Shown here: positions 1-64,000 of the stretch, piece after piece | Layout: each line of letters opens with the position of its first letter | Position numbering within the stretch: the first letter of the stretch is position 1 | Assembly: GCF_004138335.1 (NCBI RefSeq) | Contig: NZ_RYFW01000001.1 | Coordinates: 992,001-1,056,000 of the forward strand | Direction of reading: 5' to 3' | From: Peristeroidobacter agariperforans | Lineage (GTDB): Bacteria > Pseudomonadota > Gammaproteobacteria > Steroidobacterales > Steroidobacteraceae | Length of the DNA stretch: 64,000 nt | The notes under the pieces: model-generated | Database searches by the model: none | Told to the model about the DNA's origin: nothing | Seen by the model: the letters and a program-made list of their open reading frames with translations, nothing else | Program-made: the position numbers and the translations under genes

Positions 1-134
1 CGGCCGGAGCCGCGCGCCAGTTGCGCGCTTCGGGTTTCAACAAAGTGGTGACCTTGAGCGGTGGTCTGAACAGCTGGCGGCAGGAAAACCTGCCGTTGGT
101 CAAAGGTGCCGCCAAGAAGGACGGTAAGCACTGA
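1..134 (+). CDS. Rhodanese-like domain protein, C-terminal end (partial)
   Basis: Only the last 43 codons are in the window; the reading frame enters at base 3. The visible tail has the end of a rhodanese fold (GGLNSWRQENLPLVKG) followed by a basic Lys-rich tail. The active-site Cys loop lies outside the window, so activity cannot be judged. Its TGA overlaps the ATG of grxC (TGATG), which suggests coupled translation. In E. coli the rhodanese gene yibN also precedes grxC-secB-gpsA, so this is probably the YibN orthologue. Confidence 0.75.
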   Translation, partial: AGAARQLRASGFNKVVTLSGGLNSWRQENLPLVKGAAKKDGKH

Positions 135-400
135 TGAGCGAAATCGTGATGTATTCAACCGGGTGGTGCGGCTACTGCCAGCGTGCGCGCAATCTGCTGG
201 AGCGCAAGGGCGCGGCTTTTCGTGAGATCAAGGTCGACGAAGTGCCGGGCGAGCGCGAAGTGATGCTGCAAAAGAGTAACGGCCGCCGCACCGTGCCGCA
301 GATCTTCATCGGCGAACGCCATATCGGCGGCTACGACGACCTCGCGGCTCTCGATAGAGCCGGCGAATTGGATAAACTGCTCGCTCAATTGCCCAGGTAA
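134..400 (+). CDS. grxC: Glutaredoxin 3
   Basis: An 88-residue glutathione-dependent disulfide oxidoreductase of the cytoplasm. The thioredoxin-fold active site is Cys12-Gly-Tyr-Cys15, near the N-terminus after the first beta strand. The glutathione-binding TVPQIFIG segment and the later GGYDDL turn are both present, as in GrxC. Most GrxC proteins have CPYC; Gly in place of Pro is a visible deviation that would be expected to change redox potential. Length is normal (E. coli GrxC is 83 residues). It overlaps the upstream rhodanese gene and is followed by secB, a conserved order. Confidence 0.93.
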   Translation: MSEIVMYSTGWCGYCQRARNLLERKGAAFREIKVDEVPGEREVMLQKSNGRRTVPQIFIGERHIGGYDDLAALDRAGELDKLLAQLPR

Positions 401-477
401 GGGCGCTATAGGCGCGGGTCCAGTCACATTCATGTCCGCGCTCATTATTATTCGACGAATACGACAGAGGACTCGAC

Positions 478-975
478 ATGGTTGACGAAGTACCCGCCTC
501 CAACGGCCAGAACGCCGACCCCAATGCGCCGCAGTTCGCGCCGCAGGCGGTGTATCTGAAAGATGTGTCTTTCGAGGCGCCGACCGGCCCGCGCGTCAAT
601 CCGAACACCAACCCCACGATCAACCTGAACCTCAACACCGCGGTCAACGACATTGGCGGTGACATGAAGGAAGTCGTGCTGACCGTGCGCGTCGAAGCCC
701 AGGCGGACAACAAGACGCTTTGGCTGGTCGAGTTGCAGCAGGCGGGCGCCTTCGGCCTCCGCAACGTGCCGCAGGCCGACATGCAGCGTCTGCTCGGCAT
801 TTTCTGCCCGAACTACTTGCTGCCCTATGCTCGCCAGGTGATCTCCGATCTGCTCATGAAGGGCGGTTTCCCGCCGTTCCTGCTGCCGCCGGTGAACTTC
901 GACGCGCTGTTCGCCCAAGCGGCGGCTCGCCAAGGGCAGCAGCCGGCGGCTCCGGGCGCTCCTTCCGTCAACTGA
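478..975 (+). CDS. secB: Protein-export chaperone SecB
   Basis: A 165-residue homotetrameric cytoplasmic chaperone that keeps preproteins unfolded and delivers them to SecA. The family core is clear: [12 protein letters not shown] near residues 23-34, the beta-strand motif [10 protein letters not shown], and the [35 protein letters not shown] block in the C-terminal half, given here only as its positions, about residues 117-150. The Pro/Ala-rich tail is also typical. An AGAGGA ribosome site lies 6 bases before the ATG. It sits between grxC and gpsA as in enteric bacteria. Confidence 0.96.
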
Positions 976-982
976 TCGCGCC

Positions 983-2005
983 ATGTCTGTCGCGCCAGAG
1001 GCGGCGGCCGACGGCTCAACATGCGTAGTGCTGGGCGCCGGCTCTTGGGGCACGGCGCTCGCGATCCAGTTAGCTCGCGTCGCGCTTCCCACCGTGCTGT
1101 GGGGGCGCGATCCGACGCATCTCGCCGAGCTTCAACGCGATCGGCGTAATGCACGCTATTTACCAGCTGCTGCGTTTCCGGAGCAGCTGCGCATCGAGCC
1201 CGATTTAAAGACAGCTCTGCAGGCGAGTCGCGATGTCATCGTGGCTGTGCCCAGTCATGCCCTGCGCGGGATGCTCGAGGAAATCGCTCCTCATTTGTTG
1301 CCGGATGCCCGCGTGGCTTGGGCGACTAAAGGATTCGAAGTCTCTACGGGCTTATTGCCGCACCAGGTTGCGCGCGAGGTGTTGGGCGAAAGCGTGCCTA
1401 CCGCCGTGATCTCAGGACCGACGTTTGCCAAGGAAGTGGGCGCCGGGCTGCCGACGGCGATGACAATCGCTGCCTCAGATCCTGGTTTCGCTGCCGAGTT
1501 GGCCCAGCGTTTCTCCGGCCAGAACTTCCGCGCTTATACGTCGACCGATATCACCGGCGTCGAGGTCGGTGGCGCCATCAAGAACGTGATGGCGATCGGC
1601 GCGGGCATTTCCGATGGCCTGGGCTACGGCGCCAACACGCGCATTGCTTTGATCGCCCGCGGCTTGGTCGAGATGACTCGCCTGGGCGTTGCGCTGGGCG
1701 CGAAGAAAGAAACATTCATGGGATTGGCAGGGCTCGGCGATCTGGTGCTGACGTGCACGGACAATCAATCGCGCAATCGGCGCTTTGGCTTGGCGCTGGC
1801 GTCGGGCGAGAAGGTGGACGCCGCACAGAAGACGATCGGCCAGGTTGTTGAGGGCGTGCTCGCCGCCAATGCAGTTCGAACCGTCGCGCAGCGAGCGGGC
1901 GTGGAGATGCCGATTTGCGAGCAGGTTTACCGCGTCGTTTATGAAGGCGTTGCGCCCAAAGATGCGGTGAAGGAATTGATGAGTCGGGCGCTCAAGCCGG
2001 AGTGA
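983..2005 (+). CDS. gpsA: Glycerol-3-phosphate dehydrogenase [NAD(P)+]
   Basis: A 340-residue cytosolic enzyme that reduces dihydroxyacetone phosphate to sn-glycerol 3-phosphate, the first step of phospholipid synthesis. The N-terminal Rossmann motif is GAGSWG at residues 18-23. Also visible are [24 protein letters not shown] (carrying the catalytic Lys) and [12 protein letters not shown], all diagnostic of GpsA. Seven bases separate it from secB, so they are probably cotranscribed. The first 11 residues precede the usual family start and may be extra. Confidence 0.96.
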
Positions 2006-2009
2006 GCTG

Positions 2010-2405
2010 ATGGAATCGATCCAACCCTTTCTGATGTTCCAGGGAGAACAAGCCGAAGCGGCGATGAATTTCTACGCTTCGCTGTTTCCCGATACCCGGA
2101 TCACCGATATCCAGCGCTACGGCCCGGGAGCGGCCGGCAAGGAAGGCTCGGTGCTGCGAGCCACGCTCTCGATCGCCGGTCAGAGCGTGATGTGCATCGA
2201 CAGTCCCGTGAAGCATGCTTTCACTTTCACGCCGGCGTTTTCCTTCTTCATCGATTGCAGCTCCGAAGCAGAGCAAAGCAAGCTGGTCACGGCGCTGTCC
2301 GAACACGGAGCGGTGCTGATGCCGCTCGCCAACTACGGTTTCAGTCGCAAGTTCGCGTGGGTGAATGACCGCTTCGGTGTGTCCTGGCAGTTGAACCTGC
2401 CCTGA
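2010..2405 (+). CDS. VOC/PhnB-like glyoxalase-fold protein
   Basis: A 131-residue protein beginning with MESIQPFLMFQGEQAEAAMNF-type sequence, the hallmark of the PhnB/3-demethylubiquinone-methyltransferase-like branch of the vicinal-oxygen-chelate superfamily. The family features 'FYASLFPDT', 'SIAGQSVMCIDSP' and the closing 'WVNDRFGVSWQLNLP' are all visible. Substrate is unknown; members are often annotated as methyltransferases without evidence. It starts 4 bases after the gpsA stop with a GGAGTGAG ribosome site, so it is likely the operon's last gene. It converges with trmL, leaving 3 bases between the stops. Confidence 0.85.
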   Translation: MESIQPFLMFQGEQAEAAMNFYASLFPDTRITDIQRYGPGAAGKEGSVLRATLSIAGQSVMCIDSPVKHAFTFTPAFSFFIDCSSEAEQSKLVTALSEHGAVLMPLANYGFSRKFAWVNDRFGVSWQLNLP

Positions 2406-2408
2406 GGC

Positions 2409-2864
2409 TCAGACAAATCCGAGTTGTCGCCACGCTTCGTACACGATCACCGCGGCAGCGTTGGAAAGATTCAAACTGCGATTGCCGGCACGCATCGGGA
2501 TCGTGAGCCGATGCTCGGCCGGGCAAGTCTCGAGTAGATCTTGCGGCAGGCCGCGGGTTTCGGGCCCGAAAACGAAGGCGTCGCCCGGCGCGAATTGCGG
2601 CTGATCGTAACGAGTCTTGCCGCGCGTCGAGATTGCAAACCAGCGCTTCACGGAAATGGCGTTGAAGCACTCGTCCAACGAATCCCACGCACGAACATTC
2701 GCGAGGTCGGCGTAATCCATCCCCGCGCGGCGCACGGCCTTCTCGCTGATGTCGAAACCGAGCGGCCGGATCAGGTGCAGCGACGAGCCGGAGTTGGCGC
2801 ACAGGCGAATAATGTTGCCCGTGTTCGGAGGAATCTCCGGCTGGAAAAGAATGACGTGGAACAA
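2409..2864 (-). CDS. trmL: tRNA (cytidine(34)-2'-O)-methyltransferase
   Basis: A 151-residue SPOUT-class (trefoil-knot) methyltransferase that 2'-O-methylates the wobble base of tRNA-Leu isoacceptors. It begins FHVILFQPEIPPNTGNI, then shows LIRPLGF, FGPETRGLP and, near the C-terminus, IPMRAGNRSLNLSNAAAVIVYEA, given here as residues about 121-143. These are the SPOUT motifs that form the AdoMet knot. Length is standard for TrmL. It lies downstream of ntrC on the same strand and in enteric genomes lies near gpsA, which is consistent here. Confidence 0.95.
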   Translation of the reverse strand: MFHVILFQPEIPPNTGNIIRLCANSGSSLHLIRPLGFDISEKAVRRAGMDYADLANVRAWDSLDECFNAISVKRWFAISTRGKTRYDQPQFAPGDAFVFGPETRGLPQDLLETCPAEHRLTIPMRAGNRSLNLSNAAAVIVYEAWRQLGFV

Positions 2865-2899
2865 CTCAGCGCCCTGCTAGCGAACAGTCGCGGAGATTA

Positions 2900-2956
2900 A
2901 CAGCGCCTGCGTTGATGAGCGATGGCGCTGTCTTGATCAGCGCGGCGAAGCCGCGC
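2900..2956. other. Two inverted repeats between ntrC and trmL
   Basis: An 8-base perfect inverted repeat (ACAGCGCC at 2900-2907, GGCGCTGT at 2924-2931) is followed by a 7-base hairpin (GCGCGGC, loop GAA, GCCGCGC at 2940-2956). They lie downstream of the ntrC stop on the minus strand. Neither is followed by a convincing T-run, so they could be a weak terminator, a processing site or simple attenuation before trmL. Confidence 0.4.
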
Positions 2957-2979
2957 AACACCTGATACCGATGGCCGCG

Positions 2980-4395
<1,416 letters not shown>

Positions 4396-5556
4396 GGAAT
4401 GGCAACAAAATAGTAAAGATGGTTAGACCCGGCCTGCTCTCGAATTCGATCAGGCCGTCGTGACGACTCACCAGGTCTTGCGCCACTGCCAGACCAAGTC
4501 CAGTACCGTCGGCTCGCCCCGTAACGAGCGGATAAAACAAAGTGTCGCGCAGATGCTCGGGCACGCCCGGGCCGTTGTCCTCGAACTGCACGCTGGCAAC
4601 CAGTCGATGCCGACGCGCGCCGATATTCACATTGGTGAGCGCACGAGTGCGCAACACCAGCCGTCCGCTGCGACCGGCGGTTTGGGCCAGCGCCTGCATG
4701 GCGTTTTTGCCCAGATTCAACATCGCTTGAATGATCAGATCGCGATCCAGGTGCAGCGGCGGCAGGCTCGGATCGTAATCGCGATCGATGACGACGCCGG
4801 GTGGCGCGTCAGCCCCGAGCAGATGACCCACGTGCTGGAGCAGCTCGTGAATGTTGATCGATTTCTTGCGGGGCAGGTGTCCGGGACCGAGCAACGTGTC
4901 GACCAGCGTCACCAGGCGATCGGCTTCGCTGATGATGACCGTCGTGTATTCGCGCATCGATGCATCGTCGAGCTGACGTGCCAGCAGCTGCGCGGCGCCT
5001 CGCAATCCACCGAGTGGATTCTTGATCTCGTGCGCGAGCTGACGAATCATCAGGCGACTGCCGCCGATCTGAGTCAGCAGTGCAGTTTCGCGCGTGATGC
5101 GCTGGTGCTGAGTGGCGTCGCTGATCTCGATGAGCACGGCGCCTGGGGCGCCACTCTCCTCATAAGGGGCCACGGTGCAATCGACGACCAGCTCGCCGTC
5201 GCCATAGATCGGACGCAGCTGCAGCTCACGTCGAGAGAAAGGACGCGATGTCGTGGCCGCGCGAGCGATGACCTCGTCGAGCACGGCAGAGTCTTCTAAC
5301 AATTCAGCCAGCGGACGGCCGCGCACCTGATTGCGGCTGACGCCGAACAGCGTCTCGGCCGAAACATTCAAAAAGAGCAGCGAGCGCGTGCGATCGACGA
5401 TCAGCACGCTGGTGCTGAGGCTGTCGAGGATGCGCGCGGAGTCAGCGGTGGCCATGAGATGTGAGGGCTGTGCAGCCATTCGCGTCCTTCACCGTGGCCA
5501 CGTGCGAAGGAGCGACGCGGCCGCTCGCTCGAGCGGCACGCGGACGGAAACAAATA

Positions 5557-6291
5557 TTACTTGCCGGTGTTCGGGCCCACGGGCGCGGGCTTCGGCTTCG
5601 CGGGCGCCTTCGGGGGCACCACGGGGGCGGGCTTGGTGCGCACCGGCAAGTTGGTGCGCGGATCCATGGCTGCCTTGCTGCCGTTCAACGCGGCGTAGCT
5701 CGGCTGCTTGGTCGCCAGCTTGTTGCCCGCCGCACGCTTCGGCGGTTTGCTGCGCATGGCCGGACCGACCGGCGGCTGCGCGGCCGACTCCTGGCGCACG
5801 TGGAAAGTAACAACCGGCGTTTCTTGAATCGTCCGGCCGCTCGCAGTGATGACTGCCTTCACGGTGTGCGTGCCGCGCGGCATGTTCGAGAACTCGTAAC
5901 TCTCCGCGCTCGGGTTGAAATCCGATACGGGCGCGCCGTCCAGATACAACGCCACGGAATGGCCCCGGCTCATCGACGGGCTCACCGCCAGCTGCACGGT
6001 GACGTTGCCACCGGTGTTGACGATGGACTGATCCTGTTGGGGACTGACGATGACGAAGCGCGAATAAGCCGGACCGGCTTTGGCTTGCGTTTCCTGCGGC
6101 GCTGATGGCGCGTAAGTAGGCGGCGGACTGGCGGGACGATTCACGCCGCCGCTCATTTCCACCTTTTCCGCACCCGCCGTGGGTTGATCGGAGAAGTGCG
6201 TGACACCCTTCTCGTCCACCCACTTGTAAACGGTCTGACCGGCGAAGGCCGGTGCCGCCAGTGCGAGGAGAACATAAAGCGCCGTACGCAT
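5557..6291 (-). CDS. Secreted DUF4124 domain protein
   Basis: A 244-residue protein beginning with a short Sec signal peptide (MRTALYVLLALAAPAFAGQ). The DUF4124 signature follows at once (VYKWVDEKGVTHFSDQP), a small beta domain common in periplasmic or outer-membrane proteins of gammaproteobacteria. The middle region resembles a beta-sandwich (residues about 85-155). The C-terminus is a Pro/Lys/Ala-rich low-complexity tail. An upstream Met at 6345 would place charged residues before the signal peptide, so 6291 is preferred. It lies between glnA and ntrB, a frequent position for such genes; its role in nitrogen control is unknown. Confidence 0.8.
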   Translation of the reverse strand: MRTALYVLLALAAPAFAGQTVYKWVDEKGVTHFSDQPTAGAEKVEMSGGVNRPASPPPTYAPSAPQETQAKAGPAYSRFVIVSPQQDQSIVNTGGNVTVQLAVSPSMSRGHSVALYLDGAPVSDFNPSAESYEFSNMPRGTHTVKAVITASGRTIQETPVVTFHVRQESAAQPPVGPAMRSKPPKRAAGNKLATKQPSYAALNGSKAAMDPRTNLPVRTKPAPVVPPKAPAKPKPAPVGPNTGK

Positions 6292-6414
6292 ATGTAATGA
6301 GCATAGCCGCTCCACCTCGACCTGACAAAAGCGGCGACGGCGCATTTGTGATGGCCGTCACCATAATCAAAAACGTATCAGCGGCCTGCATCCAAAATGC
6401 CGGCTCCGGGCTGA

Positions 6415-6438
6415 ACGCCGGGCGGTAAAACCCGGCGT
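6415..6438 (-). terminator. Putative glnA terminator hairpin
   Basis: An 8-base perfect stem (ACGCCGGG/CCCGGCGT) with an 8-base loop lies about 30 bases beyond the glnA stop on the minus strand. The T-rich part is in the loop and further downstream (GCATTTTGG), so it is an imperfect intrinsic terminator. It may only reduce readthrough into the DUF4124 and ntrBC genes. Confidence 0.5.
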
Positions 6439-6467
6439 CCAACGTGAACCGCCGCTGACTGCTGTCG

Positions 6468-7880
6468 TCACACGCTGTAATACAGCTCGAACTCCAGCGG
6501 GTGCGTCGACATACGCACCTTGGTCACTTCCTGCATCTTCAACGCGATGTACGCGTCGATGACGTCGTCGGTGAACACACCGCCGGCCTTCAAGAAGCCG
6601 CGGTCCGCATCCAGAGCCTGCAGCGCCTGTTCCAGCGAGTAGCAGACTTCCGGAATGTTCTTCGCTTCTTCCGGCGGCAGGTCGTACAGATCCTTGTCCG
6701 CGGCTTCGCCCGGGTGGATCTTGTTCTGAATGCCGTCGAGGCCGGCCATCATCATGGCCGCGAACGCGAGATACGGATTCGCGGTCGAGTCCGGGAAGCG
6801 CACTTCGATACGACGGCCCTTCGGGTTCGACACCCAGGGAATACGGATGGAAGCAGAACGGTTGCGCGCCGAGTACGCCAGCATCACCGGCGCTTCGAAG
6901 TGCGGCACCAGGCGCTTGTAGCTGTTGGTGCTGGCGTTCGTGAACGCGTTGATGGCCTTGGCGTGCTTGATGATGCCGCCGATGTAATAAAGAGCGAGAT
7001 CGGAGAGGCCGGCGTACTTGTCGCCCGCGAACAGCGGCTTGCCGTCCTTCGAGATCGACTGGTGCACGTGCATGCCGCTGCCGTTGTCGCCGACGATGGG
7101 CTTCGGCATGAAGGTCACGGTCTTGCCGTAGGCGTGCGCGACGTTGTGGATCGCGTACTTGAGCATCTGCACTTCGTCAGCCTTCTTCACCAGCGTGTTG
7201 GCGTTCACGCCGATTTCGCACTGGCCGGCGGTCGCCACCTCGTGGTGGTGCACTTCGACCTTCATGCCCAGCTCTTCGAGGGCATTACACATGGCCGAAC
7301 GGATGTCCTGGAACGAGTCGACCGGCGGCACGGGGAAGTAGCCACCCTTCACGCCCGGACGGTGCGCCATGTTGCCGCCCTCGAAGCTCTTGCCCGAAGA
7401 CCAGGCGGCTTCGACGGAATTGATCTCGAAGAACGACCCCTGCATGTTGGTGCCGTACTTCACGTCGTCGAAAATGAAGAATTCGTTTTCGGGGCCGAAC
7501 AGCGCCTTGTCGCCGACGCCAGTGGACTTCAGGTAGGCCTCGGCGCGCTTGGCGATCGAACGCGGATCGCGCTCGTAACCCTGCATGGTCGCGGGCTCGA
7601 GCACGTCGCAGCGGATGATCAGCGTGGTTTCCTCGAAGAACGGATCGAGCACGGCGGTGCTGGCATCCGGCATGAGCACCATGTCGGACTCGTTGATGCC
7701 CTTCCAGCCGGCGATCGAGGAGCCGTCGAACATCTTGCCGTCGTCGAAGAAGCTTTGGTCGACGGTGTGCGCCGGGACGGTCACGTGCTGCTCTTTGCCG
7801 CGAGTGTCCGTGAAGCGCAAGTCAACGTATTTGACCTCCTTCTCTTTCAGCATGCTGAGGACTTCAGCGGGGGTCGTCAT
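6468..7880 (-). CDS. glnA: Glutamine synthetase type I
   Basis: A 470-residue dodecameric enzyme that makes glutamine from glutamate, ammonia and ATP. Clear family blocks are [16 protein letters not shown], the metal-ligand motif ENEFFIF, the [11 protein letters not shown] glutamate/ammonia loop, and the ATP-site segment [11 protein letters not shown]. Tyr399 in the NLYDLPPEE-type segment (here [10 protein letters not shown]) corresponds to the adenylylated Tyr of the GSI-beta class, so GlnE control is expected. A strong GGAGGAGA ribosome site precedes the ATG. Upstream lie a sigma-54 promoter and two NtrC-like sites, so transcription should rise in nitrogen limitation. Confidence 0.98.
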
Positions 7881-8014
7881 GAGTTCTCCTCCGGTAGACA
7901 GCGAGATTGAGATGTCCCGGGCCGCTCGCCGCTACGACGCCAGGAGGTTGTTGAGGGCTGCGGGCCATGGCTGAGTGTTCTTCGAGCGGGGCCCACCGAA
8001 TCGCCAGACAAAAT

Positions 8015-8030
8015 TGCAGGAAGCATGCCA
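8015..8030 (-). promoter_or_regulatory. Sigma-54 (-24/-12) promoter of glnA
   Basis: On the minus strand the sequence reads TGGCATGCTTCCTGCA. The GG and GC dinucleotides are exactly 12 bases apart, matching the TGGCAC-N5-TTGCA consensus with two changes. It lies about 135 bases before the glnA ATG. Two NtrC-like palindromes sit about 100 and 130 bases upstream of the predicted start of transcription. Confidence 0.82.
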
Positions 8031-8093
8031 GCGCACCGTCATGGCGCAAATGCTTGGATTTGATGGAGCGGCCCGGAAAACATTACAGAACTA

Positions 8094-8110
8094 CGCTCCA
8101 AATTGGAGCA
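8094..8110. promoter_or_regulatory. NtrC-binding site (proximal)
   Basis: The 17-base element contains a perfect 15-base palindrome, GCTCCAAATTGGAGC. It matches the enterobacterial NtrC consensus TGCACCAAAATGGTGCA at most positions, including both GC..CCA half-site cores. Its centre is 31 bases from the centre of the distal site, which places both on one DNA face. Confidence 0.78.
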
Positions 8111-8124
8111 CACCGTCTGGAGAC

Positions 8125-8141
8125 TGCACCATACGTGTGCA
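8125..8141. promoter_or_regulatory. NtrC-binding site (distal)
   Basis: The sequence TGCACCATACGTGTGCA keeps the complete left half-site TGCACCA and ends in TGTGCA, close to TGGTGCA of the consensus. With the proximal site it forms an enhancer-like pair upstream of the sigma-54 promoter, the same layout as the E. coli glnA enhancer. Confidence 0.75.
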
Positions 8142-8238
8142 TCCCCTGTCATGCCCCAGCCCCAATCTGTAGCAGGTCGTCGTTTCACGGGGGTTGCGGC
8201 CTGCGCCCGGTGAGACCTACTGCTCAACGTGTGCGGCC

Positions 8239-8264
8239 TTGGAACATAACCCGCACGGTATACT
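8239..8264 (+). promoter_or_regulatory. Putative glyQS promoter
   Basis: TATACT at 8259-8264 is a near-consensus -10 hexamer placed about 30 bases before the glyQ ATG. The best -35 candidate, TTGGAA at 8239, is only 14 bases away, so the -35 assignment is weak. The remainder of the 7881-8295 gap holds the glnA control elements; no gene was seen in it. Confidence 0.4.
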
Positions 8265-8295
8265 CGCGCGCTTTTCCCCACTGACCGGACCCCAG

Positions 8296-9234
8296 ATGGC
8301 CGCATCGAAAGCCGTCGTCCCGCCGCGGACTTTTCAAGACCTGATCTTCGCCCTCCAGTCGTACTGGTCGAAGCAAGGCTGCGTGATCTTGCAGCCCTAC
8401 GACATGGAGATGGGCGCAGGCACCTTTCACACCGGCACCCTGCTCCGGGCCGTTGGCCCCGAGCCGTGGAGCGCGGCGTATGTGCAGCCTTCGCGCCGGC
8501 CGACGGACGGTCGCTATGGCGACAATCCCTTCCGCCTGCAGCACTACTACCAATTCCAGGTGGTGTTGAAGCCGTCGCCGCCGAACATCGTCGATCTGTA
8601 CCTCGGCTCGCTGGCGTCGCTCGGCTTCGATCCGCTCACTCACGACATTCGCCTGGTCGAGGACAACTGGGAATCGCCAACGCTCGGCGCCTGGGGTCTC
8701 GGCTGGGAAATCTGGCTGAACGGCATGGAAGTCACGCAGTTCACCTACTTCCAGCAAGTGGGCGGCCTGGACTGCAAGCCGGTGATGGGCGAGATCACTT
8801 ACGGCCTGGAGCGCCTGGCGATGTATCTGCAGGGCGTGCAGAGCGTCTATGACCTGCTGTGGGCGGACGGCCCGCTCGGCCGCGTGACCTACGGCGATGT
8901 TTATCACCAGAACGAAGTGGAGCAGTCGAAGTACAACTTCGAGCTGGCGGATACGGCGCTGCTGTTCCGTCACTTCGACGATCACGAGGCGGCGTGCAAG
9001 AAGCTGCTCGAGAGCGGTCTCGCACTGCCGGCGTATGAGCAGATGCTCAAGACATCGCACACTTTCAATCTGCTCGACGCACGCAAGGCCATCTCGGTCA
9101 CCGAGCGCCAGCGCTTCATCCTTCGTGTGCGCGCGCTCGCGAAAGAAGTCGCCGAGACCTATTACAAGACCCGCGAAGCGCTGGGCTTCCCGATGTTGAA
9201 TCGCGCGGGCGCCGAAGCTGGAACCACAGCATGA
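8296..9234 (+). CDS. glyQ: Glycyl-tRNA synthetase alpha chain
   Basis: A 312-residue catalytic subunit of the heterotetrameric bacterial glycyl-tRNA synthetase. Near-invariant blocks are visible: [50 protein letters not shown]-type [18 protein letters not shown] (residues about 117-134) and [13 protein letters not shown]. The frame is open further upstream, but homology begins just after the Met at 8296 and a -10-like box lies before it, so that start is chosen. Its last four bases overlap glyS (ATGA), so the two subunits are coupled. Confidence 0.97.
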
Positions 9235-11312
9235 GCAAACGTGACTTTCTGGTTGAGATCGGCACCGAAGAACTGCCGCCGAAATCGTTGTTCACTTTGT
9301 CCGAGGCCTTTGCGGCCGGTGTGACCAAAGGCCTCGATGACGCATCTATCAAACACGGCGACGTGAAGTGGTACGCCACGCCGCGCCGGTTAGCTGTATT
9401 CGTGGCCGGTGTTGCCGATCAACAGCCGGATCAACAGATCAAACGTCAGGGCCCCTCGGTTGCGAATGCCTTCGGTCCCGATGGTCAGCCGACCAAGGCG
9501 GCGCTGGGCTTCGCGGCATCGTGTGGCGTGACTATCGAACAGCTGGTGCAGGTCGACGGTCCCAAGGGCAAGGTGCTGCAGTTCGAAGGCTCGAAGCCGG
9601 GCGCCGCTACCTCGACGCTGCTGCCGGGCATTGTGACCACCTCGCTCGAGGGTCTGCCCATCGCCCGCCGCATGCGATGGGGCGCGGGCTCACAGGAGTT
9701 CGTGCGTCCCGTTCACTGGGTCGTGATGTTGTTCGGTACGAGCGTCGTTGAGGCGGAGATCCTGGGCATTCCGGCGGGCAAGCAGTCGCAGGGCCACCGG
9801 TTCCACGGGCCGAAGCAGTTGGCGATCAGCAATCCCGCAAAGTACGCCGAAGTGTTGCTCGAGAAGGGGCATGTCGTCGCCGACGTTGCAGCTCGTCGTG
9901 AGCGCATCCGCGCCGAAGTTAATTCGCTGGCCGACGCGATAGGCGGCCAGGCGGTCATCGAAGACTGGTTGCTCGACGAAGTCACGGCGCTGGTCGAATG
10001 GCCGGTCGCTCTGTCGGGGCGCTTCGATGAACAGTTCCTGCGTCTGCCGCAGGAAGTGCCGATCGCGACCATGCAGGACAATCAACGTTACTTCCCGGTG
10101 CGCAGCAACGACGGGCACTTGATGAACTATTTCATCACCGTTGCAAACATCGCCAGCCGCGAACCGGATCGGGTGCGCGATGGCAATGAACGGGTCGTGC
10201 GTCCACGCCTGGCCGACGCGGCATTCTTCTGGGACACCGATCGGAAGGAACGTCTCGAGGCGCGTTTCGCCGCACTGAAGGCGGTGACCTTCCAGGCGAA
10301 GCTGGGATCGCTGGCTGATAAGAGCACTCGCGTCGTTACGATCGCGCAGCGGATCGCCGAAAGCATCGGTGGCAATGCTGAACTCGCGGCACGCGCGGCC
10401 AAGCTGAGCAAATGTGATTTGCTGTCGGCGATGGTCGGAGAATTCCCCGAGCTGCAAGGCTTGATGGGCAAGTACTACGCGCAGCTCGACGGCGAAGCTG
10501 CCGAAGTCGCCACAGCGCTCGAGGAACAATATTGGCCGCGCTTCGCCGGTGACAAATTGCCTGCCACGAAGACCGGCATCGCGCTGTCGGTCGCCGACAA
10601 GCTCGACACCATCGCGGGCATTTTCAGCATTGGCCAGAAGCCGTCCGGCACCAAAGATCCATACGGTCTGCGGCGTGCGGCGTTGGGCATCCTGCGCACG
10701 ATCAACGAGCACAAGCTCGATCTGGATCTGCGCCGGCTGGTGGACGCGGCGGTCTCGTTGCAGCCGGTTACGGCACCTGAAAACATCGGCGATGAGATCT
10801 GGGGTTATCTGATGGAGCGCCTGCGTTCCTCGTACCTGGAAGATGCGGGCGGCCGTGCGGTCACGACTGAAATGTTCGATGCCGTGCTTGCGAGCAAGCC
10901 GCAATCGACGCTCGATCTCGACATCCGCCTGCAGGCGCTGGAAGGGTTCCTGACATTGCCTGAAGCGGCGAGCCTGGCCGCCGCGAACAAGCGTATTGCC
11001 AACATTCTGCGCAAAGCCACTGGCGACCTTTCCGGGATCGTGGAAATCGGCCAGTTCCGCGAGCCGGCGGAACGCCAGCTGTTCGATCACGTTGTTTCCA
11101 TGGAGCGGGCGGTCAATCCCTTGTTCTCCCGTCGTGAGTACACCGGCGCACTGACGCAGCTCGCGACCTTGAAGGACGACGTGGATCGCTTCTTCGATTC
11201 GGTGATGGTGATGGCCGAAGATCCGGACGTCCGCGCGAATCGATTAGGCTTGCTGGTGCGGCTGCGTGGACTGTTCCTGCAGGTGGCGGATTTGTCGCGA
11301 TTGCCGGGTTAG
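9231..11312 (+). CDS. glyS: Glycyl-tRNA synthetase beta chain
   Basis: The 693-residue beta subunit, which binds tRNA-Gly together with GlyQ. Recognisable blocks are [15 protein letters not shown] at the N-terminus, [50 protein letters not shown] and [19 protein letters not shown] with [10 protein letters not shown]. The last two belong to the HD-like domain. The C-terminal part holds the DALR-type anticodon-binding region. Length matches the family (about 690). It starts inside the glyQ stop codon. Confidence 0.97.
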
Positions 11313-11330
11313 GAAGGACGAGGCATCTGA

Positions 11331-12089
11331 ATGCAGCTGCTGAGGTCGATTTTATTTACCACTTCGCTGTTCGTTGGGACGCTGCTCTATGCAGTAGTCG
11401 TGCTCGCGTTTGGCTGGCTACCGAGCCAACAGCTGTACGCGATTGCGCGGAGCTGGGGTCGCGTGAATATGTGGCTGCTCGCAAAGCTCTGCGGTCTCAC
11501 TTATACGGTCGAGGGTAGGGAAAACATTCCGCCGGGCGCGCATGTTTCCATGTGGAAGCATTCATCTGCCTGGGAAACCATCGCGCAGGCCGCTGTCTTT
11601 CCGCCGCAGGCCTGGGTACTCAAGCGCGAGCTGATGTGGATCCCGTTGGTCGGCTGGGCCGTGAAATGTCTCAAGCCTATCGCCATCAATCGCAAGGCTG
11701 GCGCGACAGCCGTGACTCAAGTGGTAGAGCAGGGCAAGCAGCGCCTGGAACAAGGCCTGTGGGTTTTGATCTTTCCTGAGGGCACACGCGTGGCCGTCGG
11801 CGAGACTCGCAAGTACGGCGTCAGCGGCTCGCTGCTCGCATCGAAAGCCGGGTGCAAAATTATTCCGGTCGCTCACAACGCCGGATACTTCTGGCCTCGC
11901 CGCGGCTGGGTGAAGAAGCCGGGCACGATTCGCGTCGTCATCGGCCCGCCCATCGATGCGGCAGGCCGCGATCCTCGTGAGCTCAATGAGGAAGTGCGGA
12001 CGTGGATCGAGAAGAAGCTCGCAACGCTGTCCTCGACTGGGGAGAGTGGCGTGTCGGATGCGTCGGGTCGGCCGATCGCTGCCGGCTAG
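11331..12089 (+). CDS. plsC: 1-acyl-sn-glycerol-3-phosphate acyltransferase
   Basis: A 252-residue membrane-associated acyltransferase that converts lysophosphatidic acid to phosphatidic acid. Hydrophobic segments span residues about 5-30. The catalytic block is KHSSAWE, an H-x4-E form of the usual H-x4-D seen in many proteobacterial homologues. The substrate-binding block is FPEGTRVAVGE. It lies 18 bases after glyS; glyS-gmhB-plsC is a common order, and here gmhB is absent. A strong terminator follows. Confidence 0.9.
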   Translation: MQLLRSILFTTSLFVGTLLYAVVVLAFGWLPSQQLYAIARSWGRVNMWLLAKLCGLTYTVEGRENIPPGAHVSMWKHSSAWETIAQAAVFPPQAWVLKRELMWIPLVGWAVKCLKPIAINRKAGATAVTQVVEQGKQRLEQGLWVLIFPEGTRVAVGETRKYGVSGSLLASKAGCKIIPVAHNAGYFWPRRGWVKKPGTIRVVIGPPIDAAGRDPRELNEEVRTWIEKKLATLSSTGESGVSDASGRPIAAG

Positions 12090-12106
12090 CTATAATTATT
12101 CTTGAT

Positions 12107-12144
12107 TGTTGGGTGGCAGAATCCAGAATTTCTGCCACCCAACA
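12107..12144. terminator. Bidirectional terminator between plsC and gyrB
   Basis: A perfect 15-base stem (TGTTGGGTGGCAGAA at 12107-12121 and its complement at 12130-12144) closes an 8-base loop. Both flanks are A/T-rich: TTAGCTTTTAG on the right, and on the left a stretch reading ATCAAGAATAATTAT on the minus strand. It separates the convergent plsC and gyrB genes and should stop transcription from both sides. Confidence 0.85.
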
Positions 12145-12155
12145 TTAGCTTTTAG

Positions 12156-15666
<3,511 letters not shown>

Positions 15667-15687
15667 CGGTGCACGCCCGTCATTGCT

Positions 15688-16785
15688 TTACAGCCTCATC
15701 GGCATGACGACGTACTTGGCCTGCGGTGCGCTGTCCGAGCTCAGCAGGCAGCTATTGTTGGCGTCGGTGAGGCCGATCACCACGTCGCCGCTATCAACAG
15801 CCGCCAGGGCATCCAGCAGGTAGTTCACGTTGAAACCAATCTCCAGCTCCTCGCCGGCGTAATTGATCTCCAACTCCTCCTCGGCCTCTTCCTGCTCCGG
15901 ATTATGGGATTGCAGGAGCAAAACGCCGGGGCGGACCGCCAAGCGAATCCCGCGGTACTTTTCGTTCGAAAGAATGGCTGCGCGCTGGAGCGCCGAGCGG
16001 AGCACATCGCGATTGGCATTGATCCGTTTGGTCGGATTGCTCGGGATCACGCGGCCATATTCCGGGAAACGACCGTCAATCAGCTTCGAAGTGAAGCGAA
16101 TGTCGCCGATCTGGGCGCGAACGTGATTGGTTCCGATCGCCAGCTCGACATTGCCTTCACCAGCGAGCAGGCGCTGGAGCTCGAGCACGCCTTTGCGTGG
16201 AACGATCACCTGTTGGGCCGCGCCGGCCTCGTGTTCGAGCATAGTCTCGCAATATGAAAGGCGATGCCCGTCAGTCGCAACCGTTCGCAGCGTTTTCCCG
16301 TCAGCTTCCAGCAACATGCCGTTGAGGTAGTAACGCACATCCTGCTGAGCCATCGAGAAATGGGTCTTGTCGAGCAGGCGGCGCAGGGCGGACTGGGAGA
16401 TCAGCAGCGCCTTCTGAGCGCGAATGTCTTCGACCGTCGGGAAGTCGCTCGCCGGCAAAGTCGCCAGGGTGAAGCGGCTCTTGCCAGAGCGAACCGTGGC
16501 TCTCTCGCCTTCGATCGAGATCGTGACCTGGGCCTTGTCCGGCAGGGCCTTGATGATGTCCAGCAGCTTGCGGCCGGGCAGAGTGATCTCGCCGGGGGTT
16601 TGCAGCGAGACGTTGGCCTTGGCCACCAACTCCACTTCCAGATCGGTCGCCGTGATCGAGAGCTGCTCGCCGCGACCGGAAATCAGGACGTTGGCCAGGA
16701 TCGGCATGGTCTGGCGCCGTTCCACAACGCCGATTACCGCTTGGAGTGGCGCGAGGATGCTTTCCCGCTCAGCGCTGAACTTCAT
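15688..16785 (-). CDS. dnaN: DNA polymerase III beta sliding clamp
   Basis: A 365-residue ring-forming processivity clamp. It begins MKFSAERESILAPLQAVIG, then RRQTMPILANVL, and ends with the canonical YVVMPMRL, which contributes to the protein-binding pocket. Other clamp blocks are GRKLLDIIKALP and DGHRLSYCE. A GTG three codons upstream (16794) is open, but the ATG at 16785 aligns with other DnaN proteins and has an AAGGTG ribosome site 6 bases away. Downstream are recF and gyrB. Confidence 0.97.
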   Translation of the reverse strand: MKFSAERESILAPLQAVIGVVERRQTMPILANVLISGRGEQLSITATDLEVELVAKANVSLQTPGEITLPGRKLLDIIKALPDKAQVTISIEGERATVRSGKSRFTLATLPASDFPTVEDIRAQKALLISQSALRRLLDKTHFSMAQQDVRYYLNGMLLEADGKTLRTVATDGHRLSYCETMLEHEAGAAQQVIVPRKGVLELQRLLAGEGNVELAIGTNHVRAQIGDIRFTSKLIDGRFPEYGRVIPSNPTKRINANRDVLRSALQRAAILSNEKYRGIRLAVRPGVLLLQSHNPEQEEAEEELEINYAGEELEIGFNVNYLLDALAAVDSGDVVIGLTDANNSCLLSSDSAPQAKYVVMPMRL

Positions 16786-17004
16786 CGTGGTCACCTTAGC
16801 AATCTTAATTAGAGATTAAGTATTTAAAGAATTTATGATGATTATGAAGGACGCACGACGCTGTGTATAACCCGCTTTTTACGAGTCCCATCAATCGTTT
16901 GTCATCCTCAAAACTCATCTTCTAACTTCGCCTGAGCTTGTATCGAAACTGTGTGCTGGTTGTGGATAAATAAGGCCCACGTGCAACTCACAAATTATCC
17001 ACAG
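16786..17004. other. oriC: Candidate replication origin (dnaN-dnaA gap)
   Basis: This 219-base gap has an AT-rich stretch at about 16801-16850, including an inverted repeat CTTAAT/ATTAAG. It also has three DnaA-box nonamers that fit TTATNCACA: 16862-16870 (minus), 16961-16969 (minus) and 16995-17003 (plus). A DNA-unwinding tract beside consensus boxes, next to dnaA and close to parS, is what an origin should look like. The rpmH-dnaA gap has only one box, so it is the weaker alternative. Confidence 0.6.
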
Positions 17005-18372
17005 TCATCCAGCCAGGGTTCTCAACAGGTTTGAGTAGTCCTCGCTGGTGCGCGTATTCGACTCCCTGAGCTCTTTGATCACCCGGCAAGCGTGCAGCAC
17101 CGTCGTGTGATCGCGGCCGCCAAACGCATCGCCGATCTCCGGCAAGCTATGACTGGTCAACTCTTTGGCCAGCGCCATCGCGACTTGCCGCGGTCGAGCG
17201 ATCGAGCGGCTGCGACGCTTCGACAGAAGATCGGCTACGCGGATTTTGAAGTATTCCGCGACGGTCTTCTGAATGTTCTCGATGGTCACCATGCGATCTT
17301 GGGAGGCCAGCAGATCGCGCAACGACTCTTTCGCGAACTCCATGGTGATCGCGCGGCCGGTGAATTGCGAGTTCGCCACCACGCGACGCAGGGCACCCTC
17401 GAGCTCACGCACGTTGGAGCGGATGCGCTTGGCAATGAAGAACGCCACTTCGTCCGGCAAATCGACGCGGGTCTGAGCGGCCTTGCTCATGAGAATGGCC
17501 ACGCAGGTTTCCAGCTCCGGCGGCTCGATGGCCACCGTCAATCCCCAGCCGAAGCGCGACTTGAGCCGCTCTTCCAGACCGTCGAGCTCCTTGGGATAGC
17601 GGTCGCAGGTCATGATGATCTGCTGCTGGCCTTCGAACAGCGCGTTGAAGGTGTGGAAGAACTCTTCCTGCGAACGATCCTTGCCGGCGAAAAACTGGAT
17701 GTCGTCGATCAGCAGGGCATCGAGCGAGCGATAGGCGGTTTTGAAGTCGTTGATGGTGTTGTGCTGAAGCGCTTTCACCATGTCGCCGACGAATCGCTCC
17801 GAGTGCACATAGGCGACCCGGGCATGCTCGTTACGAGCTCTGATCATGTTGCCGACCGCGTGCATCAGGTGCGTCTTGCCCAGACCCACGCCGCCATAGA
17901 TGAACAGCGGGTTGTAAGCACGGCCGGGATTCTCGGCCACCTGGAAAGCCGCGGCGCGGCCGAGCTGATTGCTCTTACCTTCGACGAAGTTCGCGAAGGT
18001 GAAATCGGGATTGAGCCGGCTGCCCAGCACGGTTGGGATATCGCGCACCGGAGCGGGAGCGATGAAGGCAGGGGCGCGCGCAGCAGCGGCAGGCTGATGA
18101 GTGTTGATCGTCATCGCCGGAGCTGCCGGTCGAGAGCCAACTTCCAGCACGACCGCCGGCGTGGGCTCCTCGCCCACCGCATCGACCAGCTCGGTGATCC
18201 GGCCAGCGACGTTCTCGTTCACCCAGTCGACGACGAAACGGTTCGGCGCGAGCAGGCGCAAGGTCCGTCCGTCCTCCACGGCCTGCAGTGGCCGGATCCA
18301 CGTATTGAACTGCTGCTCCGGCAATTCCACTTCCAATTGCGCGAGACAGCGGCGCCACAACGAACCCTGCAC
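17005..18372 (-). CDS. dnaA: Chromosomal replication initiator DnaA
   Basis: A 455-residue AAA+ initiator that binds DnaA boxes and opens oriC. Domain I begins [20 protein letters not shown]. Domain III has Walker [14 protein letters not shown], Walker B LLIDDIQF and the arginine-rich [17 protein letters not shown] segment (residues about 282-298). Domain IV ends with the DnaA signature [13 protein letters not shown]. The GTG at 18372 aligns with the usual N-terminus and follows AGGGGACG; a TTG at 18396 is an upstream alternative. The last box of the candidate origin lies just after its stop. Confidence 0.97.
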
Positions 18373-18438
18373 GGTTTCGTCCCCTAATCGAATCAAGAAA
18401 GAATTGTTCTGCGCCAGGTCAACGCGAGAGGCGGCGAG

Positions 18439-18468
18439 TCTATACCGTTGGACAGGCAGTTATCCACA
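18439..18468 (-). promoter_or_regulatory. dnaA promoter -10 with DnaA box over the -35 region
   Basis: On the minus strand TATAGA (18439-18444) is a good -10 hexamer about 66 bases before the dnaA start. A perfect DnaA box TTATCCACA (18460-18468) occupies the position of the -35 element, for which no good consensus is seen. This placement suggests autorepression by DnaA, as known in E. coli. Confidence 0.5.
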
Positions 18469-18511
18469 GGCAGTCGCCGCGAATTTTGTGCGTCGAAAGG
18501 CACTCTCGCGC

Positions 18512-18540
18512 TTGACAGTGAGGGGGGTGGTGCGTAGTCT
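18512..18540 (+). promoter_or_regulatory. rpmH sigma-70 promoter
   Basis: A perfect -35 TTGACA (18512-18517) is separated by 17 bases from TAGTCT (18535-18540), about 88 bases upstream of the rpmH ATG. The spacing is ideal and the strength of the -35 box suits a ribosomal-protein operon. It is divergent from dnaA. Confidence 0.75.
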
Positions 18541-18627
18541 TGCCGCCCCTCTACGCGCGCCAGCATGTACTTGTTTTAGCGCGATTTCTGGCCCGAGCCC
18601 AAGTTACGACATCGTTGAGATGCCCGC

Positions 18628-18762
18628 ATGAAGCGTACTTACCAACCCAGCAAAGTTCACCGTCAGCGCACCCATGGTTTCCGCGCGCGCATGGCCACCC
18701 GTGCTGGTCGCCAGGTGCTGGCTCGTCGCCGCGCCAAGGGCCGCAAGCGCCTTACCGTTTAA
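18628..18762 (+). CDS. rpmH: 50S ribosomal protein L34
   Basis: A 44-residue, extremely basic protein of the large ribosomal subunit. The whole family pattern is visible: [18 protein letters not shown], then [20 protein letters not shown] and the terminal RKRLTV. It is the first gene of the conserved rpmH-rnpA-yidD-yidC-mnmE run and follows a strong promoter. Confidence 0.98.
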
Positions 18763-18805
18763 CAGCGTCGATCGCAGCGGCGCTCGCACTCGTCCGACCC
18801 CAGAC

Positions 18806-19171
18806 TTGCCAGCCCCGGCCCGACGCTTTCAACCGGCGCAACGTCTCCGGCATAAATCCGAATTCGATCGCGTCTACCGGGATTCACGCCGCTCCACCGA
18901 CGCCTGTTTCGCAGTCCTTACTCGGAACAGCGGCGGTTCGATTCCGAGACTTGGATTATCGATTGCCGCACGCACTATCGGAAACGCCGTGCGGCGTAAC
19001 CGCATCAAGCGTCTGGTCAGGGAATCGTTTCGTCAGCATCAGCATGAACTGCCTGCGGTGGACATCGTCGTCAATGCGCGCTCCGGTGCTCGCGATGCGG
19101 ACAATGCCGTCATCGTTCGCAGCCTGGAAAAGCATTGGCGCACGGTTGTAAAGCAATGCGCGCCATCCTGA
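18806..19171 (+). CDS. rnpA: Ribonuclease P protein component
   Basis: A protein of about 121 residues that helps RNase P RNA bind pre-tRNA. The signature RNR motif appears as [18 protein letters not shown] at residues about 70-87, preceded by [18 protein letters not shown] and [11 protein letters not shown]. No good ATG is placed correctly. The TTG at 18806 gives the usual family length and is chosen, with a weak ribosome site. The frame stays open back to an ATG at 18674 inside rpmH, but that would add an unconserved 44 residues. It overlaps yidD by 16 bases. Confidence 0.88.
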
Positions 19172-19398
19172 CCGCCGCCGTTCGCGCCTATCGTTACTTG
19201 ATCAGTCCGATGCTTGGGCCGACCTGCCGCTTCTACCCAAGCTGTTCCTGCTACGCCGAAGAAGCCTTGCAACAACACGGCGCGGCTCGCGGAACTTATC
19301 TGACGGTGCGCCGCCTGATGCGGTGTCACCCCTGGAACGAAGGCGGCTACGACCCGGTGCCACCTCCTCACAATACCAAGCCGGTTCCTCATGGATAA
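19156..19398 (+). CDS. yidD: Membrane protein insertion efficiency factor YidD
   Basis: An 80-residue inner-membrane-associated protein that improves YidC-dependent insertion. The family signature is clear: [20 protein letters not shown], given in full, then [12 protein letters not shown] and [14 protein letters not shown] with the conserved Cys residues. The Met at 19156 aligns with YidD; an in-frame Met seven codons upstream is not needed. It overlaps both rnpA (16 bases) and yidC (8 bases), so the three genes are tightly packed. Confidence 0.95.
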
Positions 19399-21106
19399 CC
19401 AACGCGTATTCATCTGGGCCGCGCTCGCGCTGGTCCTGTACCTCAACTTCATGGCCTGGCAGAAGGACTACGCTCCTGCGCCCGCGCCGGCCAGCACTGC
19501 GGCCAGCCAAACGCAGTCTGCAAACGGCGCTGCCCCGAAAGCGAACGATACGTTGCCGGAGTTGCCGTCGAGCGATCCGACCGCACCGCCGGTTTCGGCG
19601 AGCGGCACATCGGCCGCAACCGTAAATCAGAGCAACAACGAGACCATCGCAGGCACCGCGCCCGTCATTCGCGTTGTCACCGACGTGCTCTCGATGGATA
19701 TCAGCACTCGCGGCGGCGAGCTGATTCGCGCCGACCTGCTGAAATATCCCGTGCAGAAGAATCGCCCGGATGTGCCGGTGCGCCTGTTCACTGCGAATCC
19801 GCCGCTGTATGTAGCGCGTTCTGGTTTGCGAGCAGCCGACAACCGCGCCGAGCCGACGCATCAAGTCAGCTATCAAGCCGCATCGAACCAATACAAATTA
19901 GAGGTCGGGCAGAAAGAACTGGTCGTGCCGCTGACCTGGACCGACGGCCAGGGCGTCACGGTCACCAAGACGTTCAAGTTCAAGCCGGGCAGCTATCAGG
20001 TCGACCTGAGCTACGACGTCGATAACCAGTCGGGCGCCGAATACCGAGCTGCTTCGTATGTGCAGCTGATTCGTCATTACGAACACGTCGAGCGTTCGTA
20101 CTTCAACGTCGAGACGTATGCCTATCGCGGCCCGGCGATCTTCGATGGCAAGGCGTATCGCAAGCTGAATATCGAAGACGAGGACGATCGCGCCTTCAAA
20201 GGCACGTTTGCCGGCGGCTGGATGGCTGCCCTCCAACACCACTTCGTTGCGGCTGCCGTGCCGCCGGTCGGTGCGACCTACGACTATCAGCTGAGCCTCG
20301 ATTCCGATAACGATTTCGTGCTGTCTTATCGCGGTCCGCTCGCAGCGGTGCCGGCCGGTGGCAAGCACACCTTCAATGAAACGTTGTTCGTCGGTCCGAA
20401 GCTGCAGGAACAGCTGGCCAAAGCTGGCCCGCGTCTGGAGCTGGTGGCCGATTACGGCAAGCTGACCATCATTTCCCAGCCGTTGTTCACCGTGCTCGAG
20501 TTCGTGTACGGCCTGGTCGGCAACTGGGGCTGGGCGATCATCATCGTCACGTTCCTCATCAAACTCGCCTTCTACAAGCTGACCGCGGCGAGCGGCCGCT
20601 CCATGGCGAAGATGCGCAACCTCGGCCCGCGCATCAAAGCGATTCAGGAACGCTACAAAGACGACCGCGAACAACTCGGCCGTCAGATGATGGAGATCTA
20701 TAAGAAAGAGAAGATCAATCCGCTCGCCGGCTGTCTGCCCATCCTGATCCAGATTCCGTTCTTCCTGGCCTTCTACTGGGTGCTGCTGGAAAGCGTCGAG
20801 ATGCGGCAAGCGCCGTTCCTCGGCTGGATCACCGACCTGAGCTCGCGCGATCCGTACTTCATTCTGCCGATCCTGATGGCCGGTGCGATGTTCGCGCAGT
20901 TCAAGCTGCAACCGATGCCGAGCACGGATCCGGTGCAGGCCAAGATCTTCATGTTCATGCCCATCATCATGTCGGTCACCATGGCCTGGTTCCCGGCCGG
21001 CCTGGTGCTGTACTGGTTGACCAACACCTTGCTGTCGATCGCCCAGCAGTGGCGCATCAACAAGCTGGTCGCGGCGGAAGATAAGAAAGAGAAAGACCGG
21101 AGCTGA
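19391..21106 (+). CDS. yidC: Membrane protein insertase YidC
   Basis: A 571-residue polytopic inner-membrane insertase that works alone or with SecYEG. The N-terminal anchor is [20 protein letters not shown] Pro/Ala-rich linker and a large periplasmic beta domain (about residues 75-340) follow. The C-terminal insertase core has [24 protein letters not shown]-like [20 protein letters not shown] (both given within 20 residues) and the last helices ending [19 protein letters not shown]. Length is typical of gammaproteobacteria. It ends 14 bases before mnmE. Confidence 0.97.
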
Positions 21107-21120
21107 CCCGGTCGATCGAG

Positions 21121-22482
21121 ATGACGACCCGTCCCGGCGACACTGACACCATCGCGGCGATCGCAACGCCGCCGGGTCGCGGTGGCGTCGGGATGGTGCG
21201 AATTTCGGGCCGGCTCGTTCCAACCATCGCGTCCGCAGTGCTCGGCGAGCTTCCCGAGCCACGGCACGCATCCCTGCGCATCTTTCGTGACGCCGACGGG
21301 GAAATGCTCGACGGCGGCCTCGCCCTGTATTTCCCGGCGCCGAACTCATTTACCGGCGAAGATGTTTTGGAACTGCACGGCCACGGCGGACCGGTCGTCA
21401 TGGATATGTTGCTCGCTCGAGTGCTCGGTCTCGGCGCGCGTGTCGCGCAGCCAGGGGAGTTCACGCAGCGAGCATTTCTAAACGACAAGATCGATCTGAC
21501 ACAGGCTGAAGCCATCGCCGATCTGATCGACAGCGGCTCGAGTCAGGCTGCGCGCGCGGCGCTCCGATCGTTACAAGGTGAGTTCTCTGTCGCGGTTCAT
21601 TCGCTGACCGAAGCGGTGACCGAAACACGCATGCACGTGGAAGCCGCGATCGACTTTCCCGAAGAGGAAGTCGATTTCCTCGCCGACAACGTTCTGCACG
21701 AGCGCATCGCTTCGACCATCGATCTCTGCGAACAGATCACCGCGAAGGCTCAACAAGGCGCACTGCTTCGCGAAGGCATGACCGTCGTAATCGCTGGCCG
21801 CCCGAACGCCGGCAAGTCGAGCTTGCTGAACCGCCTCGCCGGTTACGAAGCCGCCATCGTGACTGACATCCCCGGCACCACTCGCGACGTGCTCCGCGAA
21901 CGTATTCATATCGATGGCATGCCGCTGCACATCGCCGACACCGCCGGCCTTCGTGAAGACGCCGATGTCGTCGAAGCCGAAGGCATCCGCCGCGCCCGAA
22001 ACGAAATGACTCGCGCCGACCGCATTCTTTATGTCATCGATGCGACTCGCGCTCTCGACGACGAGAGCATGGCCGCCGAGCTCGCCGGCTTGCCCGCGGA
22101 AATTCCCGTGACCGTCGTACTGAACAAGATCGATCTCGCGCAGGCGCAGTCTCGTTACGAACAATCCCAACCGCCGCGGCTGCATGTATCCGCGACGACC
22201 GGCGAAGGCATCGATCTGCTTCGCGAACATTTAAAAGAGTGCATGGGATTCCAAGGCGCCGGCACCAGCACCATCTCCGCCCGCCGCCGCCATCTCGATG
22301 CGCTCGATCGCGCCTACGCTCATTTGAATGAAGCGCAACGCCAGCTCATGGAAAAGCGCGCCGGCGAATTGATGGCCGAAGAGCTCCGCCAGGCTCAACA
22401 ATGTCTCGGCGAAATCACCGGCGAGTTCACGCCGGATGATTTGCTCGGCCGCATCTTCACGACGTTCTGCATCGGCAAGTAG
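21121..22482 (+). CDS. mnmE: tRNA modification GTPase MnmE
   Basis: A 453-residue GTPase that, with MnmG, installs the cmnm5 group on wobble uridines. The N-terminal tetrahydrofolate-binding domain has [19 protein letters not shown]. The G domain has GRPNAGKS at 226-233, [15 protein letters not shown] and NKIDL. The C-terminus ends CIGK, the catalytic Cys-x-Gly-Lys. It completes the rpmH-to-mnmE run; its partner mnmG lies 33 kb away in this window rather than beside it. Confidence 0.97.
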
Positions 22483-22496
22483 CGAGCGGCGGCCAA

Positions 22497-22877
22497 ATGT
22501 TGGGCCATCGTTCCTCCATCCCCGCCCCGATCGCCACCGCGCTCCGCGAGATCTTCGGGGAATCGGTCGATCACATCAGAGTCATAGAAAATTCTTTCTA
22601 CGCACGCATGCACCTCGGCGCACGCGCGACCACGCGACGCGGGCGCATCTTGCTTCGCGGTTCAGCGAACGATTTTTGGAACGATCCCGAGCTGATCCTG
22701 CACGAGTATTTCCATGTGCTGCGGCAGTGGCAGACCCGGCGGCTCACGATCTGGAAATACCTGAAGGAGTCGGCGCGAATGGGCTACTGGCATAACTGTT
22801 ACGAAATTGAAGCGAGGGCGTTTGCGGCGGCGCACTGGCGTGCGCTGAACTCGCGATTGCAAAAGTGGCAGGAATGA
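22497..22877 (+). CDS. Small HExxH zincin-like protein, unknown function
   Basis: A 126-residue protein with a metallopeptidase-type motif, His69-Glu70-x-x-His73 ([11 protein letters not shown]). Downstream acidic residues in [11 protein letters not shown] (Glu103/Glu105) could supply the third zinc ligand, as in gluzincins. The layout resembles the DUF4157-like zincin fold, where a short beta region precedes the HExxH helix. No signal peptide is seen. It starts 14 bases after mnmE on the same strand. Function and substrate are not known; it may not be an active protease. Confidence 0.65.
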
Positions 22878-22933
22878 GCGGAGGATTGCGTTAGTTACCT
22901 TCGAGCGCTCCGGTGCTGGAGATGGAGGTTACG

Positions 22934-24019
22934 ATGCAAACGTTCAGAACAATTCCTACGCGCGCCCTTCTGGCAGGCGCCCTCGCCGCGATTCTGAGCG
23001 CCACGGCGCAGGCCGACGTAATCATCACCGAGCGCATGAGTATCAGCGGCGCCGGGTTGATGAAGATGGCCAACATGAACGGCACGACGACCACGTCGAT
23101 TTCGGGCCAACGGGCCCGCACCGACAGCAACTTGCAGTTCGAATCTGGCTTGATGCGCACCTTCGCGCGCGGTATTGGCGATTCCACCGAGATTGTTCGG
23201 TTGGATCAGGACAAGATGTATTCGGTGGACGATAAGAAGAAGACCTATACCGAAACCACCTTTGCAGAGACCCGCGCCCAGATGGAGAAGGTGTCGCAGC
23301 AGATGCAGGAGGCGCAGGCGGCACAGCAACGCGGGACTTCGGGCGTCGATGACTCACAGTGCGAATGGTCCGAACCAAAAGGCGAGGTCATCCGCTCGGG
23401 CGAGAAAGCCGACATCGCGGGTTATCAGGCCGAGCGAGTGACGGTCACCGCAACCCAATCCTGCAAAGATAAAAAGACCGGTCAGGTCTGCGATTTCGGT
23501 TTGGTCCTCGATCAGTGGGTCGCGCCCGATTTCAAGGCGTCCGAAGAAGCGCAGGCGTATCAGCTGGCCTTCGCACAAAAGATGGGATTGGCCACCGCGG
23601 GTTCGCGTGATTTCGCCGAGCGCGCGGAGTCCATGTTCGGGCGATACCAGGGCCTGTGGGGCGAAGTCTCGAACAAGATGCGCGACGTGAAAGGCTACCC
23701 GGTCAAGTTGAGCTTCGGTCTGGGCGTGGGCGGCCCGCAGTGCCAAAGCACTCAGGAGATGCAAGCCGGCGGTCAACAGCCGAGCACAGCTTCACCGGCA
23801 GGTCTCGGCGAAGCGCTGGGTGGCGCGTTGGGCGGCATGTTTGGAAAGAAAAAAGCCGCGGCCGCGCCCGAAGCGGCAGCGCCACCTGCGCAGTTGCCGG
23901 GCGGCCTCTTCTCCTTGATGGGGATGAGCACCGAGCTCGTGTCCGTCAGTACGGACAAGGTCGATCCGCAGTCCTTCGAGCCACCGGCGGGCTACAAGAA
24001 AGTCGCCGCCGGTCAATAA
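22934..24019 (+). CDS. Secreted DUF4412-like protein
   Basis: A 361-residue protein with a Sec signal peptide (residues about 1-27, ending SATAQADV). The mature part opens with DVIITERMSISGAG and contains DQDKMYSVDDKKKTYTE, resembling DUF4412-type envelope proteins. Cys residues near CEWSEP and QSCKDKKTGQVCDFG could form disulfides. The C-terminal third has a Gly/Ala-rich low-complexity stretch around residues 290-320. The ATG at 22934 has GGAGG five bases upstream, so it is preferred to the Met at 22913. The role is unknown. Confidence 0.72.
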   Translation: MQTFRTIPTRALLAGALAAILSATAQADVIITERMSISGAGLMKMANMNGTTTTSISGQRARTDSNLQFESGLMRTFARGIGDSTEIVRLDQDKMYSVDDKKKTYTETTFAETRAQMEKVSQQMQEAQAAQQRGTSGVDDSQCEWSEPKGEVIRSGEKADIAGYQAERVTVTATQSCKDKKTGQVCDFGLVLDQWVAPDFKASEEAQAYQLAFAQKMGLATAGSRDFAERAESMFGRYQGLWGEVSNKMRDVKGYPVKLSFGLGVGGPQCQSTQEMQAGGQQPSTASPAGLGEALGGALGGMFGKKKAAAAPEAAAPPAQLPGGLFSLMGMSTELVSVSTDKVDPQSFEPPAGYKKVAAGQ

Positions 24020-24029
24020 CGGACGCCAA

Positions 24030-24932
24030 TCAGCGAGTGCCGGAAGCCTTGGGCTGCAGGGTCTTCAAGAACCCGAACAGCGCATCGAGTTCCGCATCGC
24101 TCATCGCGCGCAGACTTTCGAAAGGCATCACGCCGATGCTGGTGCCGTCGGCGCGCTTGCCTGTTCGCATCATCTGACGGAACTGCTCGACCGACGTGTA
24201 ACGAGTCATTGCGCCGTCCGCCGCCGCTGTGAGATTCGCCGCAGCCGGCCAGGTCGGCGGAGCACCGGGGATCTGGCCACCCGCATAACCCTGCCCGTGA
24301 CATCCGATACATGTTTTGGAGATGTACTCGCCCTGCGCGTGCATATCGTTCGGCACCCGGGCTGGCGCGGGCTTGGTGTGATCGATCTTCTCCGCGGCGT
24401 CCTTGAATACGCCAAAGGCGTACAAAGCCTTCATCATGAGCGGCAGACGAATCTCCACCTTACGCTCGGCCGAGGGCGCCATGCCTCGAATGTAGGTCAC
24501 TAGCGCAGCTACGTCTTCGTCCGCCATCTGCGCGTAGTCTTCACTCGGCATGATGAAAGCCGGAGCGCCGTTCGGCTTCACACCGTGCCGGAGTAGCGCA
24601 ACCCAGTCGGTATCGGTGTAGGTTGCGGCCGCTCCACCGCCGCCGCGAGTGATGTTCGGCGAGTGAACATAGAACCCCGCCTTTTGATCGTCGATCATCA
24701 CTTTGCCTTCGCCGCGCTCGCCATGACATTCCGAGCAGCCACGGGTGACGAAGAGATATTCGCCGCGTTCCAGGCTCGCATCGAAGGTTGCGAAACTCGT
24801 CGATGCCCTCTGCACATCGACGACCCGGTGCATCTTGCGCTCGCTGAGCCACACCGCAGCGCCAGCCGCAATACCAGCACCTGCCGCCAGCACTACCAGC
24901 GAGCCCCCGACGATTTTCATGAGCTTGTTCAT
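24030..24932 (-). CDS. Diheme class I cytochrome c, membrane-anchored
   Basis: A 300-residue protein with one N-terminal membrane helix (residues about 7-28). Two c-type heme sites follow, CSECH at 66-70 and CIGCH at 208-212. Candidate distal Met ligands occur in FIMPSEDY and GVMPFESL. The architecture matches diheme electron carriers that serve periplasmic dehydrogenases or oxidases. No dehydrogenase gene is adjacent, so the partner is unknown. It converges with the upstream secreted-protein gene, 10 bases apart. Confidence 0.85.
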   Translation of the reverse strand: MNKLMKIVGGSLVVLAAGAGIAAGAAVWLSERKMHRVVDVQRASTSFATFDASLERGEYLFVTRGCSECHGERGEGKVMIDDQKAGFYVHSPNITRGGGGAAATYTDTDWVALLRHGVKPNGAPAFIMPSEDYAQMADEDVAALVTYIRGMAPSAERKVEIRLPLMMKALYAFGVFKDAAEKIDHTKPAPARVPNDMHAQGEYISKTCIGCHGQGYAGGQIPGAPPTWPAAANLTAAADGAMTRYTSVEQFRQMMRTGKRADGTSIGVMPFESLRAMSDAELDALFGFLKTLQPKASGTR

Positions 24933-25155
24933 GGCGGCGTATTCTGCATATCGAAGGCTCGATTACAGCGTACCAACGGGCAGCCAACACTGGCCCTGAA
25001 GAGCCATGCGCAATGCTCACTTTCGCCAGGGGCGGGCTACACTGCGGGCAGCTGACATGACCAAGCGCCAGTCCAAAAAATTGCACAGCAAGAGGCGGGA
25101 ATCTTCCGAGCGGGCCGCGCGCAAAACTGCGACCCAGGCAAAGAGGAGAACCGCC

Positions 25156-26226
25156 ATGTCGAATGCCAAAGATGAGGAGTTGTGGAGCGCCGTGCAGGGC
25201 CGTGACGCGAGCCGCGACGGTGAGTTTTTCTACGGCGTCATGACCACCGGCGTGTACTGCCGGCCCTCCTGCAATTCACGCCGCCCGTTGCGCAAGAACG
25301 TTCGTTTCTTCGAAACGCCCGAAGCAGCGGAGCGCGCCGGATTGCGACCCTGCAAACGATGTCGCCCGACGGGCGCGTCGGCGAATGTGTTGACTCAGGT
25401 AGTGCACGAGCTGGCCCGGCAAATCGAGGCCGCGCCGGACAGCAAGCTCAGCCTGGAACAACTCGCCAGGCGTTCCGGCTACAGCCCGTTCCATCTGCAG
25501 CGTAGCTTCAAGGCCATCATGGGCAGCAGCCCGAAGGAGTATCAGACGGCCGCGCGCGTTCGCATGCTGAAGAAGGAACTGCGCAACGAAGCCCCTGTGG
25601 CAGATGCGATTTATCAAGCGGGCTTCGGCTCCGGCAGCCGCGTCTACGAGAAGGCCGACGGCCAGCTCGGCATGACGCCGAGTGAATATCGCAGCGGCGG
25701 TAAAGGGCTGACCATCTCCTATGCGAGCGGCCAGACGCCGCTGGGATTGATGATGATCGGCGCAACCGATCGCGGCATTTGTTTCCTGCAGTTTGGCGAC
25801 AGCGATCAAGCGCTGCTCGACGATCTGCGGTTGCAATTCTCGGCCGCTACCGTGCAACCGATGCCGGACAGCTCGCGGACCGAGTTCGAGTCGTGGATGG
25901 GCGCGCTCAATCGGCACCTCCGAGGCCTCGAGCCGCGGCTGGATCTGCCGCTGGACGTGCGAGGCACGGCGTTCCAGCTGATCGTATGGCGCTACTTGCA
26001 GAAGGTGCCGTACGGCGAAGTCCGATCGTACTCGGAAGTCGCGGCTGCTATCGGCAAACCCAGCGCGGCGCGAGCGGTTGCGAAGGCGTGTGCCACCAAT
26101 TCAGTTGCGCTCTTGATTCCGTGTCATCGTGTCGTGCGCGGGACCGGCGAGCTGGGCGGTTATCGCTGGGGCATGCAGCGCAAGCGGGTGTTGCTCGATA
26201 CGGAACGCGCGGCGAGCAAGCGGTGA
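25156..26226 (+). CDS. ada: Ada: DNA methylphosphotriester/O6-methylguanine methyltransferase and regulator
   Basis: A 356-residue suicide repair protein and transcription activator. The N-terminal zinc domain has Cys35, Cys39, Cys66 and Cys69 in TTGVYCRPSC and LRPCKRCRP; Cys35 takes the methyl group from phosphotriesters. An AraC-type helix-turn-helix follows (about residues 80-180). The C-terminal O6-alkylguanine transferase has the acceptor Cys323 in IPCHRVV. The ATG at 25156 has AGAGGAG eight bases upstream and fits the family; the frame is open to 25006. Such proteins usually activate their own gene after methylation. Confidence 0.94.
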   Translation: MSNAKDEELWSAVQGRDASRDGEFFYGVMTTGVYCRPSCNSRRPLRKNVRFFETPEAAERAGLRPCKRCRPTGASANVLTQVVHELARQIEAAPDSKLSLEQLARRSGYSPFHLQRSFKAIMGSSPKEYQTAARVRMLKKELRNEAPVADAIYQAGFGSGSRVYEKADGQLGMTPSEYRSGGKGLTISYASGQTPLGLMMIGATDRGICFLQFGDSDQALLDDLRLQFSAATVQPMPDSSRTEFESWMGALNRHLRGLEPRLDLPLDVRGTAFQLIVWRYLQKVPYGEVRSYSEVAAAIGKPSAARAVAKACATNSVALLIPCHRVVRGTGELGGYRWGMQRKRVLLDTERAASKR

Positions 26227-26255
26227 GCGGCAGTTCACATCTTCGGGCCACATTC

Positions 26256-26283
26256 TTGCGCACTCGCCTCTCGTGCTGATAAT
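26256..26283 (+). promoter_or_regulatory. Putative promoter of the Tat-secreted hydrolase-like gene
   Basis: TTGCGC (26256-26261) is followed after 16 bases by GATAAT (26278-26283), with a T before it giving TGATAAT. The pair lies 36 bases before the next gene's ATG, which has a GGGAGGCGG ribosome site. Confidence 0.4.
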
Positions 26284-26319
26284 GAGCGCGCATGCGACGA
26301 GCATGCTGCGGGAGGCGGT

Positions 26320-27168
26320 ATGTGCCTGGGATGTTTAGACGAAGATGAGCCACCAGCAACGCGAAGGGAGTTCCTCGCCACGGCCCTGCAACTGACCGCC
26401 GCGTCGGCGCTCGGCGCGACGGCGGTTGCCGATGCCGCTACTCGAGTGTGGGACATCGAGGCCCGCGGGCTCACCGTCGATAACGCCGGAACTCTGTTGC
26501 CCGCGTACGTCGCGACTCCCATGGGCGCGGACAACCGCACTACTGTCGTCCTTCTTCACGACAGCCCCGGAATCCCCAAGGAACTGCAAGAGATGGCGCG
26601 CGAGGTCGCGCGCACCGGATACGTCGCGCTGATCATCGACTGCGCCGAGCGGGGCACCGCCAAGATTTCCACTCACCCCGATGCGATGCTGAGCGAGGCC
26701 TTCAGTCGCGATGTTCAGAGCGACGTGCGCGCCGGCATCGTGACGTTGAATGGCAGCATGCCGAACGCTAATCCTGTCGTGATTGTGGGATTCGGCTCGG
26801 CGGGCTATACGGCGTTACGGATGGCGCTGAACGATCCGCTCGGCGTGGTCGGCGTGATCACCCTGTACACGCCGATCGAAGCCAGCGAGAAATCCCAGAC
26901 CGATCCCCGGCCGGACTTGATCACATTGCTGGCGCGATTGAATGTGCCGGTGCAGTTTCACGCCGGCACCGCGGATCCGGCCATCCCTCGCGAGCAACTG
27001 AATTGGCTGGGGCGGTTCGTCGCGGTCGACCCGGACCGGCGCGAGCTCTATTTATATGGAGGCGCCGGCCCAGGCTTCTACCAGTCCTCGTCGCCGAACT
27101 TCGACAAGGGCTATCAGATGCTGGCGAGGAAGCGCTGGCAAGAATTCCTCGCCAGCCGCTTCAGTTGA
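26320..27168 (+). CDS. Dienelactone-hydrolase-like alpha/beta protein, triad residues missing, Tat signal
   Basis: A 282-residue protein with a twin-arginine signal (TRREFLATALQLTAASALGA, residues 14-33). The rest follows the dienelactone hydrolase fold: VVLLHDSPG, then the elbow VGFGSAGY at 156-163, Asp219 in AGTADPAIP, and LYLYGGAGPGFYQ near 244-256. In active homologues the elbow has a Cys (GFCFGG-type); here that site is Gly159. The position of the catalytic His (usually AGHGF) is Pro251. Only the Asp of the triad seems kept, so this is probably not a canonical hydrolase. Confidence 0.7.
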   Translation: MCLGCLDEDEPPATRREFLATALQLTAASALGATAVADAATRVWDIEARGLTVDNAGTLLPAYVATPMGADNRTTVVLLHDSPGIPKELQEMAREVARTGYVALIIDCAERGTAKISTHPDAMLSEAFSRDVQSDVRAGIVTLNGSMPNANPVVIVGFGSAGYTALRMALNDPLGVVGVITLYTPIEASEKSQTDPRPDLITLLARLNVPVQFHAGTADPAIPREQLNWLGRFVAVDPDRRELYLYGGAGPGFYQSSSPNFDKGYQMLARKRWQEFLASRFS

Positions 27169-27180
27169 GCCAGCGTTTCG

Positions 27181-28470
27181 TTACGGCTGCTTCACCACCA
27201 CGCCGTGCCTCATCACGAACACGGGCGCTTCGGTCGCGGCGATGTTGTTCAACACATTGCCTTTGACCGCGACGATGTCGGCGATCTTGCCCGCTTCCAG
27301 CGTGCCTACCTGGTCGGCAATGCCCAGCAACTTGGCTGACTCACGCGTGCCCGAGATCAGCGCCGCGGCCGGCTGCATGCCGATGTCCGTCAGCAGCTTG
27401 AACTCCTTGGCGTTCATGCCGTGAGGTGACACACCCGAGTCGGTGCCGAACGCAATCGGCACACCGATCTTCATCGCCGAGCGGAACATGCGCTCGTGCT
27501 CATGCAAGGTCGCGCGAGCCTTGGCTGCAATCGCCGGCGGGAACTTATCGGCCACCTGGTTCACCCACCAGACCGCCAACCGCGTCGGCACCAGGTAAGT
27601 GCCCTTCGCCTTCATCAGCTTCAGCGTCTCATCGCTGAGGAAGCTGCCGTGCTCGATGGAATCCACGCCGGCTTCGACGGCCTGACGAGCAGCGAGATCG
27701 CCGTGCGCGTGCGCCGCCACTTTCCTCTTCCACGCGTGAGCTTCCGACATGATCGCGTTCAACTCGTCGGGCGTGAGCTGCGGCACATCCACTGGATCGG
27801 CTTCTGAGAGCACGCCGCCGGACGAGCAGATCTTGATCACGTCAGCGCCCCACTTCAGCTGATAGCGCACGGCCGCGCGGCACTCGTCGGCGCCATTGCA
27901 TACACCGTCCATCACGCCGAGCGGCGCGATGCGATCGGGCGGGAACGGACCCTGATCGCAGTGACCGCCGGTGGAGCCCACCGAGTGGACTGCCGTCAGA
28001 ATGGTTGGGCCCGGCGTCAAGCCAGCGTTGACGGCATTACGCAAACCCACGTCGACAAACTCACCCGCGCCCACATTGCGCACGGTGGTGAAGCCGGCCT
28101 CGATAGTGCGCTTTGCGTAGATCGCGGCGTAGAAGGACTGCTCGGCGGCGAACCGATACATGTCCGCGTGGAAGCCCTTGTAGAAATCGTCATGGCCTTC
28201 GTTGGTGATGTGCGTGTGAGCATCGATAAAGCCCGGCAGCAGCGTCGCGTCGCCGAGATCGATCACCTTCGCATTGGCCGGCGCGGCCTGTGAGCCGAGC
28301 GCTTTGATCTTGTCGCCTTCCACGAGCACGGCGCCGCCGTTCGTGAGATTGCCCGACTTGCTGTCGAACAGATAAGCCGCTTTCAGCACGATGGGCTGAT
28401 TGGGCTCGGCGGCTTGCGCCGAACCGACGAGGGCAGCCAATCCCAACGCCAACTTCACTGCTAAACGCAT
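27181..28470 (-). CDS. Secreted metal-dependent amidohydrolase
   Basis: A 429-residue amidohydrolase-superfamily enzyme with a Sec signal peptide (RLAVKLALGLAALVGSAQAA). Metal-binding motifs are FIDAHTHI, AAHAHGD and SIEHGSF. A later Asp in FGTDSGVS completes the usual set, and the C-terminal AGKIADIVAV strand is typical. It resembles the imidazolonepropionase/prolidase-like group that cleaves dipeptides or cyclic amides, but the substrate cannot be read from sequence. The start at 28470 has GGGAGG 7 bases upstream; the longer frame to 28521 lacks that. It ends just after the hydrolase-like gene on the other strand. Confidence 0.85.
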   Translation of the reverse strand: MRLAVKLALGLAALVGSAQAAEPNQPIVLKAAYLFDSKSGNLTNGGAVLVEGDKIKALGSQAAPANAKVIDLGDATLLPGFIDAHTHITNEGHDDFYKGFHADMYRFAAEQSFYAAIYAKRTIEAGFTTVRNVGAGEFVDVGLRNAVNAGLTPGPTILTAVHSVGSTGGHCDQGPFPPDRIAPLGVMDGVCNGADECRAAVRYQLKWGADVIKICSSGGVLSEADPVDVPQLTPDELNAIMSEAHAWKRKVAAHAHGDLAARQAVEAGVDSIEHGSFLSDETLKLMKAKGTYLVPTRLAVWWVNQVADKFPPAIAAKARATLHEHERMFRSAMKIGVPIAFGTDSGVSPHGMNAKEFKLLTDIGMQPAAALISGTRESAKLLGIADQVGTLEAGKIADIVAVKGNVLNNIAATEAPVFVMRHGVVVKQP

Positions 28471-28623
28471 CGCGTCCTCCCGATCTTTGATGGTGCCGCA
28501 CGATACTCGCTCACGTTTCAAAGGAAAACAGCGCGGCTATTTCTCGACGAATGCGCATTTATTTGGCGTTTTTCGCCAGCCCCGCGCAATTACTGTGTCG
28601 CCACCAACCCACGGAGATCTGCA

Positions 28624-28917
28624 ATGGATAGCAAGCGCATGAAGTCGATGGCGCACGCGCGCAGTGCACAGCGCGGCCAGGGAATGAGCGAATACATCAT
28701 CATCACCGCGCTCGTGGCGGTAGCCGGCATCGGCTTGTTCGCAGCGTTCGGCGATGTGCTGCAAAACCAAATGGCCGGCATGAGCCGCGAAATGGCGGGC
28801 CAATCGGCCACCCAAGACATCACCGACGCGCAGGCCTCCGCGACGACTGCTCAGAACCGCGCGGCTCAGGCAGACAGCCTCTCCACTTACAACCAGCAAA
28901 CCAATGCGGCTCAGTAA
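28624..28917 (+). CDS. Flp/TadE-type pilin-like protein, first gene of the Tad cluster
   Basis: A 97-residue protein with a basic leader ending in QRGQG, then MSEYIIITALVAVAGIGLF, one hydrophobic helix of pilin type. The Gly before a Glu-Tyr pair fits the class III prepilin cleavage pattern used by Tad prepilin peptidases. The C-terminus (residues about 50-97) is Gln/Ala/Thr-rich and hydrophilic. GGAG lies 7 bases before the ATG. It starts the rightward Tad operon and overlaps the next gene by 14 bases. It may be the major pilin or a minor pseudopilin. Confidence 0.72.
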   Translation: MDSKRMKSMAHARSAQRGQGMSEYIIITALVAVAGIGLFAAFGDVLQNQMAGMSREMAGQSATQDITDAQASATTAQNRAAQADSLSTYNQQTNAAQ

Positions 28918-30112
28918 CCGTCACTGCGGGCAGATCGCGCCGGTCGCGCTGTTCGGTGTGCTCATCAGCAGCGCAGTGCTCGCCGTGATGTTCAACACCG
29001 GACAGAAGGTCACGGAACGATCGCAGGTCGCGAACGCTGCGGACGCCGCAGCGTATAGCGGTGCGGTGTGGACTGCACGCCATCTCAACTTCATCGCTTA
29101 TGCGAATCGAGCCATGGTTGCCAATCACGTCGCCGTCGGGCACTTCATCTCATATGTGAGCTGGGTGCGATATATCAACGACTCAATCTCAGCGATCGAC
29201 CGGGTCACGCAGTGGATTCCATACGTGGGCCAGTATGTCGACCTGGCCGAGCAGATCTCCGCTCAGGTGCGTGACGCGACCGAGCAAGCGGCGGAGATCA
29301 CGGTCCCCGCCATCGATGCGTGGAGTGCAAACATTCGCGCCGCGCAGGCGGAAGCACATGCTTCGCTCGCCTTCCGCAATGTGCAGAGCCTGATGGAGCA
29401 GACGGGTCGTACCTACGATCCGCGTATTCGCATCAACGACGGCGATGCTCTAGCGCGCATGCCGGGCGAATTGCAGCCGCTGCTCGAAGCACAGCTGATG
29501 ACGCAATCGGCGGCTATACCAGCGTTCATACAGCGCTACACAGCAACCCGTGATAGCAACTCCTTGCAGCAACTGGTGAATGCAAGCCTTCGCGGCAACT
29601 CCGATCTGCAGCGTTGGGTGATCGGTGAGCGTGGCTGGCGAGAGAACCTGCTAGCGGTCCAGCTGCGCAAGCGCGGCGCCACGTCGGTCAATCAAAATGC
29701 GAACTTGGCCGACTGGCGTGCGGAGGATCAGATGCAGTTTCGCACTCGCGGCGTGTTCGGCTGGCACAGGTGGCAACGAATCGGCGATCGAGTCAGCACT
29801 GCAAGTGCGCGTGAGTTCGATTCGAACTACGCGGGCGTGCCGGCTTACTACAACGTTGCGGGTTCACCTGGCGACACCTCTCTTCGCATCGCCGCGATTG
29901 CGACCAAGGCTCAGACGAACGTCGCAACCGCCGATCTGCTCGGCATGACCGCGACGGCGCAACCCTTGGCCGTTGCCGCTGTTGCTCGCGTGGAGTTTCG
30001 GCGGCCGCGCGGCTCGGCGTTCGCGTCGTTGGGTGAGCGTCGGCACGAGTACGCCAACTTGTTCAATCCGTTCTGGGAAGCGAAGCTCGCGCCCGTCACG
30101 TGGAGCTTCTGA
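28904..30112 (+). CDS. TadG-like pilus-assembly protein
   Basis: A 402-residue protein whose N-terminus has the TadG pattern: a short basic leader with Gly9, a hydrophobic helix (IAPVALFGVLISSAVLAVMF) and then QVANAADAAAYSGAVW, the characteristic Ala-rich post-helix segment. The remainder is predicted periplasmic, with no motif I recognise. TadG-like proteins are minor Tad components that may contact the outer membrane. It overlaps the preceding pilin-like gene and is followed after 2 bases by a TadE-like gene. Confidence 0.72.
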   Translation: MRLSNRHCGQIAPVALFGVLISSAVLAVMFNTGQKVTERSQVANAADAAAYSGAVWTARHLNFIAYANRAMVANHVAVGHFISYVSWVRYINDSISAIDRVTQWIPYVGQYVDLAEQISAQVRDATEQAAEITVPAIDAWSANIRAAQAEAHASLAFRNVQSLMEQTGRTYDPRIRINDGDALARMPGELQPLLEAQLMTQSAAIPAFIQRYTATRDSNSLQQLVNASLRGNSDLQRWVIGERGWRENLLAVQLRKRGATSVNQNANLADWRAEDQMQFRTRGVFGWHRWQRIGDRVSTASAREFDSNYAGVPAYYNVAGSPGDTSLRIAAIATKAQTNVATADLLGMTATAQPLAVAAVARVEFRRPRGSAFASLGERRHEYANLFNPFWEAKLAPVTWSF

Positions 30113-30114
30113 TC

Positions 30115-30915
30115 ATGCGCTCCACGAATCGTGGCAACGCCATGGTAGAGACTGTCGTCGCCTTGGCCGTGCTCTCGCCGTTCCTCGGCTGCATCGCGCT
30201 GCTCGGCAAGCAGCTCGATCTGAAACATAAAAGCTTCGACGCACTTCGTTACTCGGTTTGGGAGCGCACCGTGTGGAGCGCCACCGGGAAGTCGGCAGCG
30301 GATGTGACGATTGAGGCGCTCGATCGTTCGTTTGGCGATTCCAGCACCGGCCTGGTTGCAATCGATTCGCTGCGTTCGGAAGGCGTGTCGCGAAATTCAT
30401 TCTGGCGGCACTACCGTCAGTCGATGCTGACCTCACCCGTCGGAAGCGCCATCTCACTGCAATCGTCGAACGACACAGTTCCGGTCGACGCAGGGTACGT
30501 GTTAGTGCCTGGGTTGGCGCACGGAACTGGGCCGGTCGGCCTGGCTGCCAATGCGTTGCGGATGGACGATCTCAATTTGAATCGTCGCTCCTTCGCCAGC
30601 GCCACGATTGAAGCAAACATGCAACCGCTGCTCGCAGGTCGCAATTCTGCTCCACTTATCCAACGTGCAACGGGCTCTCTGCTGAGCGACACGTGGTCAC
30701 CGCGGGATGAAAACGAATTCGGCCGAAGAGTGGACCGCATCACGGCCAACGAACTGATCGAAGATCTCGAGCTCCCAGGACGAGTCCTCTCGATGCAAGC
30801 GCCGAGCAAGGGCGGCCCGTTGTATGGCGAAGGTCAGTATGGATGGGATCCGCAATTGCGTCCTCGCTCCACTGCGCTGCCGGCCGCGTACGTCGTCGAG
30901 CGCGAACGCGAGTGA
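30115..30915 (+). CDS. TadE-like pseudopilin
   Basis: A 266-residue protein with the TadE pattern of a basic leader (RSTNRGNAMVE) and a hydrophobic stretch ALAVLSPFLGCIALLG. Glu at the +5-like position is kept. The long C-terminal domain is soluble. The Met at 30115, two bases after the TadG-like stop, is preferred to the Met at 30100, which lies inside the previous gene. TadE-like pseudopilins are processed by the Tad prepilin peptidase and needed for pilus formation. Confidence 0.68.
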   Translation: MRSTNRGNAMVETVVALAVLSPFLGCIALLGKQLDLKHKSFDALRYSVWERTVWSATGKSAADVTIEALDRSFGDSSTGLVAIDSLRSEGVSRNSFWRHYRQSMLTSPVGSAISLQSSNDTVPVDAGYVLVPGLAHGTGPVGLAANALRMDDLNLNRRSFASATIEANMQPLLAGRNSAPLIQRATGSLLSDTWSPRDENEFGRRVDRITANELIEDLELPGRVLSMQAPSKGGPLYGEGQYGWDPQLRPRSTALPAAYVVERERE

Positions 30916-30918
30916 GCC

Positions 30919-31614
30919 ATGCTGATCAACACCAGCCGAATGGTCGTGGTACTTCTCATCTTGTTGGTGCTGCCGGCCAATGCCGAACGCATAACGCTGC
31001 CCGATCTCGCTGCTCCGCCTCAGGGCTCGACGCAATGGATTGCTCGCAGCATGCGACTGAACGGCCTGCCGATGTCGCTCAAGGCTTTTGAGTCGCGGCT
31101 TTCGCCGGGCGCAGTCCTTGCTCACTACGAATCCGAGCTGAAGTCGTCGGGCCGTCATGAAGCGCGTCGCTCGGCGAATTCACCCTGGCAAGTGCTGATG
31201 CTTAGATCGCGCGAGCACTTCATCACAGTGCAAGCGCGTGCAGCCTCAGCAGGAAGCGAGGGAACCATCCTGGTCAGCCCCGCGCTGGATCCCGCGAAGC
31301 TCGAGCTAAGGACTGATTTCCCGCGGCCGTCGACAGTTCGCATCGTCAATCTACAGCAGTACGACGACTCAGGGATGCAGTCGGAGCACATCAGCCTGTA
31401 CAGCGAGCGCGCTCCTTACATCGAAGCGCAGGCGTTCTCGCAGCTCCTGATTACCAACGGCTGGAACATTATCGACACGCGCCCGACGCGAGAGAGCCAT
31501 CGCGGTTTCGTACTGGAAGCGCAGCGTCAGGCAGAGCAGGCACTGCTCGTCATCATCCCTGACGCAGTTCGCCCTGCGACTACTGCAATCGTTGTCACTT
31601 GGAAGAAGTCATGA
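30919..31614 (+). CDS. Secreted protein of the Tad cluster, unknown function
   Basis: A 231-residue protein with an N-terminal hydrophobic signal (MVVVLLILLVLPANA) and no family I recognise. It has two apparent repeats of an alpha/beta unit: one containing FESRLSPGAVLAHYESEL (residues about 57-74), the other PYIEAQAFSQLLITNGW. Each pairs a helix with a following strand. It is likely periplasmic. Its stop overlaps the ATG of the 48-residue pilin-like gene (ATGA), so it belongs to the operon. Confidence 0.6.
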   Translation: MLINTSRMVVVLLILLVLPANAERITLPDLAAPPQGSTQWIARSMRLNGLPMSLKAFESRLSPGAVLAHYESELKSSGRHEARRSANSPWQVLMLRSREHFITVQARAASAGSEGTILVSPALDPAKLELRTDFPRPSTVRIVNLQQYDDSGMQSEHISLYSERAPYIEAQAFSQLLITNGWNIIDTRPTRESHRGFVLEAQRQAEQALLVIIPDAVRPATTAIVVTWKKS

Positions 31615-31757
31615 ACTGCCAGCGCGGTTGGGGCACAGCGGAGTATCTCGCGATCCTCGCCGGATTGATGGTGCTGTGGCGAGGCGCGCAGGCCGCGTTG
31701 GAGTTGCTGGCCGAGCATCACGATGAGTTCTCCTGGGCCCTGATGATTCCGTTCTGA
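31611..31757 (+). CDS. 48-residue pilin-like small protein
   Basis: A very short gene starting inside the previous stop (ATGA). The peptide has a basic leader CQRGWG, then TAEYLAILAGLMVLW, a hydrophobic helix with Glu-Tyr right after the Gly, as in class III prepilins. The tail is short and ends with MIPF. The CpaB gene begins 27 bases later, with another in-frame Met overlapping this stop. The context and leader pattern support a real mini-pilin or pseudopilin. Confidence 0.55.
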   Translation: MNCQRGWGTAEYLAILAGLMVLWRGAQAALELLAEHHDEFSWALMIPF

Positions 31758-31783
31758 TGGTCGAATCGCTCAAGGAACGAGCA

Positions 31784-32581
31784 ATGAAAGGTATCTGGAT
31801 CACCACACTCATGCTGGGCGGCGCGCTCGCGGCTGGCGGCGGAGCGGCGTACTTCGTCAAAGGTTATATCGCCAGCGAAGTGCAAGCAGAGCGCGAGCAA
31901 CTGCAAAAGCAGTATCGACTGATAAACGTCGTCGTTGCGAAGACCGACCTGTCATCCGGCTCAGTGCTTTCAAGTCAAACGGTCGCAGTTCGCGAAGTCC
32001 CCAATACATTCCTGCACGCAGATGCGGTGCGCTCGGAGCAATGGAGTGAGATTGCCGGGCGGATGCTGTCGCGCGCCGTTCGAGGCGGCGAGACGATTCT
32101 TGGTTCGCATCTTGCTCAGGGCGCAGGCGCGGGTTTCTCCGCGCAGCTTCCAGAGGGGATGCGGGCGCTGACGTTCCCGGTCGATGAAGAGGCCTCGATT
32201 GCGGGGATGCTCGCGCCGGGCGATCGCATCGATCTGCTCTTCACGACCGCGGCCGCGAACGACAGTGTCACTTTGCCATTGCTGTTCTCGGTGCCCGTTA
32301 TCGCGACCGGTTTGCGAACCCAGGCCAACGAACATTCGCTGCCGGATCGACTGCAGTCAGGTCCGTTCCGAACCATCACTGTAGCTGTGAGTCCCGCGGA
32401 CGCCGCCAAGATCACACTCGCGCAAGAAGCGGGAAGAATCACGGTGGCGCTTCGCCAGCCCAATGATCAGGCGATCACGCGCATCGCCCGTGTCACGAAA
32501 ACGAGCTTGCTGAGAGGCGAGACGGCCGATGTTCCTGCGAAGCCACGGCTGCGCGTCCAAGTGATCCTGGGCGGAGTTTGA
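31784..32581 (+). CDS. cpaB: Tad pilus assembly protein CpaB/RcpC
   Basis: A 265-residue envelope protein with an N-terminal membrane helix (residues about 4-26). The SAF domain follows, with VVVAKTDLSSGSVLSSQTVA and, later, AGMLAPGDRIDLLFT, both hallmarks of RcpC/CpaB. The SAF fold resembles flagellar FlgA and may bind peptidoglycan or assist the secretin. The Met at 31784 has AAGGA 7 bases upstream; an earlier Met at 31757 overlaps the mini-pilin stop and is the alternative. The secretin gene follows after 3 bases. Confidence 0.86.
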   Translation: MKGIWITTLMLGGALAAGGGAAYFVKGYIASEVQAEREQLQKQYRLINVVVAKTDLSSGSVLSSQTVAVREVPNTFLHADAVRSEQWSEIAGRMLSRAVRGGETILGSHLAQGAGAGFSAQLPEGMRALTFPVDEEASIAGMLAPGDRIDLLFTTAAANDSVTLPLLFSVPVIATGLRTQANEHSLPDRLQSGPFRTITVAVSPADAAKITLAQEAGRITVALRQPNDQAITRIARVTKTSLLRGETADVPAKPRLRVQVILGGV

Positions 32582-32584
32582 ATC

Positions 32585-33646
32585 ATGAGCGTCAGTCTCG
32601 TAGTTGGCGCTTGGCTCATGAGCGCGCTGATGCTCGGCACGCCGGCGACGGAAGCCCTGCAGCACGCACCGGTTGGCGTTCTCTCGGTGCCGGTCGGTCA
32701 AAGCCTGTTGATTCGCTCACCGGGCACGAAGCGGGTGTCGGCCGGCGACGGCGCGACCATCGACATCAAAGTGCTGGACGACACGCAGGAGATCCTGGTG
32801 CTCGGGCGCAAAGCGGGCACGACCGATCTTCGCATCTGGGCTCGTGACGGCTCGAGCGTGGCCTATCTCGTGCAAGTGCTCGGCATCGTCGATCCCATCG
32901 CGACACCGGCGCCGGCCCTGCAAGCCGAGACCACGATTCTCATCAGGGCGAAGCTCATCGAAGTTCGCAAGTCGGCGCTGCGCGATATCGGCGTCGATTG
33001 GGCCGACGTTGCCGCGGGTCCCGTGTTCAGCACGGACAACGGTGTGGATCTGACATCCAGCCTCGACTCGGTCATTCATCTGCTCACGAATCGCGGCGAC
33101 GCTCGTTTGCTCGCCGAGCCAACGCTGACATGCATCAGTGGCGGCCAGGCGGACTTCGTTGTTGGCGGCGAAGTGCCGATCCCCGTTCAGAACCAGGACG
33201 GCGCGCTCAACGTCGTCTTCAAGCAGTTCGGCATCCTGCTCAATGTCGAGCCGCTCGCCAACGAAGCGGGGCTGATTCGCACCAAGGTCGGTGTCGAGGT
33301 TAGCAGCGTCGATAAAGCCAATTCCGTGCTCGGCATTCCCGGCTTCGCGACTCGCAAGACCAATACAGAAATGAACGTGCACTCCGGCGAGCCGATGGTC
33401 GTCGCCGGTCTGTTCAGCGCGGACGACGCGAAAACGGTCACGAAACTTCCCGGCTTCGGCGCCCTGCCGGTCATTGGCGAATTGTTCAAGTCGCGACAGT
33501 TCCGCCGCGGCGAGACGGAGCTGGTAGTGCTGGTTACGCCAGAAATCATCAGCGCCGATTCGAATGTCGTTGGCGAAGCCGTGCAACGGTTCGACCGGCT
33601 CAAGCGCGAATCGGACCAAGCACTCGAGCCACGTTTGAAAGACTAG
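32585..33646 (+). CDS. cpaC: Tad outer-membrane secretin CpaC/RcpA
   Basis: A 353-residue secretin. The N-terminal BON-like/N0 region (LSVPVGQSLLIRS, then VLGRKAGTTDLRIW) precedes the secretin core with LLAEPTLTCISGGQADFVVG, VPIPVQ, GILLNVEPLA and the closing FRRGETELVVLVTPEI. It is shorter than many RcpA proteins, but the whole secretin domain appears complete. It forms the outer-membrane pore of Tad pili. It is immediately followed by the TadE-toxin gene. Confidence 0.9.
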   Translation: MSVSLVVGAWLMSALMLGTPATEALQHAPVGVLSVPVGQSLLIRSPGTKRVSAGDGATIDIKVLDDTQEILVLGRKAGTTDLRIWARDGSSVAYLVQVLGIVDPIATPAPALQAETTILIRAKLIEVRKSALRDIGVDWADVAAGPVFSTDNGVDLTSSLDSVIHLLTNRGDARLLAEPTLTCISGGQADFVVGGEVPIPVQNQDGALNVVFKQFGILLNVEPLANEAGLIRTKVGVEVSSVDKANSVLGIPGFATRKTNTEMNVHSGEPMVVAGLFSADDAKTVTKLPGFGALPVIGELFKSRQFRRGETELVVLVTPEIISADSNVVGEAVQRFDRLKRESDQALEPRLKD

Positions 33647-33680
33647 ATCACTGAAGATCGCAAGGAAGCGAGAGCGTCAC

Positions 33681-35924
33681 ATGGATGTGACCAAAGCAAC
33701 CCGCCGCGCGTGGCGGCAATACGGCTCTGCAATCGTCGAAGCGACGATCGCGCTGCCGGTGCTGCTCGTCGTCATTCTGGCGCTGATTCAGTTCGGCTTC
33801 GTCTACCAGGCGAAGGCGACGCTCAATCATGCGGCCTTGCAAGCGGCGCGCGCAGGTGCTGTTTCCAATGCGACCCCCGCGGCTATTCGACACGGCCTCG
33901 CTCAGGGGCTGGCGCCGCTCAGTTCACCAGACGCTTCGCTGCAAGGCCTCGCTGAGTCGGTTGCTCGGCTCGAAAGCCAACTGCTCACTGATGCACGCAT
34001 TCGCATCCTCAACCCAACGCGTGAGGCGTTCGAGGATCTCGCGGTTGACGCCGACGGTGTTCGTGAGCTGCCGAACGATCGCCTCCACGCGCGTGACACG
34101 CAGCCGGGCGCCAGCGGTGGACTCAACATTCAAGACGCGAACCTGCTGCGCGTCGAGGTTACGTATGGATACGAGCTGAAGGTTCCGCTGATCGGCGGCT
34201 TCATCTCGCGCCTGCTCGGGCTGACGCACGATAGCGATGCGTTTCATCGGCAGTTGCTGCGTCGGACTCGGTTGCCGATCACGTCGACGGCGACCGTGCG
34301 CATGCAAAGTCCGCTGCGCTTTAGCGAGCTGCTGGTTTCGCGTGCGGATCTCCCCGAGGTCGAACGATTCGCTGCTGGTGCTGGCGAACCGGGCAGTGGC
34401 GAAAGTCACAACGACGATGAAGGTGCGTCCGGGGGTACGGATAGCTCGCCGGTTTCCGCAGATGACGCAGGCAGTTCGCTCGGTGACGGGTTCTTCGGCT
34501 TCGGTCAGGGAGATGCACCGCCTCCGAGCGATGCGGACGATGACGCTGGAGATGATCAAGGCAGCGGCGGCAGTTCGGGCACTGTCAATGACCCGCCTCT
34601 TTGCACGGCTACTGAGCTTGATGCGCCGCCGGTTGCTGAAGATCAAAGTGCGCTCGGCCGCGTTTGGGATGAGCTTCGCAGTCTCGCCGCTGACGCTTAT
34701 GAATTTGTCCGCGGGTTCTGGGAAGGACTGCGGGATCAGATCGGCGACCTCGTCGCTGCAATCACCGATCCGATCGAAACGGCGCGGGGCATTTATGAGC
34801 TGGCGATGTCCTTCATGGAGGACCCCGTCGGCACCGCCCAGACCATCGGCGCCGCGCTGGGTCACGACCTCAGCCAGCTCATCGAGTGCGATGCCTTCGA
34901 TCGCGGCCGCGTGTTGGGCAGCTACGTCAGCCCGGCGTTCATGCTCAAGCTCGCGGCCAAGCTCGCCCGCTTCGGTCGCGCTGGACTTCATGCGGCAGCT
35001 GATGCGACCAAGCGTGAGCTCGGCTGCGCCAGCTTCGCCGCCGACACTTCAGTTTGGAGCGGCGATCGTGATGTTCCCATTCAATCGCTCTCGCCTGGCG
35101 ATTGGGTGGGTGCGCGCAGCGAGCGCGACTATCTCGATCGCCCGCGGCTCGTTACTCACGCCTTCACGCGACGCGCGTCTTCTTATCACGTTGTTGAGAC
35201 TGAAGCGTCGCGGTTTGCAGCTACGGAAGAGCATCCGTTGTGGGTGCAGGGCCGCGGCTGGACCGCCGTTCGCGACATCGAACTCGGCGCGCCGGTTGCC
35301 ACTGCGGGTGGCGACACGCTGGTCCTCGAGAACCGCCGCGTCGACGCGTCGCTGCAGGTTTTCAATTTTACGGTCGCGGAGGATGCCAGTTACTTCGTCG
35401 GGGACGAACGCATTTGGGCGCACAACGCCACGTGCACTCTCCGCGTCCGCTATTCCATCCCTCGCAGCCCAAGCAACTTCACCATCGGCGCCACCGACGG
35501 CGGTCCCGGCGCCTGGTCCTCCATCACCCGCCCCGACACTGATGCCTATCGCTATCAAGAGTTGATCACCGGCGCACCCCGCGGCGTTGAGTACAATGTC
35601 AACGGCGTCAACTTCGACGGCTACGACGCGGACCGCGATGTGTTGTTGGATGCGAAGCACTGGACGCAGGAGTGCCCGTTGGGGGACAAGTGTCGGTATG
35701 AGCCACTGAAACGACAACTAGCGGACGGGCTAGTTACCGAGGCGCGGCGGCAGCTAGATGCGACGCGAGCTACTGCGTCCTCAATTGAATGGCGAGTTGT
35801 CGACGAAGAGATGGCTTTGCGGATCGGCTCAATTCTCGACGAGCGAATTCAGCCTGCCAGCGCTCGGCAAAGGATCACCGTGATCTACACACCCATTTCT
35901 GATGTTCAGGCCACCAGCCGATGA
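33681..35924 (+). CDS. TadE-HINT-Tox-REase-5 polymorphic toxin
   Basis: A 747-residue multidomain protein. Residues 15-60 are TadE-like (GSAIVEATIALPVLLVVIL, then NHAALQAARAGA). Residues about 61-230 form a pseudopilin-like body. Residues 233-304 are an acidic Gly/Ser/Asp-rich linker and 320-445 a helical pretoxin region. Residues 449-582 are a HINT domain: Cys449, ATEEHPLWV at 514-522, and His581-Asn582 at the splice-like end. Residues 620-740 are Tox-REase-5, a PD-(D/E)xK nuclease: YQELITGAP, VNFDGYD (Asp646), LLDAK (Asp657, Lys659), IEWRV and VIYTP. The HINT domain would release the toxin by self-cleavage. The gene sits between Tad secretin and ATPase, so Tad-dependent export is inferred. 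Confidence 0.85.
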   Translation: MDVTKATRRAWRQYGSAIVEATIALPVLLVVILALIQFGFVYQAKATLNHAALQAARAGAVSNATPAAIRHGLAQGLAPLSSPDASLQGLAESVARLESQLLTDARIRILNPTREAFEDLAVDADGVRELPNDRLHARDTQPGASGGLNIQDANLLRVEVTYGYELKVPLIGGFISRLLGLTHDSDAFHRQLLRRTRLPITSTATVRMQSPLRFSELLVSRADLPEVERFAAGAGEPGSGESHNDDEGASGGTDSSPVSADDAGSSLGDGFFGFGQGDAPPPSDADDDAGDDQGSGGSSGTVNDPPLCTATELDAPPVAEDQSALGRVWDELRSLAADAYEFVRGFWEGLRDQIGDLVAAITDPIETARGIYELAMSFMEDPVGTAQTIGAALGHDLSQLIECDAFDRGRVLGSYVSPAFMLKLAAKLARFGRAGLHAAADATKRELGCASFAADTSVWSGDRDVPIQSLSPGDWVGARSERDYLDRPRLVTHAFTRRASSYHVVETEASRFAATEEHPLWVQGRGWTAVRDIELGAPVATAGGDTLVLENRRVDASLQVFNFTVAEDASYFVGDERIWAHNATCTLRVRYSIPRSPSNFTIGATDGGPGAWSSITRPDTDAYRYQELITGAPRGVEYNVNGVNFDGYDADRDVLLDAKHWTQECPLGDKCRYEPLKRQLADGLVTEARRQLDATRATASSIEWRVVDEEMALRIGSILDERIQPASARQRITVIYTPISDVQATSR

Positions 35925-37084
35925 GTAGTGCGATGGACAAGGCCTTGATATGGACAGCAGCTGCCTATCGTCGACCGATGACGCTGCAGGAATATCAATA
36001 TCAAAGCCGCGTAGTGCTAGCTGAGCTAGAAAACATTCTCCCAGAGTTCAAGCGATCCTGGATCATTGGCCAAAATGATGCACAAGCCTTACCAACCAAT
36101 CTCATCGAAATGGATCATGCGATTGCGGATTCGGTTTTCGACGACGCTCATCTTTCAGACTACTTGCACCTTACTGACTCGGGCAGGCTGGGCCCGCAGT
36201 CGCTGTCCAGAATCGGCTTCTCACTAACATACGGTTTGACCGATGCGGAAGGGCAGTCGATGTTGTCGCTTGAGGAGGGCGGTGCCTATCTCGCACTTCA
36301 AGGAACATCTGCTAGCGATGAACCAACGACTTCGTCAGTCCTGGAGCTGGCAGCGCCTTTGCACAGCAGACAGCTCCGCCAAATCCTGCAGATCTTAGTA
36401 GCAAGTTGGCCGGCCAGCTTCGGTGGCGCATCCATCCCTCAGTTTCAGCAAAGCGTGCGTGGTGCCAATCGCGGCTCCTACGCCGGCCAATGGCTCTTCT
36501 ACCTCCCCCTCCCTCATCTCTCGAAATGCCTCCCTCCCGACATCCGTCACGAGCCCTTCGCCAACGGCATTCTCATCGAAACAACCCCTCACATGCCCGA
36601 CGCCAACAATCCAGCCGACGTCGAAGCGGGCAAGCGAGTGCGAGACGTGCTCGATGAATTCGGCTTGGTGAACGACGCGACGTATGCCATCGAGGGCTGG
36701 CCGCCGGACCAGGAGGAAACGATCTACGAGCAGTTCATCAGCGGCGCGCCGGCGGATCGCAAGTACACCGTCCATTGCATCAACTTCGACGGCTACGACC
36801 CCGACCGCAAAGTCTTGCTCTATGCCAAGCTGTTCCGACGGCTGAAGAGACACCCAAAGGAATGGGGCTTCCGCGGCTGGGACGGTCCAGTGTTGAACGA
36901 AGCGAAGCGCCAGGTGCGAGCCGCAGCGAAAGCGGGCGGCGTGCCGATTGAATGGCACATTGGCTTGGAAGAGCCCGTCCACCAAGTTCGCCAGCTATTG
37001 GCCGATCACACCAACATCACCGAGAAGCAGCTCCGCGTGATCTACACGCCACTGGAACAGGCACTGAACCGGCCGCCACCGTAA
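35921..37084 (+). CDS. Imm52-like immunity protein fused to an inactive Tox-REase-5 copy
   Basis: A 387-residue protein, start overlapping the toxin stop (ATGA). Residues about 8-225 resemble Imm52 immunity proteins (WTAAAYRRP, then LAELENILPEFKRSW and a closing beta region). Residues about 260-380 align with the toxin's own C-terminal domain: INFDGYD at 287-293 matches VNFDGYD, IEWHI matches IEWRV, VIYTP is shared. However, the catalytic DxK is VLLYAK: Tyr301 replaces the Asp, while Lys303 stays. So the nuclease copy is probably dead. No signal peptide is seen, as expected for cytoplasmic immunity. The first part is AT-richer than its surroundings (48% GC at 35941-36180). Confidence 0.75.
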   Translation: MSSAMDKALIWTAAAYRRPMTLQEYQYQSRVVLAELENILPEFKRSWIIGQNDAQALPTNLIEMDHAIADSVFDDAHLSDYLHLTDSGRLGPQSLSRIGFSLTYGLTDAEGQSMLSLEEGGAYLALQGTSASDEPTTSSVLELAAPLHSRQLRQILQILVASWPASFGGASIPQFQQSVRGANRGSYAGQWLFYLPLPHLSKCLPPDIRHEPFANGILIETTPHMPDANNPADVEAGKRVRDVLDEFGLVNDATYAIEGWPPDQEETIYEQFISGAPADRKYTVHCINFDGYDPDRKVLLYAKLFRRLKRHPKEWGFRGWDGPVLNEAKRQVRAAAKAGGVPIEWHIGLEEPVHQVRQLLADHTNITEKQLRVIYTPLEQALNRPPP

Positions 37085-37134
37085 CGGCACCGCGACCACG
37101 CGCCCAAAACAGGAACCAACGGCAAGGAACGCCA

Positions 37135-37338
37135 ATGAAACCGCGAAACCGTCGACCCCACCACGCAGATCCAAGATCCGCACGCAATTGCCATTGCGTA
37201 GCCAGCATCCGTTGTCGCACAAGTTACGTCTGCGAACGAAGCAGCCGCCTGGTCAAAAGCAAGCCACCTTGCAAGCGAACTCGCGCACGAACCAAAGGCG
37301 TGCGCAGCGCGAAGTTCATCGCGGGGCCATTCGCATGA
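37135..37338 (+). CDS. Possible 67-residue Arg/Cys-rich protein
   Basis: An open frame with a plausible AAGGA ribosome site 6 bases before its ATG, and a stop that overlaps the next gene's ATG (ATGA), like other junctions in this cluster. The product is very basic with five Cys residues and no recognisable fold. Composition is unusual for a protein, so it may be a chance frame. It occupies most of the 37085-37334 stretch after the immunity gene; nothing else was seen there. Confidence 0.3.
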   Translation: MKPRNRRPHHADPRSARNCHCVASIRCRTSYVCERSSRLVKSKPPCKRTRARTKGVRSAKFIAGPFA

Positions 37339-37529
37339 CCGCCCACCTGCTCGGCAACCTCATCGGCCGCTTCCTGCTCTCGTACGCGCTCATCTGGCTA
37401 GTAATGTTTCTAATACTGTCACGCCTGAACTGGCGAGACGCGTTCAGACGAACGAATCACTGGAGCGCCCTGATCGCAACGACGACAACATTCTTGATCG
37501 GTCTGATAGCGCACGGAGCCGAGCCATGA
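37335..37529 (+). CDS. Small two-helix membrane protein in the Tad cluster
   Basis: A 64-residue protein with two hydrophobic segments (about residues 12-29 and 46-60) joined by a basic loop (RLNWRDAFRRTNHW). The first helix starts FLLSYALIWLVMFLIL. No family is recognised. It overlaps the next secreted-protein gene by four bases (ATGA). The frame extends upstream to 37188, but that part is low-complexity and the Met at 37335 sits at a stop/start overlap. A role as an accessory membrane factor of the toxin or pilus is only a guess. Confidence 0.5.
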   Translation: MTAHLLGNLIGRFLLSYALIWLVMFLILSRLNWRDAFRRTNHWSALIATTTTFLIGLIAHGAEP

Positions 37530-38074
37530 AGCGAACACCGCTGCTCATCGCCGCCCTATGCGCAATGACCTCGATCGACGCCATCGCAGGAACCAGAGCC
37601 GGCCGTCCCATGAACATTCATCGCATTCCCGAAATGGACCTCGAGATCTGGACCGAGCACGATCCGGAGTGGGAAACCGCGCTGAAGCAGAGTACCAACT
37701 CACTCACATTCACCGCTGAAACGCCCGCACTCACTTATCCGCCGACGCACATGAGCTGGACGATCGCGCCAGTATTGAAGTTCGCGCCTCATGAGCTCGA
37801 GTCAGCCGCGCACGGAGTGCTGCATCAGATGGCGGTTCGTTATCGCACGCTTCCGCCCGAGCAAATCAGCCCTTCGCAGTACGGCGACCTCGTCGGCTAC
37901 GAAGCCACCTTCCAGGCCGAAGCCCAGAACGTACCGGTCGACGTCCGGGTCTTCTGCGGTCATCGCGAAGGCAAGCCGATGGTCGTGATGCAAGTCGTGA
38001 CCTTGAAGGGCAAGCTGTCGCACGTCGCCGAGCACATCCGTCGCTCCTGGACCCATCTTCGCTATCTCGATTGA
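37526..38074 (+). CDS. Secreted protein of the Tad/toxin cluster, unknown function
   Basis: A 182-residue protein with a Sec signal peptide (KRTPLLIAALCAMTSIDAIA). The mature part has one domain with an alternating strand-helix pattern, including LESAAHGVLHQMAVRYRT and a closing HVAEHIRRSWTHLRYLD. No family is recognised. It lies between the immunity region and the ATPase. It may be an accessory envelope factor; function cannot be derived from sequence. Confidence 0.6.
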   Translation: MKRTPLLIAALCAMTSIDAIAGTRAGRPMNIHRIPEMDLEIWTEHDPEWETALKQSTNSLTFTAETPALTYPPTHMSWTIAPVLKFAPHELESAAHGVLHQMAVRYRTLPPEQISPSQYGDLVGYEATFQAEAQNVPVDVRVFCGHREGKPMVVMQVVTLKGKLSHVAEHIRRSWTHLRYLD

Positions 38075-38099
38075 CGCAGCAGCCGCGAAGGAGCGCACG

Positions 38100-39392
38100 A
38101 TGAGCACACCGCACGCCGAGTTGTCAGCGGCCCTGAAGGAACAACTGCAGCCGATGATCCTGCGTGAGCTGGATCTGTTCCGGCGCACAGCGTTGAACAC
38201 ACTCGCAGGTACGGACCTGCGAGCCGAAGCAAAGCAGGCCATCGAGACCATCCTTGCATCGGGCGCCATTCGTCTGCCGCCGAGCATCGAGTTCAACGGC
38301 TTCGTGCAGGAGATGGCCGCAGAGATCATGGGCTACGGCCCTATCGAACCGTACCTGCACGACGACTCGATCAGCGAAGTCATGGTGAACGGCCCGAACA
38401 GAATTTACGTCGAGCGCGACGGATTGCTGTCCGCCGTGCCCGCTCGCTTCATCAGCGCAGAATCCTTGATGCGCGTCATCGAAAGGATCGTTGCGCCACT
38501 GGGTCGTCGCATCGACGAAGGCGTGCCCATGGTCGATGGGCGATTGCCAGACGGCTCGCGCGTGAACGCGATCATTCCGCCGCTATCGCTGATTGGCCCT
38601 ATCCTGACGATCCGGCGCTTCGCCGGTCAGCGCTATTCCATGGTGAAGCTGGTGGACATCGGCGCGCTCACCGCAGCGATGGCCGAGTTTCTGAAGGTCT
38701 GCGTCCAGTATCGAAAGAACATCATCGTCTCGGGTGGCACCGGAACCGGCAAGACGACCTTTCTGAACGCACTGTCGGAATACATTTCGAGTAACGAGCG
38801 CATCGTCACCATCGAAGACGCGGCCGAACTGCGGCTCGCGCAGCCGCATGTGCTGTCGCTTGAAGCCAGACCGGCGAATGTCGAAGGTCGGGGGGAAGTC
38901 ACGATTCGTGATCTGGTGCGTAACGCTCTTCGCATGCGACCTGATCGCATCATCGTCGGGGAGTGCCGCGGTGGCGAAGCGCTCGACATGCTGCAGGCGA
39001 TGAATACGGGCCACGATGGCTCGCTGACCACAGGACATGCCAATTCACCGCGAGATCTGCTGTCGCGCCTGGAAGTGATGGTGTTGATGGCCGGCATGGA
39101 ACTGCCGGTGCGTGCGATTCGCGAGCAGATCGCCTCAGCCGTCGATGTGATCGTGCAGCTGTCCCGATTCAGCGATGGACGGCGGCGGGTCACGGCTATC
39201 GTTGCTGTCGAAGGCCTGGAAGGCGACGTGATACTCACGCAGCCATTGTTCAACTTTCGCCAAAAAGGCATCGGCGCGCACGGAGCTGTGGTCGGGAGCC
39301 ATCAAGGATGCGGTCAGCCGCCGGCGTTCTACGAAGCCCTGGACGACGCCGGTGTACGCCTCGACCGAAGCATCTTTTCCGACGTTGGTTGA
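38100..39392 (+). CDS. cpaF: Tad pilus secretion ATPase CpaF/TadA
   Basis: A 430-residue type II/IV secretion ATPase that powers Tad pilin assembly. The N-terminal domain has YGPIEPYLHDDSISEVMVNG. Walker A is GGTGTGKT at 212-219, followed by RIVTIEDAAELRL, VRNALRMRPDRIIVGE (Walker B region) and MNTGHDGSLTTGHANSP, all diagnostic of CpaF. Length is normal. It precedes tadB and tadC, the usual order. The TadZ/CpaE gene that normally lies before it is absent here; the toxin and immunity genes occupy that region. Confidence 0.95.
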   Translation: MSTPHAELSAALKEQLQPMILRELDLFRRTALNTLAGTDLRAEAKQAIETILASGAIRLPPSIEFNGFVQEMAAEIMGYGPIEPYLHDDSISEVMVNGPNRIYVERDGLLSAVPARFISAESLMRVIERIVAPLGRRIDEGVPMVDGRLPDGSRVNAIIPPLSLIGPILTIRRFAGQRYSMVKLVDIGALTAAMAEFLKVCVQYRKNIIVSGGTGTGKTTFLNALSEYISSNERIVTIEDAAELRLAQPHVLSLEARPANVEGRGEVTIRDLVRNALRMRPDRIIVGECRGGEALDMLQAMNTGHDGSLTTGHANSPRDLLSRLEVMVLMAGMELPVRAIREQIASAVDVIVQLSRFSDGRRRVTAIVAVEGLEGDVILTQPLFNFRQKGIGAHGAVVGSHQGCGQPPAFYEALDDAGVRLDRSIFSDVG

Positions 39393-39408
39393 TCGGAGCA
39401 GACGAAGC

Positions 39409-40257
39409 ATGCAACAGCTCGCTCACACACCTTTGACACCAATCGTCTTCACGGCCGTCGCCGCGCTGCTGGTCGCAGCACTAATCCTGCGAGCTGTGCT
39501 TGGCTATCGCCGCTCCTTCATCGCCGGAATCGGCGCCAGCCTGAAGCAGAGCTTCGTGCTCACCAATCCACGTTCGTTGTTCGCGATCAGCCTGATCATG
39601 ACTGTCGCCACAGGGTCGCTCGCTTATGCCATGGCAGGCCCGGTCGGCCTGGTCAGCGCCACGATCTCGAGTCTCGTCGGGCCGTGGATGATCGCAAGGC
39701 GCATCGCCACGCAACGGCGCAAGCGCTTCGTCTATCAGCTTCCGGACGCGCTACTCGCCCTTAGCTCGGCGCTACGAGCAGGCTCCAATCTCGCGCGAGG
39801 TCTGGAGCTGACGGCTGCGCGTCAACCTGTGCCTCTGAGTCAGGAATTCGGCATCGTGATCGCTGAGCATCGAGTCGGTCGGCCGTTAGCCGATTCGCTC
39901 GACGACCTGCGTCGGCGCGTCGGTGCGCCAGAGCTGGATTTAATGAACACCGCAATGAATGTTTCGCGACACGTTGGCGGCAATCTCGCCGACACGCTCG
40001 AATCCCTCGCCAGAACGCTGCAAGAGAAGGCGCACATGGAAGGCAAGATTGATGCGCTGACCTCCATGGGGCGCGCGCAGGGCTGGGTGGTTGGACTACT
40101 GCCCATCTTCATCGGCTTCGTCTTGTATCAGCAGCAACCGGCGCGCATGAGTCTGCTGTTCACGCAGTGGTATGGCTGGGTCGTGCTGTCGATCGTCGCG
40201 TCAATGATGACGTTGGCCGCGTGGCTGATTCGCAAGATCGTGCGAATCGACGTGTAG
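39409..40257 (+). CDS. tadB: Tad inner-membrane platform protein TadB
   Basis: A 282-residue integral membrane protein of the type II secretion F family. It has two hydrophobic regions near the N-terminus (about residues 10-30 and 60-90), a cytoplasmic GspF domain with LPDALLALSSALRAGSNLAR, and two C-terminal helices. The Met at 39409, 17 bases after cpaF, is preferred because the earlier Met at 39352 lies inside cpaF. It forms the platform with TadC that the CpaF ATPase drives. Confidence 0.9.
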   Translation: MQQLAHTPLTPIVFTAVAALLVAALILRAVLGYRRSFIAGIGASLKQSFVLTNPRSLFAISLIMTVATGSLAYAMAGPVGLVSATISSLVGPWMIARRIATQRRKRFVYQLPDALLALSSALRAGSNLARGLELTAARQPVPLSQEFGIVIAEHRVGRPLADSLDDLRRRVGAPELDLMNTAMNVSRHVGGNLADTLESLARTLQEKAHMEGKIDALTSMGRAQGWVVGLLPIFIGFVLYQQQPARMSLLFTQWYGWVVLSIVASMMTLAAWLIRKIVRIDV

Positions 40258-40262
40258 CAGCC

Positions 40263-41162
40263 ATGAATCTCTACGTAGCAATGTCATTAGCGGGCCTGAG
40301 TTGCTGCCTGGTCTTACTGCTCCCGCTCGCCTTGCGCAGCGGCGCTGAACCATCGCCAGTTCGTGATGAAGCGTGGCGTGACCAGCTGCCGTGGTTGCTG
40401 AGACTTCTTCGGCCCGCAATGCGCTGGTACAGCGAAGCCGTCGACGTCTCGCTCACTTCGCAGCGACGTGAGGTACTTCAAGCTCAGCTCGATGCGGCTG
40501 GCGCGGCGTACATGATCAGCCCCGCGGAATTCCTCGTCATTCGCCGCATCGTCGGTGCAGCCGGCGCGGCCGTCTCCGTCGCCGTCATATTCGGATTCAG
40601 TCTGCGAGACCCGCTCCACATAACAATCGCCGCCGCCCTCGTCCCACTCTCGTTCCTTTACCCCGACCTTCGGCTACGTGAAGTCACAAAGCGCCGCCAG
40701 TCACGCTTCGAAAAGGACTTCCCCTTTTTCCTCGACGTGCTGGTTCTCGCGATGAAGGCCGGCTTGAACTTCATTGCTGCCCTGGAGCAAGCCGTCGGCG
40801 CGCTGCGTGATGGACCGGTCAAGCAAGAATTCTCCCGCTGCTTGCGTGAATCGCGCGCCGGACTTTCACGTCGGGCAGCGCTCGATCGGCTCGCCGCCCG
40901 TATCATGTTGCCGTCGGTGACGAACTTCGCCGCCGCCGTCTCGCAGGCCGAGCAGACGGGCGGTTCACTGGGTGACGTGCTGTCCGATCAAGCACGCCAA
41001 CGGCGACAGGAACGATTCCTGCGCGCCGAGAAGCTGGCGAATCAAGCGCCGGTGAAGATACTGTTCCCCCTGATCGCGCTGCTGTTTCCCACGACGTTCA
41101 TCATCATCGGCTTTCCGATCGTGATTCAGCTGTTGGAGGCGGGCGCGCTCGACTTGTTTTGA
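40263..41162 (+). CDS. tadC: Tad inner-membrane platform protein TadC
   Basis: A 299-residue integral membrane protein, second member of the T2SS-F type platform. An N-terminal helix begins MNLYVAMSLAGLSCCLVLLL. A pair of helices follows near 95-130, then the F domain with KDFPFFLDVLVLAMKAGLNF and FSRCLRESRAGLSRRAAL, and a last pair after EKLANQAPVKILFPL. The Met at 40263, five bases after tadB, is chosen; the frame opens earlier at 40167. It closes the recognisable Tad core. Confidence 0.9.
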   Translation: MNLYVAMSLAGLSCCLVLLLPLALRSGAEPSPVRDEAWRDQLPWLLRLLRPAMRWYSEAVDVSLTSQRREVLQAQLDAAGAAYMISPAEFLVIRRIVGAAGAAVSVAVIFGFSLRDPLHITIAAALVPLSFLYPDLRLREVTKRRQSRFEKDFPFFLDVLVLAMKAGLNFIAALEQAVGALRDGPVKQEFSRCLRESRAGLSRRAALDRLAARIMLPSVTNFAAAVSQAEQTGGSLGDVLSDQARQRRQERFLRAEKLANQAPVKILFPLIALLFPTTFIIIGFPIVIQLLEAGALDLF

Positions 41163-41183
41163 TCGAGGAGTGCAAGGAAGCTC

Positions 41184-41717
41184 ATGAGACCCCTGGAATT
41201 GCGCACCGCCACCGGACGGTGCATCGCGCGTCGCGTGCACATGGCTTGTTCGTTCCGCTCACGATGCACGGGCCTGCTACGTCGCCGAAGCATGCCTGAG
41301 GATGAGGGCTTGCTCTTGATGCCGGGAAGCAGCGTGCACACGCTTGGAATGCGCTTCAACATCGACGTGGTGTTTCTCAGCCGTCAGATGCGAGTACTGG
41401 CACTGGCAGAGAACGTGACGCCGTGGCGCATTGTGATCGCACCGAAGGGCACGGCCCGGGTCCTGGAGTTTGCAGCCGGCAAGATCGCAGCTACGCAACT
41501 GGCAGTCGGCATATATCTGATCGTCGACCGTCCCTCGGACGATCCCAGTGAACGGTCGACGCGAAAACTGCCGCGTGGGGGTTACCTTCAGTGCGACCGA
41601 ACGTCCATTCAATTCTCGTTGCGGTTGCCGCGCCAGTGCGAGGAGCCTAGAACCCCGCGGCCTTGTCGGCCCGAACCCGTCGCTCGCGCAACGATGAAGC
41701 CGAGCGTTGAAAGTTGA
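41184..41717 (+). CDS. DUF192 domain protein at the end of the Tad operon
   Basis: A 177-residue protein with a DUF192 domain in residues about 20-115. The signature parts are FRSRCTGLLRRRSMPEDEGL, then MPGSSVHTLGMRFNIDVVFL and LALAENVTPWRI. DUF192 proteins are small beta-rich proteins, often found near Tad clusters; their function is unknown. A ribosome site AAGGAAG precedes the ATG. The tail after residue 120 is basic and low-complexity and overlaps, on the other strand, the last 71 bases of the peptidase-hydrolase gene. Confidence 0.78.
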   Translation: MRPLELRTATGRCIARRVHMACSFRSRCTGLLRRRSMPEDEGLLLMPGSSVHTLGMRFNIDVVFLSRQMRVLALAENVTPWRIVIAPKGTARVLEFAAGKIAATQLAVGIYLIVDRPSDDPSERSTRKLPRGGYLQCDRTSIQFSLRLPRQCEEPRTPRPCRPEPVARATMKPSVES

Positions 41718-43650
41718 TGACTTCGCTCTTGCCGGCGCCATCCCCGAGAATCCTGCGCAACGTCGCCCGCACGGTCGCAGCGTCATCGTCGAAATCGCCG
41801 TGATGGAGTGAGGTCGACGCATCGATCGAGTCCACTGGCTTGTTGTTCGGCGAGATGACCAAGCTGGCATTCTCGCCTTTGAACAAGGTGGTCAGTTCGG
41901 CATCCTTGCGCAGGAACTTCTGCATGCCGAGGATGGGCACGCCCTCCCGGAACAACGGAATGCGCGGCTGGTCCTCGAAGGCGTGCGAGACCAGATAAAG
42001 CAGTGATTTGTGATAGATGCTGGCGCAGTGGTCGTCCTGCTCCATCTTGTCGGAGAGCGCGAATAGCGCGAACCGTTTGATTCGCTTTTTCTTGATGGCG
42101 GGCAGGTAGTGCTGCTTGAACAGCTCGACCGTGCAGGCCGGGGCCCAAAGCGTGACCGACTCGATGTCGATGCCAGCCTCGTTCAGTGCAGTGAGCAGCG
42201 GCGCATGGAAGATGCTGCCGGCGCTATGACCGACGAGATGGATCTTCGGCACCTGCGCGGAGGGCAGCTTGTCCATCAACCGCTTCAGATGAGCAACCAC
42301 GGCGCGCGCACCGCCCTTGGTGTTCTGAGTCGCTCCCAGCGCGTTCTCTTTCATCTCATCCCAGGCCGCTTTGCCTGAAAACACGCGGGCCAGCGGCTCG
42401 AGCGCATCGTCGAGCCGGTCGAGCATGAAATCCTTGGCCGCATCGAGCGCGCCTTCCGGCCGACGACGCCGGAACGCATCGTCGAGCACGTTCTTCACCG
42501 TGGTCCAATAGTCGCTGTGCCAGATGAATGTGAAGGGATAGATGCCCGACGACAGCATGGTCGAACGGTAGTCCGCGAGCCGCTGCACCGCCGAGTTCTC
42601 GCTCACCAAACCGCCGTGCGCGTAAAGCAGGATGTGCTTGTAGCCCGCAGTCTCGATGGCCTTGGGCAGCTCGTTCTTGAACAGCTGCGCAACTTCCTCG
42701 GCCGAGGTGCCGTAGTTGCCGCCGGCCTTGAACTCGCCGTTGTTACCGAGGCTGATGATGTGAGGCCGCAGATCCGGATAGGAGTACGCCGCCGATTGGC
42801 CTGCCGAAGCAGAGTGCGCGACGGCGGTCGAGCTGCTCTTCTTCAGTTCGATCGGCGCACCGAGGCGTGCAACCCACACATCGGTGGCGTTCTGCAGCCA
42901 GTCGTCGTAGCTGATGCACGCGAAGCCTTCGTAGCCCCACTCGTCACCCCAGGAATTCTGAATCCAGAAGCCGCGCTTGTCATAGCCGACGATAGCGAAC
43001 GCGTGTGCACCCAACAGCGCATCGGAGTACTCGATCAAGCCGTCTTCGCCAGGCTGACTCCAACCTTGATGCACGTTCGACGTGGCGAACAACACGCCGA
43101 CCTCAGCGATCGCGGTGTGCATGGCGACCAGATCTTTGTGATTCACACGATAGTAGGCGCCGAGCGGGCGGCGCAGAGCATCGGCGGTGCGTCCGTCATT
43201 CAGTCCGGTCAACAACTGTCCCTTGTTGCTCTTAGTGGCGACTGCCGGCCACAGCGCTTCGGAGCAAACGCCATGCTTGTGCCAGCCTTTCATGGCGCCA
43301 CGCGCACTCGATCCTGAATAACCTTCGCCCGGCCACTCGTCGTAACGCTTCGCCAGCTCATACAGCATGCGCGGGCTGACGGGATTGCAGTCGCTCACCA
43401 CTTTGCGCGTGGTCAGCAGATAGTTCACGACGGTTGCGAGGCCATAGCCCGTGCAGGCGCCTTCGAATCCCTGATCCAGGATGGGGACGCGATGCTCTCG
43501 ATAGCGCGCCAGCTCGCGCTCGGTGGGCACTTCGATCAAAGTCGGAACAAACATCTTGTCCCGGAAATCGAGCGTGTCCCGGCGGACGTCGAAGGTTCTA
43601 GCTTTCGTGCGCTTGCGGCCAGCCGCCGCACGGGTCGTGCGCTTCGCCAT
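41647..43650 (-). CDS. Papain-like (C1) peptidase fused to an alpha/beta hydrolase
   Basis: A 667-residue protein with two enzymatic parts. The N-terminal C1 domain has Gln60 and Cys66 (DQGFEGACTGYG), His216 (GAHAFAIVGYD) and Asn232 (QNSWGDEWGYEGF), in the order and spacing of papain. The C-terminal half is an alpha/beta hydrolase with the nucleophile elbow GHSAGS, Ser476, and an earlier LLYAHGGLVSE. The first 20 residues are very basic. No signal peptide is seen. Both catalytic sets look intact. This pairing is unusual; the substrate is unknown. Its start is 38 bases after the helicase gene on the same strand. Confidence 0.82.
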   Translation of the reverse strand: MAKRTTRAAAGRKRTKARTFDVRRDTLDFRDKMFVPTLIEVPTERELARYREHRVPILDQGFEGACTGYGLATVVNYLLTTRKVVSDCNPVSPRMLYELAKRYDEWPGEGYSGSSARGAMKGWHKHGVCSEALWPAVATKSNKGQLLTGLNDGRTADALRRPLGAYYRVNHKDLVAMHTAIAEVGVLFATSNVHQGWSQPGEDGLIEYSDALLGAHAFAIVGYDKRGFWIQNSWGDEWGYEGFACISYDDWLQNATDVWVARLGAPIELKKSSSTAVAHSASAGQSAAYSYPDLRPHIISLGNNGEFKAGGNYGTSAEEVAQLFKNELPKAIETAGYKHILLYAHGGLVSENSAVQRLADYRSTMLSSGIYPFTFIWHSDYWTTVKNVLDDAFRRRRPEGALDAAKDFMLDRLDDALEPLARVFSGKAAWDEMKENALGATQNTKGGARAVVAHLKRLMDKLPSAQVPKIHLVGHSAGSIFHAPLLTALNEAGIDIESVTLWAPACTVELFKQHYLPAIKKKRIKRFALFALSDKMEQDDHCASIYHKSLLYLVSHAFEDQPRIPLFREGVPILGMQKFLRKDAELTTLFKGENASLVISPNNKPVDSIDASTSLHHGDFDDDAATVRATLRRILGDGAGKSEVINFQRSASSLRERRVRADKAAGF

Positions 43651-43688
43651 AGTGAGTGGACCGAAGTGTTGTTAGTTATGGAAAGAGG

Positions 43689-45800
43689 TCAATCCCACAT
43701 TGCGCGCAGCGCTGCGGCTGCGTCAATTCGTACTTTGGTCTCAGAGGCTTTGTTACCAGGCGTTTGCGGTGTGGCCGGCCATGCTCGTTGTTCGAAACAT
43801 TGCATGAGCTGATCGGTCAGGAAGCGGCTGCGCGCGCCGTAAACATGAGCATCGCCGGTGCGGCTCTGCTGAGTGATGTAGTACCTCAGCGGCGCCACCA
43901 GGTGCAGGTCATGCTTCGCACGGGTCATGGCGACGTACAACAGCCGCCGCTCTTCCTCGATCAAGTCGGGCCGGCCGGTGGCGTGTTCGTTGGGGAAATT
44001 GCCATCGGCCACATTCAATACATACACCGAGTCCCATTCCTGGCCCTTCGCCGAATGAATGGTCGAAAGGATCAAGTAGTCCTCGTCGCGCGCCGGATCG
44101 CCGGCCAGATCGCTGGTGACCTGGGGCGGATCTAGCGTGAGCTCGGTAATGAACTGTTCGCGTGACGCGTACTGGCCAGCCAGCCGTTCCAACTGCTCGA
44201 TGTCGCCCATGCGCACGCGCGCAGCGTCGTAGATGCGCTCGAGTTGGGGTTCGTACCATTTCCGCAGGCGGCTGAGCTGACCGATCCATTCGCGCGCCTG
44301 GGAGAGATCGCCTACCAATTCCACCAGGCCTGCCCACTCCCGCTCCGCTGCAGAGGGCATGCGATACGAAGCCAGCGTCGGCCACGCATAGCCGCTCGCC
44401 TCAAACACCTTCAGGCAGCGATCGGCCACCGCGGGCCCGACGCCGCTCAACAATTGCAGCACACGGAAGCCGGCGATTCGGTTGCGCGGATTGTCGGCCC
44501 AGCGCAGTAGCGCCAGCACATCCTTGACGTGCGCGGCTTCCAGGAACTTCAAGCCGCCGTACTTGGTGTAAGGAATATTGCGCCGGATCAGCTCCAGCTC
44601 GAGCATGTCGCCATGATGGGAATTGCGCATCAATACCGCTTGCCGGCGTAGCGCAACGCCTTGTTCGCGTGTCGCCAGGATCTGTTCGACGATGTAGAGC
44701 GCCTGGGCCTTGTCGTCTTGAACGGATACATAAAAGGGGCGGCGCGAGGACGTGCGCCCCGAGCGCAACTCTTTCTGGTACTGCCGCGGGCTGTCGCCCA
44801 TCAACATGTTGGCGGCGTCCAGGATGGGCTGGACGGAGCGATAGTTGTGCTCCAGCTTGATGATTTCCGCCGCAGGCGTGAAGCGCGCTGGGAACTGGAG
44901 GATGTTCTCGATGCTCGCCGCACGAAACGAATAAATGGCCTGCGCGTCGTCGCCGACCACGCAGACACCGGCTCCCTGCGGCTTCATGGCCGTCACGATT
45001 TCCGCCTGCAGCGTGTTCGTGTCCTGATACTCGTCGATCAAGACGTGCGAGAAGCGGGCGCCGATGGCCTGCGCGAGCTCCGACTGCTGAACGAGCAAAT
45101 GCCAGTAGAGCAACAGGTCGTCGTAATCGAGCAGCTGCTGTGAATGCTTGAGCTCCACGTAGCGGCGGAACAGCTTGGCAAGATCGTCTGTCCACTCGGC
45201 GCACCAGGGAAACGCATCCTGCAGGGTTTGTGCGAGTGGGGCGCGGCTGTTCACCTTGTGCGAGTAGATCGCAAGGCAAGTGTCCTTGCGCGGAAAGCGC
45301 TTTTCTTTCTTCGAGAAGCCCAATTCCTGGCGGACCACGTCCAGCAGATCGGACGCGTCGCCTCGATCCATCACCGAGAACGACGGTTCGAGTCCGACCA
45401 CGTGCGCATACTCGCGGATCAGTCGATTCCCAATGGAGTGGAACGTGCCCGACCAGAGCAGGCGCGCGGCATTGATGTGAATCGAACCGGCTCGCGGCGA
45501 GTTGGCCAATGCTTGAGTCGCGATCCGTTCCGCCCGCCGGAGCATCTCCTGGGCGGCACGACGCGTAAACGTCAGCAATAGAATGCGCTCGGGCGCCACG
45601 CCTTCGAGCAGCAGGTGCGCAACTCGATGGGCGAGCGTGTTGGTTTTGCCCGTGCCGGCGCCGGCGATGATCAACAGCGGACCCGAGCCGAATCCTTCGG
45701 CCGAGCGCGCGCCATAGAGAGCCGCCCGCCGTTGAGCGGCGTTCAGGGTGTCTCCAAAGGCGGGCGCGGAATCGGGGGCGGTGCTGGCTGCAATGCTCAT
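43689..45800 (-). CDS. UvrD/PcrA-family ATP-dependent DNA helicase
   Basis: A 703-residue superfamily 1A 3'-5' helicase. Motifs in order: the Q motif LNAAQRRAAL, Walker A AGAGTGKT at 46-53, LLLTFTRRAAQEM (Ia), LIDEYQDTN (II), VGDDAQAIYSFR (III), LEHNYRSVQPIL (IV), STIHSAKGQEWDSV (V) and LLYVAMTRAKHDL (VI). All are intact. It is close to PcrA/UvrD in layout but has its own spacing in the 2B domain, so it may be a specialised copy. It lies beside the peptidase-hydrolase gene and is divergent from the PhoD-like gene. Confidence 0.9.
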   Translation of the reverse strand: MSIAASTAPDSAPAFGDTLNAAQRRAALYGARSAEGFGSGPLLIIAGAGTGKTNTLAHRVAHLLLEGVAPERILLLTFTRRAAQEMLRRAERIATQALANSPRAGSIHINAARLLWSGTFHSIGNRLIREYAHVVGLEPSFSVMDRGDASDLLDVVRQELGFSKKEKRFPRKDTCLAIYSHKVNSRAPLAQTLQDAFPWCAEWTDDLAKLFRRYVELKHSQQLLDYDDLLLYWHLLVQQSELAQAIGARFSHVLIDEYQDTNTLQAEIVTAMKPQGAGVCVVGDDAQAIYSFRAASIENILQFPARFTPAAEIIKLEHNYRSVQPILDAANMLMGDSPRQYQKELRSGRTSSRRPFYVSVQDDKAQALYIVEQILATREQGVALRRQAVLMRNSHHGDMLELELIRRNIPYTKYGGLKFLEAAHVKDVLALLRWADNPRNRIAGFRVLQLLSGVGPAVADRCLKVFEASGYAWPTLASYRMPSAAEREWAGLVELVGDLSQAREWIGQLSRLRKWYEPQLERIYDAARVRMGDIEQLERLAGQYASREQFITELTLDPPQVTSDLAGDPARDEDYLILSTIHSAKGQEWDSVYVLNVADGNFPNEHATGRPDLIEEERRLLYVAMTRAKHDLHLVAPLRYYITQQSRTGDAHVYGARSRFLTDQLMQCFEQRAWPATPQTPGNKASETKVRIDAAAALRAMWD

Positions 45801-45886
45801 CGCCGCCTATGATGGCGCAAAACTGTATATAACGACAGAGCTGCTTGCTTGCCGATGTAACGCCGTGATCGGCAGAATTTCGCTCC

Positions 45887-47278
45887 ATGCTCCAACTCGT
45901 GCCGCATCTGGTGACACAGCACACTGCCCGCCTCTGGCTGTGTGCACGGGGCGTCGACACGGGGCAGCTGGGCTCGATCTCATTGCGAGTCAACGGGAAG
46001 GAGGTGCCGGTGAAAGACTGGGAGGCCTTCCCGCCCGCCCGCTCCAGTGACTGGCAACCCGTGGGCGCCATGCCACTGCTTTACCAGCTCATCGAGATGG
46101 GTACCTTGCACCCGGATCGCGCGTACGAAGCCAGCGCCAGTCTCGGCAACGGCGAGCCGGCGCGCGCGCGCTTCAATACCTTGCCCGAGCAGTTGGGCGA
46201 GGAAACCAAGCCGCTGCGCGTGTTGCTGTCGTCTTGTTACTTCACCGGCAACAAGCGTTCGAGGCTCGCTTCAGCGTTGTTCGCGCAGCTCGATCGCAAT
46301 GGCGTGCGCCCGCATTTGAGGATCTGGGCGGGCGATCAGGTGTATCTGGACGCACCGTGGTACGAGTTCGCGATCAAAACTCACAGCGTCTCCGAGTTGG
46401 AGAAACTGCACTCCGCGACCTATGCACGCACCTGGTTTGCCGATCAGGGACTGAACACCGTCTTGCCGCAGGGAGCGAACGTGTTCTGCACCGACGATCA
46501 CGAACTTTGGAACAACGCACCTCACCCGAGCATGGTCGCTCGCGATACAGGCGATCCCGGCAAGCGCAAGGCATGGCGGGCAATCGCTCGTGCGCTCGGA
46601 CAAGCGTTTCAAGGCGACACAGCGAACGGTCACCGCTTCCGCGTGCCGCCGCTGGATTTCTTCGTATTGGACACCAGAGTGAATCGCACCCAGGAACGTC
46701 TGTTCTCCGACACGCAGTGGCAACAGCTTCGCGCCTGGGCCGCGGAGCCTCAGGGATTGGGTGTGCTGGTGCTGGGCCAGCCGATCTTCGAGAGCACCTC
46801 GAAACGCAGAGGCGAGCTTGGCGATTATCGTCTCGCGGACTATGAGCGTGACTACAGCGAGCTGATGGACTTGCTGGGTCGTGCAACTCGCAGTACGACG
46901 CTGCTCACCGGCGACGTGCACTTCAGCCGCGCCACGTGGTCTTCGTTTCCAGCGAGCGCAACGGCACGCAACGAACGGCGTGTTACCGAACTGATCAGTT
47001 CGCCGCTTGCATTGGTGGCCGGCGGAGGGTTGCTATCTGTACTCGGCGATTGGGTCGCTGCGCCGGCCAAGGCGAGCTTGCCGGCCCGGCATTCGTTCAG
47101 CGGCACTACCGTGCACAGCGACGAGTCGCTGCAGTCCGCCGCCGAAGGCACAATGCTGCTGGAGTTCTATCGTCGCGGACAACGCGTGTTCTGTACGGTC
47201 TCGCAGTGGCGGCTGAACGATCTCGATGCCAGTCGCCCGTCGTTTCGCCAGGAATATTTCTTAGGGATCAGCCAATGA
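45887..47278 (+). CDS. PhoD-like metallophosphatase
   Basis: A 463-residue protein of the alkaline phosphatase D family. The metal-site motifs are SSCYF at 115-119, AGDQVYLD at 148-155, DDHE at 204-207 and TGDVHFS at 342-348. An N-terminal beta region (PhoD_N type) precedes the catalytic core. No Sec or Tat signal is seen, which is unusual because many PhoD enzymes are exported. It may act on phosphodiesters in the cytoplasm. Its stop overlaps the ATG of the next gene (ATGA), so the two are probably cotranslated. Confidence 0.85.
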   Translation: MLQLVPHLVTQHTARLWLCARGVDTGQLGSISLRVNGKEVPVKDWEAFPPARSSDWQPVGAMPLLYQLIEMGTLHPDRAYEASASLGNGEPARARFNTLPEQLGEETKPLRVLLSSCYFTGNKRSRLASALFAQLDRNGVRPHLRIWAGDQVYLDAPWYEFAIKTHSVSELEKLHSATYARTWFADQGLNTVLPQGANVFCTDDHELWNNAPHPSMVARDTGDPGKRKAWRAIARALGQAFQGDTANGHRFRVPPLDFFVLDTRVNRTQERLFSDTQWQQLRAWAAEPQGLGVLVLGQPIFESTSKRRGELGDYRLADYERDYSELMDLLGRATRSTTLLTGDVHFSRATWSSFPASATARNERRVTELISSPLALVAGGGLLSVLGDWVAAPAKASLPARHSFSGTTVHSDESLQSAAEGTMLLEFYRRGQRVFCTVSQWRLNDLDASRPSFRQEYFLGISQ

Positions 47279-48165
47279 ATCTTTCCGGACTGCGCCGCTC
47301 CGATGTTGCCAGCGGCAATCCTCTGCTGAAGGAAACGCCCGCGGAGTCGGCCCCACAAGGCGCGGCGGCGAATTTCACCTGGCTGAGCTCGACCGGCTAT
47401 CGCGATGGTGTGGTGCTGCTCGGCGGCACGTCCATCGTCGACTTCCGGATGAGGGTGGCGCAGTCGGAGTTGCGCCAGGATTTATTGCCGAGCTTCTGGT
47501 CCACCTGTGGCCTGCTCATCGACGGCAACGTGCTGATGACGGCCCGCGTGGACGCCATCAGCAACAGCAGCGCGCGAGTCGAGCGCAATGGCTTGGAGGC
47601 GGTGAAGCTGGATGCGGAGTCGCGCTACGGGGATTCGATGTTCTATCCAAACGTTGCGATTCTGCAGTTTACGGACGATCACGCCGCGATCAGGGAACAC
47701 GTGGCGCGCATCGGGCAGGAGCGCACGATCGTCGATCTGTTGGCTCAGATCGTTGCGTGGTTGGGTTATTGCTGGGCGGTTGGCGATCGCGGCAATCCGC
47801 TGATGCACGGACATGGCATTCCGTCCGCGACGCTGCTCGAGCGGGCGCACGGCCTGGCAAATATCGATCTCAGTCCGGGGTTGCCATCAGCGTCGAGTTG
47901 TCCCGAGGCCATCTGGCAGGCGGCGCGGTGGTGGTACAAGGCGTACGACGCTGCGGAATCGTCCTCGTTCACGCCGCGGGGCGCTTATCTGATTCGCCAG
48001 TCCGCTGCCGCGGCGCTGGGCATTCGCGACGATGTACAAGGCGATCAGATCGTCGGCACGACGCGCAGCGATGAGTTGATCGAAGGTCTGCGACGGCGTG
48101 GCGACTCGGAGTCATCGAAGCCGCGCCCCACCGCCAAGCGAGGGGCGCAAGCCAAGAAGAAGTAG
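47275..48165 (+). CDS. Unrecognised protein paired with the PhoD-like phosphatase
   Basis: A 296-residue protein with no family I recognise. The N-terminal half has a pattern suggestive of a serine-protease-like or beta-barrel domain (TGYRDGVVLLGGT, GLLIDGNVLMTARV), but no catalytic triad is clear. The central part is helical (EAIWQAARWWYKAYDAAE). The last 25 residues are Lys/Arg-rich. It overlaps the phosphatase gene by four bases. The basic tail mirrors the basic N-terminus of the nearby peptidase-hydrolase, which may hint at a shared binding target. Confidence 0.6.
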   Translation: MNLSGLRRSDVASGNPLLKETPAESAPQGAAANFTWLSSTGYRDGVVLLGGTSIVDFRMRVAQSELRQDLLPSFWSTCGLLIDGNVLMTARVDAISNSSARVERNGLEAVKLDAESRYGDSMFYPNVAILQFTDDHAAIREHVARIGQERTIVDLLAQIVAWLGYCWAVGDRGNPLMHGHGIPSATLLERAHGLANIDLSPGLPSASSCPEAIWQAARWWYKAYDAAESSSFTPRGAYLIRQSAAAALGIRDDVQGDQIVGTTRSDELIEGLRRRGDSESSKPRPTAKRGAQAKKK

Positions 48166-48174
48166 CGCCCGCTA

Positions 48175-50208
48175 TCAAGTGTGCGGCGGGTTCAAATACT
48201 TGCCGTGCCAATCCAGGTAGCGCTGCATCCGATCTTTCAAGTACGTCGGCTTGCGGATCCCGTGGTGCTCGCCCGGATAGATGATCAGCTGGGTCGGCAC
48301 GCCGAGGCTGCGGAGCGCTTGATACATCTGTTCTGAATTCAGCAAAGGCACGTTGAAGTCCTGCTCGCCGCACAGGAACAACGTCGGCGTCTTGATGCGG
48401 TCGGCGTGCAAGAACGCGTACGAGTTGTGCAGATAGGTGTCGAGATTCTTCCAGGGCAGGCCCAGCTCCATCTCATATTCGCGGATGTACATGTCCGTGC
48501 CATAGCCCGCCAGCACGTTCGAGATCGACGCGCCGCTGGTCGCCGATTTGAAGCGCGTGTCCTTGGCAATCACGACGTTGGTGAGAATGCCGCCATAGCT
48601 CCAGCCACCGACGCCTAGCCGGTTCGGATCGGCGATGCCCTGCTGCACGACATAGTCCACCGCGCCAAGCACGTCCTCCGAGTCCTTGCCGCCCCAATCT
48701 TTATAGATGGCGGTCGTGAACGCTTCGCCTCGCCCCGAGCTGCCGCGAGGATTCGCAGAGACGATCACGTACCCCTGGGACGCAAAGATCTGCCATGGCA
48801 GCGTGAACGAGTTCGCGTACTGGGAGACCGGCCCGCCGTGAATCCACAGCAAGGTCGGATAGCGCTGGCCAGCAACGTAGCCCGCTGGCTTCACAACGAA
48901 GCCGCTCACGCGCGTGCCATCCTTCGACGGAAAGGAGATCTCTTCGGTCGTGGCGAGTTGCACGCTCGCCAGCCACTCGTCATTGTGATGAGACAGCACG
49001 CGCGTTTGCTTGCCATCGAATGCATACACCGCATCCGGCGAGTCCACGGTGCTGTCGAGGACGGCGATGCGACCTTTGCTGCCCAGATCGTAGTCAGTCG
49101 TTTCGCGTCGACCGTCGAGCAAGCGATCGATCTTGCCGTTCGCCACATTCAGGCGCGACAGCACCTGGTTGCGATCGTCTTCGAGCAGGAAGTAAATGGC
49201 TTTGCCGTCTGCCGACCAGTGGGGCTGGATCACATTGCGGTCCAGAGTCTTTGTGACAATGCGCGACGTGCCGCCGGTCGCCGCGACAACCGCCAGGTTG
49301 TGAACCGAGTAATAAATGAGCTTCGGGTCGCCTGCAGTCACGAACGCCAGCTCTCGCCCATCGGGGCGCCACGACGGTGCGCTCATCCATGAGGAGTCGC
49401 CGGTGTCGCCTTGGAACCTGGTAACCAGCGTCGCGCTCGCGCCGGCACGCGGCTCGATGGTGTACAAGCCGAACTCGTTGTTGCGATCCGGATCTTCGTT
49501 GCGATTGCTATAGAAGGCGATACGGCTGCCGTCGGGTGACCAGCGCGGCATGCTTTCGTCGAAACGATCCGGCGTGAGGTTGTCCGCCTTGCGCGTGGCT
49601 ACGTCGAATACATACAAATGACGGCGCTGCGTGCCCAGATAGCCGGTGCCGTCCTCTTTGAAGTAGAAGCGATCGATGACAATGGGCGCCGGCGTCTTGT
49701 CCTTGTCCGCGCCGCGCTGTTTACGGGGATCTTCGTCGCTGACGATCAGCGCCAGTTTCTTGCCGTCGGGCGACCACTCGAAATCGACCACGTCGCCATT
49801 GAAGCCGGTCAGCGGCTTGGCTTCGCCGCCCTGGCGATCCAGCAACCACACTTGTTCCGGCGGATCGTCTTCGCCGCGGGCGGTGAGAAAGCCGAGGTAC
49901 TTGCCGTCGGGACTCCAGCGGGGCGAGCTCTCGCTGTCATCGGAGTTGGTGAGCTGCACGCTTTGTTTGCCGTCCCAGCTCGACATCCAGATGTGGCTGT
50001 TGCCTTTGTCCTTGACCGGATCGGCCGTGCGGACCACGTAGGCGACCCACTGCCCGTCCGGCGACACCTGTGGATCGCTGATCTCCCGCACGGCGTTGAT
50101 GTCTTCGGCGGTGAGCGGCCGGCGCTCGGCCGCGGCCATAGCTATCGATGGAACAAACTGGCAAGCGACCCAGCCGAGTAGCAAGGCACGCAACGTGACA
50201 TTCAGCAT
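48175..50208 (-). CDS. S9-family (prolyl-oligopeptidase-like) secreted peptidase
   Basis: A 677-residue serine peptidase. A Sec signal peptide (LLGWVACQFVPSIAMAAA) begins the protein. A beta-propeller of WD40-like repeats follows, with several copies of SPDGKxxAF-type repeats such as WSPDGKKLALIV. The catalytic domain has GGWSYGG with Ser537, Asp617 in CGEQD, and His648/649 in PGEHHG. The triad is intact. Such enzymes cleave dipeptides or oligopeptides in the periplasm. It ends 9 bases after the previous gene on the opposite strand. Confidence 0.92.
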   Translation of the reverse strand: MLNVTLRALLLGWVACQFVPSIAMAAAERRPLTAEDINAVREISDPQVSPDGQWVAYVVRTADPVKDKGNSHIWMSSWDGKQSVQLTNSDDSESSPRWSPDGKYLGFLTARGEDDPPEQVWLLDRQGGEAKPLTGFNGDVVDFEWSPDGKKLALIVSDEDPRKQRGADKDKTPAPIVIDRFYFKEDGTGYLGTQRRHLYVFDVATRKADNLTPDRFDESMPRWSPDGSRIAFYSNRNEDPDRNNEFGLYTIEPRAGASATLVTRFQGDTGDSSWMSAPSWRPDGRELAFVTAGDPKLIYYSVHNLAVVAATGGTSRIVTKTLDRNVIQPHWSADGKAIYFLLEDDRNQVLSRLNVANGKIDRLLDGRRETTDYDLGSKGRIAVLDSTVDSPDAVYAFDGKQTRVLSHHNDEWLASVQLATTEEISFPSKDGTRVSGFVVKPAGYVAGQRYPTLLWIHGGPVSQYANSFTLPWQIFASQGYVIVSANPRGSSGRGEAFTTAIYKDWGGKDSEDVLGAVDYVVQQGIADPNRLGVGGWSYGGILTNVVIAKDTRFKSATSGASISNVLAGYGTDMYIREYEMELGLPWKNLDTYLHNSYAFLHADRIKTPTLFLCGEQDFNVPLLNSEQMYQALRSLGVPTQLIIYPGEHHGIRKPTYLKDRMQRYLDWHGKYLNPPHT

Positions 50209-50344
50209 TTGGAACGGGACTCCCGGAGGAAGAGGAGCGCAGAGTGTCGTACGGCAAATCCTTCGTCAATTCAGCACCTCGGAACCAAGGCTTTTTCCGA
50301 ACGTTTTGCCACGGCAACCCTTCGATAGGGCAAGAGGCGAGAGC

Positions 50345-50509
50345 ATGAAGCCATTGGTGTGGTTGGGATTTGCATTAGTCGTGGCGTGGGCCGTTCTCTG
50401 GCTCGGCATCAAGATGGCCGTGTTCGCCGTGCACGCGCTGCTGCTGATCGGCGTGGCCCTGATCGGCTGGGGCCTGCTGCACCGAGGGCATGCCGACAGT
50501 TCGTCTTAA
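50345..50509 (+). CDS. Small membrane protein, two helices
   Basis: A 54-residue, almost entirely hydrophobic peptide with two helices (about residues 4-22 and 27-44) and a hydrophilic tail HRGHADSSS. No family is recognised. GAGGCGAGAG before the ATG gives a weak ribosome site. It starts 136 bases from the divergent peptidase gene and lies 16 bases before the topoisomerase gene. The frame is open upstream to 50096, but that part runs through the antisense of the peptidase. Confidence 0.5.
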   Translation: MKPLVWLGFALVVAWAVLWLGIKMAVFAVHALLLIGVALIGWGLLHRGHADSSS

Positions 50510-50525
50510 CATTTGATAGCTGGCC

Positions 50526-51605
50526 ATGCGTGACCTGCCGCCAGATCTCCCCGAATCGGTAGTGCAGGCTCATCAGCACGCACGAGCCAACGGATTGATC
50601 TATGTATCGGACGCCGAGCCGGGTATCGGGCGTCACAAGCGCGGCACGGGCTTCTACTATGTAGGCCCCGACCACAAGCGCATTACCGAGGAGCGCGTCC
50701 TAGCCCGCATTCGCAAGCTGGCCATTCCGCCGGCCTATACCGATGTCTGGATCTGCACCAAGGAGCGCGGGCACCTGCAGGCAACCGGCCGCGATGCTCG
50801 CAGGCGCAAGCAGTATCGATATCACGCCGAGTGGCGCACCACGCGCGACAACGGCAAGTTCACCAAGATGATCGAATTCGGCGCGCAGCTGCCCAAGCTG
50901 CGGCGCCGGCTCAAACAGGATCTGGCATTGCCGGGCCTGCCCAAGAACAAGGTGCTGGCGGTCATCGTCACTTTGCTCGAGGAAACATTGATTCGAGTGG
51001 GCAACGAAGAGTACGCCCGCGCCAACCAGTCCTATGGGTTGACCACCCTTAGAAACAAACATGTGAAGTTTCTGAGGGACGGGCGGGCGTCGTTCAACTT
51101 CCGCGGCAAGAGTGGCCGCCCGCACGAAGTGGTGTTGGACGACCGCAGGCTCGGGCGCCTGATCAGACACATTCAGCAGCTGCCCGGGCAGGCGTTGTTT
51201 CAATACGTGGACGATGACGGCAAGCGCCAGCCGGTGGACTCGGGCATGGTGAACGAGTACCTGCACGAGGCCATGGGCGGCGACAACGATTTCACCGCCA
51301 AGGATTTCCGGACCTGGGGTGGCACGGTGCGAGCCATCGCGTTCCTGGCGTGCCAGGCGCGCCAGGAACCCATGAGTCAGCGCGCCTTCAATGGCTGCGT
51401 GGCCGCCACGGCTCGCAACGTTGCCGAGGCATTGGGTAACACCCCGGCGGTGTGCCGCAAGTCATACATCAATCCAGTGGTGTTCGATGCCTGGAAGGCA
51501 GGCATCGTCGAGAAACGAGTCCCGCAAAAATCGATGTCGCCGCGCCAGATGGAGCAGGCCGCGCTGGCGTTGCTCAAGACTCAGCACAAGACAACCGCTA
51601 AATAG
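50526..51605 (+). CDS. DNA topoisomerase IB
   Basis: A 359-residue poxvirus-like topoisomerase IB that relaxes supercoils through a 3'-phosphotyrosine link. Motifs are RKLAIPPAYTDVWICT, the QATGRDARRRKQYRYH segment (Lys/Arg rich) and ARANQSYGLTTLRNKH. The catalytic Tyr314 is in CRKSYINPVV. The active-site Arg and Lys residues appear kept. Bacterial copies like this occur sporadically and are often acquired. It lies alone among membrane and envelope genes. Confidence 0.93.
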   Translation: MRDLPPDLPESVVQAHQHARANGLIYVSDAEPGIGRHKRGTGFYYVGPDHKRITEERVLARIRKLAIPPAYTDVWICTKERGHLQATGRDARRRKQYRYHAEWRTTRDNGKFTKMIEFGAQLPKLRRRLKQDLALPGLPKNKVLAVIVTLLEETLIRVGNEEYARANQSYGLTTLRNKHVKFLRDGRASFNFRGKSGRPHEVVLDDRRLGRLIRHIQQLPGQALFQYVDDDGKRQPVDSGMVNEYLHEAMGGDNDFTAKDFRTWGGTVRAIAFLACQARQEPMSQRAFNGCVAATARNVAEALGNTPAVCRKSYINPVVFDAWKAGIVEKRVPQKSMSPRQMEQAALALLKTQHKTTAK

Positions 51606-51680
51606 GCCGTTTGCGCTTCGTACGGCTCTCCAGCAAGATGCGCCCGCCGGGGCGCAGCCCGGCACAGAAGCGGTGCGGGC

Positions 51681-54434
51681 ATGCAGCCGGAAAAACAAAC
51701 ATCCTCCAAAGGAATGACGATCGGTCTGGCGTTGCTGTTCGGCGCGGCCGGCGCGTCGATGACGTCGGATCTCGAGAATTTCTGGTTCGCTGCGCTGCTC
51801 GGGGCATTGCTGGCCCAGATCTTTCATTTGCGTGGCCGCGTGCAGTCGTTGGATGAGCAAATGCGCTCGCTGCGGATGACTGTCGAGTCTCCCGAGCCGA
51901 AGCCCAGCGCTGCTTCGCAAGCTGTCGCTGAAAGCGCACCAGCGCCGACGGCCTCGCCGGGTGTCGCGGCAGCTCGAGCCTCGGCAGAGCAAGTTACCTC
52001 AGCCGTGCCGCCGAGTGTTGTTCAGCCAACGCCTCCGACGGCGGCTCCTCGCGAGCGAGCCGCACCGTCACCGCCGCCGCGGCCCGTTCCGCCGCCGGAG
52101 CCGTCTGGCATCGAGCGCTTGTTCGGCGAGTTCATGAGCTGGCTGAAGCGCGGCAATCCGCTGGCGCGCATCGGTATCGTCATTCTGTTCTTCGGCGCGA
52201 CGTTCCTGGCGAAATATGCGGCCGAGAACAGCTTGTTCCCGATCGAGCTGCGCTTCGTTGCGATCGCGATCGGCGCGTTCGCACTGCTGATCGTGGGTTG
52301 GCGATTGCGTGAGAAGCGGCCCGTCTATTCCGAGGTGCTACAGGGTGGCGGCATCGCGGGTTTGTATCTAACCGTCTATGCGGCAACACGCTTCGATTTG
52401 CTGCCGACCGGACTCGCTTTCGGGCTGCTGGTCGTGGTCGCCCTGGCCGCCGCGATTCTGGCGGTCGGACAGAACGCGCTTTCGCTGGCAGTCATCGGCA
52501 CCGCGGGCGGCTTCCTCGCCCCGGTCATGGTGTCGACGGGCAGCGGCAATTACATCGCTTTGTTCAGCTACTACGCCATCCTGAATCTCGGAGTGTTTGC
52601 GGTGGCTTGGTTCCGTACGTGGAAGGTGCTCAACGTACTGGGCTTCCTGTTCACGTACACGATCACCGGCCTGTGGCGCTTCAACGGCTATGAAAGCGAC
52701 GATTTGTTCGCCGCCGACGCCTTCCTCATCCTGTTCTTCCTGATGTACGTCGGCGTCTCGATCCTGAACTGCGTGCGCCAGCCGCCCGATCTGAAGGGCT
52801 ATGTCTCCGGCTCGCTGGTCTTCGGATTGCCGGTGGTCGCGTTTGGCTTGCACGCGTCGATGGTCTCGCGCATCGAGTATGCGATGGCGTGGAGCGCGTT
52901 TGCGCTTGGCGCGTTCTACCTGGCGCTGGGTTGGACGCTTTATCGCACGCGTCACGAGAGCTTTCGTTTGCTGGTCGAAGCCTTTGCCGCGTTGGGTGTG
53001 ATCTTCGCCAGCCTCGCCATTCCCCTTGCCTTCGATACGCGCACGACGGCGGCCATGTGGGCAGTCGAGGGCGCCGGGTTGTTGTGGCTCGGTGTGCGCC
53101 AGGAGCGCAAGCTCGCTCGAGCGTTCGGCGCATTGCTACAGATCGCGGCAGGCATGGGTTATCTGATGGGCATGCACTATCGGAATGCCGAGGACCTGCC
53201 GATTCTCAACAGCACGTTGCTCGGCGCAGTCATGCTCAGCATCTCCGGCATCTGCAGCGGCTACTGGCTGTTTCGTAATCGCCCGCGACAGGCGCGCTAC
53301 GAGTCCGGCGCCGATGCGGTGTTCACTTTTTGGGGTGTCGGTTGGTGGCTGCTGGGGGGATTGCGCGAGATCGAAACGTACTTCCCCGATGCGGCGTATG
53401 GCGCGGCGTTGAGCTTCGTCGCGTTGACGCTTGCGCTGCTGGCCTGGCTGAGTTTGAAACGCGAATGGCGCTTGCCGCTGCTGATCGCGACGTACCTGCC
53501 GCCGTTCGTTGCCTTGTTTGCCTTGACCGGCGCGATGAACTTTGGGCATCCGTTCGTTTGGTGGGGCGCGGTCGGTTGGGTGCTGCTGTTTGTCGCGCAC
53601 TTCGCGATGCTACGCTTGGGCGAGAGCCGCGACGTGCCAGGGCTCAATTGGCTCCACGCCGGCGCAGCCTGGGTGTTCGCGCTCATCGTCGCGTGGGAAG
53701 CGAGTTATCGAATCGCCGAGCTGACGACTGGTGTGTGGGCGTTACTGCCCTGGGGCGTCGTGCCTGCGCTGGCGGTCGCCTGGCTCGGCCGCCAACAGCT
53801 GAGTCCTCGTTGGCCGGTCGCGATACGCGAGCAGGCGTATCGGGTCTACGGCGCCATGCCGCTCGTTGGCGCGATGGCCCTTTGGATACTCGTGATCAAC
53901 CTGAGCAGCACGGGCGACTCGACCTGGCTGCCCTATCTGCCCCTACTGAATCCGCTCGATATCAGTGTCGCACTGTGTTTCGCGGCGCTCGCGATGTGGT
54001 GGAGCTCGCTGACAGACGAGCAGCGCACGATTCTCTGGCAGTTCGATTCCCGAGCGCTGATTGCAATCGTCGCCGGCCTGGTCTTCGTCTGGTTGAACGC
54101 CGCGTTGATTCGCACGCTCCATCACAACTTCGGGGCGCCGATCACAAGCCATGGAATGGCGCATTCCACGCTGGTGCAAGCTTCGCTCTCGATCTTCTGG
54201 GGCGTATTGGGCTTCACTGCCATGACGCTGGCCGCGCGCCAGCGATGGCGATACGTCTGGATCGTCGGCGCGGCGCTGATGGTCGTCGTCGTCGGCAAAC
54301 TGTTCTTCGATCTGGCCAATGTCAGCGCCATCGGCAAGATCGCCTCGTTCCTCACGGTGGGGGCGTTGCTGGTGGTGACCGGCTATCTCGCACCTCTGCC
54401 TCCCCGCAGGGTGAACGAGCAGGTGACGGAATGA
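51681..54434 (+). CDS. DUF2339 polytopic membrane protein
   Basis: A 917-residue protein with a short N-terminal helix, a Pro/Ala-rich low-complexity stretch (about residues 70-140) and then some 20 or more hydrophobic segments to the end. Characteristic parts are RLFGEFMSWLKRGNPLARIG and ILFFGATFLAKYA, then VYSEVLQGGGIAGLYLTVYA, which match the DUF2339 family. The function of this large membrane family is not established. It overlaps the following DUF3999 gene by four bases (ATGA); the two commonly occur together. Confidence 0.86.
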   Translation: MQPEKQTSSKGMTIGLALLFGAAGASMTSDLENFWFAALLGALLAQIFHLRGRVQSLDEQMRSLRMTVESPEPKPSAASQAVAESAPAPTASPGVAAARASAEQVTSAVPPSVVQPTPPTAAPRERAAPSPPPRPVPPPEPSGIERLFGEFMSWLKRGNPLARIGIVILFFGATFLAKYAAENSLFPIELRFVAIAIGAFALLIVGWRLREKRPVYSEVLQGGGIAGLYLTVYAATRFDLLPTGLAFGLLVVVALAAAILAVGQNALSLAVIGTAGGFLAPVMVSTGSGNYIALFSYYAILNLGVFAVAWFRTWKVLNVLGFLFTYTITGLWRFNGYESDDLFAADAFLILFFLMYVGVSILNCVRQPPDLKGYVSGSLVFGLPVVAFGLHASMVSRIEYAMAWSAFALGAFYLALGWTLYRTRHESFRLLVEAFAALGVIFASLAIPLAFDTRTTAAMWAVEGAGLLWLGVRQERKLARAFGALLQIAAGMGYLMGMHYRNAEDLPILNSTLLGAVMLSISGICSGYWLFRNRPRQARYESGADAVFTFWGVGWWLLGGLREIETYFPDAAYGAALSFVALTLALLAWLSLKREWRLPLLIATYLPPFVALFALTGAMNFGHPFVWWGAVGWVLLFVAHFAMLRLGESRDVPGLNWLHAGAAWVFALIVAWEASYRIAELTTGVWALLPWGVVPALAVAWLGRQQLSPRWPVAIREQAYRVYGAMPLVGAMALWILVINLSSTGDSTWLPYLPLLNPLDISVALCFAALAMWWSSLTDEQRTILWQFDSRALIAIVAGLVFVWLNAALIRTLHHNFGAPITSHGMAHSTLVQASLSIFWGVLGFTAMTLAARQRWRYVWIVGAALMVVVVGKLFFDLANVSAIGKIASFLTVGALLVVTGYLAPLPPRRVNEQVTE

Positions 54435-55831
54435 TGGGCTCGACCAACAGGACCTTGCAATCGTCTATGACCGTGCGCGCAATGTTCGTTTCATTCGGCT
54501 GTTTGCTGGCAGCGAGTGTCGGCGCCGCTCCGCCCAGCCAGAACGACTATTCCAGCGGCATGTCGGTCCGGGCGAACTACTCCCAGCCGATAGTCGAGAC
54601 CGTGCTGCCCGACGATGTGTATCGCGCGATTACTCGTGCCGATCTGGGCGATCTGCGGGTCTTCAACGCCGATGGAATGCCGGTGCCGCATGCGTTTTGC
54701 GCAGCTCCTTCGAGTATGGCTCCGGAGGTGACCGAACAGTCGCTGCTCGTGTTCGTGCTGCGAGGACGGGATCAGATCTACACGGACAACTCGCGCGTCG
54801 CCGTCGAAACATCGTCCGGCACCCGCGTGAACGTGGAGGAATCGTCGGCGCTCGCACCCGAAGTGGTCAGCGGCCTGATGCACATCATCGATGCCCGCCC
54901 GACTCAGACGCTGCGCGCCATCCGTTTCGACTGGCGCAGTCCCGACGGCGCTTCCGAGGTGAAAGTTCGCATCGAGGCCAGCGAAGATCTGGATCGGTGG
55001 CAAACCATCGTGCCCGCCAGCACCTTGTTACTCGCGCAGCAGGGCGATCAGGAATTGCGTCGCGAGCGCATCGAGTTGCCGAATCGCAAGTACAGCTATC
55101 TGCGCGTGCAGCGTGTCGACAGCGGTCCGCCGTTGGTCCTGAATTCGGTTACGGCCGAGCAAGTTGCCGCCGCGGAAGAAATCGAACCCATGTGGTTCAA
55201 CGCGCATCCAATGACATCCAAGGAAGCGGATGTTTTGTACTTCGATTCCCAGCACCAGGCGCCGGTCACTTATGCGCGCATACGCCTGCCACAACCGAAC
55301 AGCACGGTCAGCGTGAGTTTGCAGAGCCGGGCCGATGAAGGCTCTCCCTGGCGCAGTCGTTGGACCGGCGAAAGTTATGTCATCGTCTCGGACACCGTGC
55401 GGCGGGAAAGCCCGCCGGCGCAGTTCCAGGCGACCACCGATCGATATTGGCGCCTGCAGATCCTGAAAGATCCGCAGGTGTATCAGGACAGCACGCTCGA
55501 GCTGGGCTACCGGCCGGCCAAGCTGCGGTTTCTCACCCAGGGCCCGAGCCCGTTCACCGTGGCGTTCGGCAGTCGCCGGGCGGAACCGGCTCAACCGGCG
55601 GTTTGCGATGGCCTGCTGGCCAACATGAGCGCCGCCGACCGGGAGCGGATGATCGAGCAGGGCTTCGTGGATCAGATCGTTCAGTTGGGCGGCGCCGATG
55701 CCTTGAAACCGCTGCCGAAGAAGACCCCGGCCAAGGTAGTCGTTTTGTGGGTGGTCCTGGTCGTCGGAGTGGCGCTGCTGGTTGGAATGGCCCTGTCGCT
55801 GCTGAAGCGCGTAAGGCATCCCACGAACTAA
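54431..55831 (+). CDS. DUF3999 membrane-anchored protein
   Basis: A 466-residue protein with an N-terminal signal (MFVSFGCLLAASVGAAPP) and one C-terminal membrane helix (VVVLWVVLVVGVALLVGMAL) near residues 437-456. The large soluble part lies outside the membrane, with two beta-sandwich-like halves. It resembles DUF3999 proteins that pair with DUF2339. The start is the ATGATG overlapping the previous stop; the frame opens much earlier, but only inside the neighbour. The function is unknown; a shared complex with the DUF2339 protein is likely. Confidence 0.85.
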   Translation: MMGSTNRTLQSSMTVRAMFVSFGCLLAASVGAAPPSQNDYSSGMSVRANYSQPIVETVLPDDVYRAITRADLGDLRVFNADGMPVPHAFCAAPSSMAPEVTEQSLLVFVLRGRDQIYTDNSRVAVETSSGTRVNVEESSALAPEVVSGLMHIIDARPTQTLRAIRFDWRSPDGASEVKVRIEASEDLDRWQTIVPASTLLLAQQGDQELRRERIELPNRKYSYLRVQRVDSGPPLVLNSVTAEQVAAAEEIEPMWFNAHPMTSKEADVLYFDSQHQAPVTYARIRLPQPNSTVSVSLQSRADEGSPWRSRWTGESYVIVSDTVRRESPPAQFQATTDRYWRLQILKDPQVYQDSTLELGYRPAKLRFLTQGPSPFTVAFGSRRAEPAQPAVCDGLLANMSAADRERMIEQGFVDQIVQLGGADALKPLPKKTPAKVVVLWVVLVVGVALLVGMALSLLKRVRHPTN

Positions 55832-55917
55832 GCGGCCAGCCGGAGAATTCGTCCGGCGTCTGAACTAGAATGGGCGCCCTTTTTCCTGGGCCGGGTGCGC
55901 GGGCGCCCCTGATTCCC

Positions 55918-57843
55918 ATGCGCTTTCCGCAAGATTTCGATGTCATCGTCGTGGGCGGCGGTCACGCCGGCACCGAGGCTGCTCTGGCCTCGGCGCGGAT
56001 GGGTGTGCGCACGCTGCTGCTCACGCAGAGCATCGAGACCCTGGGCCAGATGAGCTGCAATCCCGCCATCGGCGGCATCGGCAAGGGCCATCTGGTGAAG
56101 GAAATCGATGCGCTCGGCGGCGCCATGGCGCAGGCCGCGGATCGCGGTGGTATTCAGTTTCGTACCCTGAACGCCAGCAAGGGCCCGGCGGTTCGCGCCA
56201 CTCGGGCGCAAGCCGATCGCGTGCTGTACAAGGCCGCGGTCCGTTCGATGCTGGAGAACCAGCCGAACCTGACGCTGTTCCAGCAGGAAGTTGCCGATCT
56301 CATCGTCGAGCACGAGCGCGTTCATGGCGTCGTGACTCAGACCGGCATCGAGTTTCGTGCGCGGGCCGTAGTCCTCACCGTGGGCACGTTCCTCGCCGGC
56401 AAGATTCATGTGGGTCTCACCAACTATCAGGGCGGACGTGCGGGTGACCCGCCGTCGAATCGTCTCGCTGAGCGGTTGCGCGCACTGCCTTTCCGCGTGG
56501 GTCGTTTGAAAACCGGCACACCGCCGCGGATCGACGGCCGCACGATCAACTACGACGGCCTGCTGGTGCAGCCGGGCGATGAGCCGGCGCCCGTGTTCTC
56601 ATATCTCGGCCGTCGCAGCGATCATCCGCGCCAGGTGAATTGTCATATCACCGCGACCAACGAGCGCACGCACGAGATCATTCGCGCGGGCTGCGATCGT
56701 TCGCCCATGTACACCGGCGTCATCGAAGGCGTCGGGCCGCGCTATTGCCCGTCGGTGGAAGACAAGATCCATCGTTTCGCCGACAAGACCTCGCATCAGA
56801 TTTTCATCGAGCCCGAAGGGCTGACGACTCACGAGATCTATCCCAACGGCATTTCCACCAGCCTGCCGTTCGATGTACAGCTGGACCTGGTGCGCTCGAT
56901 CAAAGGGTTCGAGAACGCGCACATCACGCGGCCGGGCTATGCGATCGAGTACGACTACTTCGACCCTCGCGACCTTCGTTACAGCCTGGAGACGAAGTTT
57001 ATCGGCGGCCTGTTCTTCGCCGGCCAGATCAATGGCACGACCGGTTACGAAGAAGCCGCGGCGCAGGGTTTGCTCGCGGGTTTGAACGCGGCGCTGCTGA
57101 CGCAAGAGCGTGAAGCGTGGACGCCCCGTCGCGATGAGGCGTATATCGGCGTGCTGGTCGACGACTTGATCACTCGCGGCACGAGTGAGCCCTATCGCAT
57201 GTTCACGAGCCGCGCCGAGTATCGACTGCTGCTGCGAGAAGACAACGCCGATCTGCGCTTGACCGCGAAAGGTCGCGAGCTGGGCCTGGTAAACGACGAG
57301 CGTTGGGCGTTCTTCGACGCGAAGCGCGCAGCTATCGATGCCGAAGTCGTGCGCCTGGACAAAGCAATCGTGCGTCCGCAGCACCTCACCGAAGAGCGTT
57401 CGCTCGAACTGCTCGGAACCACGCTGAGTCGCGAGGCACACGGTTTCGATTTGTTGCGACGGCCGGAAGTGTCGTACGCGGCGCTCGCCTCGATCGAACA
57501 GGTCGGCAAGGCCGACTGGATGGATGCTGCCGACGTCGACGAACGGCTGGCGGAACAGGTGCAGCTGCAAGTCGAAGTGCAGGCGAAGTACACCGGCTAC
57601 ATCGATCGCCAGCAGGACGAGATCGAGCGGCAACGCCGTCATGAAGACACGCGACTGCCGGACAATATCGACTATGCGCAGGTGCGTGGCCTGTCGATGG
57701 AAGTGCGCCAGCGCTTGCAGGAAGCACGGCCGGACACGGTCGGTCGTGCGGCGCGGATCCCGGGCGTTACTCCGGCGGCAATTTCACTTTTGCTGGTTCA
57801 TCTGAAGCGCCGTCAGGGTGTTCCCTCACAGCGGGCGAGCTGA
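55918..57843 (+). CDS. mnmG: tRNA uridine-5-carboxymethylaminomethyl modification enzyme MnmG (GidA)
   Basis: A 641-residue FAD-dependent enzyme that works with MnmE on wobble uridines. The FAD motif is [12 protein letters not shown] near the N-terminus. Others are [33 protein letters not shown] (with the GidA family residues) and [17 protein letters not shown]. The Met at 55918 is the family start; the upstream Met at 55870 adds a low-complexity segment. Usual neighbours rsmG, parA and parB are absent, and mnmE is 33 kb away. Confidence 0.97.
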
Positions 57844-57854
57844 TTTCGCGCCTT

Positions 57855-57979
57855 TTCCGCGGAACTCGAAGTTGCTTCACAACTTGCGGAAGGGGCATGG
57901 CGGCGCAGCCTGCCATTCCGTAAAGTCTCCCGGTCCCCGGTCGATGTTTTGAGCGAGGTTCACAGTGCTCTGTGACCTC
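57855..57979. other. Inverted-repeat-rich gap after mnmG
   Basis: The roughly 200-base gap between mnmG and the next gene has several nested inverted repeats. One is TTCCGC...AAGTTG...CAACTT...GCGGAA (57855-57891). Another is GAGGTTCACAG/CTGTGACCTC with a single extra T at 57955-57979. The second is the best candidate terminator of mnmG, although the following T-run is weak. No gene was seen in the gap. Confidence 0.4.
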
Positions 57980-58042
57980 ATTCGTCGTTTCCCCGAGGGC
58001 TGACTGCTACCTTTGCTGCCACTCTTTTGACTTTGCACGTCC

Positions 58043-58330
58043 ATGATCTGGTTCGTTCTCTTTGCCAGCACGGTGTTCGGCTTGTACTTCTGGCGTCAGT
58101 ACGCACAGAGGCAGCGCGAGTTGAACAGCCCGCTCGCCAGCCATCGCTCCGGCCATAGCCACATCGGCCAGGTCGTGGTGTTGGAGCAGGGGCTGCAGAA
58201 CGGCGCGGGCCGCATTCGCCTGGGCAATCGCGATTGGAGCATTCGCGGGCCGAACCTCCCGCCGGGCGCGCGGGTTCGCGTCACTGGCGTGGACGGCACG
58301 GTGCTGCTGGTCGATCGAGTCGCCGCCTGA
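58043..58330 (+). CDS. NfeD-like small membrane protein
   Basis: A 95-residue protein with one N-terminal hydrophobic helix (MIWFVLFASTVFGLYFW). An OB-fold-like part follows, with GQVVVLEQGLQNGAGRIRLG, then WSIRGPNLPPGARVRVTGVD and a final VLLVDRV, as in the soluble domain of NfeD proteins. NfeD proteins usually associate with SPFH proteins, but none is adjacent. The short form alone may be a degenerate or independent member. It converges with the next minus-strand gene, 9 bases apart. Confidence 0.72.
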   Translation: MIWFVLFASTVFGLYFWRQYAQRQRELNSPLASHRSGHSHIGQVVVLEQGLQNGAGRIRLGNRDWSIRGPNLPPGARVRVTGVDGTVLLVDRVAA

Positions 58331-58339
58331 AGGCTCCGG

Positions 58340-59479
58340 CTAGCGGCAGCCGTTTTCTTTCTTCGCTCGCTCGCCGTTATCTTTCCATAACGTTTCGGCT
58401 TGCGACTTCGCCGCATCCAGCACCTGCGCGGGCTGGCCTTTTTCCAGCATCGGAATGCTCTGCGCGAAGCCTAGCGACGTGACGATGTAGGCGTCGCCCA
58501 TGCAGCCGGCTTCATTCAACTGATCCCCGAAGTACTGCCACGCTAACAATTGCACGCGGGGCATCTGCCGGCCCCATGGCATGCGAACCATCGACAGGAA
58601 TGCTGTCGGCTCGCCATCGCGCGCGGCGTCGGTGCCGAAAGCGAGAGCAGTGCGCGTATCGGCCGGATGACCATCGCAGCCGAGCGACATGCAGTTCGCC
58701 AGGTCCAGCTTTGCTTTCGGCATGCTGCGGCCGGCTACCTTGAGCAGGTCGCGAATCTTGCTGACGTTCTCGGTGGTCTCGCCGCGTTGGACGGCTACCA
58801 ACAGGTTGCTCGCCGCTGCATACATTGCAGGCGCGTAATTTTTACTGATCGCCGCCTGTAACAAAGCTTCGCGCTTGACGGGATCGCGCGTGAACGGCGC
58901 CAATTCGGCAGCGCTCGCCGGATCGCCGGCATCCGCCGCCGCACGCAAGCGCGATTCGATACCGGCGAAGTCGAAGCGCGCCTGGCTGCAACCTTGCTTG
59001 GCGCGCGGATTGAATTCGGCTTGGGCCTTCAGCACGCCGGCGACTCGACCAGCCCGTTCCGCCGGAAACTGTTTGGCGACTTGAGGCAGCTGCGCCTGCC
59101 AATCCTGTTGGCGCGACTGGGACACCGAATTGCACCAGTGCTGGATGCGCACGAGGGCAATGTTTGCATTCCGATTGCCCTGCGCGGCGAGCGTGCTCAA
59201 GCTCGCGACGGCTTTGTGCGCTTCGCCACGCGCGATCTGATCGATGACTTCGTCACCGACGTCCAGGCCACGAAAGTTACGAAACGTGGTGACTCGCTGC
59301 AGCGTTTGCTGAAATTCAGTTTCATCCGTCGGCGCGATGGTGACGGGGGGCGCTTCCGGCGGTGCTTCAGGAGGAGCCGCCTGCTTCGGCTTCTCGATGG
59401 CGTGCGCGGCGCTCTGGATCAAGAGCAGCGCTGCCGCAAAGGCAGCGCTGCGTAGCGTTTCGTGAAAGCTGCGATTCAT
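58340..59479 (-). CDS. Secreted helical-repeat-like protein, unknown function
   Basis: A 379-residue protein with a Sec signal (LRSAAFAAALLLIQSAAHAI) and a Pro/Glu-rich linker after it (PPEAPPEAPPV). The remaining region is mainly helical, with repeat-like units such as EALLQAAISKNYAPAMYAAA and ARDGEPTAFLSMVRM, reminiscent of Sel1/TPR repeats. Several Cys residues (CNSVSQ, CSQARF, NCMSLGC) suggest disulfides in the periplasm. The family is not recognised with confidence. It lies 31 bases downstream of the SIMPL gene, on the same strand. Confidence 0.65.
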   Translation of the reverse strand: MNRSFHETLRSAAFAAALLLIQSAAHAIEKPKQAAPPEAPPEAPPVTIAPTDETEFQQTLQRVTTFRNFRGLDVGDEVIDQIARGEAHKAVASLSTLAAQGNRNANIALVRIQHWCNSVSQSRQQDWQAQLPQVAKQFPAERAGRVAGVLKAQAEFNPRAKQGCSQARFDFAGIESRLRAAADAGDPASAAELAPFTRDPVKREALLQAAISKNYAPAMYAAASNLLVAVQRGETTENVSKIRDLLKVAGRSMPKAKLDLANCMSLGCDGHPADTRTALAFGTDAARDGEPTAFLSMVRMPWGRQMPRVQLLAWQYFGDQLNEAGCMGDAYIVTSLGFAQSIPMLEKGQPAQVLDAAKSQAETLWKDNGERAKKENGCR

Positions 59480-59510
59480 AGGAATAGCCGCCCCCGCCGA
59501 CGACCCTCGA

Positions 59511-60242
59511 TTACGGATTCGGGATCAGATCGTACTCGACCTGCACGCTGCCGTTGAATCCCATCTGGCCGCTCTGGTAGGAGCCGCCGGCGTCGGAAGC
59601 CATCTCGGCGCGAGCCATGTTGGCTTTCATCATCGGCATCGGCGGCGGCACGAAGCCAGAGCTGGCGGAAATCGTACGCGGCGCGCCCAAACGAGCGCCG
59701 GCGGCCTTGGCCACGGCTTCCGCATTCAGCTTCGCGTCAGCAACGGCCTTCGCGAGGGCTTCACGCTCCAGGTCGCGCCGCTTGGTCGAGTCCAGGCGCG
59801 GATCGCCGACCGAATTCACGCCGAGGTCGAACGACTTCTCCATCAGCTGGCCGAGCTTGTCCAGATCGCGCAGTTCGATCTCGATCTGGCGCGAGACGTA
59901 GTAGCCGATCAGGTTGCGTTCCTTGGCGTTGTTGTCCCAGTTGTACTCGGGCTGAACACTGACGCGCGTGGTGCGCACGTATTTCTGATCGATCTTCAAA
60001 TCGCGCGTCAGCTTCAGCACGGCGTCGACGGTCTTCGTGACTTCGTTGCGCGCGTCTTCCATCTTCGGCTTGCGTGCTTCGACGCCCAGCGTGATCAGGG
60101 CGCGATCCGGCTCAGCCTGAATCTCAGCTTGACCGGAGACGCTGATGGTGCGCGGACGCTCGGCTTCCGCGCCGGCAGCCCAGCCGGAAATCAACAACGC
60201 GCAAGCGGCGGCAGTGCTGAGCTGAAGAGTTCTGAATCGCAT
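59511..60242 (-). CDS. SIMPL-domain (DUF541) periplasmic protein
   Basis: A 243-residue protein with a Sec signal peptide (TAAACALLISGWAAGAEA). The SIMPL/DUF541 pattern is clear: TISVSGQAEIQAEPDRALIT at the beginning, VSVQPEYNW, GYYVSRQIEIELRDL and AVADAKLNAEAVAKAAG. Family proteins such as E. coli YggE have been linked to oxidative stress, but the biochemical role is not settled. No clear operon partner besides the secreted gene downstream. The start is the only well-placed Met, before a typical signal. Confidence 0.88.
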   Translation of the reverse strand: MRFRTLQLSTAAACALLISGWAAGAEAERPRTISVSGQAEIQAEPDRALITLGVEARKPKMEDARNEVTKTVDAVLKLTRDLKIDQKYVRTTRVSVQPEYNWDNNAKERNLIGYYVSRQIEIELRDLDKLGQLMEKSFDLGVNSVGDPRLDSTKRRDLEREALAKAVADAKLNAEAVAKAAGARLGAPRTISASSGFVPPPMPMMKANMARAEMASDAGGSYQSGQMGFNGSVQVEYDLIPNP

Positions 60243-60353
60243 GTGAATGTTCCTTGATTACAAGCCGCTGATCCGCGGCAGGTCAGAAGCTTTGTCCGTG
60301 GCGACGGCGGCAAGTTCAGCGTCCGGCCGCGCGAGAAAAAAATATCGCTGCGC

Positions 60354-60983
60354 TCAACCCAACAAGCGTCGTATCAACGTTTGTAGCTCGGATCGGTCGC
60401 GCTGCAACCTGTCCCCGAGGCCCGCGACGATCATTTCGAGCTCACCGGTGGCGCGCTCGAAGTCATCGTTCACGACGACGTAGTCGAACTCGTTCCAATG
60501 GGACATGTCGGCGATCGAATCGCGCAGGCGACGCGCGATGACTTCATCGTTGTCCGTTTGCCGGCCGCGCAAGCGTTGTTCGAGTGCTTCGCGCGAGGGC
60601 GGCAGGATGAAAATGGACTGACATTCGGGCATGGCGCGGCGAATCTGTTGCGCACCCTGCCAGTCGATCTCTAGCAGCACGTTCTCGCCACTGCGAAGCA
60701 TGCTTTCGACCTGAGGTTTCGAGGTGCCGTAGTAATTGTCGAACACACGGGCGTGCTCGAGGAAATCGCCGGCCGCAACCATGCGCTCGAACTCGGCGTG
60801 ATCGACGAAGAAGTAATCGCGGCCGTGGTGTTCGTTGGGACGAGGTTTGCGAGTCGTATAGGAAATGGAAAAGCGCAGCGACGGCACGCGCGCCATCAAT
60901 GCACGCACCAGCGTCGTCTTGCCCGCACCCGACGGCGCGGCGATCACAAAGAGTTTTCCTCGGGTTCCCGACACTGCACTCAT
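60354..60983 (-). CDS. gmk: Guanylate kinase
   Basis: A 209-residue cytosolic kinase that converts GMP to GDP with ATP. The P-loop is APSGAGKTTLVRAL at residues about 16-29. GMP-binding parts are SYTTRKPRPNEHHGRDYFFV and the EHARVFDNYYGTSK segment, and NVLLEIDWQGA follows. All are canonical. It overlaps the end of yicC by four bases (its ATG sits in the yicC stop), a conserved pair. No terminator was recognised after it. Confidence 0.97.
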   Translation of the reverse strand: MSAVSGTRGKLFVIAAPSGAGKTTLVRALMARVPSLRFSISYTTRKPRPNEHHGRDYFFVDHAEFERMVAAGDFLEHARVFDNYYGTSKPQVESMLRSGENVLLEIDWQGAQQIRRAMPECQSIFILPPSREALEQRLRGRQTDNDEVIARRLRDSIADMSHWNEFDYVVVNDDFERATGELEMIVAGLGDRLQRDRSELQTLIRRLLG

Positions 60984-61846
60984 TCCACGTTCTGTACTTG
61001 TTCGCGCATCTGCTCGATCGCGACTTTCATATCCACGGCCGCCCGCGTCGTCTCGCTGTCCTGAGACTTGGATGAAAGCGTATTGGCTTCGCGATTCAGC
61101 TCCTGCATCAGGAAGTCCAGGCGGCGGCCGGCGGGCTCGGCGGAATTCAGCACCGACGTCACTTCGTCCAGATGCGCGCCGAGGCGGTCCAACTCCTCAT
61201 CCACATCCATCTTGTGCGCGTACAGCACGAGCTCCTGCTCCAAGCGCTCGGGATCCGCCGTCGTGCCGAGTTGCGCGATCCGCTCGACGATGCGTTCACG
61301 CATGCGGCGCGAGACTTCCGGCAAACGCGCGCGTACTGCTTGGACTTGTGTGCGCATCGTTAAACACCGGGTCAGCAACAACTCGCGAATTCGTTGCCCT
61401 TCGCGCAGGCGAGTGTCGTTCAACTCGTTCAGCGCTTCCTGCACGAGCTCCAACGCAGCCGCGAGCACCGGCTTGATGTCCACTTCGGCTTCGCGCACCA
61501 CGCCGGGCCAGCGCAGCACATCGATCGGACTGACCGGCGCGGGATACTTCAGCTGACCCCGGACCTGTTCCACGCGGGCGACCAGCTCGTCCAGCAACTG
61601 CGAGTCCAGCTCCAGCGACCGCTGCGTGCCCGCCGCCGACTTCAGGTACAGGTTGGCGTCCACCTTGCCTCGGCGCAGCGCCGCGGTGACCGCCTGGCGC
61701 ACGTCGTTGTCCAGCGCCTTCAGCTCTTCGGGCAGGCGCAGCGAGGTCTCGAGGTAGCGATGGTTCACGGTGCGCAGCTCGCACACCAGCGTACCCCATG
61801 GGCCCTGGCGCTCGCGCCGGGCGAAACCTGTCATGCTGCGGATCAT
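60980..61846 (-). CDS. yicC: YicC-type endoribonuclease
   Basis: A 288-residue protein of the YicC/YloC family, whose members have been shown to act as endoribonucleases. The N-terminus is MIRSMTGFARRE, then LRTVNHRYLETSLRLPEEL. The C-terminal domain ends with ELNREANTLSSKSQD and the conserved EQMREQVQNVE. It overlaps gmk. On the other side it is divergent from the PP2C gene, with 76 bases between the yicC start and the longest possible PP2C start. In many gammaproteobacteria yicC lies beside rph, as it nearly does here. Confidence 0.94.
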   Translation of the reverse strand: MIRSMTGFARRERQGPWGTLVCELRTVNHRYLETSLRLPEELKALDNDVRQAVTAALRRGKVDANLYLKSAAGTQRSLELDSQLLDELVARVEQVRGQLKYPAPVSPIDVLRWPGVVREAEVDIKPVLAAALELVQEALNELNDTRLREGQRIRELLLTRCLTMRTQVQAVRARLPEVSRRMRERIVERIAQLGTTADPERLEQELVLYAHKMDVDEELDRLGAHLDEVTSVLNSAEPAGRRLDFLMQELNREANTLSSKSQDSETTRAAVDMKVAIEQMREQVQNVE

Positions 61847-61885
61847 TATTTCGTGCCGTTGGGAGAGATTAAGGCAAACGCTGTC

Positions 61886-61914
61886 TTACACGGTGCGTGA
61901 CGCGATGCTATAAA
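61886..61914 (+). promoter_or_regulatory. Sigma-70 promoter of the PP2C-rph-rdgB genes
   Basis: TTACAC (61886-61891) and TATAAA (61909-61914) are separated by exactly 17 bases. Transcription would begin near 61920, which leaves almost no leader for the TTG at 61923 and favours the later TTG at 61974 as the PP2C start. Confidence 0.65.
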
Positions 61915-61973
61915 GCGACGCCTTGAAAGGGGCAAGTGTATCAGCTGAAGAGCCGTCCGGCCGGAGCCCGCGC

Positions 61974-62720
61974 TTGCGGATCGAGCATGCAGATTTAAGT
62001 CTGATCGGTGATCGTGAGGACAACCAGGACCGTGTGACCGTCGCCGCCACCGATAAGGCGGCGCTGCTCGTGGTCATCGATGGCATGGGCGGTCATTCCG
62101 ATGGCAGCCGCGCCGCCGACACGGCGCTGAAAAGCCTGCTGGATTCTTTCCAGCAAACGCCCTTACCGATGTTCGATCCCATCGGCTTCCTGCATTTGTC
62201 GCTAAGTCGCGCGCACGACGACGTCGCCCGCCTGGGCAACGGCCAGAGCATCGATGCGCGGCCGCGCGCCACGATTGCGGTGTGCCTGGTCCAGGAAGGC
62301 GCAGCCTATTGGGCGCACGTCGGCGACAGCCGCATCTATCACATCCGTCACGGCAAGCTGGTGGCGCGCACCCGCGACCACAGCCATGTCGAGCTGCTGT
62401 TGCGCGAAGGCAAGATCACCGAGGAAGAGCTGCCCAATCACCCGATGCGCAACTTCGTCGAGTGCTGCCTTGGCGGCGATCCGGCGATTCCCGAGATGAC
62501 CATCAGCGGCCGGCACGCACTACAGGCCGGCGACGTGCTGCTGTTGTGTACCGATGGCATCTGGGCAAACCTGCGCGACACGGATATCGCCGCATTTTTC
62601 CGGGACGACACACAACAACTGCGGGCCTGGCTGGAAGCCCTGGGCCGACGCGCAGTTCAGGCTGCATCGCCTTTCAGCGATAATTCCACCGCTGCCGTGA
62701 TGCGCTACCTCAGCAACTAG
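61974..62720 (+). CDS. PP2C-type protein serine/threonine phosphatase
   Basis: A 248-residue metal-dependent phosphatase. Motifs are IGDREDNQDRV, VVIDGMGGHSDGSRAA with the Asp-Gly metal site, YWAHVGDSRIYHIRHG, LARTRDHSH-type and LLLCTDGIWANL. These form the full PP2C active site. A TTG at 61974 has GGAG seven bases upstream and is preferred; an earlier in-frame TTG at 61923 lies almost on the transcription start. It lies between yicC and rph, as in many related genomes. The kinase partner is not in the window. Confidence 0.85.
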   Translation: MRIEHADLSLIGDREDNQDRVTVAATDKAALLVVIDGMGGHSDGSRAADTALKSLLDSFQQTPLPMFDPIGFLHLSLSRAHDDVARLGNGQSIDARPRATIAVCLVQEGAAYWAHVGDSRIYHIRHGKLVARTRDHSHVELLLREGKITEEELPNHPMRNFVECCLGGDPAIPEMTISGRHALQAGDVLLLCTDGIWANLRDTDIAAFFRDDTQQLRAWLEALGRRAVQAASPFSDNSTAAVMRYLSN

Positions 62721-62756
62721 CAGCATCGCTTTCCTACAGCTTCCGAGGGAGGAAGC

Positions 62757-63482
62757 ATGAAATCCAGACCCAGTGGCCGCGCTCTCGATGAGCTGCGGCC
62801 GATCCGCATTACTCGTCGTTTCACCCGTCACGCCGAAGGCTCGGTGTTGATCGAGTGCGGTGACACGCGCGTGCTCTGTACCGCGAGCGTCGAGGAAACC
62901 ATTCCCTCCTTCCTGCGCAACTCGGGAAAAGGCTGGGTGACTGCCGAGTACGGCATGCTTCCGCGCGCCACTCACACTCGCAACAAGCGCGAGGCGGCGT
63001 CGGGTAAGCAAGGCGGTCGCACGCTGGAGATCCAGCGGCTCATCGGCAGAGCCTTGCGCGCGGTGATCGATCTCAAGGCGCTCGGCGAGCGCTCGATCAC
63101 CGTCGACTGCGACGTTCTGCAAGCGGATGGCGGCACGCGTACGGCTTCGATCACCGGCGGCTATGTGGCGATGGTCGATGCCGTCAATTCACTGGTGCGC
63201 AAGGGCGTGCTGCGCGATAGCCCGATTCATGGCCAGGTCGCAGCGATCTCGGTGGGCATCTGGTCGGGACAGCCGGTGCTGGATCTGGATTACGCCGAGG
63301 ACTCGGAGGCCGAGACCGACATGAACATCGTCATGAACAATGGCGGCGGTTTCATCGAGGTGCAGGGCACGGCCGAGGGTCATGCCTTCCGGCGCGAGGA
63401 GCTCGATGCTCTGCTGAATCTGGCCGCGAACGGTTGCGGTCAGCTGCTGGCGCGCCAGCTCGAAGCTTTGAACGCGGATTGA
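62757..63482 (+). CDS. rph: Ribonuclease PH
   Basis: A 241-residue phosphorolytic 3'-5' exoribonuclease that trims tRNA 3' ends. Blocks: [41 protein letters not shown] (given as residues about 60-80), [39 protein letters not shown] and [20 protein letters not shown]. Length and motifs are canonical, and no frameshift like that of E. coli K-12 strains is seen. GAGGGAGG precedes the ATG. The rdgB gene follows after 10 bases. Confidence 0.97.
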
Positions 63483-63492
63483 GCGGGGCCCG

Positions 63493-64000
63493 ATGCGCCT
63501 GGTGATCGCCACCGGCAATGCCGGCAAATTGAAGGAGCTGCGCGAGCTGCTGCCGCCGCCGGCCTTCGAAGTCCTGCCGCAGTCGCAGTTCACCTCGGTG
63601 AGTGTCGAGGAGACCGGGCTGACGTTCGTGGAGAACGCCATCCTGAAAGCACGACACGCGGCGGAAGCATCTGGCTTGCCGGCCATCGCCGATGATTCAG
63701 GCCTCGAAGTCGATGCACTCGAGGGTGCGCCCGGCATTTACTCCGCGCGCTATGCAGGCGTAGGTGCGAGCGACGAAGACAATCTGCGCAAGTTGCTCGC
63801 CGTGCTGGAAGGCAAATCGCCGGCAGAGCGCACCGCTCGTTATCAATGCGCGTTGGTGTACCTGCGCTCGCCACGAGATCCGTCGCCGCTGATTTGTCAG
63901 GCGAGTTGGGAAGGCCGCATCACCAGCAATCGTCGTGGCGCCGGCGGTTTCGGCTACGACCCGATCTTCGAGCTGGCCGATCGCCCGCTGACAGTGGCGG
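63493..64000 (+). CDS. rdgB: RdgB-type non-canonical purine NTP pyrophosphatase (truncated by window end)
   Basis: The first 169 codons of an ITP/XTP pyrophosphatase that removes deaminated purine nucleotides. The N-terminal signature is LVIATGNAGKLKEL, then TFVENAILKARHAA, LPAIADDSGLEVDAL and GIYSARYAG. A later GGFGYDPIFEL is at the end of the window. All conserved residues so far are present. The last 30 or so codons lie beyond base 64000. The start follows a GAGCGGGG ribosome-site-like stretch 10 bases after rph. Confidence 0.95.
   Translation, partial: MRLVIATGNAGKLKELRELLPPPAFEVLPQSQFTSVSVEETGLTFVENAILKARHAAEASGLPAIADDSGLEVDALEGAPGIYSARYAGVGASDEDNLRKLLAVLEGKSPAERTARYQCALVYLRSPRDPSPLICQASWEGRITSNRRGAGGFGYDPIFELADRPLTVA

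What the first reader, a model, noticed from the sequence alone, without database searches (positions are those of the whole stretch)
33681..35924. A Tad-cluster TadE pseudopilin fused to a self-cleaving HINT domain and a Tox-REase-5 nuclease toxin
Seen: one 747-residue frame has a TadE-type N-terminus (GSAIVEATIALP...), a Gly/Ser/Asp linker, a HINT domain (Cys449, ATEEHPLWV, His581-Asn582) and a Tox-REase-5 domain with Asp646, Asp657-x-Lys659 and the ending VIYTP. It sits between the Tad secretin and ATPase genes. Known: polymorphic toxins use modular N-termini for export and HINT domains for release, and Tad-like (Kil) machines have been linked to contact-dependent killing in Myxococcus. Inferred: this protein is inserted into or passed by the Tad machine as a pseudopilin, then the HINT domain frees the nuclease. 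A toxin using a pilus subunit as its delivery head would be a notable export route.
Basis: partly seen in the sequence, partly recalled or inferred. Interest (0 to 1): 0.92.

Follow-up and report, generated by a model that had tools for sequence, protein, structure and literature searches.

The report
Toxin carried on a pilus subunit
In bacteria related to Steroidobacter, a subunit of a hair-like surface pilus is built as one protein with a self-cutting domain and a nuclease toxin, and relatives carry other toxins on the same pilus subunit, which suggests that these pili deliver toxins to rival cells.

Summary
The 747-residue ORF (33681-35924 +) matches Pfam TadE, PT-HINT and Tox-REase-5 above curated cut-offs. 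It lies in a Tad cluster between secretin and ATPase, with an immunity-like gene after it.

It is not one odd fusion. The same TadE head (61-91% identical in the genus, 36-51% further away) carries different C-termini: HINT-Tox-REase-5, HINT plus an unassigned end near a SUKH gene, RHS-Tle1, RHS-DUF6765, RHS plus unassigned. Elsewhere a bare TadE precedes a separate RHS gene. This is polymorphic-toxin behaviour with a Tad minor pilin as the constant part.

Ties to the Tad machine: in five same-genus genomes the head is the only TadE found, RHS-fused in two; 21 of 21 head-carrying genomes tested have the Tad ATPase (in one it is broken), whereas 11 of 18 lack the T6SS sheath gene.

Best reading: toxin-bearing TadE joins the Tad tip or pseudopilus and HINT or RHS frees the toxin. 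Export and killing are inferred. My literature searches found no TadE-toxin fusion. Verdict: real, recurrent in one TadE family, a new trafficking head for polymorphic toxins.

The parts
28624..28917 (+). Flp-type major pilin candidate (97 aa, GQGMSEYIIITALVAVAGIG...)
   Evidence: Motif search of window ORFs; assignment by inspection, no family search run
28904..30112 (+). TadG-like minor pilin (Pfam Tad, PF13400)
   Evidence: Pfam E 3.3e-8, above cut-off; syntenic in relatives
30100..30915 (+). TadF-like pseudopilin candidate (GNAMVETVVALAVL... N-terminus)
   Evidence: No Pfam hit; pilin-like N-terminus by inspection; conserved in the same place
31599..31757 (+). 52-residue Flp-like ORF (RGWGTAEYLAILAG), possible adapter pilin
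   Evidence: Motif search; weak, overlaps the end of the preceding gene
31757..32581 (+). CpaB/RcpC
   Evidence: NCBIfam TIGR03177 E 3.6e-46, above cut-off
32585..33646 (+). Tad secretin (RcpA/CpaC-like)
   Evidence: Pfam Secretin E 2e-36, T2SS-T3SS_pil_N E 1.4e-12
33681..34400 (+). TadE minor-pilin head (residues 1-240): prepilin-type site G15|S16, E20, hydrophobic helix, conserved RILNPTxEAFxDF...IPNxxL...SGxNIQDANLL...VP core
   Evidence: Pfam TadE; alignments A1 and A2; hydropathy
34401..34670 (+). Gly/Ser/Asp-rich linker (residues 241-330), the least conserved part
34671..35024 (+). Pre-HINT region (residues 331-448), the most constrained part (dN/dS 0.04-0.08)
   Evidence: 44% identical over pre-HINT plus HINT in G101
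35025..35426 (+). HINT autoprocessing domain, Cys449 to His581-Asn582
   Evidence: PT-HINT in Pfam; profile A6 matches the bacterial intein-like domain 2lwy from position 3 to 134, E 5e-19; Cys and C-terminal His-Asn present in 5 of 5 proteins (the rows of A6 were cut at these motifs)
35427..35921 (+). C-terminal toxin region with Tox-REase-5 nuclease domain (D646, D657-x-K659)
   Evidence: Pfam; these residues conserved in 4 of 4 orthologues; weak alignment to Tox-REase-5 structures 9oz0/7dym
35921..37084 (+). Immunity-like protein: variable Imm52-like N-part fused to a conserved Tox-REase-5-like domain in which the DxK Asp is Tyr. Its ATG overlaps the toxin stop (ATGA)
   Evidence: Pfam Imm52 E 0.0024 and Tox-REase-5 E 8e-5, both below cut-off; conservation; overlap
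37335..37529 (+). Small hydrophobic ORF, similar by eye to the N-terminus of a larger gene in L102
   Evidence: one match below cut-off in Pfam; comparison by inspection
37526..38074 (+). Accessory protein u37526 (182 aa, signal-peptide-like N-terminus by inspection)
   Evidence: Found in 2 of 369 class genomes, the two with intact TadE-HINT fusions; no Pfam or PDB match
38100..39392 (+). TadA ATPase
   Evidence: TIGR03819 E 6.5e-101 (337.9 bits, below its cut-off of 373), T2SSE E 7.5e-65
39352..40257 (+). TadB (T2SSF)
   Evidence: Pfam E 1.8e-13
40167..41162 (+). TadC candidate
   Evidence: Not scanned on its own; weak BLAST similarity to TadB and conserved order
41184..41717 (+). DUF192 protein, recurrent end of these Tad clusters
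   Evidence: Pfam E 1e-16; synteny

Best explanation
The gene encodes a polymorphic toxin whose trafficking domain is a Tad minor pilin (TadE). Likely course: (1) Sec/SRP inserts the protein by its TadE helix, with the C-terminal part outside the inner membrane; (2) a prepilin peptidase cuts at Gly15|Ser16; (3) the TadE helix joins the TadEFG tip or pseudopilus, which the ATPase and TadB/TadC extend through the secretin, so the C-terminal cargo is presented at, or pushed out of, the cell surface; (4) HINT (or, in relatives, the RHS shell) cuts itself and frees the C-terminal toxin; (5) the toxin (here a predicted nuclease, elsewhere a Tle1-type phospholipase and others) damages neighbouring cells, while kin are protected by the coupled immunity gene. 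Shown by sequence: domain architecture, recurrence, swapping of C-termini, tie to the Tad machine, immunity-type genes. Inferred: steps 1 to 5 themselves.
For: Three Pfam domains above cut-off in one conserved ORF inside a Tad cluster. The same TadE head is fused to RHS-DUF6765 (a short match, 36 of 325 positions) and RHS-Tle1, RHS-Tle1 in two more families, RHS plus an unassigned end inside a Tad cluster, and HINT plus a different, unassigned C-terminus with a SUKH gene 0.6 kb downstream, inside a Tad cluster. Split versions, TadE followed by a separate RHS gene with a signal-peptide-like start (by eye), occur in G007 and G013, G015 and G698. In an unbiased TadE survey of 143 class genomes, 5 of 28 TadE places had open frames of 700 aa or more, and these 5 carry RHS or HINT. 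G002, G007, G008, G012 and G013 each have exactly one TadE match, this head; in G002 and G008 it is the toxin fusion, while in the five Tad clusters no TadE lies between secretin and TadA. TadA is present in 9 of 9 head-carrying same-genus genomes (in G013 broken into two frames) and in 12 of 12 others tested. Head and TadA trees co-vary over 25 rows from 24 genomes (Mantel r 0.72, 0 of 5000 permutations as high) while the label HINT/RHS/none needs 7 changes on the head tree. T6SS sheath gene not found in 11 of 18, including the window genome and G001, G003, G101, G113, G094. Immunity types fit the targets: no signal peptide seen on the gene after the nuclease; lipoprotein-like genes (by inspection) after the Tle1 fusions of L067 and L099, with a displaced copy of the toxin end (82% identical over 68 aa) between duplicated such genes in L067. 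Herrou et al. 2025 (PMC12075869; abstract, section 16 and passages read) show that minor-pilin tips are needed for contact killing by the Myxococcus Tad pilus, and that one tip has a killing activity whose toxin is not identified.
Against: Most heads show no toxin: RHS or HINT was found in 9 of the 30 loci examined, of 32 head-bearing genomes; 2 had no locus and some loci end at contig edges. In G002 and G008 the RHS-fused heads lie away from the Tad cluster. G013, which has the split form, has its TadA broken into two frames, so its Tad machine may be dead or misassembled. Bulky folded RHS shells must still pass or ride outside a secretin. 7 of 18 genomes have a T6SS sheath gene, among them G002, G008 and G011, the last one a TadE-HINT species. 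The Imm52 match is below cut-off. Outside this head family nothing was shown: the two longest further TadE frames among the listed rows of a 398-genome phylum survey were overlapping-frame artefacts, and that list was cut. Tree co-variation is also expected from plain vertical descent, and the C-terminal label is clustered on the tree (as few as 7 changes in 0 of 200 shuffles), so swapping is real but not frequent.
Confidence: 0.6

Rival explanations
1. T2SS-like release: the TadE part only docks the protein to a Tad pseudopilus or to the inner membrane. HINT or RHS self-cleavage in the periplasm frees the toxin, which the Tad apparatus pushes through the secretin as a soluble protein, so the toxin never sits on a pilus tip.
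For: A HINT domain stands directly before the toxin, with its Cys and His-Asn present in 5 of 5 proteins. The split genes (bare TadE plus a signal-peptide-like RHS protein) look like pseudopilin plus secreted substrate. PMC12075869 itself raises a T2SS-like role for the Kil pilus (passages read).
Against: Covalent fusion is not needed for a T2SS substrate, yet it recurs; in two genomes the fusion is the only TadE match.
Confidence: 0.25
2. The TadE segment is only a membrane signal-anchor captured by domain shuffling. The toxins reach targets by another route (T6SS, lysis, vesicles) and the Tad machine is irrelevant.
For: Some fused genes are unlinked to Tad genes and 7 of 18 genomes carry a T6SS sheath gene.
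Against: The head is conserved over about 230 residues, not just the helix. The head-bearing genomes tested have TadA. Fusions lie inside Tad clusters in G000, G001, G003, G011, G094 and G101. 11 of 18 lack the T6SS sheath gene.
Confidence: 0.09
3. The C-terminal parts are not weapons: they are adhesive or structural tip domains (RHS shells, HINT remnants) or toxins used inside the cell, for example against phages.
For: No activity has been tested; RHS proteins can have surface roles (recalled); the next gene carries an altered nuclease-like domain of unknown use.
Against: D646, D657 and K659 are conserved in 4 of 4. Different toxin families, immunity-type neighbours and a displaced toxin end are usual marks of antagonism.
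Confidence: 0.06

Closest known systems
Polymorphic toxin systems (Zhang et al. 2012, PMC3482391; passages read)
   Same: Variable C-terminal toxin, HINT or RHS before it, cognate immunity gene after it; Tox-REase-5 is listed there with Imm52 as partner
   Different: The trafficking head is a Tad minor pilin. The Tox-REase-5 row lists T2SS, T5SS, T6SS and PrsW, and PrsW, FilH and RHS as companions (no HINT); 'pilin' occurs 0 times in the text held (first 300,000 of 357,715 characters)
Myxococcus Kil Tad pilus tips (Herrou et al. 2025, PMC12075869; abstract, section 16 and passages read)
   Same: Tad pilus with TadEFG-like minor-pilin tips whose variable domains adapt the pilus to killing
   Different: There the variable part sits on the TadG-like KilN and no toxin domain is identified in the parts read; here it sits on TadE and is a recognisable polymorphic toxin with an immunity-like gene
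T6SS Rhs effectors with PAAR heads and Tle1/Tli1 phospholipase-immunity pairs (recalled; related titles seen in the listing)
   Same: RHS shell followed by a C-terminal toxin such as Tle1, with lipoprotein-type immunity
   Different: The N-terminal PAAR head is replaced by a TadE pilin head
T2SS pseudopilins and the TcpB-TcpF pilus-dependent export of Vibrio (PMC12075869 introduction, passage read)
   Same: A type IV-filament minor pilin carries or docks a secreted protein
   Different: There the minor pilin docks a separate protein; here the cargo is covalently part of the minor pilin

Membership tests
TadE minor pilins of Tad/Flp systems | TadE N-terminal domain with prepilin-type site (Gly before the cut, Glu at +5) and hydrophobic helix | tested here: met
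   Pfam E 9.7e-13; G15, E20 and helix
TadE minor pilins of Tad/Flp systems | Encoded with secretin, CpaB, TadA, TadB, TadC and Flp pilin | tested here: met
   Window cluster (Flp and TadC by inspection or similarity only); synteny in three species. Not met for the RHS-fused relatives in G002 and G008, which are unlinked
TadE minor pilins of Tad/Flp systems | Cut by prepilin peptidase and built into the pilus | not testable with these tools
   Two Peptidase_A24 matches exist in the genome; processing untested
Polymorphic toxins | Constant N-terminal trafficking part with swapped C-terminal toxin domains | tested here: met
   Five different C-termini on one head family (no BLAST match between the REase-5, G101, DUF6765, Tle1 and G094 toxin ends), of which two are unassigned; 7 label changes on the head tree
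Polymorphic toxins | Immunity gene directly downstream | tested here: inconclusive
   Next gene overlaps the toxin stop by 4 bases, but Imm52 (17.9 of 25 bits) is under its cut-off; the SUKH gene in G101 is well above cut-off but 0.6 kb downstream
Polymorphic toxins | Secreted and toxic to competitors | not testable with these tools
   -
PT-HINT autoprocessing domains | N-terminal Cys, T-x-x-H block, C-terminal His-Asn (motifs recalled) | tested here: met
   Cys449, T515-E-E-H518 and H581-N582; Cys, block-B His and His-Asn in 5 of 5 proteins, Thr is Ser in one; match to 2lwy from position 3 to 134 of the profile
Tox-REase-5 nucleases | FDG and (E/D)-x-K catalytic motif | tested here: met
   FDG at 645-647, DAK at 657-659, conserved in 4 of 4; the published list gives FDG and EAK (passage read), so Asp for Glu is a variation
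Kil-type predatory Tad systems | Tip cluster homologous to kilL/M/N with the variable domain on KilN (TadG) | tested here: not met
   The variable domain is on TadE; the TadG-like gene is 402 aa with no further domain above cut-off. Homology to the kil genes was not tested
T6SS effectors (PAAR/Rhs) | PAAR or other T6SS-marker domain and a T6SS in the genome | tested here: not met
   No PAAR match in the scanned proteins; no VipB match in the window genome

The most novel reading that the evidence does not exclude
Tad (type IVc) pili form a toxin-delivery system in their own right: the minor pilin that primes the pilus is itself the weapon, so every pilus is capped by an exchangeable polymorphic toxin (nuclease, phospholipase and others) that is presented to a touching cell and freed there by HINT or RHS self-cleavage. 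In species whose only TadE is the toxin fusion, pilus assembly and toxin loading would be the same act.
Probability: 0.4. Interest if true: 0.95.

Novelty: new variant of a known kind. Interest (0 to 1): 0.86.

Why it matters
A Tad-like pilus has been shown to be needed for contact killing in Myxococcus, but the toxin was reported as still to be discovered (PMC8460266, passages read) or only as a T3SS*-independent activity of Tip4 (PMC12075869, passages read). A family of Tad minor pilins with recognisable toxin, self-cleavage and immunity modules gives candidate Tad-borne toxins with predicted activities and natural controls: relatives with the same head but other toxins, or none. It makes 'are Tad pili secretion systems for toxins?' directly testable in named cultured relatives (Steroidobacter agaridevorans, S. 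gossypii, Peristeroidobacter soli and Povalibacter uvarum; names; that they are harmless environmental bacteria is recalled). It also adds a trafficking head to the polymorphic-toxin catalogue.

Tried and rejected
Chance or artefactual fusion: rejected by three full-length orthologues and dN/dS. A one-off fusion: rejected by the class survey. T6SS delivery of the window protein: made unlikely, no VipB match in the window genome (genome 97.9% complete). Generality beyond this head family: looked for in a 398-genome phylum sample. With profile A2, 10 of 398 genomes matched, the window's own and 9 of the same class. With Pfam TadE, 139 of 398 genomes matched and the row list was cut by the tool; two long frames among the listed rows (G732 1405 aa, G698 665 aa) proved to be small TadE genes at the end of an overlapping open frame. 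G193 (584 aa) was not inspected. L211 (G561, 506 aa) was fetched and gave no hit to the reference proteins. u37526 as a DcrB/Eag-like chaperone was suspected by eye, but a profile search of the PDB gave nothing, so no claim is made. Head fold by PDB profile: only chance-like matches. The C-terminal ends of G101, G094 and the split RHS genes stay unassigned. Structure models could not be made.
Full report
WHAT IS THERE. The ORF 33681-35924 (+) encodes 747 residues. Pfam finds TadE (15-57), PT-HINT (510-583, the C-terminal part of the model) and Tox-REase-5 (622-707), each above its curated cut-off. The parts in order are: a prepilin-type N-terminus (Gly15|Ser16, Glu20) with a hydrophobic helix; a conserved extra-membrane head to about residue 240; a Gly/Ser/Asp linker; a highly constrained pre-HINT region (dN/dS 0.04-0.08); HINT from Cys449 to His581-Asn582; and the toxin with D646, D657-x-K659. 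A profile of the HINT region matches a solved bacterial intein-like domain (2lwy) from position 3 to 134 (E 5e-19). The toxin aligns weakly to solved Tox-REase-5 proteins 9oz0 and 7dym at the catalytic stretch (E 0.47-0.95, so supportive only).

THE CLUSTER. Around it lie an Flp pilin candidate (28624), a TadG-like gene (28904), a TadF-like candidate (30100), CpaB (31757), the secretin (32585), TadA (38100), TadB (39352), a TadC candidate (40167) and a DUF192 gene (41184). Two prepilin peptidase matches are present in the genome.

THE NEXT GENE. 35921-37084 overlaps the toxin stop by four bases. Its N-part resembles Imm52 (below cut-off), the listed partner of Tox-REase-5. Its C-part is a second Tox-REase-5-like domain, 35% identical to the toxin, in which the Asp of the DxK motif is Tyr in 5 of 5 same-genus copies; in the G203 copy the triad reads FTR in place of YAK. 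The C-part is more conserved than the toxin (pN 0.04-0.08 against 0.12-0.17), while residues 1-255 vary strongly (pN 0.37-0.39 against L019-L021, 0.21 against the partial L031 copy) and the first 186 codons have lower G+C (0.54 against 0.62). I read it as an immunity protein with a fast-changing specific half and a kept, probably inactive, toxin-like half whose use is unknown.

POLYMORPHISM. A search of 60 relatives with the whole protein gave 14 genomes with a match, the window's genome among them; G009 matched only through the next gene. Three others have full-length orthologues. G002 and G008 keep only the head, followed by RHS plus DUF6765 (1977 aa) or RHS plus Tle1-like phospholipase (1871 aa). 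G007 and G013 have a bare head of about 325 aa followed by an RHS gene with a signal-peptide-like start (by eye). G012 has the head alone. A class-wide search with the head profile matched 32 of 369 genomes. Of these, 30 gave loci and 9 of the 30 have RHS or HINT fused or next to the head: G000, G013, G265, G142, G113, G101, G094, G406 and G203, from seven families; the other 21 show neither within the 1.5-kb flanks held. G265 (head and RHS in one frame) and G406 run off contig ends, and G203 is a degraded remnant next to an orthologue of the immunity-like gene. Pfam confirms TadE-RHS-Tle1 in G113 and G142, TadE-RHS in G094 (inside a Tad cluster), and TadE-PT-HINT in G101 (inside a Tad cluster) with a different C-terminus and a SUKH gene 0.6 kb downstream. 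In G406 Pfam found DUF6531 and RHS; its head is cut by the contig end. Candidatus Thiodiazotropha (L065) has a head followed by a truncated RHS start. G015 and G698 have the split form beside Tad genes.

CONTROL. An unbiased TadE (PF07811) survey of 143 class genomes found 28 TadE places in 18 genomes. Five have frames of 700 aa or more, members of this head family with RHS or HINT; the other 23 range from 66 to 584 aa. In a phylum survey with the same model the row list was cut; two more long frames among the listed rows were artefacts of overlapping frames. So the phenomenon is well supported within this head family and not shown outside it.

TIE TO THE TAD MACHINE. The 9 head-carrying same-genus genomes all have the TadA orthologue, though in G013 it is broken into two frames; of the 5 without a head match, 3 show no TadA at the threshold used and 2 have it (G004, and G009, which carries the immunity-like gene at a contig edge). 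Twelve of twelve other head-bearing genomes tested have TadA. G002, G007, G008, G012 and G013 have exactly one TadE match, this head, and in their Tad clusters no TadE lies between secretin and TadA (a small ORF lies between in G002). In G002 and G008 that only TadE is the toxin fusion. Trees of head and TadA over 25 rows from 24 genomes co-vary (Mantel r 0.72, 0 of 5000), while the label HINT/RHS/none (24 labelled rows; fused, split and truncated RHS pooled) needs 7 changes, HINT two; the label is nevertheless clustered, as few changes in 0 of 200 shuffles. The T6SS sheath gene was not found in 11 of 18 carriers, including the window genome; the 7 with it include G002, G008 and G011. A 182-residue exported-looking protein (37526-38074) occurs in 2 of 369 class genomes, the two with intact TadE-HINT fusions, and beside the toxin or immunity gene in the close relatives.

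IMMUNITY LOGIC. After the nuclease comes a gene without an evident signal peptide; after the Tle1 fusions of L067 and L099 come lipoprotein-like genes (all by inspection). In L067 two such genes (58% identical) flank a displaced copy of the toxin end (82% identical over 68 aa). These are usual marks of polymorphic toxin loci (recalled).

LITERATURE. Searches for TadE or minor pilins with polymorphic toxins, Rhs or HINT gave no report of such fusions in the listings (open-licence PMC papers only, no preprints). [quoted passage not shown] Herrou 2025 shows that minor-pilin tips are needed for Tad-dependent killing and proposes TadEFG tips elsewhere, with the variable domain on TadG (abstract, section 16 and passages). 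Zhang 2012 lists Tox-REase-5 with T2SS, T5SS, T6SS and PrsW export and Imm52 (passages).

CONCLUSION. This is a real, recurrent class: polymorphic toxins with a Tad minor-pilin head. The delivery step is inferred. I give 0.6 to Tad-dependent delivery with TadE as the head (tip or pseudopilus) and 0.4 to the stricter reading that each pilus is toxin-tipped.

Noticed in passing
35921-37084: Immunity-like protein is a mosaic: variable N-part (first 186 codons G+C 0.54) and a very conserved Tox-REase-5-like C-part with an altered DxK motif, kept even in distant G203 (L133:7440-8657). The toxin itself varies far less than the immunity N-part, the reverse of what an arms race would suggest at first sight.
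   Followed up: partly
37526-38074: 182-aa protein found in 2 of 369 class genomes, those with intact TadE-HINT fusions: a candidate dedicated export or adapter factor without known family.
   Followed up: partly
38100-39392: TadA of the window clade is about 430-440 aa, while same-genus relatives without the inserted toxin module (L048-L052) have 562-575 aa TadA with an extra N-terminal region that looks like an FHA domain (by inspection). Loss of this region coincides with the toxin module lying just upstream.
   Followed up: no
31599-31757: 52-residue Flp-like ORF between 30919 and CpaB, possibly an adapter pilin like KilK/KilO.
   Followed up: no
L067:14571-15990: Two paralogous lipoprotein-like genes flank a displaced toxin-end fragment 82% identical to the end of the TadE-RHS-Tle1 protein.
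   Followed up: yes
L133:7151-9436 (G203): Degraded TadE-HINT remnant and Tox-REase-5 remnant beside an open immunity-like orthologue: looks like an orphan immunity gene kept after toxin decay.
   Followed up: partly
L053:8321-10008 (G013): TadA of G013 is broken into two overlapping frames: frameshift in the gene or an error of the assembly.
   Followed up: no
L054, L055 (G000:C10, G003:C3): A second, diverged Tad cluster (TadA about 51% identical) in the four TadE-HINT species, with TadE frames of 158-338 aa.
   Followed up: no
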